This document shows positions 1-64,000 of a stretch of 64,000 bases of DNA, in pieces (within the stretch, counting starts at the first letter, position 1; every line of letters starts with the position of its first letter). The stretch is from Daphnia pulex. Its lineage: Eukaryota; Arthropoda; Branchiopoda; Diplostraca; Daphniidae. The stretch is taken from positions 67,001-131,000 of the forward strand of contig NC_060022.1 in the NCBI RefSeq assembly GCF_021134715.1, in the 5' to 3' direction. A program made the position numbers and the translations under genes. A model generated the notes under the pieces. It was not told the DNA's origin. It did no database searches and worked only from the letters and a program-made list of their open reading frames with translations.

Positions 1-1150
1 CGTCGCTCAATTTCAACGAAGATACTTTGAAGTGGACGACGAACTAGTCAGTGTTATTACGGATATTGAAGGTAGATTTGGTGCCATAACTTGATGATAA
101 TCTCATATCCTGATTCGTTTTCTTTGTCCGGCTTTCTAGATGATGACCTCAGTAGCAGTACGGGCTATCACAATGCCTTGCCGTTAGAAGTTCACGGAGC
201 TGGATATAATCAAATGGCCATGGTCTCGAACGCTAAAGCCTTTCGACTGGTGCGTTTGTAGCGATTTAACTTGTTAATACTAAATACTTTTATTTTTTAA
301 TGGATTTTGTTATATTTAATTCTGCAGAAATTACCTCATGTCTGCGTTAAACAGATGAGCATAGACACTGAACAATTTTGTCATGAAATGGCACAACGAC
401 TATGCACTCAAGCGCAAAAGAAATATTGGTTTTGCAGTGATTTCAACGTAGAAATTATCGATTTATGTCTCGAAACAAATGACGTCGTAGCAGCTGGTAA
501 GTGTCTTTTCTCTGCACCAAAAAGCGTGTGGTGGTCATCACTCATTTTATGAGATTGCATGTGACGAATATCAATTATATTGCTATTACTATATTTTCAG
601 CTTATATGCTTGTCGAAGCAGATGTCCCACGGACCAATCAGTAAGTTTTTTTTCTTCCTTTTTTTTGTAAGGCGATTAACGCTAAATCATTTTCCTTCTC
701 TGCAGGAAAATGCAACGATGTTTGTGCCAAGCTAGCGTCTTTTTCGCCTGGAATACGGAAACCGGACAGCATCGAATCATTGATTACGATTTACCCGTTG
801 AGATTGCAACACTTTCTACCCAAAACCAATCGGTTTCTACCAGGTAACTATTTTATTACAAGATAATACTTGACGATTTAACCGATGTGTTATGTCTTTA
901 ATCCTTGAATCGATAGATCCGGTTGGCATCCAGCCAAAGATATTGGCCGACGTTTACGGAAAGAACTAATGACTCCAGAAAAACCCGTTTACACTCTGAC
1001 AAACATCCCCGAACTTACAGGTTTATTTGCAATAATTCATATGTTATTGATTTTATGTTAACTTTCCTTTCCTTTACAGGGCGATCGTTCAATGTAATCT
1101 ATGATCCATCTCGAACATTCGCTATTGTCTTGTATGACAAGAAATATTAA
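1..1150 (+). CDS. C-terminal part of an unrecognised conserved-looking protein
   Basis: Seven exons splice in frame with GT-AG borders: 1-71, 140-249, 328-496, 601-640, 706-843, 917-1020 and 1080-1150. The gene enters the window from the left, so only its last ~235 codons are seen. The C-terminus reads FNVIYDPSRTFAIVLYDKKY and then stops. There is no signal peptide, membrane segment or catalytic motif that I recognise. The Cys-rich stretch around 706-770 (QRCLCQASVFFAW) and the HGAGYNQMAMVSNAKAFRL segment look conserved in style. The short introns and lack of lesions argue for a live gene. The 3' end faces the sorting nexin gene on the other strand, so the two genes converge. I can assign neither family nor function. 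Confidence 0.7.
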
Positions 1151-1369
1151 AACGATTATTATGTTACTAGACTCTTTGTTATTACAATTTTCGATATAAC
1201 ATGTGATACAATAAGGAGGAACGCTGACGTTTAAGGCAAGTTTAAATCTGTGCTTGAGATTCGTTTTTCACTATAGGCAACGCTTTTGACCAAGCATTTA
1301 ATGACTAAACCAAAATATTTCAAATGTTACTTGAGTGAAGCAATCAACAAATTAGTTACTTTAACATAC

Positions 1370-3200
1370 CTGTTCATACATCTTGATGTGCAAGTCAGCC
1401 ATTTCTTGTAAAATATTCTTCAGGTCCCGTGACTTGACTTGGTTCCAGCGTTCAAAATCGGCGCGCAAATTTTCGTTAGCACATTCCATTTTATCTCGGC
1501 TTACCTAAAATTTAAAAAAATAATTTTCAGTGCTACCACGTACTACCAGACCAGTACCCTCCAAAAATGATATGCTCACCTCGACTTGCACGGCCAGCGT
1601 ACTAGCGCCGGTCTCTAGCTGTTGCATTCGTTGTTGTTGAACTTGCTCCGGGCTTTTCCACATATTCATCCCGAACATTACGGGATGGTCGCTAAGCGGG
1701 GCAGTTTCCAACTGTAAGTATTTACCCATTCCAGATAGCTATATTTCGAGTTGAAGAATAGTTTATAAATCGTATTATTTTACTTGTGTCTGTTCGGCCT
1801 TCACACGGCATAACTGTTCCATTTGAACTTCATAATCAATTTGGGCATTATCTCGATTGCGAAGAGAGTCCTTGGCGGCTTCGGTATACAATCCGTACTC
1901 ATGGAGGGGCTTACAAAATCCAAGTTCAAAGTTAAGCTAGTGCACGTCAAAATAATTTAAAATCCTGTTACCACTGAGAGACTTGGTTTCTGACAGTCAA
2001 CTAATTTGCGTTGAGCATCAGCGCAAGTAATCGCTGCCTCTCCAATAGCTTGTAATCCCTGAGACAAATTCGGTTCGTAGGCCTGCCATTGGTTGAGAAT
2101 AGGCTGCACCATTTGTAAATCCTGTAGGTAGGCTTTTCGAATTTTGGAAACGTAAAAAAAGCATAGTTCATTAACTGAGATTACGAAAATAAATTGAAAG
2201 CAGTAATACCTGTACGCTCTTTCTGGATTCTCTGACCAATCTTTTCCATAGTGCGAATCTTCTCCGACAATTTGTCGACATATTCACTCATCTTTTCAAA
2301 TTCTACTGTTCTTCCTTTAGCGACATAAGACGAAGCCATATTTTGTAGAGACTCACTCATTTTGCCAAACAGCCCAAAACCAGCGAATGACTTTTTGAAT
2401 GTAGAAAACTCCTAACAGATAACAGTTGGTTTTTAAGTTGTGTGATTCGCATTTCAAAATATAGACTTACCACTGGAGTGTCAATCAGGAATGCTTCAAA
2501 CTTTTTGTCGCAGCTCAAAACGGGATGATCTGCAAGACGATTAAGGAATCTGTGAAGTAGTTGCATTCTTGAAGTGATGAAATCGCGATCATATCTGTCG
2601 ATCTGTTCAAACAAGGAGTGCTTCTCAGGAAGTGGAGGTACTATAAGTGTTGGATAGCACAATGAAAGTTGGTTTCTGAGCCACTCAAAGTCGGAATATC
2701 GACGGCGAACCACATAGTTTTGCTTTTCAAATTCAATCCGACTAGTCTATGAAAAAGAAACCAAAATTAACCAAAAACAATAGACCAAAAGAAAAAGAAA
2801 AACTTACCTTTGTAGAGACTTGGTAACTACATGGCATTTTTTAATAGTTTTTCCAATATCACATTAATTTTACTGATTTTATTATGAACATTATAATTAT
2901 TACTTTATTAGTTACCTAATGTAAGTTTCAAATGGTGTAACATGTTTCTGAGGCTGGTCTAACAGAACCTGCAAATCACGAAGATCATTTTGATTGAATG
3001 TGCCCTTCATTAGATCTCCAGCATTCTCGATCTCCGTCAAGGCTTCAATCGTATTGGAGTTTCTCTACCAAAAAATAAAATTAAAAAAACAAGTAATCTT
3101 TACTAATTTGTTAACAATAAATATATAAGTGTTGTAAACATACCATTCTATCTGTATGATCTACATAATCTCCCTCTAAATTGTCTGAACCTGCTGACAT
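1370..3200 (-). CDS. Sorting nexin of the SNX7/SNX30 type (PX-BAR)
   Basis: The start is ATG at 3200-3198 (MSAGSDNLEGDYVDHTDRM). Exons run leftward: 3144-3200, 2916-3064, 2808-2826, 2471-2746, then further exons to about 1370. The PX domain lies in 2471-2826: after YQVSTK it reads VVRRRYSDFEWLR, with VPPLPEK and FLNRLADHPVLS, the phosphoinositide-binding core. The Arg of RRYSDF and the PPLP loop are the expected binding elements. The downstream exons carry a long helical, charged C-terminal region (for example MASSYVAKGRTVEFEKMSEY and KMECANENLRADFERWNQVK) matching a BAR domain. The PPLPEK...HRFLNR..DHP pattern resembles SNX7/SNX30 more than SNX4. Such proteins bind PI3P membranes on endosomes and act in endosome-to-Golgi or recycling transport. 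The last exon after MYEQ (donor at 1369) is not resolved; the true stop is probably at about 1182-1244. Confidence 0.85.
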
Positions 3201-3858
3201 TTTGTTTCGTCTCTCAGATACTTTTCCAAAGTGAACTTTTCCAGGAACAAAGTAGGAGTTATACACTGATTAGATTTCGTACAATTTGTGTTTCTCAACT
3301 TGGATTACAGGTTGGAGGTTGACATATGTCAGCTGCTTTTTCGGGTGCTGACTTGTTCATTTCGCCATCTAGAGGCAACAGCCTTGACGAGCTTCGTATT
3401 GTGACTTGTAGGTGGCAGTGCGGACGCGTATTCCCAGAAAAAAACAAATTTCCCACTCCCCATAGAACCGAAAATCCCGAACCACGAGAGACAAAAAAAT
3501 CTCGTGAAGAAAACAGACGTAACCCAGCAACGGTCAAGGGAACAGCAAACCTTCATACCTCATCGCGTAATTCATTCTACTAAGTTGTAAACAAACCCAG
3601 TTATGTTTAAGGTGCAAGGACAAGATAGTGGTGTCTTGGAAACGTAAACATGATATTGGCCGTTTTTTGTTTTAACAGTGTGTCGAATCGATTCCAACGT
3701 GCCACTCCTATCAGAGTTGATAAGTTTCTCTTTTAGACCAGTGAATCCAAATGAAAGTTTCCGTTCCCCACGTAACGTTGAAACTATTCGAGACTGGAAG
3801 ATTTTTACCCTATTGTTCAACTTGACCTCATTTTATTACCAACAAAAGAACATAAACC
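3201..3858. promoter_or_regulatory. Head-to-head intergenic region, likely bidirectional promoter
   Basis: These ~660 bp separate the start codons of the sorting nexin (-) and the PP2C-like gene (+). No coding exon is supported here; the short open frames overlap on both strands. The segment includes CGCCATCTAGAGGCAAC at about 3361-3377, a GCCATCTAG motif that recurs upstream of other genes in the window. Transcription start sites cannot be placed from the sequence alone. Confidence 0.45.
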
Positions 3859-6800
3859 ATGCCATCCATCAAACAAAAATTTGCTGGATTCTTTCGACAA
3901 ATCTCCAATTCTGGAGGTGGAGAATGTTTAGAAAATGCTAACCAAATCAAACCCATTCATCCTTCTGACAGCAATAGTGGTTGCTTTATACATCGATACC
4001 TCAACGGGTAAGGTTTCCCCAACTTGACACTTTATTTGTTTTTTTTTTTGAAATTCTGAATTTAATGTTTTATAATTGAGCATTGGCCTTGAGGGCAAAC
4101 CCACTTTCCAATCATTAGCATAGAAAACAATGTTGTTTTTTCTGCATTAGCTATTGTCTGTATTCTGGAAATGTGCCACGTGTAAATGTATGTAATTATT
4201 TATTCCTTTTTCCATCCATTACAGAGAAACTCGTTTGAAACAGCCTGACATTTTGTTTGGCAGGACAGGACAGGAACTTCCTTGTTTACGGTTGTGCACA
4301 CTTCAAGGTGAAATAATAGCCACACACACAGGTCCAGATGGAGGATTGACAACCGTCAATCGAGGACAACGAGGCCACGTGACCAGCCAAGATCCCGATG
4401 TTTCTTACATCGACAGCGAGGACGATGTAGGATCTCCTCCCACGACAAATAGTTCAGAACCTACCTCAAACAGCGGTAAGTTTTTCTTGTCATAACATGT
4501 AATATTAGTTGAGAGACATGTTGTTGGAAAATCGTGCCGACTTGTTGTTAGCTGGGCGAAGCCGAAGTGCTGAATTGGTGACTATTCGTGCCATGGGTCA
4601 GACCTTCCTGGTACGGAATCACCTGCCTCCAACACCACCACCACCCCAACCACCGAGACAATTCATTCCTACTCTTTCATCACCTCCCACGTCACCTAAC
4701 GTTGCGATGGCAACGCCCGTTGACCCTCAAAACATCGACCATACTCGATTGTCGGATGACGATGACGATGAATTATCCACCGTCTGCGAAGATCCATCCC
4801 AACCCACGTCCAGTCCTTGTTCCTCTACCTCGCCTCCCATAATCACCAGCGCCTCCACATGCGCCGACCAATCGGACGACTATCAGGATTTCTTGTCTAA
4901 ATTTGGCATCTTGAGCCTTCCGCTTCATCCGTCGCTTGATCGTCACTCGGTGGTTCAGATCGACTCACCTGACGATACACTCATCTCTGGCTCTTTGAGT
5001 CCCTTTCTCGATCAACTTGATCCCCTTCTTACGCCGGATGTGCCGCCGTCCGTCGGTGGTAAGTGTTCGAACATCCTTCCTTTTCCCCCCCACCAACCGA
5101 CCTCTTTTCACCCATCCATCTGTGCAGTTGATGTCGATGTCGTGACTGAAAGACGCAGCCGTTATTTATTTTTTTCCTCTTTTGTTTGACTACCGACGTG
5201 ATATTATTATTACAACCATTTTATGCCTACACCAAGTTGAGTTGATTGAACAGACACCATAAAAAGCCAACGACGGGGGCTTCCGACATAACGAGCGTTC
5301 CCGGTCTAATGATGTGTATAAGGCGTGGTTTGTGGGTCGCTTTTGATAGTTTTGACACATTTTATCCGTATGCTTTTTTTCTCTTTTTTCTCCAACGCTA
5401 TGACGTCATTGGCCAGTGAGGGAATCGTGTTAGTATGATACGGGTCACATGACTCTTGCCTAGTTTTGACAGTGCCACATGGCACTTGCATGGCTTCCTA
5501 TAACGGCTGGCGACGACTCCTTTTTCTTCTATTTTCATTCTGATCGATCTGTCTCCGATTTCCGCTCGCTGTGTTCATGTGACATGCACCACCTGAATGC
5601 GACCACTTGCATGCTAAGCTGTTAGGAGGGGACGTAAATTACCGGAAGAATCTATACAGTCCTGCTGAACACAATGGGGCGTCGACGCCCATATGACTGT
5701 AACGGAATCATAGTTGGCTTGGTGTTTTGACGGCCCTAATTTTTTATTTATTTAACATTACGTCACACTTCTTCCAAGAAGAATAGCTCTTTTGTATTGA
5801 CTACTAACGTTGATTTATAAATGACACAGTAAGCGCTGCTGGCCAGTCGGAACCGCTGTCGGACCAATATCTTGCCAACCAAGAAGAATCGTTAGCCAAA
5901 GAACCTGAGCCACCAGCCACTACCACAGAGGCTACAGAGCCCGAAATTGAGATTGCAGGCGTCGTGAATTGGAACAGGCCAAGCGGGATCGCATTTGGAG
6001 CAGCCACGTCGCTCTACGAACGGCATCCCGTCTCTGGGGAAACGGCTGGCAATCCACTGGCAGATGTAAGCCACAACACTTTTCTAAATGAACTTTCCCC
6101 CCTGGCCGTTCATATTGATTATTCATTTTCCCTTTTAGGCATTCGCCATCGTGACACGCTCTAACAACGCCCTGCTGTGCCTGGCCGATGGAGTCAATTG
6201 GGGTGAGAGAGCTGCGCTGGCTGCTCGCAGTGCAATTCACGGTGCTATGGATTATCTGAATCGAGCTCTCTTTACTTCCACCACAAACAGCCGCCAGTTA
6301 ACCACCAGCGTAAGTTATAATGAGGCTGGCCGAATAAGTACATGTTCTTCTTAACTCGTGCCTATTGTTTATTGCAGGATGTCTTCTTATCGCTGCTGCG
6401 CTCATTTCACGCGGCTCACAGCATGATCTTGCAGGAGGGCGGATTATTGACTACTCTGACAGCCGCTGTAGTAGCTCAAATGGACCAGTCTAGCTTACAA
6501 AATGCTCTTTACACGGGCTCGGATAATAGCAACAGCGCTAAATTCGCTGTATGTGTATGCAATGTGGGCGATTCGTTGGCTTACGTCTACAGTCCCAAAC
6601 ATGGCGTCAGAGAGATAACGCACGGTAATAATTTAGTGCTCATCAATCTGTCAACACTATCCAGTCACTCTAGTGCTGCTCATTCTTCTTCTCTAGGCTC
6701 ACACGACGTTCAATCCATGCGAGACATGAGGGATGCTTTGGGAGCCTTGGGACCAGTGGACGGGCAGAATCCGGAGCTCAATAATTTGACGTGTTCTATG

Positions 6801-7445
6801 ACAGTGATTGAAGAAGGAGACATTGTTTTTCTGACGTCAGACGGCATTTCGGACAATTTCGATCCGGTTGTGGGGAAATTTGTTGTTGCCCGGAAGCCGG
6901 ATAAAATTGTTCCACTGCCGAATGGTGCCAAACAAACCGCTAAACCGCCAAATAGAAGTACGTATACATTACATTTTTACAGCTATTCCCTACGTTTCTA
7001 TACTAAAATAAAAAGAATGTTTACTTGGAAAAAAACAGATTTACCAACAGTCGAAGCATTCCAAAGACATGAACTCACCCTGCTGCGGATGGAGGACATA
7101 TTGCGCAACGGTATGATGCCGACCAACGACAACGGGAATCACCTGAAAGCCCAACAGCTGTGCGAGGATCTAGTCGATTTCGCCACTCGTCTGACGACGG
7201 CCAAGCGGCGGCTGCTGGAAGATCTCGAGCTCTACGTGGACCAAGATGGCAAAACACTGGATGCCGAGGAGCAGAAAATTCGACGGCGTAAAATCTGCGA
7301 GCGTTTGGCGATGATTCCCGGCAAGCTGGATCACGCCACCTGCGTGGCCTACGAAGCTCGAATTCAACCGGTTACCGGTACGGAAGCGGATGCCTTGACC
7401 CATCAAATGGTGGCCAGCTATCCCTTCCGTGAATCGTCCATTTAG
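3859..7445 (+). CDS. PP2C-like domain protein (CG9801 family), probable pseudophosphatase
   Basis: Eight exons: 3859-4007, 4225-4475, 4516-5058, 5830-6065, 6139-6309, 6378-6624, 6697-6957 and 7039-7445. They total 755 codons with consistent phases, giving 754 aa. The N-terminus ([20 protein letters not shown]) and middle are Pro/Ser/acidic and look disordered. The PP2C fold occupies the C-terminal half. [10 protein letters not shown] stands in for the canonical DGHGG metal site, and [20 protein letters not shown] and [11 protein letters not shown] match the later Asp motifs, so several metal-binding Asp residues remain. Insect relatives are annotated as PP2C-like domain-containing protein CG9801, whose role is poorly known. 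The altered first metal motif means activity is uncertain. The exon 3 acceptor (AG at 4514-4515) was chosen because the nearer AG at 4507-4508 puts the reading out of frame. The gene shares its upstream region with the sorting nexin. Confidence 0.85.
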
Positions 7446-9239
7446 AAGAAGTGAGGTCCCTCCGGGCTCAATGCCGAGCATGAAATGTAATTTGGAACCC
7501 CAAGTGATCGCGTGCCCCGCCATATAACGGACCCTTGCCGCCCACCTTAACCGGTTACTACACTCTAATTTATCCTAACAATTCTTTTAACCATATTTTA
7601 ACCATTACTGGTATATGCCACTTCTTTATAGTATTCATTTTTTAAAAGTTATCTATTCACAGTGGGGTCATTCTTTAACGTCCATTTCCCTTATATCGTG
7701 ACTCGTGTGGGTGAACGATCAAGGGGAAAAAAATGACACCACTAAATCACTGTCGCCCAAATTCTTTTTCTTTTACCTGTAGTTGACGCTGTAGCCTTTA
7801 AAAGACAATTCAAAGATAATCAATGGCGATATGCGTCGCTACCGCTTGCACAATCTAACCGATTGGTAAAAATTCATTTCCTTCTTTTTTTATTAGACTC
7901 TGCAGTATTTGAACCGAACATCTGGTCGCTTTTTATTTTTTTCAAAATTCTGCTGGCTGAATGATTTTTGAATGTTTGTAAATACACCTAGCGCAGTCTT
8001 TCGCTATTTACAATCATACGAAATTTGGGAAATTCTCGCTTAAGGTTTAGCGTCTTTTTCTCCGTATGTTTTTGATCACGAGATTGAAAATGCTTCAGGT
8101 TAAGAATGCGTCTATTTTCTGGGGGGAATAACTCACGCACCAAGGATCGATGGTATACACCGTATGCGTGCAACTTTCCTTTGATTCGTCGAATTGAGCG
8201 AGTTAAATTTATGGGTTAGCGCCAATGGCTGCAATTCTTTATTGTGTCATATTCCTTGGGTTTCTTCCTTTTGAAAATACTCGGAAGTAAAAAAGCCATT
8301 CGACCTCGTTCCCTTTTGTTTGACCGAGAGTCCCTTATATTCGCCTTTTTTTTTCTTGGGAACCCTAGTGCTCGATCACCTACCAAAAGTTTCACATGCT
8401 ACTCGCTATGGACGAGTCACGCGGGACTTTTGTGTGCACGACCAATGCCCCAAAAGTATGTATATGTGTGTGGAAACGTTCCGGTACTTCCTCTACTTAT
8501 ACTTTATAAGTACTGGAATGAGAAAAGAAAAGAAAAAAGCAATTTAAAGTGGAATCGGAACCAAGAAAAATTGTAATAATAAGTCGCCCAATTGGATTCG
8601 ATGGCACGAAGAACTCGCTGACCTTATTTCGGTATTACAACTATTCCATCTTTATAATTGATTTTTTTTTTTTGTAATAACTTTTATTTGTTTTAGCATT
8701 TCAAGTTATGACATTTCTCAATGAGTTGATCCCTGTTGATGGAGCAGAAATTGGAGACCGTACAAACTTTGGTACGTCGAACAAAGGGTTAAAAAGTTGG
8801 GTTTTTCTTTTGAATTGCAAGTTGGCCCGCGCATATCCGTCTTTATGTTCGTGATCCATCTGAACTATATGGATGGGTTAAGACATATGCAAGAAAAAGA
8901 AAAGTAATGCACCTATTGTACATACGTGAAAAGAGCTGGGAAGGGCGGCGCAACTCCGCCGCGTCGGCCAACCTCCCTGAACTGTAGTAGCCTATGTCCG
9001 GTTACGTTAACGTTCCTAACTCTGCGCTCTATCGTGCCATCCTCGTGAAACGGAAATAAGAACTGAGCGACTAACTTTCCTACCTGACAGTCGGTAGTTT
9101 GCTTACCAACAAACTCAGGTGTGGTGTGTGTTCCCCAAAGCAACTCCAAACGGTGAGTTCATTTGATTTCAATTCTCTCTCTCTAAATTGACTAAAAACA
9201 TTTTTTTTTCATGCTCTGTCAAGCGTGTAGGTGTATTAG
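7446..9239. other. Intergenic/3' UTR region, no supported gene
   Basis: I see no spliced coding chain here. The region is AT-rich with short overlapping frames on both strands. It probably contains the 3' UTR of the PP2C-like gene at its left end and 5' UTR or promoter of the endonuclease-domain gene at its right end. A possible splice acceptor (TATTAG) sits directly before the ATG at 9240, so an upstream non-coding exon of that gene is likely. Confidence 0.4.
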
Positions 9240-12149
9240 ATGGTTGGATTAAGTGATGTAAATAAGGCGGAAGCAGGAAGCAACATCCGGAACCGAACGA
9301 GCCGACTGAACCGGTCGTCGGAAGCCATGAAATCAGCCAAAGAGAACGGAGGCTACGATTCGAGCGGAGGTGGTGGTCCGACGAATCACATCAAGAGGGG
9401 AACTGCGACGGTGCACGAATTGCAAGACCAGCACGTCGTCAGTATGGAGGAATCGCTTCTGGCGAATAACCGTTGCGTCGAGCAGCTCATGCTGGAAGAC
9501 AGCAGCAGCAGCACGCAGAGCAACCCGGTCGATCCTTACGAGATGATGATCCAACAGCAACCCTCGCCGCATCGCACACCTCGGCAGCATCAGACGTTGC
9601 ATCAAAAGCCTCCACATCACGTGGTGCCCATTACCAACCGCAAACTGGAAGAAAGTAAAGAGACCTCCTCGCCGAAGCGATGGGGAAAGAATATTGAAGA
9701 GAGCATCAGCGGCATTCTCAAAAGACTGGATCAATTGGCCGCCGATCATGAGCAGCATGGAGGTAAGTTGTTTTTTCGTTTTTCATTTATAACATCACTT
9801 GTTTTTTTTTTTTAAGCCATCGCCTTGGCAACCCTAATTTGACTAGAAATTAAGGAGTACTAAACCTTGTTATATTCTGATTAGTCGGGTCGTCGTTCAT
9901 TTGCATTTTACTACACGACATGTTTATTATTTTAGATGCGATTATTATTTTTTTTTTCTGAAATGAGACGCGTATGGGTTAGTATTTTATTAGAGTAATT
10001 ATTTGATGGCTGTGCGTGAGTTATTTAATAGGCCTAAAACCTCTCAGTTAATTGCAGACGAAGCGATGGGCTACAGTACCAAAAGTACCGGTCGGTAGTA
10101 TAAACACAACCCGGGGTTCAGGGACGTTTGACTAAGTAACAAAGAAAAGTAATCAAATGAAACAGTCGTTCAAATACCAGCAGCAGGACTTACTTGTTTG
10201 ATTAGTATTGCTACGCTCCATACCATCCAAGTAAACAAACAAAACAAAGTATAGTTAAAACTACCCACTGCGATATAGTACCGAATCAACCGATGTTGTG
10301 CCATATCCCTGGAGAACCCAGCACTGGCTAAATTATATTAGCGTTTTAGTGGAGTGAAGCACGGCAGTCGTAAACTCACCCGCGACGTTTCACAGATGCC
10401 AACTCTTGTAATGAATAATCAATAACCCGTATGGATGTGTATACAATTCTCATAAAAAAATCCTAAATTATCATAGCTGGACCTCCGTTCTTCCAAACTA
10501 TTAAGTCTTTTAATACGTCTGTGTTTTATCGTCATTTTCTGTGTTATACGACCTACTGCTGCCGTGACGAATTTTCATGCTTGACTCTCGTGCACTCGAG
10601 TCGTTTACGTATAGCGATTTGTTTAGATGGGCTTGTAAGACCCATGACATAAGACCCTTTCATGTCCGTATTCACATTATGAGTCAAAACAATGTCTTTT
10701 CCAATAGATGTAGGCAAGAAGAATGCTTTGATTGCACCCCAAGTACGAGCTGGACAAATCACGACTCACAAGGATCTGACTAGCGAACGACTGCAAAACA
10801 CTAAAGAAAAAGATCGGATGGCCAAGCGGATTGAAGAACTGGAAAAGATAGTTGAACGATTGACAAATGAGAATCGACAGTGGAAAACACGTTTAGAAGA
10901 CCTGATGGTTGAAAATCGACATTTGCAGCTGGTCAAGTATCCAGCTGATGAACTCAAATCTCGCTCGTCAGTTCTCCTGGCTGACATTAAGGGACGCCCT
11001 TCCGTCGTCCTAGCAGATCAAACGGGCAAACGAAACGATGCAGCGTGGATGTCACTGTGGAATGTTTTACCTCACGTTGGAGTTCCCAACGGTATTGAAG
11101 CCAACAGCTTCCAGCCACCGCATCCGGAAATATTACTCCGTTGTTTGCAAGTAAGCCAACCAAGCTGGATCCCTAGATGAGCTATTTCCGTCCGGAATTT
11201 GACGTTTTCCTTCTCTGCTTTTTCAACAGATTAATTTACAGCACAAGAAGAAAGCCATGGAAAGGACTAAGCGCTTGCTAGTGGATCGCAATATAGACAT
11301 TGCTCTGATTCAGGAGCCATATGCTCTGGGAACTGGCGCTCCTGAAATGTATGGCGTCCCACCCGGTTACACTGCCTATCACAATTTAACGGAGCATCAT
11401 ACATCTGGGGCGGCCGTCATCGCCAAAAACACGCTGCGAGCCAAAATGTGCAGTTACAGTCGTAACGATATCGCCGGGGTAAGAGATGTGTCTAACTAGA
11501 GGATCAATAGGGTGCTGCGCGTCGCATTCAAAGCGATCATTTATTACGGCCGTAATTCCGACAGATTCAATTGAGATCGGGCAATAAAACATACCACTTT
11601 TACTCGGTGTTCTGCCGACCAAGTTCGTTGAATCTCAGCTCGACGTTGCTGCCGCTTTTGGACCAAGCGCCTCCCACTTTGGTTATCGGGATGGATGCCA
11701 GCGCCAAGCACCCGAAATGGAACAACGGAATGGTATGTCACACAGCGAATGATAGATCCACCGGCGCAAAAGACAGAAAAACAAAATAAATCTGCCGCGT
11801 AGACGTGTAAAATAAATAAAAGCTATATAACGTTACAGGTCTATCGAAAGATTGATCAACGCGGACGAGAACTGGAACGACTGTTGGATCAATACGACAT
11901 GCATCTAGCCAGTCCGCCGCTCTACAAACTGAAATACATACCGGAAAATTATACATTCATCGATGTCACACTAGGCGGAGAAAACATTCAGTTTCACGAC
12001 TGGAAATTTTGGGAAGACTCTCTGTCAGATCACCCTTACGTTTTCTTTCAGGTAATAATTGCTCATCATTTTGGCAATGCGCCTAATTCAGGATCAAATT
12101 AGCTTTGCGTCTATATCTATATTTTTCTTGTCTCCTGCAGGTCGAGTAA
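9240..12149 (+). CDS. Coiled-coil protein with LINE-type endonuclease (EEP) domain, probably domesticated
   Basis: Six exons join perfectly: 9240-9762, 10708-11150, 11230-11478, 11565-11732, 11839-12051 and 12141-12149. They total 535 codons with no stop (534 aa). Residues 1-~175 are low-complexity and disordered, ending in ESISGILKRLDQLAADHEQH. Residues ~195-255 form a charged coiled coil (MAKRIEELEKIVERLTNENR). Residues ~315-534 are an endonuclease/exonuclease/phosphatase fold of the non-LTR retrotransposon kind. Visible catalytic motifs are Asn in LQINLQHKK, Glu in ALIQEPY, Asp in VIGMDASAKHPKW, Asp in TFIDVTLGG and the SDH of SLSDHPY. The usual Asn of the DxN motif is Ser (DAS). The protein stops 8 codons after SDH; no reverse transcriptase follows. 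Four introns cut the nuclease domain, which a recent LINE copy would not have, so a host gene is inferred. An alternative start exists at 10692 (MSFPIDVGKK) reading directly into exon 2. Target and function are unknown. Confidence 0.85.
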
Positions 12150-12669
12150 AGATAAATCCATCCAAGCATTCAGAGTCGTTTATGCACATACCTTTTCCAC
12201 CATTGAATCAAGTTTGAAAATAACACTATATATATTATTGATGTGTAGCAAACTGGTAGTTTGTCATCGGATCTCTAAAACTTGGTTTTGACCTAAATTC
12301 AACTTTAGATTGAAAAAGTAAGTATTTCATCCTTTTTCCCTTTTCCGCAGCAGCACAACGCCCTTCTAATAAAAATCGAGATAACGGATGTTCATTAATA
12401 TTGTCATGGGTTGTTTTCATGTTCAATTGCGATGTAAGGCTAAACTTTTACATCGTGTTCCATAATCGATGTAAATATGTTGTGAATACACGTTTTGGCA
12501 TTGAAATGGTTAATTTTTTATTTGCTTACGTCAACCCTACGATAAAAATAATATTGTTTAGTGATTACGTTAATCCCTTGGACATGCGGTTGGGTCGGCC
12601 AATTTAGTCGACAACAGCACCCCTACTTTTTTACGTTGCCAAACAAAGCTGAATCCTATCCTATCAAAA
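12150..12669. other. AT-rich spacer without supported gene
   Basis: These ~520 bp lie between the stop of the endonuclease-domain gene and the telomere-type array. They probably carry its 3' UTR. No coding chain, RNA gene or mobile-element terminus is visible. Confidence 0.4.
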
Positions 12670-12774
12670 CCTAACCTAACCTAACCTAACCTAACCTAAC
12701 CTAACCTAACCTAACCTAACCTAACCTAACCTAACCTAACCTAACCTAACCTAACCTAACCTAACCTAACCTAA
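12670..12774 (-). repeat. Interstitial telomeric array, (CCTAA)21 = (TTAGG)n on the minus strand
   Basis: There are 21 consecutive perfect CCTAA units over 105 bp, flanked by degenerate CCTATCCTATCAAAA on the left and CGATTC on the right. TTAGG is the ancestral arthropod telomere repeat. Genes continue on both sides, so this is an interstitial array and not a chromosome end. The absence of mismatches suggests a recent origin or ongoing homogenisation. Confidence 0.95.
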
Positions 12775-12825
12775 CGATTCAACCATGTTTGCTAATTAAA
12801 TACACAACCGGTGGGGGCTGTTGTC

Positions 12826-12839
12826 GGGGGGGGGGGGGG
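12826..12839 (+). repeat. Poly-G run (14 G)
   Basis: A homopolymer of 14 G lies 50 bp from the telomeric array. Its length is probably unstable and may be a sequencing or assembly uncertainty. Similar G or C runs occur at about 31010-31025, 33200-33218 and 50481-50492. Confidence 0.8.
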
Positions 12840-12910
12840 ACAAAGTCGCGATCCTTTGAAGTTTTTATTTAGCAAAAAAACTGTATCTTAAAATTTGAGA
12901 CATGTATATA

Positions 12911-12982
12911 TCCCATATGGTCTAGTGGCTAGGATACTTGGCTTTCACCCAAGAGGCTCGGGTTCGATTCCCGGTATGGGAA
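12911..12982 (+). tRNA. tRNA-Glu (anticodon TTC)
   Basis: These 72 nt fold as a full cloverleaf. The acceptor stem TCCCATA pairs with TATGGGA (12975-12981), with A as discriminator. The anticodon stem CTTGG/CCAAG encloses the loop CTTTCAC with anticodon TTC at 12944-12946. The T arm carries CGGGTTCGATTCCCG, the internal B box, and the A box is TGGTCTAGTGG. There is no intron. The only T run downstream is a short TTTT at 12987-12990, adequate for RNA polymerase III termination. Confidence 0.95.
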
Positions 12983-13565
12983 AACCTTTTAAAATTTTTA
13001 ATCTTATTTTCGCGAATAACGAAATTTATTGTCCATCATAGGTTTACTTCAAATAAACGTGATTTAAGAGTTTAACACATCGTTTTAAATGAACAAACGT
13101 CAATTACATAAAGTAAGAATAAGAAATATTGATTTTTGAAAATGAGACGTAAATATTTTCAGAGTAGATTTTGATTCTCTATCCAACTTTTATTAATATG
13201 GAATTCAGCAGTGCGGTGTGGGACTTGCGTGCTACATGGATATATGATATTTCTCATACATAGGGTGATATCGGTTTTTTTTTAGAGATATTTTGAAGAC
13301 TTCTTGCGCAAGTTAACGATAGAGGGCACAAGAAACCAAAACATAGAATTTTCTAGATATGTCGTCTGCTGCTTGTTACGCCGTCAAACGTATCGCGTAA
13401 TCTGAAACGTTGTTACATCATTTTTCAGTCAAGAAGCATAGGATTTGTCCGATTGTTTCACATCCATTTATAAGGTAGAAGTCAAGTAGTCAACTAAATT
13501 TAAATATATTTCGATCAACTAATGTACCTTTCATCCAAGAACAGGGACATTGTGTAAGATTTAAA
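12983..13565. other. Spacer and upstream region of the GHITM gene
   Basis: AT-rich sequence with no coding chain. The right part presumably holds the promoter and 5' UTR of the GHITM gene, whose ATG is at 13566. Confidence 0.4.
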
Positions 13566-15072
13566 ATGCTGTCGGCCCACGTTGTTCGATTTGGTTTGAC
13601 CAACTTTGTTGGTAAAACTTCCATGCGTCAAACAGCTGTGCTTTTCTCAAAGCCCAATGCCTACAATGCTACTTTCAGACAATTGTCCAACCAGACTCGC
13701 AATAGTTTCACCCGTAGAACAACTAGATCACGAACTCTAAAAGAAATCGTCACAGCTCCAGCTGGAGAAGGAGGTAATCATTACATTTGGAGACTTTTAG
13801 AATTGCATTCATTTTAAAATGTTGTGTATTTCTGTTACAGCTTTTAGTCTTGGAAAGGGATTAGTTTTGGGGGCCTCAGGACTTGGTCTTGGTGCCCTTT
13901 GCTTCTATGGGTTAGGGTTTGGTTCTCAACCTGGAGCCATTGATAGATCTGTGTAAGTTCAGTGGTTGGTGTCATAAATGTTTAGTTTCTTTTGCATTTA
14001 TATTGTTTCATTTCATCCTTTCCAGAATGTGGCCTGAATATGTCAAAGAAAGGATTCGATCGACATACATGTACTTTGGAGGTTCTGTAATGCTGACTGC
14101 TGCCTCAGCTGTTGCTTGCTTTCGCAGTCCACTAATTATGAGAGTTGTCGCAGGAAACTCTATGATGGTGAGTTTTGATTGATACAATGTTATAGAAGAG
14201 CTAGAAAATGCAATGGTATGGAACTAATAATTATATAATATCTTTCCTAATGTTAGGTAATGTTGGGTTCCATTGCAGTCATGATTGGTACGGGGATGCT
14301 CGTCCGAAGCATTCCATACCAACCGGGTTTCGGTTCCAAGCAAGCGGCATGGGCCCTACACTCAGCAGTCATTGGTGCAGTTATTGCCCCGATGTGTTTC
14401 CTGGGTGGTCCATTGCTTCTTCGTGCAGCAATGTAAGTTCTTTAATGCTTGCATTTCTTCTACATCTTTCAGTGCGTATTGTGTTTGTTTAGGTACACTG
14501 CCGGAATTGTTGGTGGCCTATCAACGGTTGCTGTTTGTGCCCCGAGTGAGAAGTTTTTGAACATGGGAGGACCCTTGGCTATCGGTTTTGGAGCCGTTTT
14601 TGCTGCATCCATTGGAAGTGAGTCTATTCCCCCCTTTGTTTTTATTGTAAAATTTCGTTTCATTATGTCTTTTTTTTCTTTCCTAAGGTGCATTTTTGCC
14701 ACCTACTACGGCCCTTGGAGCTGGACTCTATTCTATTGCTCTTTACGGTGGACTGGTAATTCATTTTAAACCAATAATGACATTTTGAACCGTTACTCTT
14801 AATCAAAATTTCTTCTGTTAGGTTCTCTTTTCAGCCTTCTTGCTTTATGACACCCAAAAGATTGTAAAAGCTGCAGAAGTTCACTCCCCCTATGCTGCTC
14901 GACCTTTTGATCCAGTCAATGCGTAAGAACTATGGTTTACAGTACGCCCAATCAGTTATTAATTACAAATTTTCAATCATTTTTTAGTTCCATTTCGATC
15001 TATATGGACACGATCAACATCTTCGTTCGCATTGCCACCATCCTTGCTGGAGGCGGAAACAAGAGACGTTAA
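13566..15072 (+). CDS. GHITM: Growth hormone-inducible transmembrane protein (GHITM/TMBIM5), mitochondrial
   Basis: Eight exons: 13566-13773, 13841-13952, 14026-14167, 14257-14432, 14493-14617, 14688-14755, 14822-14922 and 14988-15072, totalling 339 codons (338 aa). The first ~65 residues are basic and Ser/Thr-rich with few acids (MLSAHVVRFGLTNF, RRTTRSRTLKE), as in a mitochondrial presequence. About seven or eight hydrophobic segments follow, with the BI-1/TMBIM features AFLLYDTQKIV and ISIYMDTINIFVRIATIL. The C-terminus is GGGNKRR. Family members sit in the mitochondrial inner membrane, support cristae structure and act in Ca2+/H+ exchange. The length is close to the human protein (~345 aa). 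No lesion is seen. Its 3' end faces the bestrophin gene on the opposite strand. Confidence 0.93.
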
Positions 15073-15385
15073 ATTACGGTATCGAAGAATTTCTTTATTT
15101 CCACTTTGGCCCTGTGCGTTTCCGAATTTTTAAACGGCGTAATGAAATTAAAATTTTTGTTTAAAACAGAATTTTATCTTCAATTGAAAACCGATGCCGT
15201 TCAAATAGTTGCATCTTAATTGCACTCGCTTCTCACATTAGACAAGTTATATCCGGAAAACTGTAAAATTGAAAGGAAATATAAGAATTATTCCTTTAAT
15301 TTACCAGTTCAAATATTTGTCACTACGAGGCAAAATCATTTGGCGCATAGAGTCCGTTGATAGCGTTAAAAGGGGTTCTCTTTTT

Positions 15386-17112
15386 TTACAGTACAGTTTG
15401 TGGACGACTTGCAAAATTTGGAAAAAGATCTCGTAGCTTTTGATTGTAAATGACCTTCAGCCTTATGGAATCCTGTTTTTAAACGTTTGACAGTTGATTT
15501 CCACAATTTCTGTTTAATGGTAGTTGTGATAACTGTTGGTACAATACCTCGATGTGTGATTGTACGAGCTGTTTGACATTGATATCGTCTTCGTCATCCC
15601 CGAAAGGATCGACTGCAGCTCTCCCAAAACAAAGCCAGGCAAAGTAAATGAAGAACTGCGGATGTTCATTAACGAAACGAAAGAATGTTGTGTGGTTGGG
15701 TGAAAGGAAACGAACGTCATTAGTTTCTTAATTACCTGCAGTCCGGGCATGAGTGGGATGTAGGCAATCATAGCATTAGAAAGGGGTGCTTCTTCTTTGC
15801 TAAAATTTCGAGCCATCAGTGTGATGCAACCGAATCCATAGACCGCTAGAATGACAGCCTAAATAAAGGGAAAACTGAAATAGATTTCACATTTGGGTGA
15901 AAGGGTAAACCGCACCTGAATGAGAGCTGGCGAAATGTTTTGTGTGGCAAATTTGATCGTATTGCCGCAACTCTTTTTGAATGCCATTACTACATCCACG
16001 TTTCTCATGTAATTTATTTCGGCAAAGTATTGACCTTTTAAAAATGTCTCCTTCAACAGCAGCAATATCCCTTAAACATATTTGCAATAGATTTCACTCG
16101 TCATGGCTAATGGAGGAAAGCACTTAATTCTTACAATCTATAACAACCAGAGGACGTGGTGTATTCGGGTTAGTCAATTCTGGATTTTCCATGATCTCCT
16201 TCTCTTCTTGTGTTAACAATCCTTCGTTAAGCGACAAAAGTTAAATTAAAAACCGAAAAATAGCTGATAAAGAACCAATTCTTTTCACATCACCTGCAGT
16301 TTGTAACGACGCAAGATCTGGATAGATCTTAGACAGAGGTTTGCAAACGAGGCGAAATGTAAAGACCCATGATAGGATTTGCCACCGAGCGTACTGTTCG
16401 ATAATCATGGGCCCCTTTGAATTTTTTGATTGCAAATTTGAGGTTATTTTCAACTTGAACCTATCGAAGAAATCTCTTCACCTCTGGTAAATCTGGTTTT
16501 AATGATAGGATGAACATGGTAATTGACTTGGCCGTTCCAGGTATCGTGATTTGCATATTAAATAGGCGCTGCATAGTTGTTGACGTGAAAAATCCCAGAA
16601 CAATCATTATGTTGAGACTGCGGGAGTAGCCAGTGCTAAGTAAATTAAATCAAATCGTTGTTATTTCCTAACATCCTATTGATTTAGAAACCATCTGAAC
16701 CTTTTTTAAATTACCAATGTTCTGCTAGTACCCTAAAATCCCTATAGGAAACACAGGAAAATGTTATCAGTAAAATCTTGCGGAAGAATTTTTTATTATA
16801 CTTAGATTTTACTTTTTCCCATCTTCATTGAGGATGAACTGATAGAGGATGCTTAGCGATACATAGACTATTGCATAGATGAGCATATGTTTCCAAATGA
16901 GTTGATATACACTTCTTTTCCATCTGTTAAACAATTGGACTATAGTATTCATTTTGAAAATTATTATTTTCAAAATGATTGCCGTACCTGAGGAGAACTG
17001 ATTTGAATCTTCCGCCGAAACGGTAAATGCCATGAATATCTGTTTTTACCGCTGTTCCTTCAGAAATCGAAGTCATTTTGATAAATTCCGACGTAGTTGA
17101 ATTGTTATTCAT
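15386..17112 (-). CDS. Divergent bestrophin-family protein, copy A
   Basis: Ten exons (right to left): 16988-17112, 16813-16923, 16715-16741, 16482-16635, 16294-16414, 16135-16221, 15916-16070, 15736-15858, 15548-15655 and 15386-15472, totalling 366 codons (365 aa). Bestrophin hallmarks are WKRSVYQLIWKHM near the N-terminus (compare WRGSIYKLLY in classical bestrophins), the first TM IYAIVYVSLSILYQFIL, SCGNTIKFATQNISPALIQ leading into AVILAVYGFG, and the acidic Ca-clasp-like VDPFGDDEDDINV. Bestrophins form pentameric Ca2+-activated anion channels. Where classical proteins have IPVTFVLGFYVTLVVNRWW around the pore neck, this has LNIMIVLGFFTSTTMQRLF, so gating or selectivity may differ. There is no long C-terminal tail. 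The start is provisional: the frame stays open to a GTG at 17163, and an upstream exon could exist. It forms a tandem pair with copy B. Confidence 0.8.
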
Positions 17113-17934
17113 GTTGTCAGCCGAAGATTTTGAGTCCAAGTAGGAAATTGGTGGGTAATGCACAACTAAGGGATGTGTAAACTTGCGAGGAAAACACTTA
17201 AATAAGTTTCAACAGTTTGATTAAACAAGGGACACTCTACTACCGCCGATTTCTTCCAGCACAATGAGGAGCGCATCGCTCTAGCATAGCGATTTCAGAC
17301 CGGCGAAAGGAAAAAAATAAATAAGAGAAGACGAAATAAGTAATGCAATTTAAAGGGGAAATTGTATCGTAAAGATATAATGAATAGGGCTCTATTCGTA
17401 GGGTATTGTCGCCATCACACATGTACAGTATAGCTGCTCCAGTTCTCACAAAGAATGGCTTCGCGGACGGAAAAGCAAATAGGGTATGCGGTCAGTGGAA
17501 CTCCTAATTCAAGTCTACTAAACTCTGAGGGGTTCCAACATAAAATTTAAAAAAATCCGCAAAGAAGAATTAGTTACAACTTACTACTAGTATGTATTAT
17601 ATATTTTCTTTTTTTTTTAATTGACCAACCAGAATGATGCGATACGTTATTGAAAACATCATTTTTCTTTATGTTATCGCACCATTAATCTATTCGAGTT
17701 TATTCAAATTTAAAAAATTGGCGGTATAAGAAAGTAAATGAAATGTGTATTTTCCCTCCAGTCCGAAAGTATTTGCGTTTAGTTTGTAACTAGTCATAAA
17801 AATCGCGGGCTATGATCAAGACTAAAAAAAAAAAACTAAGTGGGAAACGAATATGTTTGAGGTTTTGATTATTTGATTGAGAAAATATTGTCCTCCGTTA
17901 TGTAATATACATTGTCGACGCTGTGTAGACTGCC

Positions 17935-19935
17935 TTACAACTGAGCCAAGTCATTATATTCTCTCTGAGGCTGTAAAAGTGCAATAACGTCAATTAGTTA
18001 AAAGGTTAAGCGGATACGTCCACAAAATCGGAAAAGACTTACCAAGGCAGGGAAAACATCCGACAAATTTCGATTATAAAGATCCTTCAACCTTTTTGCA
18101 TTCTACGTTTTAAAATGCCAAGTTATGTACTTTAGTAATTAAAGAAATTGTAGTTGAGGAAAATTGAAAACAGTTGATTACCTCAATGTGGGATTTGACG
18201 AGGTCCTTAACATTGATATCGTCCTCGTCATCCCCAAAAGGATCGACTGCGGCTTTTCCGAAACACAGCCAAGAAAAGTAAATGAAGAACTGCGTTTGTC
18301 AGAGTTAACAAAAATATTCGAGTGCGATTATGTCGATGAATCATTCCCAGTTGATGTCGCAAATTACCTGCATGGCTGGCATGAGTGGCACGTAGGCAAT
18401 CAAAAGATGAGAGGTGGGCGCCTCCTCTTCTTTGGCAAACGTCCGAGCCATGACTGTCACGCAGCCGAAACAGTATACAGCTAAAATAACAGCCTGATAA
18501 CAATAAAATGGCGATCAGAAAAAAAGACGAGAATGGTAAAGGGTCAGTTCATGAGCGCACCTGAACGAGAGCGGGTGAAATATTCTGATTGGCAAATTTG
18601 ATGGTATTACCGCAGCTCTTTTTGTACGCCATCAAAATGTCGACATTTTTCAAATAGTTGAAATCCATGAAGAATCTTTCTTGAAGGAAGGTTTCCTTCA
18701 GCAGCAACAATATCCCTTTATGGATTTATGGAATTGGATTATTAAACAAATGTAAGTAAGCCATGTAAGTATTTTGCATGCGATAATTATTTGGCGCAGT
18801 GTCTTACAGTCGATAACAACAAGTGGCCGAGGGGTGGTTGGGTCGGTCTTGTGTGGGTCCTCCAAAACATTTCTCTCCTCTTCTGTTAACAAACCTAATT
18901 GGTAATAAAAGTGAAAGGAAACTTGTTCATTCTCTGTAAGGCACTTGAAAGTTGATTTCTATACAATAGCACCTGCACTTTCCAACGCAAACAGATCTGG
19001 ATATTGTTTTTTTAGTGGCCGACAAACTAATCTGAAACATAATATCCACGACAAGAGCTGCCACCGCACAAATTGTTCGATGATCATTGGACCCTGTTGT
19101 GAATAGAAATCGATAATCATGATACCATCTAGTATTGTAGTTGCACTGTTTTGAATTCTTGTTTCGCTTGCCTCTGGTATATCTGATTTTAATGACGAGA
19201 TGAACAGAGTAATTGATTTGGCTGTTCCGGGAAAAGGAAAAATTGAATAATTTAAGGAATAATTCTTTAATACCCTTTTCATGTTACCTGTTCCTGGTAT
19301 CGTCGTTTGCATGGTAAACAAGCGTTGCATGGCTGTTGATGTGAAGAAACCCAGCATAATCATTAGATTGATACTCCGCGAGTAGCCGGTGCTGATTATT
19401 TGCATCAATTTAAAATTCAAAATGTAAGTGTTGAATTCATTTAAATTTAATTTTAGAATTACCAATGCTCTGCTATCACTCTAAAATTCCTTAAAAATTC
19501 AAAATAACGAGCGATAAGTTAACATGTAGCCTGTTCAAATATGTAAAGAAAAAGCCATACTTTCTTCCAGTTTCATTCAGGAGGTGTTTGTAGAGGATGC
19601 TTAGCGATATAAACACAATTCCGTAGATTATCATATGCTTCCTGAATAGGGAAATATGGATAGATGATAAGATTAACTAATGGATAAAATTAAGATTAAC
19701 TACCAAAGAAGTTGATAAACGCTCCGCTTCCATCTGTGGAAAAAGAAATGAGATAATTTCAAAACTCTTTTGATATTTTGCTTTTTAGTGGGGCGATAAA
19801 ACTATACCGGAGAAGAAGGGCTAGATTCCCAGTAAAATCATTGCCGTTGGTTTTTGCTGTCACCTTAACATCAGGAAAAACGGATGACACTTTAATAATT
19901 TCTGGCTTGTCGAAACTTTTTGAAATTCCATGCAT
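17935..19935 (-). CDS. Divergent bestrophin-family protein, copy B
   Basis: Thirteen exons (right to left): 19808-19935, 19704-19733, 19561-19641, 19463-19489, 19288-19391, 19172-19221, 18973-19093, 18808-18894, 18561-18715, 18368-18493, 18182-18289, 18043-18102 and 17935-17970, totalling 371 codons (370 aa). The order of motifs follows copy A: WKRSVYQLLWKHM, SINLMIMLGFFTSTAMQRLF, GPMIIEQFVRWQLLSW, TTPRPLVVID, SCGNTIKFANQNISPALVQ and VDPFGDDEDDINV. Most intron positions are shared, so the pair arose by tandem duplication; B has extra introns. The intron after codon SDIPE has a GC donor (GAG then GCAAGC). Expected role: Ca2+-regulated anion channel or a derivative. The pore-neck region departs from the classical sequence as in copy A. 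No inactivating lesion is seen. Confidence 0.8.
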
Positions 19936-22174
19936 CGTGTTGGCACGATTTGCGCGATGTTTCAATCGTGTTGCACGTCACGTTACGACTGATGGCTCAC
20001 GATTTTCCGAACCCAAAATGATAGATCCTTTAGCTTGCAGCGTGGGGCAAGTTTGGCCCTCATCTCACTAAAGTCTTGAGCTATTTTGTTTCTCGAGGCG
20101 TTTTCTTCATTACCCGTGTCCTTCTTTCCTTTGCTGCTTTAACTCGAATAACAAGGCCCCCTTAAAGGCTTTTGGAGATAATGATTTCACCTTACGAATG
20201 CAAAAACGAAGTGAGAACGAGTATACTTGGTATACTTTTACCGTCAGGTCAGTGACACTTACCAGCAAAGCAATACCTAGACCTAAATTGCCGTTCACAG
20301 CATCTGCTTCTAACATTTGATTTCATGTAAAAATTATTATGTAATATAGCGTTGATGGAGTTGATGAGTTTCTGTTGCTTTAGCGTAAGCGTATATTCAT
20401 ACTTTAGACACAGTATTCCAATGTGCAAGTTTTTTGTCTGTATCTTATCCAAAATTGTGAAATTCCTATAAAGGAATACGAGGAAGTTCATGCAAAATCG
20501 ATTATCTGTGCAAAGACAGTCGCATTCACAAGGACGAATTGGGTGTGGTTCATTTTTGATCAACAGAGGATTCATACCCTTCTAATTTCCCACCGAGACT
20601 CGTCAGAGACAAGAACCCTCCTCTTCGGGAAGAATTTACATGGACAATTCCAAATCAATTAAATAGTCACCAATGCCATTTGCCATTTCCTAGACTTATT
20701 TTGTCTTATTGCAAGGTTATTGCACGCATTTATAACCTAATTAGATATTAAATAGCTAATATAGTGCTACCTGTTTTTTTAGAACCCCGGATATCTTAAA
20801 TAAGCGGATAGAGGTGATGAGAGGCCGCAAGCGAATATTGTCCTTAGCAATCAAACGGTTCGCTATAACGTTCAATTCGTTTCAATCAGTCAAATTATTA
20901 TTTTTTTTCTTAATCTTTAAATTCTCAGTAACTGAAATCACCTAAAAAAGTTTTCGTTGTTGTTTTCATTGCTATTATTCAATATCACTTTTTGCTGACG
21001 AGACAACTACTGGCCTTGATTCTCTAATCAGGTTCCGTATCCAAGTCACATAACAGGGTCATGTTTTTGGTTCGGATCCAGAATCGACTTTTTCTTTCAC
21101 AAACGGGGATTCCATCCGTAGCCATAAAACAACGCAGTCGAAAGGCAATTAAGTCTAAATGCGTCGTCAAGCACTTTTTGCCAAACCAAAATCTACTTGG
21201 GTTTTCTTAGAACTTTAGTTAAAGGGAGAAAACAATAAAGATTATGTTAGTATATGAAGCAACATTCAAGCTATCATGGATGAACTCTCTGATAAGGATT
21301 TTTGCGGGAAATAAATGGAAACTTGACGGCGAATGCTCAGCATTGTCTAGGCCTTTGGAGAACGACATTTATTGCATCTTGCCGCAGTTACATCACAGGT
21401 CGTAAAATTTCCTAATTTATTCAATATACGATATGGGATTTTCTTAATCGTCGCAAAGCAACGCAGATCCATATATTCCACCATATTTTGAAACGCTTGT
21501 CACAGAACGTATGCCAAGCTCTCTCTTTGCTTGATTTAATGCATTGCAATTAACGTCGTCGTACATAAAAAAAGCCGAAGGATAGAATTTCACCCAAAGC
21601 CTCGAGGGAATGGAGGGAATTCTCCGCTCACAAAGTATTATTCTTCATTTGTGTTTGTCGATTTTGCTTTCCTTTTTATTGGTGAAAGGAGGAAATAATC
21701 TTAGGTTAAGCCAACACTCTCAACCCTCATAAAGCTTTAAGAAATAATTATGTTTTTGATAGATTGCCAAATTTTCTTCTTAAATGAAAGAGATGACTCG
21801 GTTACTAGGTTTAGTTATTATATAGTTTTGGCAGAACAAAAGGCAAGAATATTTAATTTAGTTTAGGACTTAAGGTTAATTCATTTTGAACGAAAAGTAA
21901 GCGCGACATTCGGATTCTGATGAACACACATGCCATCTAGTGGTTAAAATTTCAACGTTTTGAACTCGGAAGCAGACGACGTTTCTTGACAATCTCAGTC
22001 CGGAGTTCGGTCTCTAATTCACGGGATAGTTCAAAGAAATGAAATCAAAATAACAATAATTCTTGGTATAGAGTCAAAATCAAGCATTTAGCGATCCATC
22101 TGTAATTTTAATAATTAACAATTCCATTAGTGGACTTTTGTGATTATTGTAGAATTGGATGGCCAATAGGGAAA
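19936..22174. other. Intergenic region, no supported gene
   Basis: About 2.2 kb of AT-rich sequence between bestrophin B (transcribed leftward) and JKAMP (rightward). No spliced coding chain is visible on either strand. The right end contains TGCCATCTAGTGG at about 21930-21942, ~240 bp before the JKAMP ATG. That motif core also occurs in other upstream regions of this window. Confidence 0.4.
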
Positions 22175-23653
22175 ATGGCAGACAGTCGTTTTCTCTTTTG
22201 TGTTTTTGTCTTGACAGTCATTTTCTTGAATGTTCATACGATACACGGATATTATTATGATAAAGGTAATAGACGAATCTTGTTTGATAGTTTTATGCTG
22301 TCAATTTTCTTCAATTGTATTTTTATCAAAGGCCCAGTACAAACGTTAACTAAATGCCCAGGATATTATTGTGGCCGACATCAGATTCCAGGTATCCTAT
22401 TTTCAAACATTTTTATTTGTGTGGAAACATTGAAACTTGAACTATACTTTTACTTAGCTGAAAATGGAACCAGTATATGGAGCTCTTGTGGTTCATGTCC
22501 AAGAGGTTCACGGGTCAACAGTACCTGGGCATGCTCGGATTGCAACAGTTCCCCGACTGTTTATGATTGGATGTATCTTTGCTTCATGGTAGTTGTAGGT
22601 ATGAAAACTTAATCAGCAAGTATCCATGAAAAGTTGTTGGAAATGATCCTTTTGTGTATTTAGGTTTGCTAGCACAGTGGTACAGTATAGATATGATGAC
22701 ACCAAACTCTCAGTTTTCTTGGAAAACATTTGGTACACATTTGTCTGCATTCATTGAGACTTGTCTTTCAGCTTCCATCACATTGCTGATTCATGAGCCA
22801 TTTGGTTCACTACAGTTAAAATCCTGTGCCGTGGAGCAATTATCTGACTGGTATTATTCCAAAAAAAAAAACTTCAAAGTTTGTAAATTGGTTAAAAATG
22901 AAATCGTTATCATATTAGGTACACTATTTTGCACAACCCTAATCCTAACTATGAGGAAGTTTTGCATTGTGCCCAAGAAGCTGTCTATCCATTGTATTAT
23001 AGGCTTCATCATTTTATTCATACCAGATAGTTTAATCATTTTTCCGTTTCTGCATCAAGGTACAGCATAGTTTTCATCCATTATGGACTGTCGGTATTTA
23101 TGCTATTCATCATCAGACCTTGGATGAATAGAGCGTTTCACAACAGAGGTCATTCTGCATCGAGACCAACTTATGCAGCTCTCTATTTGTTTCCTATATT
23201 AGCCTTGATCCATGGAGTTATGGCCGGATTAATCTGTAAGTTGTCCAATCTATCTGGTATGCTAATCGCTAAGGTTTTTATTCATTTAGATTACGCCTTC
23301 CCCTCCATTATAATTCTGCTATCACTCATGAGCCATGCATTTCACTTTGCCTCAAGATCCGATCAGGTAAATGATATAATTTGGCGTGTTTTTTTCTCAA
23401 TTCATTCTGCTAATGTTTGACTTGTTTTCTGTTTCAGTCGTGGAGAGCGCTACTTTACGAAACAGTTTCGTGCATTCATAATTTGGTTGTGGTCATTGGA
23501 CATTGGATGTTGCACGGTTTCGGCTTGGTGGCCCTGACGTTGTGGTTGCAACCTCAGCTGTTGGCTGGAATTCTTACCCTCGTCCCTTTACCAACTTTCC
23601 TCTACATCATTCTTTCTCGTTTCACTGATCCCGGGAAATTCCATTCCGATTAA
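22175..23653 (+). CDS. JKAMP: JNK1/MAPK8-associated membrane protein (JKAMP)
   Basis: Eight exons: 22175-22265, 22332-22391, 22458-22598, 22664-22850, 22919-22993, 23060-23235, 23290-23366 and 23438-23653, totalling 341 codons (340 aa). After an N-terminal hydrophobic segment comes a Cys-rich lumenal part (CPGYYCGR, WSSCGSCPRGSRVNSTWAC) and then TM segments, starting with YDWMYLCFMVVVGLLAQWY. NPNPNYEEVLHCAQEAVYPL and the C-terminal HWMLHGFGLVALTLW are further JKAMP-like parts. The family is a multi-pass ER membrane protein that binds JNK1 and recruits proteasome and ERAD components during ER stress. An in-frame ATG at 22130 would add 15 residues; I chose 22175 because the hydrophobic leader follows it directly. 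Length is similar to vertebrate JKAMP (~310 aa). Confidence 0.92.
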
Positions 23654-26090
23654 TGATCGCCTCCCAGATATTGAAAAGAAATACGTTTCGTTTTTAAAAG
23701 AAATATTTTCATATTTCTATGTAAATAATATCATGTGTTTGAATTTTATTCAACATCAAACTGTTTGAAAGTAACGTTTATTGTTTATTTAGTTTAGGTG
23801 CATTTGGGTAGCAGACGAAACCTACTTCATAAGTCATATCGCTAAGGTCATGAATGAAATGTCATCGGGATTACTCGCGATAGTGGCGTCAGTTATCAAA
23901 TATTCAATTCTTTTATTCTTGTGTTCGTCTAGGATGCACGCGAGGATCCAGGTAATGTAGAAGTTAGATCCCCCAGACGTCAGAAACTCAGCCTAGCGAA
24001 TAGGATTCGCCATATAAAATGTATAGGTATTATATCGGCTATCCTATTCGTAGATGTAGTATTTCTGTAGTATCTAAGTTTGTTTTGGGCTTATCATCAA
24101 TTATTGACTAGTTTGTTCCACCAAGAACTTTTGCAATCAGCCAGATGTTTCTGGTTGTGGTGTCCCATGGTGAGAATTAATCGTGGGAACGCCAAGTTTT
24201 CTACTCTTTTCTAAAAAAAAAGAAAAGGTGAAATTTACATCCGGTATTGACTAAAGTAATTATGTCTCCCCTCTCACCAGTAAAAAAGGGATACGTTTTT
24301 CGACGAATTTAGCCCGTGTTCTGGGAACTATTTTTTTTATTTTTAAATTCCCATTAATGATTCACGTCGATCTATAATTTCGTTGTAAGTCGAGAAGGGT
24401 AAGAAATGTCGGTGCAAATCTTTTATATAACTTGTCCATTTTCCCTTTCAGCGCTGGTTTGAATAATGGAGTTTAGTTTTCTTCTCTTCAATGGTGTCTA
24501 CTACACCTGATGGATGTGCGCGTGAGTGCGTGAGTCGATCAATCGATCGCCCGTTGTTGTTGGCCAAGCCTGGCGCATCATTGAGGCTGAGATCCAACAG
24601 ATGGCGATGATCTTCAAAATAAGCCCAGTTCCCCTTCCTTTTTTCTCCTTCAAGAAAAATGCGAGAGGGGGGAAGGGTAGTAGAGCCTCCATCTCTCCAG
24701 TCAGCAACATCCGCTGGACTGAAAGCAGTCGACAAATTCCTTTCTCCCCGTTCGGTTTGCTCCTTGTTCACGTCCTTCTTTTCTCGCTCACGTCTACAAG
24801 GCCCGTTTGTTTTTTTGGATGCCATTCAACTCTAATCTGAAATGTAAGTTTCATCTCTATATAATTATCATTTAGTGTCGATTAGCCGCAGCTGAATTCC
24901 CAGTGTCACAAATCCACGAAATGTCGATTTCAACTTGTTGGCCCATTTGTTCAATGTGTCGTGTGTCTGTTGCTGCTGCCCAACAGAATTTTTTAGTTTT
25001 TTTCCTTCGAGTGTTGCCAGTCTACGACGGACGGCCCATGTGTAATTTTTAGTGCATTGGCGCGACATTCTTCCGGGTCGAAAGATTTCGGTTATTTTTT
25101 CATTTCATTTCTCTCTCCCCTTTGCGTCTAGTGTCGATTTCAAATCTCTTTTTTGGGTGGTTTCCAGTGTTCTCGTGGGATTATCACCTGGAGCCAGAAA
25201 ACTCTGCGAAGCTGAAAAATTTCATTCCAACCTTGGGGGCGCAATTTAATGAAATGGGTTTCCTCTGAATTGTTTTTTTTTTTCCCTTTTGATTGTCAAA
25301 ATTGGATAGTCCTGAGAAAAAGAAAAGGAGAAAGAGACACAGTGTATCGAATGGTGGAAAAAGTGGCGGTGATTTCCTTTTCAGGGTTGGATGATTTCAT
25401 GTCCTGTCGGAAAGGTCGACTGATCCACTTTATATATGAAACTGCCATTTTCCCATTTTATTTTTCTTTCTAGACGATCAACGCGGATTTTCGCTTGGCT
25501 GTTGCTCGGCTCGTTTCATCACGGGCCGCCCATGAAAAGAAATTGACGACTGGAGTTGCCCGCCGCTGTGACACGACGGCAAACTTTTCATCCATCGATC
25601 CGCTCCGATCTCAAAGTTGCGGAAGGGGAGAGAAAAACCCTCCGACGGAATTGGTTTCTTTTTTGATAAGGCAACCGAGCAATGCGGCATCTCGGTATTT
25701 ATATCCATCTCTTTATATGATATCTGTCGTGTCTGCCAGTGCTCTATCTCTCTGGCTGTGGCTGCATTAACTATTCCACTCTGTGTGGCGTATAAAACCT
25801 GGTCCCGGCGATCCCTGTAAACCCAGTTCCGTCGTCAGGGATTTGGCGGGTGGGGGGGAATCAGAACTGTACATTCTGACAGTTAAGAGTCGTGTGCAGT
25901 GCAGAGTTCGCTCGGTTGAACTTGCCGATGGATTTGAAGCGCTGGCCGATGCGACTGGAGATGAGAGAGAAAAAGACGGACGTTTGAATTTTGTAATTAC
26001 CTTCGATTCTTTTTTTCTTTTGTGTATCCCGCAGTTTGTTGACGATGGACTTTGGACCATTACAAGTCTGAAAATCAGCCGCCAGACTCC
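23654..26090. other. Intergenic region; likely promoter/5' UTR of the Dispatched gene
   Basis: No convincing coding exon. The open frames present overlap on both strands and have no family features. The stretch 25800-26090 runs without stop in one frame up to the first Dispatched exon but lacks coding signatures. Parts may be 5' UTR exons of that gene. Confidence 0.35.
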
Positions 26091-29000
26091 ATGTCCATCA
26101 TGAACTGGTAAGGAGAAACAAATTAATCATTTTCCTTTGACAATTTATTGCGTGTGATTGTGCGTGGCCGTACCCAGTCGACTCGAAAGTTGTCGAGGAA
26201 TTGGAGCGTGAGGAGGTTACACCCCTTCCTGAAACTCGTGCATCCGCCTTGTTTGATGTCTTGTGCACAGTTTTTTCTTCTTTTTTCCTGGAAACGTGAA
26301 AGATTGTCAATGAGATTTGCTTGTCACGGGCCACGTCTGTGATTAGTTTACGAGAGAGAAGACGTCAGTGAAGAACGTGCAATCAGTCGATCCTACTGAG
26401 CTGGCCTCATGTCTCTGTGTGTGTTCATGTGCCCACTCAAGCCGAGGAAGGTCGACGTTGGCGAAAATCTAATTATCTTGTTCCCCCTCTTGCCCGTCCG
26501 CCCGCCTGATGTTTTGGCGCTGTCAGTTACGGACGGATCCTGTCGGCCTATCCAGCAGCCGTGGTCTCGGCCGTCGCCACCCTGTCCGTCTCCTGCCTCA
26601 TCGTCGTCTTCACTCTCCACTCGCTTCCAGATTTCTCCGATCCGCAATTGGTGAGTGATGCCGTGATCAACAATCACGTCCATTCCTTTATTATTATGGA
26701 ATTTTTGTTCTCCTTCCGCCTTTTTCTTTTCCCAGCGAAAGTGTCGGAATCCCGACGACTTTGTCTTTCGCCGACCCCGTCCGCCGTTAAGTTTTTGACT
26801 ACGCCAATGGCGCTCAAGCGTGAACATTCGTTATTATTATTAGGTAGTCGGGACCCATTTTATTCTCTGCGCTGGCCATTTATTAGGAAGAAATTCTCCG
26901 TGTAGAATCGATCCATTGGATTTCCCGTTTTTATTTTATTTGTTATTTATTTTTGCACGCCGAAATAAGTTTCTCGAGTAATAAAACCAATTACCCACAT
27001 CCACCGTTGCCAGCAGCCCAGGCAGCCGCCAGTAGCATCCGCAGCAATCCAATTCGGGATCGGCTGTGCTGTGCTGTGCTGTGCTCGAGTCCATTTCAAG
27101 CAAAATTGCGTTTCATTTCTGTCAAGTGACTCAAAACGGCCTTGGGTTACCCCAACGGCGATTGCCATTAGTCGTCGCGTTGGTAGTGCTGGTGCTGGTG
27201 TGTGGGGCTGCATTTCAATCCGGCTGATGGTGGGCTGGGCTGGCCCGTTTCTGTGCGCGTGCTATTACGTTCCGACCCGGCAGCAGTTAAAAACTTGCAA
27301 GTGTTTCTTCTCATTTCATTTTCCCTCCGTCGCTTGCCATGCCAACAATATGGGTGTCCGTCCGTTCCCATATTCCCCCTCCCCTTTTTTTATTACCGGC
27401 TTCTTTTCCTTTTTCCCGCGTGATGTGTGAGGAAAAAAGAAAAAAAAGTCCCGGACTGATTAAAGACTCCCGGGTCCTTTTTTTCTTTTCCTTTTTACTC
27501 TCCATGAAGCAGATGGGAATTATCTTTCGAGAATTCCGGATACACACACTCCTTACAATTCTTCTTACTCGGCCTGCTTGCGTCAATGGCATTATTCCGG
27601 CATCTCTCGAGGCCAGACGAGATTTGAAATTTCTCGTCCATTTCATCGCAATCGCCTTCAATGCCTAATTTACCGTGTACGGCTTATTTCCACTCTCCGC
27701 CCGCTTTGGAAAAATTTCTTGTGTGTGTCAGCTGGATCCTTTCGGGCGACAAAAGTCAAATGCGCAACTCGCCAGTTTCTCCTTTTCCATCCCCCCTTTT
27801 ACTTTCCGACATGCAAATGGCGTGAATTTTATTTGAATTGTCTGCACTTGTGTTTTTCTCTTTTTTCAATTTCGGCTGACGTGACGGGCAACGCGAAGGG
27901 GTTCGAGTGCCGCGGAACTACGTTATCACGTCGGGCCGTCGCCTGGGAAAATCTTTTGCGGGCCAGCCAGCCAGCTGGACCTCTCAGCACCAATCCGCTC
28001 GAGTCGACTGTGGCGGCCGGCACTTCCGCCGTGTCGTCGCTCAAGAGCAACGACACGCCCCGTAAGAAGAAGAAGAAGCAAAAGTGAGTCCTTATTTGCA
28101 TGTAAACATCTATAGTGCACATCTACAAGACATTTGATTGTCATTTTGAATGATTCACATTAGAACGAAATGGCAGCAGTCTGAGCGGATCAACGGCAGC
28201 GACTCGACAAGTTCCGTGTCGTCGGCAATGTCGTCGACGTGGGGATCGGTGCGGACGCGGAGCAACAGCCTGGACCAAGACGGCCATCGTGAGAGCAGCA
28301 GCAACCAAGCCAAAGCCAATCAAGTCTGGCCGTCGCCGCAGACGAATAAATGGCAGACGAAAGCTGCTACTGCAAGTGGTGCTGCTGGTGGCCAACAAGT
28401 CCAGCAGCATCCATTTGAAGTTCTGCGCGGTCTGGAGAGCAGCGGCGGCTCTAAAGACGGGCAGCCGGCCAATCACAGTCATTTCCAGTGGGGCGAATCC
28501 GTCACTCGCTCACCGGCTCATCCCATCCGACACAAGTAAAAACAACAGTCCATCACGTTTGCTGGACGTCAAGTGTACCACTACATTTCCTTTTTCCTCT
28601 CTATGTAGACCCATGTGGAGCCAGTTGCAACAGCTGGGCACCGCCGGACTGTTGCGATCAGACGAGGACGATCGAGACGACGACGACGACGAAGAAGAAA
28701 ACGAAAAGGAGACGGACCAGCAGATGACGAAAGTCGGTCATCCGTCTCACAATCGGTTCTATTTCTGCGACCAACCGCACGGTGAATACGCTCACGTCAT
28801 TTTCGCTGCGGCCGGCCAGGCAACAGCTAATCGATCCCTGTGGAATGTCGAGTCGATTCAATCCATGTGCCGGCTGGACGAGCTGATGAGATCTAGTCCA
28901 CTCTTCCCGGCCATCTGCCAGCAACCGGCTCATCAGCACCAACCAGCCACCGGCCAGCCACAGCAGCAGCAGTGCTGCCCTTCCTGGACGCTGGGCCACT

Positions 29001-32000
29001 ATGTAGCCTTGATGAGGAATCGCTCCACGTGTGCCGATCTCGACGCCGACGACGTCACGGCGGCTTTCAACATTCTCCAGGCTTGCTCCCGACATTACCA
29101 CGGGCTCCAGCTCTCGCCCAACTGCGACGCCATTGTCCAGGAAGGTATTAAATACAGTAGTAGTACACGTGTCGTTTATATTAGATGTACATTGTGGCCA
29201 CCGGCGACGGCCCACCATTGTTTGTGTGTGTTGTTGATCCAAGCTGGGCTTCTTATTTTCTTTGTGGCGATAGGTTATTCCAGTCAGCCGGACACTGCGG
29301 TGGCGGGGGATTGCGGCCGAGACGTGCCTGAAATGTGTACTCGCCACAATGCAATTTTTCATATATTCCACTATTTAACGGACGCGGAATTTTTAGTGGA
29401 CGGCCAGCCGCATTTGCGCTACGCCGCCGTTTTCCTACCGACGGCCCGCAGCACGGCCCTTTTGCCCTTTTTCCATTGGCTCAGCAACTCGGCTGCTGGC
29501 CGCGACGGAGTTGGAGTCTGGCCGCTGGCCGACAACTGGACGCAAGTTGTGGCCATGGACTTTGGCTTGAAGGAGGCCCTTTTCAACGAGTACGTCATCC
29601 GCGACGTCCTCTACCTCAGCGTCGGCGCCGTCCTGGTCTGCACCTGCATGTGGTGGTACACGGCCTCGCTGTTTCTCACCTTGATGGCCATCGTCTCGGT
29701 CGTCCTCTCGCTGGCCGTCGCCTATTTCGTCTACACGTTCGTCTTTGAATTGGATTTCTTCCCCTTTATGAACCTCCTGGCCGCCGTCATTGTCGTCGGC
29801 ATAGGAGCAGACGACGTCTTTGTCTACGTCCAGGTCTATTTATTTTTAATTTTTATGATTTAAAATGAAATAGTCAATTAAATTGTCTTGTTTTAAATTT
29901 AAAGGTCTGGCGCTGCGTCAAGCTGGACAAGGATGGAACCACCCTGGCCAAATTGGTGATGGACACTCTAAGTCACGCCGGACTGTCGATGCTGGTGACG
30001 TCACTGACGACGGCGGCAGCTTTCTTCTCTTCTTTCATCTGCCCAGTGACGGCCATCCGGTGTTTCAGCCTTTTTGCCGGACTGACGGTCACGATCCATT
30101 TTCTCTTTATGCTCTCATGGCTGCCGGCCTCGGTCCTCTTGGCCGAGAAATACTTTTCCGGGCCCGTTTGTCGCCACCCCGGCACAGCCAACGCCGCCAC
30201 CGCCACTGCCGACGCCAGTAGACGGCCGGGCGTGCCCGTTTTTGTCCTCCATCCGTTTCGCAGCTGCTGGCGCACCACTAGCGATCTGGGCCGCATCACA
30301 TTCGACAAGATTCTGCCCTGCATCGTCGTCAAGTTGCGATGTGCGTAATTTATATTGAACTGATTTGTTCCAACTGTAATCAATCCATGATCATTTTGAG
30401 TTATTCATTTTGCAGATTTCTGGATTGTCGTTTTGGGCGGATTGGCCGTCGCTGCTGGTGTCGTCGTCTTCCATTACCCGAAATTGGAATTACCAGACAC
30501 GAAGGAATTTCAATTATTCTCATCCGACCATCCGTTTGAACGGTGAGGCAGAGCCAAACAAAACTTTTGTACCCGTTGGCAAATTTATTCAATTTAATTA
30601 TTTATCCTAATCCTATTTCTAAACAGATACGATTTGGAATTCAAAAACGAATTTTGGTTCGAGCGCTCGCAACGGGCCGAATTGCTGGCCAAACTGCCGC
30701 TGCGCTTCGTGTGGGGCGTAGTCGACGAGGACAATGGCAACTCACTGGACCCGTCGTCCAAAGGTTCGCTGGTTCTCGATCCTTCCTTCAACATGGCCGC
30801 TCCCGAGTCGCAGGAGTGGCTCTCGCACTTTTGCAAGGACATCCGCGACCAGCCCTTTTTCCAGCCGACGCTCGGCCCGCTCCTGCCCAACTGCTTCATC
30901 GAAACTTTCCAATCTTGGATGGACAGGCGTTGCGAGGTGATTGCTGCTCTGCTGCTGCTCTTTCATTAGCTGATAACAAACCAAAAAAATGGGACTCTGG
31001 GATAAGCCCCGCCCCCCCCCCCCCCTTGGCCCTTGACAGCAAGATAAAAACAATTGGAAGGGGGAAATCCAAAATGTCAAAAAAGGAAAAAAGTTTTTTC
31101 CCGTTTTCATTTCGGCCCAGCCCAGCCCCTGAACAAAAGAATCCCGTACAAGTCCGTCGGGAAACTTGAGGCCAATCGATAATCATCTCCTCTCTCTCTG
31201 CTACTGCTGCCGGGAACAGGGAGAGGAGGGGGTACAGTGTACTTTTGACCCGCGTCAACTTTGAACCACGTAGGCCGGGAGAGTTGCAAAGTCCACAAGA
31301 ATGAACCCCTCCAACACCCTCAATTCGTGGGCAAGGGGGTTTCTCTTTTATTCTCACAAGTTGCCATGGAAATCCGCACTGGCAATCGGGCAAAAGGCCG
31401 AAAAAGTTCCCCCGAACGAACCGTTAATGAAACATTTCTACCATGCCCAGGGAGAGAGGATAACTCTATAGCCACCCCCAAGTTTTATCCGCTAGTCTCC
31501 TTGTAATCAAACTGATTAATTCTCACGTCTTATAACTTTTGTCTTTTCTCTTCCGTCAGGATTCGGTGGATGGCAAGAACAGGACGCCGTGCTGCGAAGT
31601 CTCGACATTCCCCTACAGCGAGCACGTCTTCAACCAGTGCATCCTCCTGGCCGTCAAGGATCTCTACGAAACGCCGGCCCAATTTTTCCTGCCCGGAGTG
31701 GCCGGGCCGAGATTCTCCAAATCGACGCAGCGACTGGACGCCGTCGTCGTCGAATACGACAGTAACGTCACTTTCTCGCTCTCCTACACGGAAATGGACG
31801 CTTTCCGTCGCCAAGTTGACGACTGGATGGACGGCCAGCTGGCCTCGGCTCCGCCTGGTATGAAGGGCGGCTGGTTCACCAGCGATTTGGCCTTTTACGA
31901 CGTCCAGCGCAGCTTATCGGCCGGCACCGTTCACGCCATCGCGCTGGCCATGGCCATCGCCCTGGTCGTTTTGATTGGCGCCACCGGCAACCTGTGGCTG

Positions 32001-32882
32001 AGTTGCCTGTCGGTCGTTTGTTTGACGAGCGTCGTCCTGGTCTCAGTCGCCGTCCTCGTCCTCCTCGGCTGGAAATTGAACATTCTCGAATCGGTTTCCG
32101 TCAGCCTGGCCGTCGGGCTCTCGGTCGATTTCACGCTCCACTACGCCGTCGGCTATCGGCTCAGCGGCCATGAGACGGACAGGGAGTCGGCCGTCGTTTT
32201 CTCACTGACGCGGATGAGCAGTCCCATCGCCATGGCGGCCGTCACGACGCTGTCGGCCGGAGCGGCCGTGCTGCCATCTAGCGTCATCGCCTACCAACAG
32301 ATTGGCACTTTTGTCGTCGTCGTCATGGTGACGTCGTGGATCTACTCGACGCTCTTCCTCCCGTCGCTCCTCAGAGTCTGTGGACCGCAGAACGGATGCT
32401 CCCAAATTCCCTCGTCCTCCTGTCTAGGCTCTGGCTGCTGCTGCTGCTGTTGTTGCCCAGCTGGTCCGACCCAGCACGTCGATAAAACCGTTTACAGTTA
32501 CGGACTGTCCGAGTCGACCCTGTCCACGTCCAGCACCTCCTGTCCTAATCCCAATTCCAACATTTCCACTGTCCATTGCGAGACTCACGAACTGGAACCT
32601 CTCACGTCCAGCCATCGTGTCAAAGCCGTTCGCTCGGCTGGCAACAACCGACCACGATCCGGAAGCCTAGTGGCCGCCAACGACCATCACTCCAGCGGGT
32701 CTACCACTGCTGCTGCTGCTCCGGCATCCGCCGCCGTCACGTTGATTCAAAACGGGCGGAAGATGAGGAAGATTAGCCTGCCCAGCACGACGGCCCTGCT
32801 GGTGGCCGAAGCACATGATCACCACCGCGAGCCCCAAGTCGTTTGCATAGAAACTCTCAACTCGGACATGTGGGCGGCGTGA
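26091..32882 (+). CDS. disp: Dispatched homologue (Hedgehog release, RND/patched family)
   Basis: Ten exons: 26091-26107, 26527-26650, 27899-28083, 28164-28535, 28609-29144, 29274-29833, 29905-30340, 30416-30542, 30627-30936 and 31560-32882, totalling 1330 codons (1329 aa). The start MSIMNC is tiny and spliced to TM1 (VSAVATLSVSCLIVVFTL), followed by the family sequence LPDFSDPQ and GFECRGTTLSRRAVAWENL. A Ser/Gln-rich and acidic low-complexity insert precedes the first extracellular domain. The sterol-sensing-like block carries GIGADDVFVYVQ in TM4, with the intramembrane Asp pair needed by RND transporters. The second half has GLSVDFTLHYAVGY in TM10. The C-terminal tail (from ~32400) is Ser/Cys-rich. 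Dispatched is a 12-TM plasma membrane protein that uses the Na+ gradient to release lipid-modified Hedgehog. The very short first coding exon is supported by phase (TG plus T gives Cys). Confidence 0.93.
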
Positions 32883-34523
32883 ACTAACGTCGTGAATATT
32901 TAATTTCAATATTTATTTCAATGAAACTCCGTGTTGTTTTGTTTGTATTTTTCAATCCAGCGCTTTGATATTATTTGTTATGGTACCAAACTGTTGACGT
33001 GTGAAATTGAAAAAGAATCGATGGAAGGGCTGACACTGTTATAAATAGTGCTGCTGCATTCACTCGTGCTGGTGGTGTTGATCTCAAATACACACAAACT
33101 CATTTGACTTGTTATTACCCAGTGATTCAGTCGGGTCGGCTCTCTGCTTTTTTAATATGTTTCCCCCCCCTCCACTATTTTTAGGAGCCGACCATTAACG
33201 GGGGGGGGGGGGGGGGGGATGATGGTCATTTGATTCCGGAATTTAGGTCGACACGTGCAAAGACTTTGGTACTACAACCAAACCACATTTCCCCCATCCA
33301 AAAGGCGTCCGGAATTTTATTTTGTCTTTCATATTTTTTCAGCTGAAAGAGACCTTCGTCCCCCCTCCCCTTTTATTACAGCCCCACACATACGTACGTG
33401 TGTGTATATCCTTTGATATTTATCTTTAATGTTTATTGCTCCCGGGGGGAAGGTGCTCTGTGTATTGTGGGGGTGGTGAAGGATCAAGGGCAATCATCTC
33501 ACCCACATGTTGTGTAATCGGTTGTAAAGTGAATCACAATCATGTGCTATTGTCGCTGCTGCGGTTGGTAAAGACGAGAGAGAACAAACGGGCAGTTTTC
33601 ACGAGTGAACGGCGTGATCGTTGGCGTGACCACAAGTCCGCGCTCCCGGACTTTTTTGATGAGCCGGCCAAGTGATGGGCGCGTGTGGTCCACAATGCAA
33701 CAGTTACATTTCCCCTTATTTCAAACGACAAAGAGAGAGAAAAACCTTTGAATATTATTTTAATAAAAACAAACGAGAGAAAAAGATAAAAATAAATGAA
33801 TTGAAGAAAATGGAAAAGCGGATAGATGAGCGCGTGCGCGGCCGCCAGAGATACAAAACAAGAGAGGCAACAGTGGGAATATCTTTGTGACATTTTTAGG
33901 AGCCAATGGGATCGATTGAAATGACACCACGCCTCTGTTCTAGCCCCCCATCTCTGCCCATCTGTGATGACGATCATCGCCTCGAGTGACAACTGCTCGC
34001 ATTTGACAAGTCGAACAAACTGGCGCTGGCAGCAGCGCACGAGTATCCAAGTCAGGCCAGGCCAGTCTCTCTGCCGACGACAACGTGCCAACAAGTCCCT
34101 TTCTCTCTCGTCTCCCAGTCCAGCAACTCCCCTCAGAAAAAGTTCTTGACAACCTCGTTCGTTCCTTTTAAGACTTGATTTCAATTTTGACAGATAGAAA
34201 TCGAGACGGTTTGATCGTTTATTATATTCTGACGGAAGAAGAAGAAGAAAAAGTTGTTTTTCATTGTCCAAAAAAGACGAGACAATAATTAAATAAGAAA
34301 AAAGAAAAAAAAAGGATCTTTAACCGTTTTAAATCTGGCGGCCTCCGTGATCACTAGTTCTGTCGTGTGTTACCGGGCTGCTCTCCACCGGCGCCGGTCG
34401 TCGACTGCCTCCATTGCCACCGCCGCAGCGTCGGCTGCCACCGGTGGCTGCATCAGCAACCAGACCGGGCCAGGACCCAGGGACTGGTGCATCCTTTCGT
34501 TCAACTACCGTCGTCCCATTATT
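32883..34523. other. Intergenic region with 19-G run; LC3 upstream region
   Basis: It includes the 3' UTR side of Dispatched, a 19-G homopolymer at 33200-33218 and a short palindromic CACATACGTACGTGTG. A long minus-strand open frame (33540-34271) exists but shows Ser/Phe-rich composition and no domain. The LC3 frame stays open upstream of its first ATG, so a longer N-terminus through an upstream exon cannot be excluded. Confidence 0.35.
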
Positions 34524-36081
34524 ATGTGTTCGTCATCCGACGTCGTCCCGCCACCACCCACCACCACCAACCGACGCCTCAACCGACGCAGTCCCAGCCC
34601 CACCAGCAGCAGCAGCTCATCATCCACAGAGTCCAGGACAATTGGCAGCAGTGGGTTGGCCGTCAAGTCGCCCAGCAACAGTCTCAAGTCGATTGGAGGA
34701 GGACTGGACCATAACATTTCATTGTCCAGCAAGAACTCGTTGGAGAGCATCTCTGGCCATCGTCGTCGTGTGGCTGCTGCCACCGCCAACCCCTCACCCG
34801 TTCAGAGTCTCGAATCGCTTCAGCAATGCGATGACAACGACAATTTCGTCTCAAACAGCCCAGCACGACACAGCAACAGCAGTTCCAGTTCCAGTTCCAG
34901 CTCCAATTCCACCAGCACTCACTTTAAATGTCGCAAAGCCTTGGGTATTTTATTTTATTGTTTAAATGTTAATAACATAAGAATTGATGTCGAAATTATA
35001 TAATACGCCATGGCCTTCGAATGTCTCATTTCTTTGTCTCTACCTGTCTGGTCTTTTTTCTTTTACTTTACCCTCCCCTTTGAATTTATTTTCTCCCGGG
35101 GGCTTCCTTTTATTTCTACCTGAACTTGCCGTGATGTCATATCGGCGTAATCTTTTCCTTTTTTTAAAAAACCAAATTTTATAATTTTTCTATTTTTAAT
35201 TCATTCAGGAACGCGACAGGGAGAAGTGCAAGCGATTCGGACCAAATATCCATCAAAGATTCCAGTAAGTGATAATAAAAATTTTGATTTCTTATTTTGC
35301 TTTTACATTGATATGAGAGAATAAGAAAAAAGCTTCCGGGAAATGATGGATAATATTATTTAGTTGAAAATCCAACGATCGCTTCTGTCTTGTACGTCTG
35401 GGCCGTTTCCCGACTGAGTTGGGGCTGACCTCATTCATGAGATTGACACTGTTGTTTTATGTGATCAGAGGGGCGATGTTATATTTTGAAAGGGGGGATT
35501 ATTATTCTATTATTCATTTCTTCCACGGAAATTTTGGTGTCTCTTCTTTGAAAATTCGATCCATTCAACAACATGGATCATCATAGTCATCGTGTGTTAT
35601 TGATCTCGGGATGATGATTATTTTCCTATTTTCCGTTTGGCTGGCCCACCTAAGTCTCATCTTTGATTCTCTCAGTTCAACCCAAATGTCTTAACAACTT
35701 TTAATTTGTTTCGACAGGTGATTGTCGAGCGTTTCGATCAGGAGCTGTCGCTGCCTCACCTGCAAAAGAGCAAATTCCTCGTGCCGCAGGAGCTGAGCAT
35801 GTCGCAACTCATCACAGTTGTTCGGTAATTCCATTTGTTTTTGCAACAACTCAATCAAAAAAACTGATTTTATCCTATTTTGTCCTGTTGTTGGTCATCC
35901 GCTTAGCAACCGACTGCGACTCTCTTCGACGCAGGCCATTTTCCTGATCGTCAACAACCGGAGCATGGCGTCGCTCTCCAAGACTGTGCACGAAGTCTAC
36001 CGCGAATATCACGATCCCGATGGATTCCTCTACCTCTCGTATGCGTCACAAGAGGCTTTCGGCTCCGACTCGGTGACGTGA
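34524..36081 (+). CDS. Atg8/LC3-family protein with long Ser-rich N-terminal extension (LC3C-like)
   Basis: Four exons: 34524-34944, 35209-35264, 35718-35824 and 35907-36081, totalling 253 codons (252 aa). The last ~120 residues are an LC3 ubiquitin-like domain: FKCRKALGTRQGEVQAIRTK, YPSKIPVIVERF, KSKFLVPQELSMSQLITVVR and DGFLYLSYASQEAFG. Gly of AFG is followed by SDSVT, so ATG4 cleavage would expose the conjugation Gly. LC3s are lipidated onto autophagosomes and bind cargo receptors. VPQELSMSQ and NNRSMASLS resemble MAP1LC3A/B/C rather than GABARAP. Before the domain is a ~135-residue extension rich in Ser, Pro and Asn (runs of Ser at 34605-34625 and 34880-34912). Ordinary LC3s have only ~5-10 residues there. 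The extension shares an exon with FKCRKALG, so it is spliced to the LC3 core without ambiguity. A shorter in-frame start inside the extension cannot be excluded. Confidence 0.88.
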
Positions 36082-38850
36082 CCACAGGTGACTCATCATT
36101 TTCTTTCTCTCAGATTAATGAAAAAAAACGACATTAATGACAACTTTGGCTTGGGGAAATGACTCCCACGAGCCATCCAGCCCGGCACCCGTTTTCTGTG
36201 TGTCCATATTCTCGAGAAAAACGATTAGCTGTTATTACTATTTGAGCCTGTAGCTACGTAGGACAAGGTCGATTAGGGACTCTGGCTATATCTATATTTA
36301 TCATTCTTTCTCCTTTCAACAGAAATCGACCAAGAGTTTTGGGACAGTTACTGGTGGTTGCCCAGCAGTATAGCCGAACAAGGGCGGGATGTTGGTTGGG
36401 GGGAAACCTTATCGCTCTTCGCCTATTTCGAGAATGGTCTGTCGATTGGCTTGGGAAAACGGTTGAAAGGTCATCGACTGTATGTGCTCTCTGCTGACCA
36501 AAATTTTGGGTATACGCATCACTAAATGTGTCTGTGTGTCTGCTGTTGTTTGCTCAATCTATAATGGGCCCAGCAGCACAGCGAAATATGGACGGCCAAA
36601 TGTCTTGACAACTGCAAACAGACACGTGTCGCATCTTTTTTCGGGGTTTCTCAGTACATAGAGACGACGTCATCATCTTCCACTTATTTCTTTTCGCCCG
36701 ACCAACAAGATAATGGCAATTACATTTCGCAATCGACTCTGAATATAACTCTCAGCGCGCACATTTTGCCCAGAAAATGCTGTTGACTTTTGATAACATC
36801 ACTAAGCTAGTCGAAGAAAAGGGGGGCTGCTGGTAGAGAAGACCTGCTGCACCCAAGAGAGAGGGGGGGTCTAGTTTATCAGCGAACAAATCTGTTTGTT
36901 CTCCAAATTCAAAAGGCATACCTCTTGTTCCAATTTTTTAAATTCCTTTCTCAGCTTTAATCTTTTCTTTTATGAATTAAAATTTATGAAAGGAACTTGA
37001 GTAAACTTTGACAACTGACGTGTTATCTTTAGCAATAATCTTTCAGCTTTTTTATGATTTCTTGTTTTTCTCTTTTATTATTCACAGGCGAATAAATATG
37101 GATAGTCGGCGCGCAGTTTTAAATTTTTAATCCTCGACGGAATCAAGTCTCATCGTCCTCCGCATTCGTCACCGATGGATGCTCATTGTAGTAACACTTT
37201 TTGTTTGCCAACTGGAATGGAGTGATTATAAAAGGCCCTAAATTGAGACTTTCGTCGCGTATAGTTTTCACCACTTTTGTCTTTCTTCTAGAATCAAATT
37301 AATTAGTCTCCCCCCATCATCTGTAACGTGTCTACTCGTATAATTCCGTGTTCTAAATGTGTGTCAAAAGATTCTCTAGCATCTCTGTGATTCATGCGAC
37401 GCTCTGTTCCGGGTCTGTTTTCCACCGATTACTCCGAGCTCTGAGAAAATTCAATGGAAATCCCGCTCAAGTGTTGCTGGTATAATTATAATGATTCTTT
37501 TTCCCCCCTATTAAAATCATCCAGTTGAAAGTCAAATTGAGGTGAGAGAGAATATCATCACCATCATCATCCGATTCATCGCGACTATGTATGGATTTTT
37601 TAGTTTTTTCTTTCCCCCCTTAGCGCCGGACTTTCTATGATGACAAAGTATTTTACTATATTACGTGTGTTTCATTTTTCCATGGATTCTCATTTTGTAA
37701 TAACTGGGTCACCAATTTTTATTTTATTCCTTATTCACTGGTCGGGATTCGTTCAAGACAGACAGTCCTTATATCGTAAGGTTTTTTTTTTCAAATAAAA
37801 TGTTTTTTATTACTGAATAAATGAATCGGAGATTTTGACTTGTTACATGTGTCCTTCAAACTTCATTCTTCCATTTTTTCCGTATCTTATCAGGAAGAAT
37901 TCCGGGAACGCGCTGATAGCGCTGAAGGTGTCTGCCAATTAATAAAATATCAGATGTCAATACAAAACCATTTGCGCCTATTTTAAGGAAATTATTGCGA
38001 TAAAATCCATGAGACAGTGCCGAATAAACGGAAGACAGTGCTCACTCCCTAGCGGAAGAAAACAAAAATTCGGTGATTCCTATGTCAAAATTATATTTCC
38101 TACTTTCTAATAAATCAGAGGCATTCGTTTTCAAATTCCGATTTACGTATTTTCTAGAGCAGACTTTTCAAATTCCCGCGTAGAGCGCATTGGCAAGAAA
38201 TACTACAAGTACATTTGGCAATGTTGAATGTCGTCTGATGTCGTCTGAACTTGGTGACAAATTATTTTGAGTTTTGAGTTGTGAGCTTCTGACCACGTGA
38301 AATACTGGAATCGTTTTCCTGATAGCTTTTCAGCCACTATTATTTAATTTGTCTTATCCTTTTGCTGCCAAAACTATTGTTGCTAATTAGACATAACCAG
38401 TTAAACACAAAATTTGGCCATTTTACCAAACTTCCTTCGGCCAAGTGATGAAGTGAGAACAGGCCCATTCTTTCACATTTAACACGACATGTCCATGGAT
38501 ATTGGATACTTAGTGTAGTTGTTATGCCCTGTTTTCCACTCATCAAAGTCGTCGTTTGTTTAATGCATCATCCAGTTGATACAGGTAAAAAACAATAATA
38601 GCCTAGTCATAAATTCGTAAATACTTCTTAACATATTTAGTTAATATTCATCCAATTATAGGCAGTTTCTATTGAGCTTGGTAGATCACTAACCCCAGTG
38701 TCAACATGTATTGTCAACATATTTTTCAACAACTAATACATCGACAGACAAGTATTCTTCTACTTTTGGTTTTAAATTTTTTATTTTGCGTCATAGATTG
38801 TATTTTCTGTCATAGGGAAAACTATGGAAAACATCCTTTAGCCCATGGGC
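36082..38850. other. LC3 3' region and intergenic sequence, no supported gene
   Basis: No coding chain. An AG acceptor-like site at about 36321 and a GT-rich stretch suggest 3' UTR splicing, but this is not supported further. CAAATAAAATG at about 37793 is a possible polyadenylation signal. The right part grades into the repeat-rich region. Confidence 0.35.
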
Positions 38851-39454
38851 AATCTTCAGGTTTATTGCAGCAGCTTTAGAATGCTTTTGGAACTTTTCAG
38901 CAACTTTTGTCACGTACAGAAACAATTTTAAAGCAAGTAAGTGAATCGTGAAAGTTGTGGCTTTTCAAACAGTCCATTTTCTAATCTACTTTCATTCATT
39001 TTGTAAAAGCGTGTCAAAGAAGTTTCCTTTCTCCAGGTGGTGCTGCCGTGTCATGAAGATGCCTGTTCGAGAGGGTCTCTACTATATTGCAAGACAGAAA
39101 TTATGTGATGAAAACAGGAAATCTGAAATGGTAATAAACTAATAATGTACTTGTATGATAAATCAAGCATTTTGTTCTTGATGTCGAAGACAAGTGACAT
39201 CTTATTTTGTGCTTCTAAATAGAACTTTTGTTGAAAGTTCTTGTAAAGAGTTGAAATTTTGTTTGATCAAACAGAACATAAATTCCCTTAATTCTTAAAA
39301 ACCTGAAATGAAATCTTTGTGATGTGATGATCTTTGGTCATCTTGAGTTCTTTTTCTCTAGTTGGGTGTATATTTAAAGTAAATCATTATTGGCGTCTTT
39401 ATTTTTCACATTCCAAAATGTTTTTTGGTTTATTAATGTTCTTTTACTTTGTAG

Positions 39455-39665
39455 GTGTCCATGGGGAATTGCAGTCATTTTCCAGTTAAGAGATGTGCTG
39501 AAATGGAAATTGTGCAGACTTGCAGCGTTCAACATCATACTTCAATGTGTCATTTGCTTCTGTTGGCCCATGCAGTATATGCAGTGTTGAACAGTTGGGT
39601 AAAATAGTCAATGTCCTGTCGGGCTTATTTTATCGGCTGCGTTTTGTCGTTATGTCGTCTACCCT
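39455..39665 (+). repeat. Dispersed repeat, copy 1 (inverted partner at 51005-51225)
   Basis: The segment containing GAGATGTGCTGAAATGGA, ACTTGCAGCGTTCAACAT and GGGCTTATTTTATCGGCTG recurs on the minus strand at about 51005-51225, with roughly 80% identity by eye. Neither copy encodes a recognised protein. Likely an old mobile element or a repeated non-coding exon. Confidence 0.7.
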
Positions 39666-40139
39666 TGCTACAGGCGTTGAGGTAATGCTTGATGTACAGT
39701 CTCGTTCAATTAGTATGACCTTTAGTTAAAATATCCCTTCTCATTTCAGTTCAATCGTTTGCTGCCGTTCCGTTCCATAGACTTGATCCATCGGTGAACT
39801 GAGGTTGCTGAAATTCAAGACTCGTCAAGAAATTATGTAGATGTAGATAAAATTACAAGTGCATATTTGGGCTCCCTTCTTTTCTGTGGCCCCGTTTCCC
39901 TAACTAACCACTAACCAACGCCCGCCGGTGGTCACTCACCCGCTGTGAAACCAGGAGGAGGGGAGGGCTCTGGTCGAACGGGGACTTGGAAGGCGCATGA
40001 TTCGATGAAAACTTTTGGAGGGTCATGAGTCTAACCCGGAAACCTAGTATGACTACATCTCCCCAGTAAAACTTGCCTCGTACTTCTCTCTTCTTCTCGG
40101 TCCAGATAAATATCTCTGGGGGCCGTAGACATGTCCTAT

Positions 40140-40575
40140 AACAGCATGTGCGAGTTAAACAAAGCAACCCACTGCCCAATGAAACAAAAAGCCATGGTTT
40201 ATTATTTGCGCAAATCTCCGTCAGTCAAGTTACAAATTTTTCTAATTCAAGAACTCGTGTAGAATTTTGCATCTAGTCTATTAGTGCAAATCGCGATTCC
40301 ATGTGTTTGGTAGTTAAGAAAATGGTTGTTTAAAAAACAAGTCGGAGTAGCCAAAAAAACTCACCATTGTTTGTTTTTTAAACAACCATCTTCATAACTA
40401 CCAAACACATAGGATCGCTATTTGCACCAGTAGACTAGATGCAAAATTCTACACGAGTTCTTGAATTAGAAAAACTTGTAACTTGACTGACGCAGATTTC
40501 CGCAAAACTAAACCATCGCTTTTTGTCTCATTGCCGCAGCGGTGGTGGCGGGTTGCGTTTAAACTCGTGCAGTAG
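40140..40575. mobile_element. Fold-back element: two ~200-bp inverted arms around a ~25-bp loop
   Basis: The left arm (about 40140-40343) and right arm (about 40369-40575) are reverse complements with a few mismatches and indels. For example TTCTAATTCAAGAACTCGTG on the left matches CACGAGTTCTTGAATTAGAA on the right. The loop is only about 25 bp (around GTCGGAGTAGCC). No open frame is inside. This is the form of a fold-back MITE; transcribed, it would give a long hairpin RNA. The family is not identified and no clear target-site duplication was found. Confidence 0.75.
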
Positions 40576-41321
40576 TAAACCGTCTTGAACCGGACGCTCT
40601 GTTTATTGAATTTTTTTGAACATTTTAAAAGAGAAATAAAACTTGGTTCATGCTACATATTTATTTTTTTTATTACAGATATTACAAGGTTAAGGTATAA
40701 CATTGGTTTATAGGGTTAAGGGTATAAATTTAAGGGTTAGTGGGTTTATGTTTTCGGGGTTGAAAGGATTGGAAGGTATGTGTTTGTGGGGTTTGGAGAT
40801 TAATTGGTAGGGCAACATTTGTAGGGTTTTAGATTAACTGAATTTTTATCCAAACTTTAAATATCCTCCCTCCCCCCCTCCAACATCCTCCACTTTCCCC
40901 TCCCCGGAAACATGTTTATTATTTGTTGACATAAACAACCCATATTTGTTTTTGTTGCTTCTGAACTTATAAACGGTAAACTGCAATAGTCACGATGACA
41001 ATTTAACAAAATATGATGCAACTTCGGTAACACAACATCAGCACCAAGGAACGGCCAATTGAACATGATGTAGAAAGATCTTTCACCAGCATAGGCTGCA
41101 ACAACGTTCCACATCGGACAGCAACTACACGAACATACATGATCAACCTATAACCAAAATGAAATGAATTAAATAATCTTCACTTCTTCAGCATCAATGG
41201 AAATGCTGTCAATTAAAAGACGAATAAATGTCATTTAATGTTATTTACAAGAATTAAAGCCCTCAGCTGGCTGCGTCAAATCCATGTGTAAGTTGGGCAG
41301 CAACAAAGAAGCTCAAACTCC

Positions 41322-42110
41322 ACCAGGGTGTTAATCCTATTAAAAAAAAAAAAAAAACAAACAAACAACTCAATTACTATCAAGCAACAATTCTCAAATG
41401 ACAAAACAATTTGAACGAAGTTAAGTTGAACTACAAAATCCTTCAGAATAAATGTTGCAAAGGAATTTACAGTTGGCAAGATTTCAAAGGTTCAATTTCC
41501 ACAACTGAAATAGGTTGAAGAGATAGGCACTAACTAAATCTGTAGTCTCACAGTTAGAAAGTTGAACATTATTTTTACCTGAATTGTTCTGAAGTGTTTC
41601 TGACAAACGTGAAGCTGGTACAGGAAAAAGAGACATTTTGGCAAAATGTTCAGCTGCTCAGGCCACATGATCAGATGAAATTGCCATGTAGAAATTATAG
41701 ACTGTTACCAGATACCAGGGTGTTAATCCTATTTTAAAAAAACGAACAACTCAATTACTATCAAGCAACAATTTCTCAAATGAAAAAACATTTTGATCGA
41801 AGTTAACTTAAACTACAAAATCCTTCAGAATAAATGTTGCAAAGGAATGTACAGTTGGCAAGCTTTTCAAAGGTTAAATTTCCACAACTGAAATAGGTCG
41901 AAGAGAACTAGTTGAAGAGAACTAAATCTGTAGTCTCACAGTTAGAAAGTTGAACATTATATTTACCCGAATTGTTCTGAAGTGTTTCTGACAAACATGA
42001 AGCTGGTACAGGAAAAAGAGACGACATTTTGCAGAATGTTCAGCTGCTTAGGCCACATGATCAGATGAAATTGCCATGTAGAAATTATAGGCTGTTACCA
42101 GATAAATACC
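41322..42110. repeat. Direct tandem duplication of a ~390-bp unit
   Basis: Two copies lie head to tail, about 41322-41715 and 41716-42110. Each begins with CAGGGTGTTAATCCTATT and contains AACTACAAAATCCTTCAGAA, TGTAGTCTCACAGTTAGAAA and ending sequence GCCACATGATCAGATGAAAT. Copies differ by scattered substitutions and small indels, including the length of the poly-A tract after the start. No coding capacity. Similar phrases near 51700-52100 suggest a dispersed family. Confidence 0.8.
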
Positions 42111-42261
42111 TAAATTCAAACACAAATGATTAACACAGTCACATCCAAGAATCCTAAGAGCAATTACCATTATTACGAATAAAAATGTCAAGAAAGAAAA
42201 GTACGCCGTATTATCCAATCCAACGATACGTTTTCAACATGTGGTTTCCAATCAGTGTTTT

Positions 42262-42460
42262 TGTTGAGTATAAAAGATAAACAAACTGGACAGTGCGGCA
42301 ACGCAGGATAGCCAGGAAAGAAGAGAGGGGGAGAAGGACCTACCCAGACAAAGGAATAAGAGAGGGGGACTCAGTGCTGTTGACGATTGTGGCTAGGCGA
42401 GTAGCAATACAAAGCGTTCTTTGCAGCAAACAGGTTCACGTGTTAATTTCTATATCAACA
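42262..42460 (+). repeat. 5' LTR of the copia-type element
   Basis: 199 bp, TG...CA, with TATAAAAG near its start. It matches the 3' LTR base for base as far as I can read. Confidence 0.93.
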
Positions 42461-42577
42461 GGTTATGGGCCCAGCTGTACGCACAGCTAACAGCTACTCT
42501 GTCTGAACAATTATTTTTTTTTTGTGTGTGTCCCCGGCTAACTGTTCCCAAGAAATTAGAAATTCTTTTCTGGAGTG

Positions 42578-44053
42578 ATGGAGAAAGATGGCCGCCGCCA
42601 TGTTGTATGGTGTCTGAATGGGAAAAACTACGCGTCTTGGAAATTTGGAATGAAGCTGGCGTTACAAAGTGTTGAGCTTTGGGAAGTCGTGAACGGGACT
42701 CAACGGCAACCTGCTGAAGTAAGTTTATTGATGATTTATTGTTTTCTTTATGTGTGTGATCCGTGCCTGACAACAACGCGATATGAGATGCCTATCTGTG
42801 GCGTGGTACCAACTATTAAATTGACAAACTTAGATCCCGGCGTGAGTGCTTAATCTCTGCCACTTGATTTTGTTTTTTGTGTGTTTGTGTTTGCTGGACA
42901 TTTCTCTTTTTTGTGTTTCTTTCTCAATCTGTTTGGTCACTCTGGCTAAATTCCATCATATGATGGTGGACAAGTGTGTGCTAGAGTTGCAAGCATCTAG
43001 GAGACAGCTGAGTGTTTTTCCACATCGAGATGATGTGAGGGAGATTCCACATTGAGATAATGTGAGAGGTATTCCACATCGAGATGATGTGAGGGAGATT
43101 CCACATTGAGATAATGTGAGAGGTATTCCACATCGAGATGATGTGAGGGAGATTCCACATTGAGATAATGTGAGGCTGCCATGGATATCACAAACCTAAC
43201 CATCTTCTCGTTTTGTTACCACAATCAGAGACGCAATGCTGACCAGGTGATTGAAAATGCAGCTGATATAACCAACTGGAACAAGAGAAATACCACGGCA
43301 ATGCAGAACATATTTGGCGCCATCAAAGAAGACCAATCAAGGATCCTGATGTCTTGTAGCACAGCCCAAGAGATGTGGATGAAATTGGAGACTGAGTATG
43401 AAGAAGATGCCGCAGACAATGCACCTCTATTGTGGACAAAGTTCTATGGATGCACATTTCGACCAAGCCAAAGTGTATCAAGCTTCCTGACTGAGTTGGA
43501 ACAGATAGCATTCCGTCTGAAGAGCCTCAACATAGCTATTGATGATAATCAAATAATGGCAAAGATACTCATGTCGCTTCCTCCAGAGTTCCGTGTTTTT
43601 GCCTTTGCATGGGACAGCACGCCTGTTGCAGAGAAAACTCTCAAGAAACTGACTACTCGCCTTATAGCATTGGACAAGAGCCTGCGCAACGACGAAGAAG
43701 CAAAATCGACATCTGATACTGCCTATCTCAGTAAGCCGAACAGAGATGAATCACAGCACAAAGAGCAAGCACTTCCTGCCCAGTACGGTCAGAACAAAGG
43801 AAAAAGCCACCCTTCCAGTCAACATGCTGGTATACCGAGAACATGCTGGGAGTGCAACTCCACTACGCATGTTAGAGCTCAATGCCGTCAATACAAACGC
43901 CGGCGTGAGAGAGAAGGAGAAGAAGCGGACAGAAAAAGGAAGCGTTACGATCGACATGACAGAAGAGATGATAAACTATGTAAGCTCCCAGGAGCAACTG
44001 GCCGATGCACTCACGAAACCCCTGGCTGCTCCACGCTTCAAGTATCTCCGTGA
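42578..44053 (+). CDS. Gag-like protein of the copia-type element, fused out of frame to a pol remnant
   Basis: Exon 1 (42578-42718, start MEKDGRRHVVWCLNGKNYAS) is the N-terminal Gag domain of copia elements. A GT-AG interval 42719-43228 separates it in phase from 43229 onward. The second part has the Gag helical region (WNKRNTTAMQNIFGAI, FLTELEQIAFRLKSLNI) and a CCHC zinc knuckle CWECNSTTHVRAQC at about 43850-43890. Near 43975 the frame enters sequence whose other reading frame carries the RNase H tail, so the deletion that removed pol also shifted the frame, and this frame ends at 44053. The product could still bind RNA or form particles, but cannot act alone. Whether the interval is spliced is inferred from the sites only. 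Confidence 0.75.
43018..43173 (+). repeat. Minisatellite, six 27-bp half-units in the gag intron
   Basis: Alternating units begin TTCCACATCGAGATGATGTG and TTCCACATTGAGATAATGTG, giving three 54-bp dimers in tandem. They lie entirely inside the putative intron of the copia-type element. Confidence 0.9.
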
Positions 44054-44224
44054 CAAGATTGGCGTTCGGGGTGTAGGGGAGGTGTAACTGAAGAGTTAAA
44101 GGAGGCTGATATTTCTTTTCTTATTATTTGTCTTGTGACACTGAACCTAGTATTTATGTCTGATTCAAATATGCTGTGTATTCTGTGCTCATGTTTATTT
44201 TTGGGGGTCCAGTTTGAGGGGAGG

Positions 44225-44423
44225 TGTTGAGTATAAAAGATAAACAAACTGGACAGTGCGGCAACGCAGGATAGCCAGGAAAGAAGAGAGGGGGAGAAGG
44301 ACCTACCCAGACAAAGGAATAAGAGAGGGGGACTCAGTGCTGTTGACGATTGTGGCTAGGCGAGTAGCAATACAAAGCGTTCTTTGCAGCAAACAGGTTC
44401 ACGTGTTAATTTCTATATCAACA
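44225..44423 (+). repeat. 3' LTR of the copia-type element
   Basis: Identical to the 5' LTR, preceded by a polypurine tract and followed by GTTTT, the target-site duplication. Confidence 0.93.
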
Positions 44424-44428
44424 GTTTT

Positions 44429-45646
44429 AAGGGTATCGCCATTTTGTCGCCTGCTACAAAGTTTATACAAAGTGCCCAATATTGCAACCAACTTAGGATT
44501 CAAAACTCATTACTAGATGTCGCCAGTGTCGCCCTTGTTGTTTTTACATCGTGAAAGGAGGCAAAATGGGCGAAACAATTGGATGCTAATTAATATTTAT
44601 ATTCCGGTGATTTCATATACCAAATTGAACTTCGTATCAATATAGGTTTATCTTTACCTAATTTCCTTATTTTTATACTGTACCAACTTATTTCTTCAAA
44701 TTTTAGATGCATACTGTCAGTCATTCCAAAAAGTTGACTCAGCGCTCAGTCACTTTCCCTCCAATAGACCCATCATGTTGTCAAAAGCCTTAAAATTCAT
44801 CTGTGAAGCTTACATATCGTGGAATACAAATGTGCGGAGACAAGGTATTTCCCCATTCTGCTACCACACCAACCACACCACGTCAAATGCCATACTAAAT
44901 TCATCACCATTCACATATGATAAAGGTAAGCATCAATATAACCTATCACCACGCTACTGAATACTTCATAATGACACTTTCTTTCAGGAAATTTACCTCA
45001 ACCTCAGGAGTAAGGCTGTTGGTTGCTGTGATTTCCATTATGCGGTTTTTTATCATGAAAACTTCAGTGTGCTTGTTAGTATAGGTAAAGATTGAAATGC
45101 TTTATTAACTGTTATATTTTCAATTCATTAATGCAATACATTTTTTTTACCGAGCACATAATAGATCCTTGAGCCAATTCTGACCTTTGTCCATGAAGGA
45201 AGAGGGACATCCAGCAACGTTCTGCTCCATCCTTATCTTCCCGACGTACGCTCATCTAGCTTCACTGCTTTTGCTGCTACAACTTGTTTTACTTCACCGA
45301 CGAGTTGGAACACTTCAGTGGTCGCTACCCTTTGCTGTTACACACCTGCAGTTACTCACCACGGTATTATGCCCAGGTACCCGACAATTGACTTACTTTC
45401 GTAGATTATCTTCTAATAATCTAGTTGCGTTAAACTCTGTGTCTGTGTAATAATTCAAAAATCAGGCCCTTCTTGCGCGCAAACAAAGTTTTACTTGGAC
45501 GTTTCTTTTTTCTAACGCTAGATGGCTTTTTGAAATTTGCAGCTGTCAAAACAGTCAGTTTCAGTTACTTTGCACATCTTTTTAAACATTTAGTGGCAGT
45601 TATTTTGTTGAAATATTTATTGATAACTAACGATAATTATTCCCCC
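44429..45646. other. Repeat-region spacer, no supported gene
   Basis: Short frames only (for example around 44775-44960 and 45187-45450), with no domain or splice chain that I can connect. Possibly remnants of older elements or non-coding exons. Confidence 0.3.
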
Positions 45647-46037
45647 AACAAAGCTCACTTGTTAGATTTTTAAAAATGTGTTTTTTTTTTCTACTTCCGG
45701 TTTTCTCATTTCTGTCAGTAGTTTAGTAAATATTGATCTGACGCACAAAAGAACCACATATTCGTGATCCTCGTAAAATTTGTGGTAAAGTTCATGTTCT
45801 GTTTTTTACGTTTTCGTACTTCCGGTTTTGAAAATTTTCCTGAACTATATAGTTCAGGAAAATTCTCGATTTTGGCCAAATTTTGGATTTCGTTTAAATC
45901 ACACCTAATCGACCCCAAATTTCATGGGGATCACGAATATGTGGTTTAATTTGATGACAGCTCAATGGTTGAGGCACTGTGGTTACTTCCGGTTTACTTC
46001 CGGATTTTTTTTAAAAGACTAGCAAGTGAGCTTTGTT
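45647..46037. mobile_element. TIR element (MITE) of ~390 bp with nested inverted repeats
   Basis: The ends AACAAAGCTCACTTG (45647-45661) and CAAGTGAGCTTTGTT (46023-46037) are perfect inverted repeats. Inside, ACCACATATTCGTGATCC (45753-45770) is inverted at 45928-45945. At the centre is a perfect 30-bp palindrome at 45834-45863 around CTGAACTATATAGTTCAG. The phrase ACTTCCGGTTT occurs near both ends. No coding frame. No clear target-site duplication, so the superfamily is unassigned. Confidence 0.8.
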
Positions 46038-46313
46038 CTGTTTACAGTTCTCAACATTGCAAGCTTGATTTAAACTTTCAAAAATTGCATATTTAAATCT
46101 TTGAGCTAAAAAACCTGATTATTGTTTCTTTCTGTATTATGTAACTTTTATTGGCATGTCAGTAAATAAGAATTGTTTTCTCTTTATTCAGGTAATGCAG
46201 AGGAAATTTCGAGAAGATGGACACCATAACGTCGCCGGTATCTCCAAAGTGTCAGTGCGGAATTGCGGATCATCATTTGTTTTTGGTTATATGTGTTCGT
46301 TTGTGTTAGTTAA

Positions 46314-46582
46314 CCCGTTGTCTGCCACGCCTTTGTTCTCCCCTAGCTCCTTAGCACGGGCCGCGCTGTTCGGCTTCGTGGTTTTCATGCCGCGGGGTCG
46401 GAGAGTCGCCAAGCCCAAAATTTGCCGCAAGGCAAGCCTGTTAGGCAATGCACCATAGTTCCCCCTTTTCAGCACGGACTTGTCAGCAATGGCAAGTCCC
46501 ACCTTGGCCATGGATCCTTCAGACGTGGCGCGTAGAGTAGTAGAGTACAACCTACGGGTTGTATGGCGTGGCAGCCAACGGG
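46314..46582. mobile_element. piggyBac-type MITE, 269 bp, TTAA target site
   Basis: Terminal inverted repeats CCCGTTGTCTGCCACGCC (46314-46331) and GGCGTGGCAGCCAACGGG (46565-46582) differ at one position. Both ends are flanked by TTAA (46310-46313 and 46583-46586). TTAA duplication plus CCC-type termini is the signature of the piggyBac superfamily. It has no transposase. Interior GC content is visibly higher than its surroundings. Confidence 0.88.
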
Positions 46583-47034
46583 TTAACTTAAGTGTATGTA
46601 TGTATGTGATTGTAAAATGTGGTGGAATTGTGGGTGGAGGTGGGACAATAAAGCAATTCCTTTTAATGATTTTGTTCGCTGTGTCTTATAACTTATAATA
46701 AAAACATTTTTAGTTCACGACTTGTATATTTTTTACAACTTTGAAGTTTTACATATGTTATAGGCAAATGACTTTCTGACTCTGATCAACTCCAGACCCT
46801 TCAAATAAACTTCTATGAGAAACCAAACACAATCTGCAACCCCTTTGTAACACCAAATAAAGTTAAAAACAGAGCTGTTAACATCATTTTTCTTTTAAGT
46901 AAACACCACAATACGTTTCTTTCGTAACTTTCCCTGTAAATGAAGTTCGTCCCACATCAGAACATGTCGGAATGCAGAGCGAATAGAGCAATAGTCACTT
47001 CCAACATGCGAAATAGGAAAGATACAATAAAAAT

Positions 47035-48000
47035 CAGAAAACGTCGCTATAGTAAGTTGGAGAAGCGTAGGGTGCGGCGTAATATTCAGGTGCCTTAGTG
47101 GTGTAGTAACTCGGGATAGAGTAATAGTTCGGAGCTTCGGTGTAGCTGGTCAGAGCAGCGAAAGTAGTGGTATAATACTCAGGTGCCTTGGTAGCGTAGT
47201 ACTTAGGGGCCTCGATGTAGTAGTAGCTAGGTGTAGCGTAGGTTGTGGTGTAGTAAACTGGAGCCTCGGTGTAGTATTCCGGTTCAACGTAGTACGAAGG
47301 AGCAGCCGCTGTGTAGTAAGTCGGGGCTGCGTGATACTTGGCCGCCTCAGTTGTAGTTGTGTAGCTTGAGGCAGAGTAATACTTCGGGGCTTCAGTGTAG
47401 TGCCTCGGGGAAGCATAAGTTGTGGTGTAATACTCTGGAGCCTTGGTGGTGTAGTACTTGGGCGGCTCGGTGTAGTATTCAGCCGCTTTGGTGGTGTAAT
47501 AAGTTGGAGCCTCGGTGCATAAGCTGGGGCATCATACGTGTAGTACTCCGGTGACTTGGTGGTGTAGTACTTGGGAGCCTCGGTGTAGTACTCAGGATCT
47601 TTGGTGATTTAGCTCGGGGCAGCATTAGCTGCGGTGTAATACTCTGGAGCCTTGGTGGTGTAGTAATTGTGGCCCTCAGTGCAGTAACCGGTTGGTGCGA
47701 ATGTTGTCGTTGTGTAGCAAGGCGACGGCGTGGTGCTTTGGTATCCGCCATACCCAGGAGACATGGGTACACCAGTGATCGACCCAACCTTCAACGATAC
47801 GACAAACGGCAACAGCACGACACTACAATCAAATAGGCGGTAATTGATTTGAACATTAATATTTTATATGGTACATTAACATATAAAAACAAATAATTGA
47901 TACAAACTCCATGAAACAGAATATTTACCCGATTGCGTACTGATAATACGACGAAGAATGCACTTGGTGACAGTGCACTGCAGTTGTTCATCCATGTTTC
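47035..48000 (-). pseudogene. Tyr/Thr/Pro-rich repeat protein gene, copy 1, broken
   Basis: Exon 1 (about 47935-48000) and exon 2 (47035-47822) are split by an intron with acceptor at 47823-47824. Exon 2 begins [20 protein letters not shown], which reads like a secretion signal, and then SPGYGGYQSTTPSPCYTTTT. It continues into many imperfect repeats of YYTTKAPEYYTEAPKYYTTK type. Daphnia genomes carry families of such secreted repeat proteins; the function is not established, cuticle or mucin-like being a guess. A stop interrupts the repeats at 47609-47611 and a ~2-base loss shifts the frame near 47522, after which the repeat pattern resumes in another frame to 47035. Both lesions fall in repeats, so assembly error should be considered. 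Confidence 0.7.
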
Positions 48001-48766
48001 GTTGCCAGTATTGTTCTCTCCAGCCAATCGCCCTGATACAACAGCAAAGTGATGATGTTCCATCGGACGACGACCCAATTTGATATCACAAAAGAACGCA
48101 ACATCTCCAGCCTAATAAAAAATAAAGTCCATACACAATAATTAGAATCTAATTTAACAAGTCAACAACAGCGATGACATGGTTAGTTTAAATCTGCTGA
48201 AATGAATTCTAGATTTGAATTAACATCGCTAAAACATGTACTGAAATAACTGTTTACTTGTAGTCTTCCAAAATTGCACCCTCAACATTAGCTTTGGGCA
48301 ACACATTGACACCTTGCGCTTTCACCTTCTCGGAAGTCCATTGGCTCAAATATTTAGGGAGGACTCGGCCTATGTTACCGCCATCGATGTTGCGGAACAG
48401 CGTTACGTGCTCGTGGGCATCTTTGAGGGCACCGCTCAGGGATCGGAAAAGACATACCACCTACAAGAAAAAAAGGCCATTTTTTAATTCGTATTTATTC
48501 GTAATCACAGAAATAAATTGCTAGCAGTTTAAGTAGATTCTCAGATACTATCAAGCAGGAAGATTATCAAAGTTGTTCAACATTCCATAAAGGAGTAATC
48601 ATTGAGACTTTTAAAGATGAATTTCGTTTGGCATAAAATGTTTACCTGTGGCAATAACGCACTTGTCGTAGGTGATGGTACGGCCATCGTCAAGTTCGGC
48701 TTTCCGACCGACAATGTCAAGTTTAACGCGGTGTACACGTACGAATGCTACGCCGACGGTATCTTT
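47985..48766 (-). pseudogene. AIFM1: Broken copy of apoptosis-inducing factor (AIFM1)
   Basis: Three exon remnants keep their introns: 48646-48766 (KAELDDGRTITYDKCVIATG), 48260-48461 (HVTLFRNID then GGNIGRVLPKYLSQWTSEKV) and 47985-48113 ([31 protein letters not shown]). They match in order the flavoprotein AIF, a mitochondrial oxidoreductase whose processed form promotes DNA fragmentation. The middle remnant lacks ~50 residues that should carry the NADH-binding GxGxxG Rossmann motif, with flanking parts joined directly, and is out of phase with the first. Sequence for LEPNVELAKTGG-type residues is also absent. Retained introns mean segmental duplication rather than a retrocopy. The last remnant runs straight into exon 1 of the Tyr-rich copy 1. 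Confidence 0.8.
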
Positions 48767-48929
48767 GCTATTCAATTAGACGGGATTGCAGTAAATTCGT
48801 CGGAAAAACAGACAAGGAAGGAAAACCAGTCATTAGTACATGTTCCAAAAAATTACAATAATAAAGAGCTCACCCTCACTCTTTGTCGTTCCACTGTTTG
48901 AAACGAAGATTATTCGAAACTTCGGGGCT

Positions 48930-49620
48930 GCCGTGTTCGGTGTCGGAGATGCTACGTACTTGGGCGCCACTGTGTTCGACCCCTTTGGTGGTGTAATAAG
49001 CTGGAGTCTCGGTGTCGTAGGTTGAGCAGCATGTATAGTCGTGTAGTAGTCCAGTGCCTTAGTGCTGCAGTACTTTGGAGCCTTGGTGTACTACTTGGGA
49101 CAGCATACGTAGTTGTGTAGTCTCAGGTGCCTAGGGAGTTTAGTACTTCCGAGCCTTGGGGGTGTGCACATGCGATTTAGTAGTGTAGCCCGGGGAAGAA
49201 TAAAACTTCTGGTCTTCGGTGTAGTAGCTCGGAGCAGCACAAGTTGTGGTGTACCTGGACCCTTGGTGGTGTAACTGTAAACCTAACTGTGCAACCTCGG
49301 TGTAGTAACTGGTCGTTGCGTTTGCTGTTGTGTAGTAAGGCGGCGGCGTTGCGGTTTGGTATCCGCCATACCCAGGGGCATCAGCACACCAGTGGTCGAC
49401 CCAGAAATCGACGAAACAACCAATAGCTGCACGACGCCATAGTTAACTAGACAATATTCAATAATAACGGGCATATTATCAAATAGAAAAAAAAATATAA
49501 ATTGCTAGAAAATTCAACGTAAAAATACAGAATATTTACCCGTGATTGCGACCTGTTAATACGACGATAAATGCAGTTGTTGACGGGTCGGAGATGCTCA
49601 CTTGATTGACTTCTGTCGCC
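48930..49620 (-). pseudogene. Tyr-rich repeat gene, copy 2, decayed
   Basis: On the minus strand, exon 1 (about 49548-49620, ending at a donor GGTAAATA) and exon 2 (about 48930-49455) match copy 1. Exon 2 reads VVQLLVVSSISGSTTGVLMP, the same leader, but one base is missing before GGTATGGCGG and the frame is lost. Downstream, recognisable YYTT-type repeats are scattered over all three frames with stops. This copy is older or less constrained than copy 1. Confidence 0.7.
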
Positions 49621-49649
49621 TTTTCTATTTCCTTTAATACAATTTCCTC

Positions 49650-49880
49650 TCGTAGTCGACATCAACGATCAACATCCGGCAGCAACATACCGCCATAATT
49701 AACTATACAATACACGATTTGAACATTAATAACTAGTCATACCAACAACTGAAAACAAGGTAATTGATTTACGACTTGAAATAAAAATGAACATTTACCC
49801 ATGATTGCGAACTGATATTACGACGAAGTATGGAGTTGTTGACGTGTCGGAGATGCTCACTCGATTTTTTCCTCACCCTC
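49650..49880 (-). pseudogene. Tyr-rich repeat gene, copy 3, remnant of exon 1 and leader
   Basis: The segment 49798-49880 repeats exon 1 of copies 1 and 2 (GTCAACAACTCCATACTTCG on the minus strand, ending ATCATGG before GTAAATG). A short stretch at about 49670-49712 resembles the start of exon 2, then similarity ends. It is the third member of the head-to-tail array. Confidence 0.55.
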
Positions 49881-52800
49881 ACCTCCTAAGCCTTGCGGCT
49901 GTTGGACCTTTTTGATAATGAAGCAACACGTGTCGTTCTCACCCAACCTCTACACCACTGCATGACACGTTTTGCGTAATGATCACCGCGAGCTTCAAGG
50001 CCATAGAAACTAGCCTTTTTCTTTCTGTAGGTTGACGTTGCTGGGGATGGGTCTACAAAAAACAATATCAAATCATAAATGATAATGGCTTAAACTTTAG
50101 TCACTTTAAAAATACCACATTTGACATTTGACTCGTTTCTTCGGTGAATGAATTGAATAAATCTTACATTTCGAACCGTTTGAAGGAGAGTCGGCTTTTT
50201 TTGAAAATATTCTACTGCAAACTTATCTAAGTTTCAAACACGTAATCCTTGCACCTGCGGTCGGAGAAGAAAATCTTTAAAAAAAAAAAGATTAAAAAAA
50301 GGTAAATTATTAATTTAAAAAATACAAAGCTTCTCATAAAACGGTTGAATAAAATCAATAAAATAAGAAATTAGACGCAACTGCTAAAATTCGATAGACT
50401 GTCAGAGTTCGTCCGTTACGTTCACAACGCATAACTCAAATATGAACTTAAATGATCCTAAGTAACCATCCAGGAGAAGCGGGGGGGGGGGGATCGTATT
50501 TCCACAACTGATTGAGGAGCATCTAAAACGCAAATCAAATGATTGACAATACCTGAACTCTAGGGCTATGGATTTTGTAACCGCAAATCAACAATGAGAT
50601 CCTACTAGCAGCTATTTAACATAAATGAATAACATTTACAGGAGCTACCCTTACCCGGTCTTTTACATTGACAGGCCTACCATCTTGAATAGTTGATGAC
50701 CGCCGGAACCTATCGCCTGTCGTTTGATGCTGCATGAACAAAAGGGAAAAAAATTTCACCCTGTAACATGACCAACGCGTTTCTGCCACAATAAAGTATG
50801 CGCAAGTAAGACCATGTTTTGACACTCGCTTTGTTTCGTTGCTAAGCAGAAAAATGTGTTGAAATTCGGGTTTTGCTCTTCACACCGAATGTAGACGGAA
50901 AGGACTCGGCTCGGATATATAAAAGATCGTTGCAAACAAATTCACATTATTTTCTGCGAAAGCAAAAGCTTCATGTCGTATCTAGCGGAGGGGGAGGGGA
51001 GGGACGACATATCGACAAAACACAGCCGATAAAATAAGCCCGACAGCCATCAGGCAACATTTACCATGTTACCCAACTGTTCAATACTGCATTTACTGCA
51101 TGGACACCAACATAGGCAAATGACACATTTAAGTGTTATGTTGAACTGCAAGTCTCCACCAAACTCCATTTCAGAGCATCTCTCAATTGGAAAGGGGCTG
51201 CAAAACCACTGTACACAAAACAGCAACACCAGAATAAACATCCAACCAACCACGAACTCCTACAAAGCAAAAGAACATTGATGAACCAAAAACATTTTGA
51301 AATGTGAAAAAGGTTACTGATAATCCAATTTACTAAATTTAAAATTTATAATAAATTGAAATTAAAAAAGAAACCAGGAAATAATTCTGTATATCTACTT
51401 CCAATATGTTACAAAAACTTGGTAATACTAAGTGGGAATTTTTGTTCTAGTGGTTCTCGTTTGATTGGAAGAAAATCGAAAAAAAAAAAACTCAGTGGAA
51501 GCTGACCAACAATGTGACTATTTTTGAACAGAACCAATTATTTGGAAGGAGGAAATATTAACCCTAATTTCCCACATGACATCAAGTTAAACTTGTCTGT
51601 TGAATACAAAAAAAAAACAAACAAAAAAACAAGCAAACAAAGAAAACACAAGACTTGCCAATACAACCAATAATATCAATATAATTACCAATTTAAGAAG
51701 TTTTCCTGCAGTGACACTTCAGATAACACCAGCTTAATAAACTGCATGCAGCAGCTGCAGCTCAACTTGTCTCGATCACACCTTTCACCAGCTGGCTGCA
51801 ACAAAACCATGTTAAATGAACGACACCCATGAAGCTCAGACTTTGTTGTGATTTCAATTTCTGCAACAGTTGTGCGAAGGGATCTCTGTCTCTGAACTAA
51901 ACATAAACTAATATAACCTATTGCATTATTGCAGGGAAATTTATCATCAAAATTACTTTACAAGCTCTTTAGTGATAATGCACGAGATGAGACGTAGAGC
52001 CGAATAGGTACAGCTAACAATCGCCGACATTTCGGCAATTATGAAACATACAGCTGGTAAAGGTAGCAAGAAGAACACCCATCACTGCTGGCTGGCTGCA
52101 ACAAAACAATCTGCACATAGCACCTTTGACTGACACACAGAAGCTCAGAATTTACCAGCCTGTTCTAAGACATCAATGAAAAAATATTCAATGAACCTAA
52201 TACTCATCATAATAGTCAATTGCAAAATTACCTCAAGTGCGAGTAATAATATGTCAGGGTCCAGCAGGTCCAGCTATTAATATGCATTACTTGACATTGA
52301 ACACATCACCATGACATCACAAAAGGGGCTAACAGCAAATTGGCGCCAACTCCACACCAGCAGTCAGGGCTAAATTAGTAAATTCTTCATCTTTGTGTTG
52401 TCATATCTGTAAAAAAGTGAAATTTTTCAAACATTTTCTATTTTTTTCTTTACAATTATTACTTTACTGCAAAATCCACCTATGTATATACATACTCGAC
52501 CTTATTGAAAGACTTTAATTTTCACACTTCAACTTTTACTTAACTCTTCTCTGGAATTCTACAATTCTTACCTTACTAACTGTGTGAAATTTTTTTCTTC
52601 TCTCTAAGGACAATTCACACGCGGTGCTTTGCATTGCTGTTTCACTAGCACGAATTCTTGATGTGTACGCCTCTTAACGCTCTTAACCGACACCACCGAC
52701 ACTCGCAAGTCGCAACGTGTTCGGTCGCCATATTTTTTTCATTTTTCTTTTCGGCAACGAAGGTCCTAATCAGACAACAACATTGGACGACTGTCGCCAG

Positions 52801-53400
52801 ATGGCCCACAGCTCGACGATTTCGCCATCTAGGCAGAGTCATCCGATCTAGGTGGTTAATTTGAGTACAAGTTTTACTATAAACCGTTAACGGACATAAC
52901 GGTTTAACGGACTCGTTCATTTGCCTCTTTACTATTACAGTATAACCTTGAAATTTTCTGTGAAATGTGGCACATGGAACTCATGGGATAATGGTTAGTC
53001 GCTTAATATGATAATATGAAATTCAATTCAATGCTGTTGACGTGCGTCGTGCGTGTTGGTTTTATTGCACCATTTATTGCAGTACTACTGGCTATTACTA
53101 AATTTATAGTTTGTTAGTTGTTATTTTAAAGTATGTTAGATTGATTGATTTGCACAAATTTAAAATTTAAGAAGTAAAAAAAAATTAAAAAAAAATTACC
53201 ATAATAAAACTTCAATGGGGCAACCGGCAACGTTGTTTGTTTTGATTTACAGACTCTGAACTTCGAGAAAGGTTGCCGTTGCCCGTTGTGTGACTTCTTA
53301 GTTCTTACTTGGTTTAATATACTGTGTTGTTATCTTTCCATGAAACATTCGATTGTTATCAATCCTTAACGGGAAAGTCATATATTTTTTAATGTAGTGA
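49881..53400. other. Repeat-rich intergenic region
   Basis: No supported gene. It contains a G run (about 50481-50492), an A-rich tract at 51608-51650, the inverted partner of the 39.45-kb repeat (51005-51225) and phrases shared with the tandem duplication at 41.3-42.1 kb. GGATATATAAAAGATCG at about 50913 looks like a TATA box on the plus strand without a downstream gene. TTCGCCATCTAGG at 52823-52835 lies upstream of the 7TM gene. Confidence 0.4.
51005..51225 (-). repeat. Dispersed repeat, copy 2 (inverted relative to 39455-39665)
   Basis: Minus-strand copy of the repeat at 39.45 kb, sharing AACAGTTGGGTAA and GTCGGGCTTATTTTATCGGC in the same order. No coding capacity recognised. Confidence 0.7.
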
Positions 53401-55231
53401 ATGATCGAAATGGCTTCAAACGTCGATACATCATTTTGCAATCGAGCACCAGTTTGTTTAGGTAGAACTGCCACTGTCAGTAACAGCCCAGAAAATTGTG
53501 AAATTGTTGAGGTATCGGAGGTAGTATTCTTTTACAGTAATATTTTCTACCACCAATTTCTGGAAATTTGAACTTCTCTTCATGTTTTCATGAGATTCGT
53601 GATTTATTGGAATACAACCCACCACAACCTTTTAGTACATCTGCAGTTTTGAACTACTGCCAGCGCAAGATGATTCTACCATACACTAGGCTTTTGGGAC
53701 TACTTGGTCTAAGACCTCTGTTAGGAGACTTCAATGACCAAACGCTTGCTCTGAGTGCAATTAACAAAATCCATCTATTCTTGGTGACATGCTTCCTCAT
53801 CTTTGGTTATGTAATGCAACTCTTAACATGCTACAGGTGTCATATTGCTACTACTATTTATTCTTTCTATTCCCAAGGTTAATCTGAAATTAAATATTAA
53901 TTTTTGTTTAGAAGGGACAAAGGTTTTTCATACATTAAAATTCCTGGTGTTGATCATGTTAGTCAAAATGTCAGACATTTGACCAAGTCACTTGACACAC
54001 CTGAAGTTGTGTGTGATGGAAGTCTTTTCCTTTGCTACATTTTACCTCCATTGTTACATCTCGGCGCATTTATCCAAACAATTTATTTATTGCGAATAAC
54101 AGATAATGAACATCTACAAACACTCTTTGAGAAGGTTAGTGAGGTGGACTTGGTAATTTGAGTACTGCATTTCTTATTTTAACTTTAGGTTTCCTGTGAG
54201 TTTGCAGGTCTTTTTACTGACTTCGAGATCAAGAGGAGCAACGACACAACGAGTTCTTCTTCGAAGACTTCGTACACATGTTATACTCTCAGTGGTTTGG
54301 TTACTTTGGTCACTCATCGCTCAAATTTTTCTTGTCTGCACCAGTCCAATAAAGACAGTTTGGTTCCTTCCTCAAATGCAAGTTATTTTCTATTGTCGAT
54401 TAGTCGGTCAATATTTAAACTTTTTTTTTGTTTACTTTCTATTATTACAGGAGTAACCCCGTCCGCAATTCATTGATGGGGGTAATGATTGCCTCCACTT
54501 TATGCCAAGACGTTGTTCACTGCTTAGTTGTTAGCAACTATTGCATAGAATGCCAATTATTGATGTCGTACGTTAGTTCTATTAGCGAACGCGTAGTTGA
54601 GAAATCCATGTCGTTGGAAATCGCCATGAAAGTAAGAAACAGCTCATTAGTTTCCCATGTAGAAAATTGCGCTAATAGATAACAAACAATAGAATTGAAT
54701 TTTATCGATTCAACAGGAAATGTTGGAATTTGAAAAGTTCCTGCTGTACTTGAACGAAAATGTTTCTCCAGCCATCGGTTTACTCCTGCTACTCTCCACG
54801 ACCCGTACAATTGTGACGACAATGACCGTCATTCATCCTGGATTTCTGTACTATACAATCGATGCGCACTCTTTTATTGTGATAATGTTGTTGGTTCAGT
54901 GGGCTACTGTTTCCATAGCTCCACTGGTTTCTGTAAGATCTCTTAACATCCAAAAGAACAACAGGAAAAGTAATTCGAATTTGTTTCCTTACCACAGGCT
55001 GCGTATGTTACTGCTGCAAGTCGAAACGTGCGCTCTGTAGGAATGAGGATACGTGTTCGTCCGTTCGGCTTTCAAGATGTTCCGGCTCAAAAATTGGATT
55101 CGTTCATGACATTCATTGCATGTCACAAAGGAACGGCTAAATTGTGCTTCGTTCCAATTAGTGCTGCATCACTCGGAGCAGTTGTTGCTATTGCTGCTTT
55201 AATTTTTCTTATCAGTGCTAACGTATCGTAA
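53401..55231 (+). CDS. Seven-TM protein resembling arthropod gustatory receptors
   Basis: Seven exons: 53401-53520, 53595-53836, 53912-54134, 54208-54377, 54451-54631, 54717-54932 and 54998-55231, totalling 462 codons (461 aa). Hydrophobic segments include IHLFLVTCFLIFGYVMQLL, LFLCYILPPLLHLGAFIQ, VILSVVWLLWSLIAQIFLV, LMGVMIASTLCQDVVHCLVV, GLLLLLSTTRTIVTTMTV, FIVIMLLVQWATVSIAPLV and ISAASLGAVVAIAALIFLI, giving seven TMs with a short C-terminus. The size and helix spacing, with a long intracellular loop before the last helix, fit the gustatory receptor/GR-like superfamily, but I see no exact TYxxxxxQF signature. Intron 4 uses a GC donor (AAT then GCAAGT) and is needed to keep frame. The exon 2 acceptor at 53593-53594 was chosen because the nearer AG (53536-53537) puts a stop in frame. 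Chemosensation is an inference. Confidence 0.75.
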
Positions 55232-55484
55232 TGTTATTATGGAATCATGTACGGGTTGAATGCCAAAGTCAACGTTTATCTCTCATATCTGTTGTGATCT
55301 ATAACTCTTTCTCAGGTAATCTCAGAGTTTCTATCATATGTTTAATCTCGGTCGGGGAATTCAATACACATTTAAGATTCGTGATTTTATAAGGAATTAA
55401 AAAATAAAACCTTCTGGTTTGGTAAATTTCCCATATTATTTGAGTCGAAAAAATACATCAGCAAACACTTATCAAAAAAGGTAA

Positions 55485-57572
55485 TTACTTTTTGGTGTTG
55501 GCGAGTTTTTCCTTTCTTTTCTTGACGTGTTTCTTTACTTTCTGCTTCCGTTTTTCTGATTGCTCAGCCTTGATGGCCTTTTTCCTCTCCTATTCCAAAC
55601 GAATTTCAAGGTAAAGTTAGACGTTAAAAAACCTAGCAGCAAAATTTACCTTTCGACTGTTGGGGGATTCGTCGCGAGGTCGTGCACTGCTCACAAATTG
55701 TTTCTTTTCACCATCTTCTGAATCAGACTCACCAGATGCCTCATCGCTGCTAGTTCCGTCCACAATAGAATTATCCAAAATGTCTGGAACTTGCTTTGGG
55801 CCTGACAAGTCTGGTTTAATTCCAGTTACATTCGCGTAGTTCAATTCAATTTTCTCTCCCGCTTTAATTTGTCTAATGTCTCGTTCAAAGAACATGACCT
55901 GACGGAATATTGAGGTTAGTGAAAAAGAAAGAAAATGAACCAGGGCGCGCACTCACTTCATCTAATCTTTGAGGAATATATGTCTGTTTAAAGACTTCTG
56001 CTTTCACCAAATCTTCCGCTGTAGACTCTCCTTGAATATTTCTTTCGGAAGAAACTGTTGCCATTCTATCCAAGTAGTCCTGGAATTCAAAATGTGTCAC
56101 TAAAAATACAAGTGTGTTTTCCAAATTGTAAATACCTCAATATTGGTTTCATTGATAGTCAAATCAACAACAAAATCAAAAAGTTCTTTAACTGTCATGA
56201 CGCAAACTCCGTTTCTTTTGAAGAAGTCGGTAATATTAGTGCAATCCTTACGAAGAAATTCAAGAGCATGCGGATGGTCATGTTCTACTGATTGAGACAC
56301 ATCGATTACGATCAATGATCCTTCATGATACCTAGGATTGGTAATTAAGATAATAAATAGCGTGGGTCTATAATAATCACACAAGTTTAAAATTTACAGC
56401 ATGTTGAATTCGCTGAGATCAGCGTGAACGAGTCTGCAGTCGTGAAACATTCGCCGCATCAAAATGATTGTGTCTCGATATAACTCACGGGCTTTCGATT
56501 CACTCAGCTCAACTTCCTTGTAGTATAAAAGCATCAAATTAAATCTCGACACCCGTGTAATCTATCGGATATTTTCAGTATACCTTTAGTCGGGGGGCAG
56601 GCCAACCAGCATCACCAATGAAAGTCATCAACAACACATGACTTCTCAGCAAAATTGGTTTGGGACATGGTAAACCAGCTGCTTCAAGTCTCAATAAATT
56701 TCTCAATTCTTTTTCAGCCCAAGTTCGAACCATTTTACGGGGATTGTGCTTACAATAACCATGTCGAAATCTGCAATAAAAAAAACTAGTGAGCCACAAA
56801 CATAAACAAAATAAGATTGTAAGGTGTCAAGGTTACCTGAACTCGCCTGTGACGTATTTGTCTCTGTCTTTGAATACAAGAATGGATGTTTTATAAATTT
56901 TGAGGGCCAAATGTGTGTCATCTTTTCCTGTTGCATGATATACATTGGCTTCTTTTCCAGTGGAGATACAACCATTGATTTGAGTGATAAATCCTCTGTT
57001 CATTAATTTAAACAGAATCATTCTTGTCCGGGGATCCATAACTTGCTCAGCAGTAGCTCTGTCTGCCTTGTCTCTGAGACGCACCTTGTCATCACCTGGC
57101 AACGAAGGCATTTTGAACTCGTCCACATTAATCTTTTGGGAATATTTCTTGAATAGCTTTTCTCTTGGCTGGAAAGAAACCACTTTATTGGAACTAGTCT
57201 GTTGGTTGGGTTGGGCTCCCTGTACTTTTATTTGAGGCCCCTGATCTGCAGTAAATGTTGTCAGTTAACGAATTGAAAGTAAGCTTTGAACATTATGTTG
57301 TTACCATATTGCCAATCGTAACAATCGTCATCGCTCATTTCAGAATCGTCTGAATAATAGACTTCGTTATTTTCATCGACGGGCGGCACTTCGTCATTGG
57401 TCTCAAGATTAAGTTGTCGAATACCTTCAGCAACGTTCGAGTCTCTGATAAAAGCACTAAATTACATTAAAATAACTTGATAATATGAAAAATTGCATTA
57501 CTTTTCATCTTCAACGTCGCTAAATTGTCCTTCAACAGGAGAAGAATCAGAAAAATCCACGTGGACTGCCAT
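55485..57572 (-). CDS. RIOK1: RIO kinase 1 (RIOK1), atypical Ser/Thr kinase/ATPase
   Basis: Nine exons (right to left): 57502-57572, 57305-57444, 56837-57245, 56584-56770, 56398-56516, 56136-56331, 55957-56079, 55650-55898 and 55485-55589, totalling 533 codons (532 aa). The N-terminus is acidic. The RIO domain has [14 protein letters not shown] (P-loop-like), LALKIYKTS (catalytic Lys), [12 protein letters not shown] (catalytic Asp/Asn) and [15 protein letters not shown] (metal-binding Asp). The C-terminus is Lys-rich ([18 protein letters not shown]). RIOK1 acts late in 40S ribosomal subunit maturation in the cytoplasm, and with PRMT5. All catalytic residues are present. The gene converges with the 7TM gene and diverges from CCDC66. 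Confidence 0.96.
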
Positions 57573-58706
57573 GGTTAAATAAAATTTGTTTTCTCATGTG
57601 TCATAAAAATTCGTCTGCCACATCGTGTGCAACATTGCCAACAATTGCATATATACTTCTTTTCGCAACGGCAAAATTAGAAAAAGAAGAGAAAATCTGC
57701 AAATGCTTGCTGCTTAATTTGTATCAGGTTGTTAACTGTAATTTAAAATTTGTTTTTTCTTTAATATAATACACCTGGATTTAAAAAAAAAACAAAACAA
57801 ATCTTTTTTCATTTGTTCGACGCCTTAAAAAAAGGAGAAAATTAATTAGTAATTCTTTTAGTACAATGGATGTATGATTGTATATCATTTGTAGAATTAG
57901 ACAGGAAGGATTACGTTTCCACGTAACTCTTTGAATAAAAAGTCTACAGGCGCCTACACTTGATTGATATTCTTTCCGTGACCGACTAAACGCACTCCTT
58001 GAGTGATATGATTTAAAAGTAGGTGAAAGCAAAGCGAAAATGAACGATGTAGCATGCCTGCTGGTTAATATTCGGTAGACACGACATTTAAAATAAATAA
58101 GAAATAGTGTTGACGTGTTGTACCCTTTACGAATTGTTGGCTAGCTATAAATAAACTGAAGGTTGACCACCGCTGCGCTTGAATGATTACCTAGCTGCCT
58201 GCCTGCCTATTTTTAAAAACAATGGCGAACGTATAGACCCCGGAAACCTATTGTGTTACATATACACTTGCACTATAGAATAAAAGAAAGAAAAGAAAAA
58301 TCAATTTTACGACCCCCTACGTGTAGTGTAAGAGCGCAACTAAAAGAATATGGCGCGTGTGAATCTGAATTGTGCACCCAATATCCGTGTGTGTGTTGTG
58401 CGTTTGATGGTGGAAATATCGCGCTGGGTAATACGCATTCGTCAACAACAGCTGAGGTCGCTGGTCGCTCAGTTACGCAAAGAGAGCGTCGCCTTTCCAT
58501 CAAAACTAAGAGAGAGAACAGGTAGGGAGTTACCTTGGTGACGGCGTGGGAGTCGTACGTGTTTTATCGATTGCCACTCTTTCAACCCTCATCTGGCGTG
58601 GATTTCCGGCATACATGACAGTTCGGTTCGGTCCGTCGTGCTGTAGTTATTGCACAGCCATTTCTCTCCCTTGGTGTGACAACTCTCCATCAGACATCCA
58701 CCAGGT
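57573..58706. promoter_or_regulatory. Divergent intergenic region between RIOK1 and CCDC66
   Basis: These ~1.1 kb separate the two start codons and probably hold both promoters and the CCDC66 5' UTR. No coding exon is supported. No TATA box at a convincing position was identified. Confidence 0.4.
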
Positions 58707-61700
58707 ATGGAAAAACCTTCGCTGATGGAACTCAAGCGTCAACAATGGGCCCGCGAAAGAGGTAAGTCATCCATCACATTTTAAATTTGGTTTAAATTAG
58801 TTGGTCAATTGGGCAAACGAAGAGAGTATATACAATCAAATCATCGCGTCTATTATATAACAGAGGAGGCCAAAATCGACTGGTGTCCATGGGGACGTCC
58901 GGGTTGCGGCGCACCGTTGAAATGGAACCGGAGCTCGGCCCGAAGCGATTCACGCTTGACTCCTGTCGACAATAAAAAGTAAGCCCACAGCACCACAAGC
59001 CCAATGATCCGCGAATTATGTCGAAAAAATCAAATATGTGGACGGATGACGGTCATCTAGCCGTCATTTTCGTTTCCGTTATTGTTTTAGCGCTGCGTAA
59101 ATAACATGGCGATATTGTTTCCTGGATATATCAGAAACGACAACTACCTGCCTCCACTCAACTGGACGACTGGATCACATCAACACGAACAAGTTCAGCA
59201 AGCGCCGCCCGCCACCGCACCGCCTCCGCCGCCGCCTCCGCCTCGGCGATCAAAGCGTCACGCCATCAGCCACACGGTGACGGACGGTGAAACTTCCGGC
59301 TATCAGAGTGACAATCACTTCATCGATCCATCGGCTCCTAATTACCATCTGCGCCACCGCCGTCAATTGTCGTCGTCCAGGGGACCCAGCGTCGAGCCCA
59401 TGCCGGACACCTCAAATTCTTCCAACGTCATCATCCACCATCACCACTCGACTAATCAAGAGCAAATCAATTCCAACCGTCACGACGAGGCCAATGAAAT
59501 TTCGGCCAGGGCCGATTATAAGTTTCTCGAGCGCAAAAAGTGGGTCCAAGATGGAACTGTCCCCTACGACCTTTACCCAGAGGTAATGGGCTCTTTTTTA
59601 TTACGTATACAAATTATCGATTAAATAAAGCATGGCTGCCTTCATGTGTTTGATTGGGGCAAGATCAAATGATTGAATTGATTATTGGTTGGCATCTCTA
59701 GTGTCTTCCACAGCTTTACGATAGGTCGACTCCACCTCGATGGGTGGCCCGTCCGACCAACGCTTTTGTTCAGACCGAGCCTCTTATGTCAGGTGGGTAC
59801 TATTAGATCACGTCTACACACATTCCTTTTGTTTGCCAATGGGCCACTGATTAGCATCTTTCGTGTCGTCTGCCGGCGATCCATCAGCAGACCGGACCTT
59901 GGGCGACAGTTCCAGTATCAGCCGTCATCAGGCTGTCGTCCAGCACTGCGCAACCAATGCGGCGTGAGTGTGATTGTGTCCATAGAGAATAAGCGGAAAA
60001 GTTGAGATCCCAATTGATTTATCGCCCATATTTTGGTTGTAATGCAGTCCCAGCTTTCTGCGTGGCCAGAATGTCGTGGTGGATGTCGCCGAGTTGGCCG
60101 AGAGGGAAAGGAAACGGGCCAAAGCCAATGAACTGCAGCGGGTGCTCCTTCAGCAGGTAAAAATGACACATTGATTTCTATATAACAGTCTCTAGCTCTC
60201 CATAAAAGGCGCATAAAGGCCAACAGCATATGCGATGCAGACGAGAAACCGTTTACTAACGTGAATTATAATATTCCCGACTGGGTTGGATCGATATAAT
60301 AATAGAAAAAGATAAAACAATAGAAACATTCCAAAAAAATATGCCTGCTGTCGTTGCCATCACGCGGCTGGAATTGTGTAGCCTAATATATAGATTTGGA
60401 TGGCAAAAGTAGACAGCCGGAAAATACAAAATAAGAAATGAAGACGAAAAAAAGAAGACATAATAATGGTTCTAATATTTCAATAGCGAATGTTGAAGTC
60501 AAGTTGCCAGGGTAACGGGCGTCGTGACTTTTGGCGCCGTATGCCGAATATGCGACAGCACGTCCTGTCACCAACTTAAATAGACGTATAGTATAGTGCA
60601 GTATAAGGCCTCATGCAGCTGGCAGAACAGCCCAACTTAAACGACGGATAAAATCATGGCTATGTAAACCTTCCGGCGACACGCGATCCTGCGGAATATG
60701 ATGATCCATATCTAATATATCCGCAGGCAGACATGCGAGACAAAATGCTCTTATAGAAATCATCTATTTTGTTGCATTTCACTTAATCATTTGTTAGATC
60801 TATGTGCCCTCTGTTCACAAACAAAAAGAAAGTAGGAAATTATTACGAATTTCCTACTCGCATGTTGTTCGATTTGGACATGGGTATATATAAAGTCAGA
60901 GGGTAAATTCCGGCTGTGTGGAATATGGCATGTGCATTTCGGATGGCAGTTGAGAGCGACCGATGGAGCCGTTCAGACAGCAGCCGAGAGAGTCGGGATG
61001 CGTCTGCATGAATTTCCGCCAATTGAAATTGTTTCTTGTCCAGTTGGCAGAGAAGGAGAACCAAAAGCTCCTGGAGAAAAAGAGACAACAGGAAGAAGAG
61101 GAGAGACAGGAGCTGGAGCTGCAAAGGCATTTGGAAGCCGAGCGACGTCAAATTGAAGAAGAGCGACGACGGGTCCAAGAGAAAAAGGTAACGCCATATC
61201 TTACATGCACTCTCATTGTTCAAAACTTGCTTCAGGGGAGGCAGCTCTATTACTATTAGGTATTATTCTTAAATTCCATGTTGAATTCAGGAGGCAGAAG
61301 AACGACGATTAGAAGCAGTTAAGGAGGCGATTGCCGGAGCCCAGCAGAATGCCTTGGCTGAGAAACTGGCACGCAGGAGGAACCTGCAGAACCGGACGGC
61401 GGTAGTCCAACCGGCGTCGGACAACGACCCGGTGGCGGCATCAGTTTCTGTCCGGAGTGAAGACAGATCGACGCCGGCGCACCAGCACCAGCTGCAGCCA
61501 ACACAAAGGGAACCGACGGAATTGCGACACGCAATCATTTCCACACCGCGACCCCAACAACTAGATAAAGGCACGTTAACTCGCTCATCAGTCGACGCCC
61601 AAGTTCAAACGGACCAGCAGCAACTTCAAGTCGCTTGTCGCTGTGAAACCAACAACCCCCGGTCCCGTCAGTCTAGGTCAATATTTACTCTATTTTAAAA

Positions 61701-62954
61701 ACAAAATTTTTTATCATGTTTATTTCGTTGAGATAAAATTGTAAAGTTATCAAACCTGTTTGTTTATCACGATAGACACAAAATAGCGGCAACAACCGAA
61801 GAAGAGCGTCCAGGAACGCAAATGTCGATGATCGCCGTGAAAAGTCAAACGTCGACCAGCACGACCAATCGCCCGCAATGGAACGCCCACAAGACCAATG
61901 CGAAATATCAAGTAAGAAATAACAACCCACAATGAACTAATAGAATTCCGGCCATTGGATCATCCCGTCTTTCATCTTGTGTAATTCTTTTTTTTTTGAA
62001 TTCTCATTCGTGTTGGTTACGCAGAGCCAGACGGAAAAGGATCCCCGATTTCTCCAGCGTCGTCGTGAACGTCTCCGGCGTCGCCAGAAACTTTTGCTGG
62101 AGAAGCAACTCCACGGCTCGTGGCCATCCAGCGAGAATTCCGGGTATCTTTGCGTCCCATTATTATTCTATTTCGATAGATGGTTGCTTTTAACACCATT
62201 TCCACGGCGCGCATGCTGCTGTTGTTGTTGTTGTCCCGGCTGTGGAAATGGTGTTAAGGCGGCGCTGTCATCACGCGTGATTGACTGTGGACTGACCGAC
62301 GTCGATTCCCGTGTGCGCATGAAGGAGCCAGGAAGAAATGGGAGATACAATATTCTTCCCGTTTTTACCCGGCAGCGGAACCGGCGTACCGCACGAAAGG
62401 TATTACGAGGCCCTCCAGGCCGCCGCCGTCAGCCGCTACTATAAGAAAGCCCCGGCTGTCAACCATCACCAGCACAACAAATTGATGGCTGGACGAGCAA
62501 CCAGCCAATCGGACAACACAGTCGAGCTCATCATTCCGCAACCGGCTCAACTCGTCTCCCAACCACCCGTCGCCCCCACCGTTCGATCCCAGTCCAGGCA
62601 ATTGTCGTCGCCACCTGTTCCGGCTGTCCTCAAAAAAATCCAAATGTCAAACGGCGAACCTGCCGCCGCGTCCACCTCTTCCGGCGGTGAAAAACACGAA
62701 TGGGAGAATTACGATTCTCCCAGCGACCAGCCCGTCAAAATCGACAAAGATTTCGAAAATTTACAAATCAAAGAGCAAAGGCGATGCACTGAACAAGACA
62801 AACAAGATCTACTCTATCGCTTATCCGTTCTCAAGCAGGTAATCAATTTTAAAAGCAAGATTTAATTAATTAATTGGAAAATCTCTTTTTTAATCCGCAG
62901 AGTTTAGAACAGAGGAAAACAGCCTTGGATAAAGTGTCTTTGACTTCTCAATAA
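58707..62954 (+). CDS. CCDC66: CCDC66-like coiled-coil protein (centriolar satellite/cilia)
   Basis: Twelve exons: 58707-58761, 58864-58978, 59135-59582, 59702-59792, 59855-59963, 60048-60156, 61044-61187, 61291-61676, 61776-61911, 62025-62143, 62376-62838 and 62901-62954, totalling 743 codons (742 aa). The start MEKPSLMELKRQQWARERE matches the conserved MKRQQW-type opening of the CCDC66 domain. Residues ~310-420 form a long Glu/Arg/Gln coiled coil (VAELAERERKRAKANELQRV, LLEKKRQQEEEERQELELQR). The rest is Pro/Gln/Ser-rich, with DPRFLQRRRERLRRRQK and a conserved-looking C-terminus. In vertebrates CCDC66 is a microtubule-associated protein of centriolar satellites and cilia, needed in photoreceptors. 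Intron 6 (60157-61043) is the longest. The family call rests on the N-terminal motif plus the coiled-coil layout. Confidence 0.8.
62190..62257. repeat. Perfect 16-bp inverted repeat in a CCDC66 intron
   Basis: TTAACACCATTTCCAC (62190-62205) is inverted as GTGGAAATGGTGTTAA (62242-62257), with a 36-nt loop containing GTT/CTG repeats. It lies within intron 10 (62144-62375). It could form a stable RNA hairpin. A miRNA-like role is not supported, because the stem is short and perfect. Confidence 0.8.
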
Positions 62955-63818
62955 TGAGCACTTGCTCAAAAAACCATTTCCAAAATAAGCTTCTTTTTGA
63001 CTCACTTGCGTAACAAACCAATAATGTTCGACTCTGCTGCGCAATCAAATACAGATTTTTATGAAAAAGATAAACCGCAGGAATGCGCTCGCCTTTTTTA
63101 TTGCACTTGCTGATCCATCAGTGATTTTTTCAAAAGAAAAACCGCAAAATTGGTCAATAAAAACCACAAAGCACAAGTATTGTAATGAACTTTTGAATTA
63201 CAAGATGGCGTAGTAAAGGAAGTTGTGTCAGCACTCGGCTGTCAATCCGATTTAAAGGCCACAAGGCCTGGGACCTTCCTCCCGAAAAACCGGAGACGTA
63301 ACAGCGACGTGCTACCTCTGCAGCGCTCCCGCCTTATATCGTTACCGACAGCGGGTACAGCATGCTCAAATCAGGAAAGACATTGGCCGCTAGAGGCAGC
63401 ACCAAGCACTCTATTACATACAGTAGAAATGGAGAGCGATGACGGGCCTTTGGTTTAGAGTGTGACGTGCAACAGGTGACAGATCCAGTGTTGCCCGCTG
63501 CTGGACAGATTCTCCAAGTCGGAAGGCTTGACTCTCTTTTTGGCTTCTGTTATTCTTTTTTTTCTTTTTCAGATTCCTTTTCTTTGATTATTAATTAACC
63601 TACTATGACAGGTTCTCTACACATTTCATTTCCTTTGGGCCTGATCTGCTGACTTTACTGCTCCCTCTTGACCAACTTGACAATTCACTTCTGTGGCGGC
63701 TCTCGGCTTACCTTCGTGTCCGCCCATCTCTCCCTGTCAAAAAAAGAGTCCATTTTGAAGTTAGGTTTTTTGTGTTGCAATCCTTACTCTTCCAAGTTTA
63801 CTCAACTCAGTTTCACCA
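62955..63818. other. Intergenic region, no supported gene
   Basis: AT-rich 3' region of CCDC66, then a more GC-rich stretch (63220-63480) with a short frame of no recognised family. The right end is upstream of the last gene. Confidence 0.35.
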
Positions 63819-64000
63819 ATGTTTAAAATGGAGGTCGATAAATTCCTTTCCCACTCCCAGTATGCCTTGCCTGTGGGTGGGGTGCTGATATTAGCAGTAC
63901 TTGTGTTTACTTTTGGCTTCAAAACTGTCGCTGAGCCCACATTCGACAGAAGTTCAGGCAACGAAGAGAAGAAGAAGAAACAAGTCAAACCAAAGACAAA
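63819..64000 (+). CDS. 5' end of a single-pass membrane protein with Lys-rich segment (RRBP1/kinectin-like?)
   Basis: The frame starts MFKMEVDKFLSHSQY, then a single hydrophobic segment LPVGGVLILAVLVFTFGF, then a short linker and a basic stretch NEEKKKKQVKPKTK, and runs off the window. A short lumenal N-terminus, one TM and a Lys-rich cytosolic start resemble ribosome-binding protein 1 or kinectin of the ER, but 60 residues are too few to be sure. A second in-frame Met (63828) could be the start. Confidence 0.6.
   Translation, partial: MFKMEVDKFLSHSQYALPVGGVLILAVLVFTFGFKTVAEPTFDRSSGNEEKKKKQVKPKT

Follow-up and report, generated by a model that had tools for sequence, protein, structure and literature searches.

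Gene structure and neighbourhood

The region analysed, referred to below as the window, is a 64-kb stretch of contig 6 (positions 67,001-131,000); the genome is assembled into 13 contigs and totals 133 Mb. On its plus strand, between positions 9240 and 12149, six exons can be spliced into a 1605-nt frame that codes for 534 amino acids and is closed by one terminal stop codon (Table 1), in agreement with a preliminary description of six in-phase exons over this interval. All five introns (945, 79, 86, 106, and 89 nt) are bounded by GT and AG, and their phases are 1, 0, 0, 0, and 0, respectively. The GC content of the exons is 0.44-0.54, versus 0.36-0.47 for the introns. Each of the two alternative frames of the spliced coding sequence contains 23 stop codons, and 534 random codons would be free of stops with a probability of ca. 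7e-12, assuming equal codon use.

Table 1. Exons and putative transcript elements of the gene, in window coordinates.
Feature	Position	Strand	Remarks
Possible 5' UTR intron	9153..9239	+	sole GTRAGT donor in 8900-9239; TTAG directly before the ATG
Exon 1, coding, aa 1-174	9240..9762	+	frame; donor GAG/GTAAGT
Exon 2, coding, aa 175-322; coiled-coil-like aa 216-250, then first endonuclease residues	10708..11150	+
Exon 3, endonuclease; Asn of INL (aa 324), Glu of IQE (aa 351)	11230..11478	+
Exon 4, endonuclease; Phe aa 421 (SVFCRPS), Asp aa 449, Ser aa 451 (GMDAS)	11565..11732	+
Exon 5, endonuclease; Asp of FIDVTL (aa 503), SDH aa 524-526	11839..12051	+
Exon 6, final two codons (VE) and stop	12141..12149	+
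Possible polyadenylation signal (AATAAA or ATTAAA)	12368..12373	+	ca. 220 nt past the stop

The acceptor of intron 4 is uncertain, because the model places four residues, VYRK, between WNNGM and IDQRG that are absent from 18 aligned LINE rows, and because an in-frame AG is found 12 nt downstream. Use of this AG (exon 5 start at 11851) would delete exactly VYRK and restore the LINE length. Either splicing uses this second AG, or the acceptor is positioned before the old join.

Just 3' of the gene, and ca. 80 kb from the contig start, there is a perfect 21.6-copy AACCT tract (12668-12775), which reads TTAGG, the arthropod telomere repeat, on the other strand. Right after it comes a tRNA-Glu (TTC; 12911-12982), the sole tRNA found in the window. 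Inspection by eye revealed an ORF resembling a PP2C-type phosphatase (6324-7445), ORFs resembling a multi-pass membrane protein of the Patched/Dispatched type (28154-32882), and a Copia-type gag-like ORF with a zinc knuckle (43169-44053), the last located near tandem repeats at 41355-42104 and 43018-43175.

Identity and limits of the endonuclease domain

The only Pfam match over cut-off in the 534-aa protein was to the retroelement family PF14529, at residues 416-529 (E 2.6e-20; 72.9 bits versus a cut-off of 27.4). In a phmmer search, the C-terminal 225 residues aligned to the TRAS1 endonuclease over almost the full length (E 3.7e-6), and TRAS1 was the best solved relative. A profile that combined the gene with seven R1-like LINEs and one Jockey-like LINE (these clade names are our own reading) found the TRAS1, R1Bm, and L1 endonucleases. 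The motifs IQEPY, GMDASAKH, FIDVTL, and LSDHPY, listed in the preliminary description, are all present in the spliced protein. Judging from these matches, the C-terminal ca. 225 residues are an R1/TRAS-type non-LTR endonuclease, and the LINE-type identity assigned at the outset holds.

The similarity to endonucleases starts with the final codons of exon 2 (LRCLQ/INLQ). Two things follow from this: introns 2-5 are located inside the domain or at its extreme end, as had been proposed, and the point of fusion lies within an exon rather than at an intron. After the His of the SDH motif, the protein continues for eight residues and stops about where solved endonucleases cease matching.

Copy number and reverse transcriptase

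Many near-identical, intron-less copies followed by reverse transcriptase (RT) had been named in the preliminary description as the observation that would speak against a host gene. No such copies were found: the best full-length endonuclease match elsewhere in the genome was ca. 40% identical, with some short partial matches slightly higher; by alignment, the nearest endonuclease was 39.0% identical, and the range among six LINE pairs compared was 38-58%. The gene is single copy in the 133-Mb genome. Its own ORF, which closes at 12149, contains no RT. A search of the 64-kb window with five RT-containing ORF parts and one Jockey-like ORF stretch gave no match at E 0.01, and an RT family search placed none near the gene among the best 150 of 943 candidates.

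For comparison, places in the genome with a full-length, stop-free endonuclease were fetched, the match being continuous from query position 9 or earlier to at least position 223. RT was found downstream at 28 of the 29 distinct places (30 rows, since L007 and L019 coincide), L080 being the exception. Eleven more fetched rows without an RT match (L046, L047, L049, L051, L056, L062, L065, L071, L072, L073, and L078) have endonuclease matches that are partial or stop-bearing. The fetched places are part of 150 scored PF14529 matches, so further RT-less ORFs may exist.

Non-LTR retrotransposons are intron-less and multi-copy; the gene has five introns in the model and is present once. Single copy, an intact frame, and the lack of a mobility partner, all seen here, are traits of domesticated transposable elements.

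Phylogenetic position

Trees of the gene with LINE endonucleases and TRAS1 were rooted on L001, a Jockey-like LINE. The gene joined the R1-like LINEs of the same genome and TRAS1 fell outside; support for this position of TRAS1 was moderate and below the star threshold of the tool both with L080 (89/90) and without it (93/96). The gene formed a long branch within the R1-like set or at its base. When the gene was removed, TRAS1 joined the LINEs at one unresolved fork, and the donor family is not fixed by the trees. A long branch whose exact place in the LINE set is not fixed could also be expected of a gene of non-LINE origin, i.e., an ancient cellular gene resembling AP endonucleases, or even the gene from which LINEs obtained the domain. 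We consider such an origin highly improbable, given that the gene groups, with moderate support, with LINE endonucleases of this genome and apart from TRAS1 and the Jockey-like LINE, and that it matches a retroelement family. No relatives were found when the full protein was searched against viral contigs and prokaryote genomes, or profile A1 against viral contigs.

Active site

Catalytic positions were compared across 69 aligned rows, including L080, that represent 67 places (L007/L019 and L050/L076 overlap). The gene keeps Asn-324, Glu-351, Asp-449, Asp-503, and Ser-Asp-His at 524-526. The Asn of the DxN motif is replaced by Ser-451, as had been reported together with the retention of the Glu, Asp, and SDH residues; 62 of the 63 related rows that cover this site have Asn. 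A second catalytic change had been missed: the Tyr of S-x-Y-x-R-P-S is Phe-421 (Tyr in 57 of 60 rows, the others being two stops and one Phe). In the alignment that gave the nearest identity of 39.0%, no other row has both the Tyr and the Asn changed.

Through a gene-to-L001 and then an L001-to-L1 alignment, the Phe-421 and Ser-451 sites correspond to Tyr115 and Asn147 of L1, which are given as putative catalytic residues in the accessible part of a study of an L1 endonuclease variant (PMC3670995). According to the available passages of two papers on APE1, Asn212 helps to place the attacking water (PMC12557600), mutation of Asn212 decreases activity ca. 7000-fold, and Tyr171 is termed catalytically essential (both PMC13192912, a preprint). 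A weakened nuclease, one of the outcomes considered in the preliminary description, becomes more likely with the loss of the second catalytic residue, and the protein is likely to be one; residual cutting with Ser and Phe might occur. The replacement of two catalytic residues in a mostly kept domain suggests a protein that would hold DNA rather than cut it.

A domesticated endonuclease that still cuts, with Ser and Phe tuning its activity, e.g., for repair or RNA processing, would account for the retention of all the other catalytic residues, and the genome contains another RT-less ORF with a full catalytic set (see below). We consider this unlikely in view of the near-universal Tyr and Asn in the LINE rows, residues that are both important in APE1 as far as the excerpts of the preprint go (PMC13192912).

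Retention of conserved residues in the domain

Conservation classes were defined from 13 chosen LINE endonucleases, which yielded 40 invariant columns. The gene keeps the LINE residue in 34 of these 40, and in 14/20, 22/59, and 14/92 columns as conservation falls (invariant columns versus the 50-79% class, Fisher p 3.3e-6). Besides the catalytic Tyr and Asn, the invariants lost are at N459 (S in LINEs), M482 (L), S486 (N), and V529 (I).

Eight stop-bearing LINE copies were run beside the gene and behaved in three ways (values are for invariant and variable residues, respectively). L054 (28/40; 31/58) and L057 (28/40; 35/51) had lost invariants and kept variable residues, as under neutral decay. 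Both classes were kept in L021 (37/40; 42/59), L034 (35/40; 39/57), and L043 (37/40; 43/59). L018 (33/40; 27/59), L024 (31/40; 22/57), and L047 (34/40; 24/57) showed a pattern like that of the gene. Since three of the eight resemble the gene, a host gene and a diverged LINE that died recently cannot be told apart by retention. The pattern fits a domain that would have been constrained through most of its past, part of which may predate capture.

The similar retention in L018, L024, and L047, and the many LINE remnants in the genome, are what one would expect if the locus were a LINE fossil, a decaying copy that can be spliced on paper by chance and is no functional gene. Against this stand the 534 codons without a stop, the canonical splice sites in phase, and the long, unique N-terminal frame that is in phase with the domain, and we regard a fossil as very unlikely.

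N-terminal region

Residues 1-174 contain few bulky hydrophobics and much Ser, Gln, and His, and are likely to be disordered. The first 322 residues matched only their own exons when searched against the 133-Mb genome. Kinship of this region with LINE ORF1 was considered and rejected, as there was no second genomic match and the fetched loci gave E values of 0.1 or weaker.

A coiled coil had been proposed between the N-terminus and the domain. A register of five heptads can be placed at residues 216-250, with I, V, N, L, and N at positions a and L, L, W, L, and L at positions d. This register was picked by eye and then scored, and 116 of 2000 shuffles equalled its score; an automatic heptad scan did not single out the segment, and Pfam matches to coiled-coil families were weak and under their own cut-offs. 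Support for the proposed coiled coil is moderate.

A second RT-less endonuclease ORF

The exception among the stop-free endonucleases, L080, belongs to a single-copy ORF (L081/L080; C10, ca. 731.9-734.0 kb) that ends in a LINE-type endonuclease (PF14529, 52.2 bits). All catalytic residues are kept in this ORF, so active domesticated copies may exist in the genome. The fetched downstream sequence (2 kb) gave no RT match, and the N-terminal region has no other copy. A putative 69-nt GT-AG intron with two stops inside joins two frames in phase 0; it is located upstream of the endonuclease, which itself has none. A HEPN domain in this ORF was rejected, the match being weak (E 0.027) and under cut-off. 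Also rejected was L065 (C9:4855.5-4858.9 kb) as a third gene: on visual inspection, it has broken frames and lies behind zinc-knuckle ORF1-like sequence.

Descent of the window gene and the L081/L080 ORF from one domesticated ancestor would be compatible with our preferred interpretation of the window gene as a domesticated endonuclease. The window gene is the best match of L080 (33.2%), and the two pair in the best tree (66/85). That support is weak, however, and long branches attract; the next match of L080, L018, is almost equal (32.3%). Moreover, the N-terminal regions have no significant similarity, and an intron inside the endonuclease is found in the window gene and not in L081/L080. 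We think common descent of the two improbable.

Interpretation

With modest confidence, we favour the view that the gene is a domesticated LINE endonuclease, i.e., a cutting-impaired, probably dimeric, DNA-binding host protein. An unrelated N-terminal region, which is probably disordered and partly coiled-coil, would have received an R1/TRAS-type LINE endonuclease at its end by fusion, and introns would have been gained after capture. The protein is presumably made, and the coiled coil would pair two molecules. The domain may retain its DNA-binding fold and metal site and cut poorly or never. Its job might conceivably be to occupy sites that related intact LINEs would nick.

An extended version of this scheme, which we consider distinctly unlikely, is that R1-type LINE endonucleases made host proteins more than once in this genome, and that the product of the window gene is dead as a nuclease, dimerises, and shields or marks the DNA sites attacked by related intact LINEs; it would then be a restriction factor derived from the nuclease of the parasite. 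The existence of the second RT-less ORF makes recurrent capture testable. Single copy, rich in introns, and changed at two catalytic residues but not at the others, the window gene would represent a retroelement-derived pseudonuclease.

Relation to known systems

Transposases and gag proteins have often been domesticated, but few host genes seem to be built on the endonuclease of a LINE. One precedent, the ruminant protein bcntp97, also known as CFDP2, was found among the matches listed in open-licence literature, and no captured LINE endonuclease of R1 type or from an arthropod was among them. According to the titles of Iwashita et al. (2003, 2006, 2009), cited in PMC7284322, bcntp97 is a Bucentaur paralogue that recruited the APE-like endonuclease domain of RTE-1. 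As far as the titles of these papers allow a comparison, both are host proteins with a LINE-type AP endonuclease domain; the source in bcntp97 is RTE, whereas the window gene is R1/TRAS-like and has another host partner. Capture of a LINE endonuclease is therefore already known from bcntp97, and what would be new here, relative to the matches listed, is an R1-type, intron-rich case with two catalytic residues replaced.

GCRG213p, an L1-endonuclease variant for which its authors propose a spliced L1 ORF2, is likewise an endonuclease-like part of a LINE standing alone; unlike the window gene, it is not presented as a diverged single-copy gene in the accessible text (PMC3670995).

The endonucleases of TRAS1 (1wdu) and R1Bm (2ei9) share the domain, TRAS1 nearly over its full length and R1Bm in two stretches. 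Both keep the Asn of DxN and the Tyr, whereas the window gene has Ser and Phe, introns within the domain, and no RT found. In TRAS1 and R1Bm, RT comes after the endonuclease, within an ORF2 that has no introns. The nearest relatives found are R1-like LINEs that are intact in the same genome (L012, L022, L027, and L042, among others); their endonucleases are ca. 31-40% identical to that of the gene. Unlike the gene, they have RT after the endonuclease, RVT_1 being Pfam-confirmed in L042 only. One identical endonuclease is common to six places, L025-L030.
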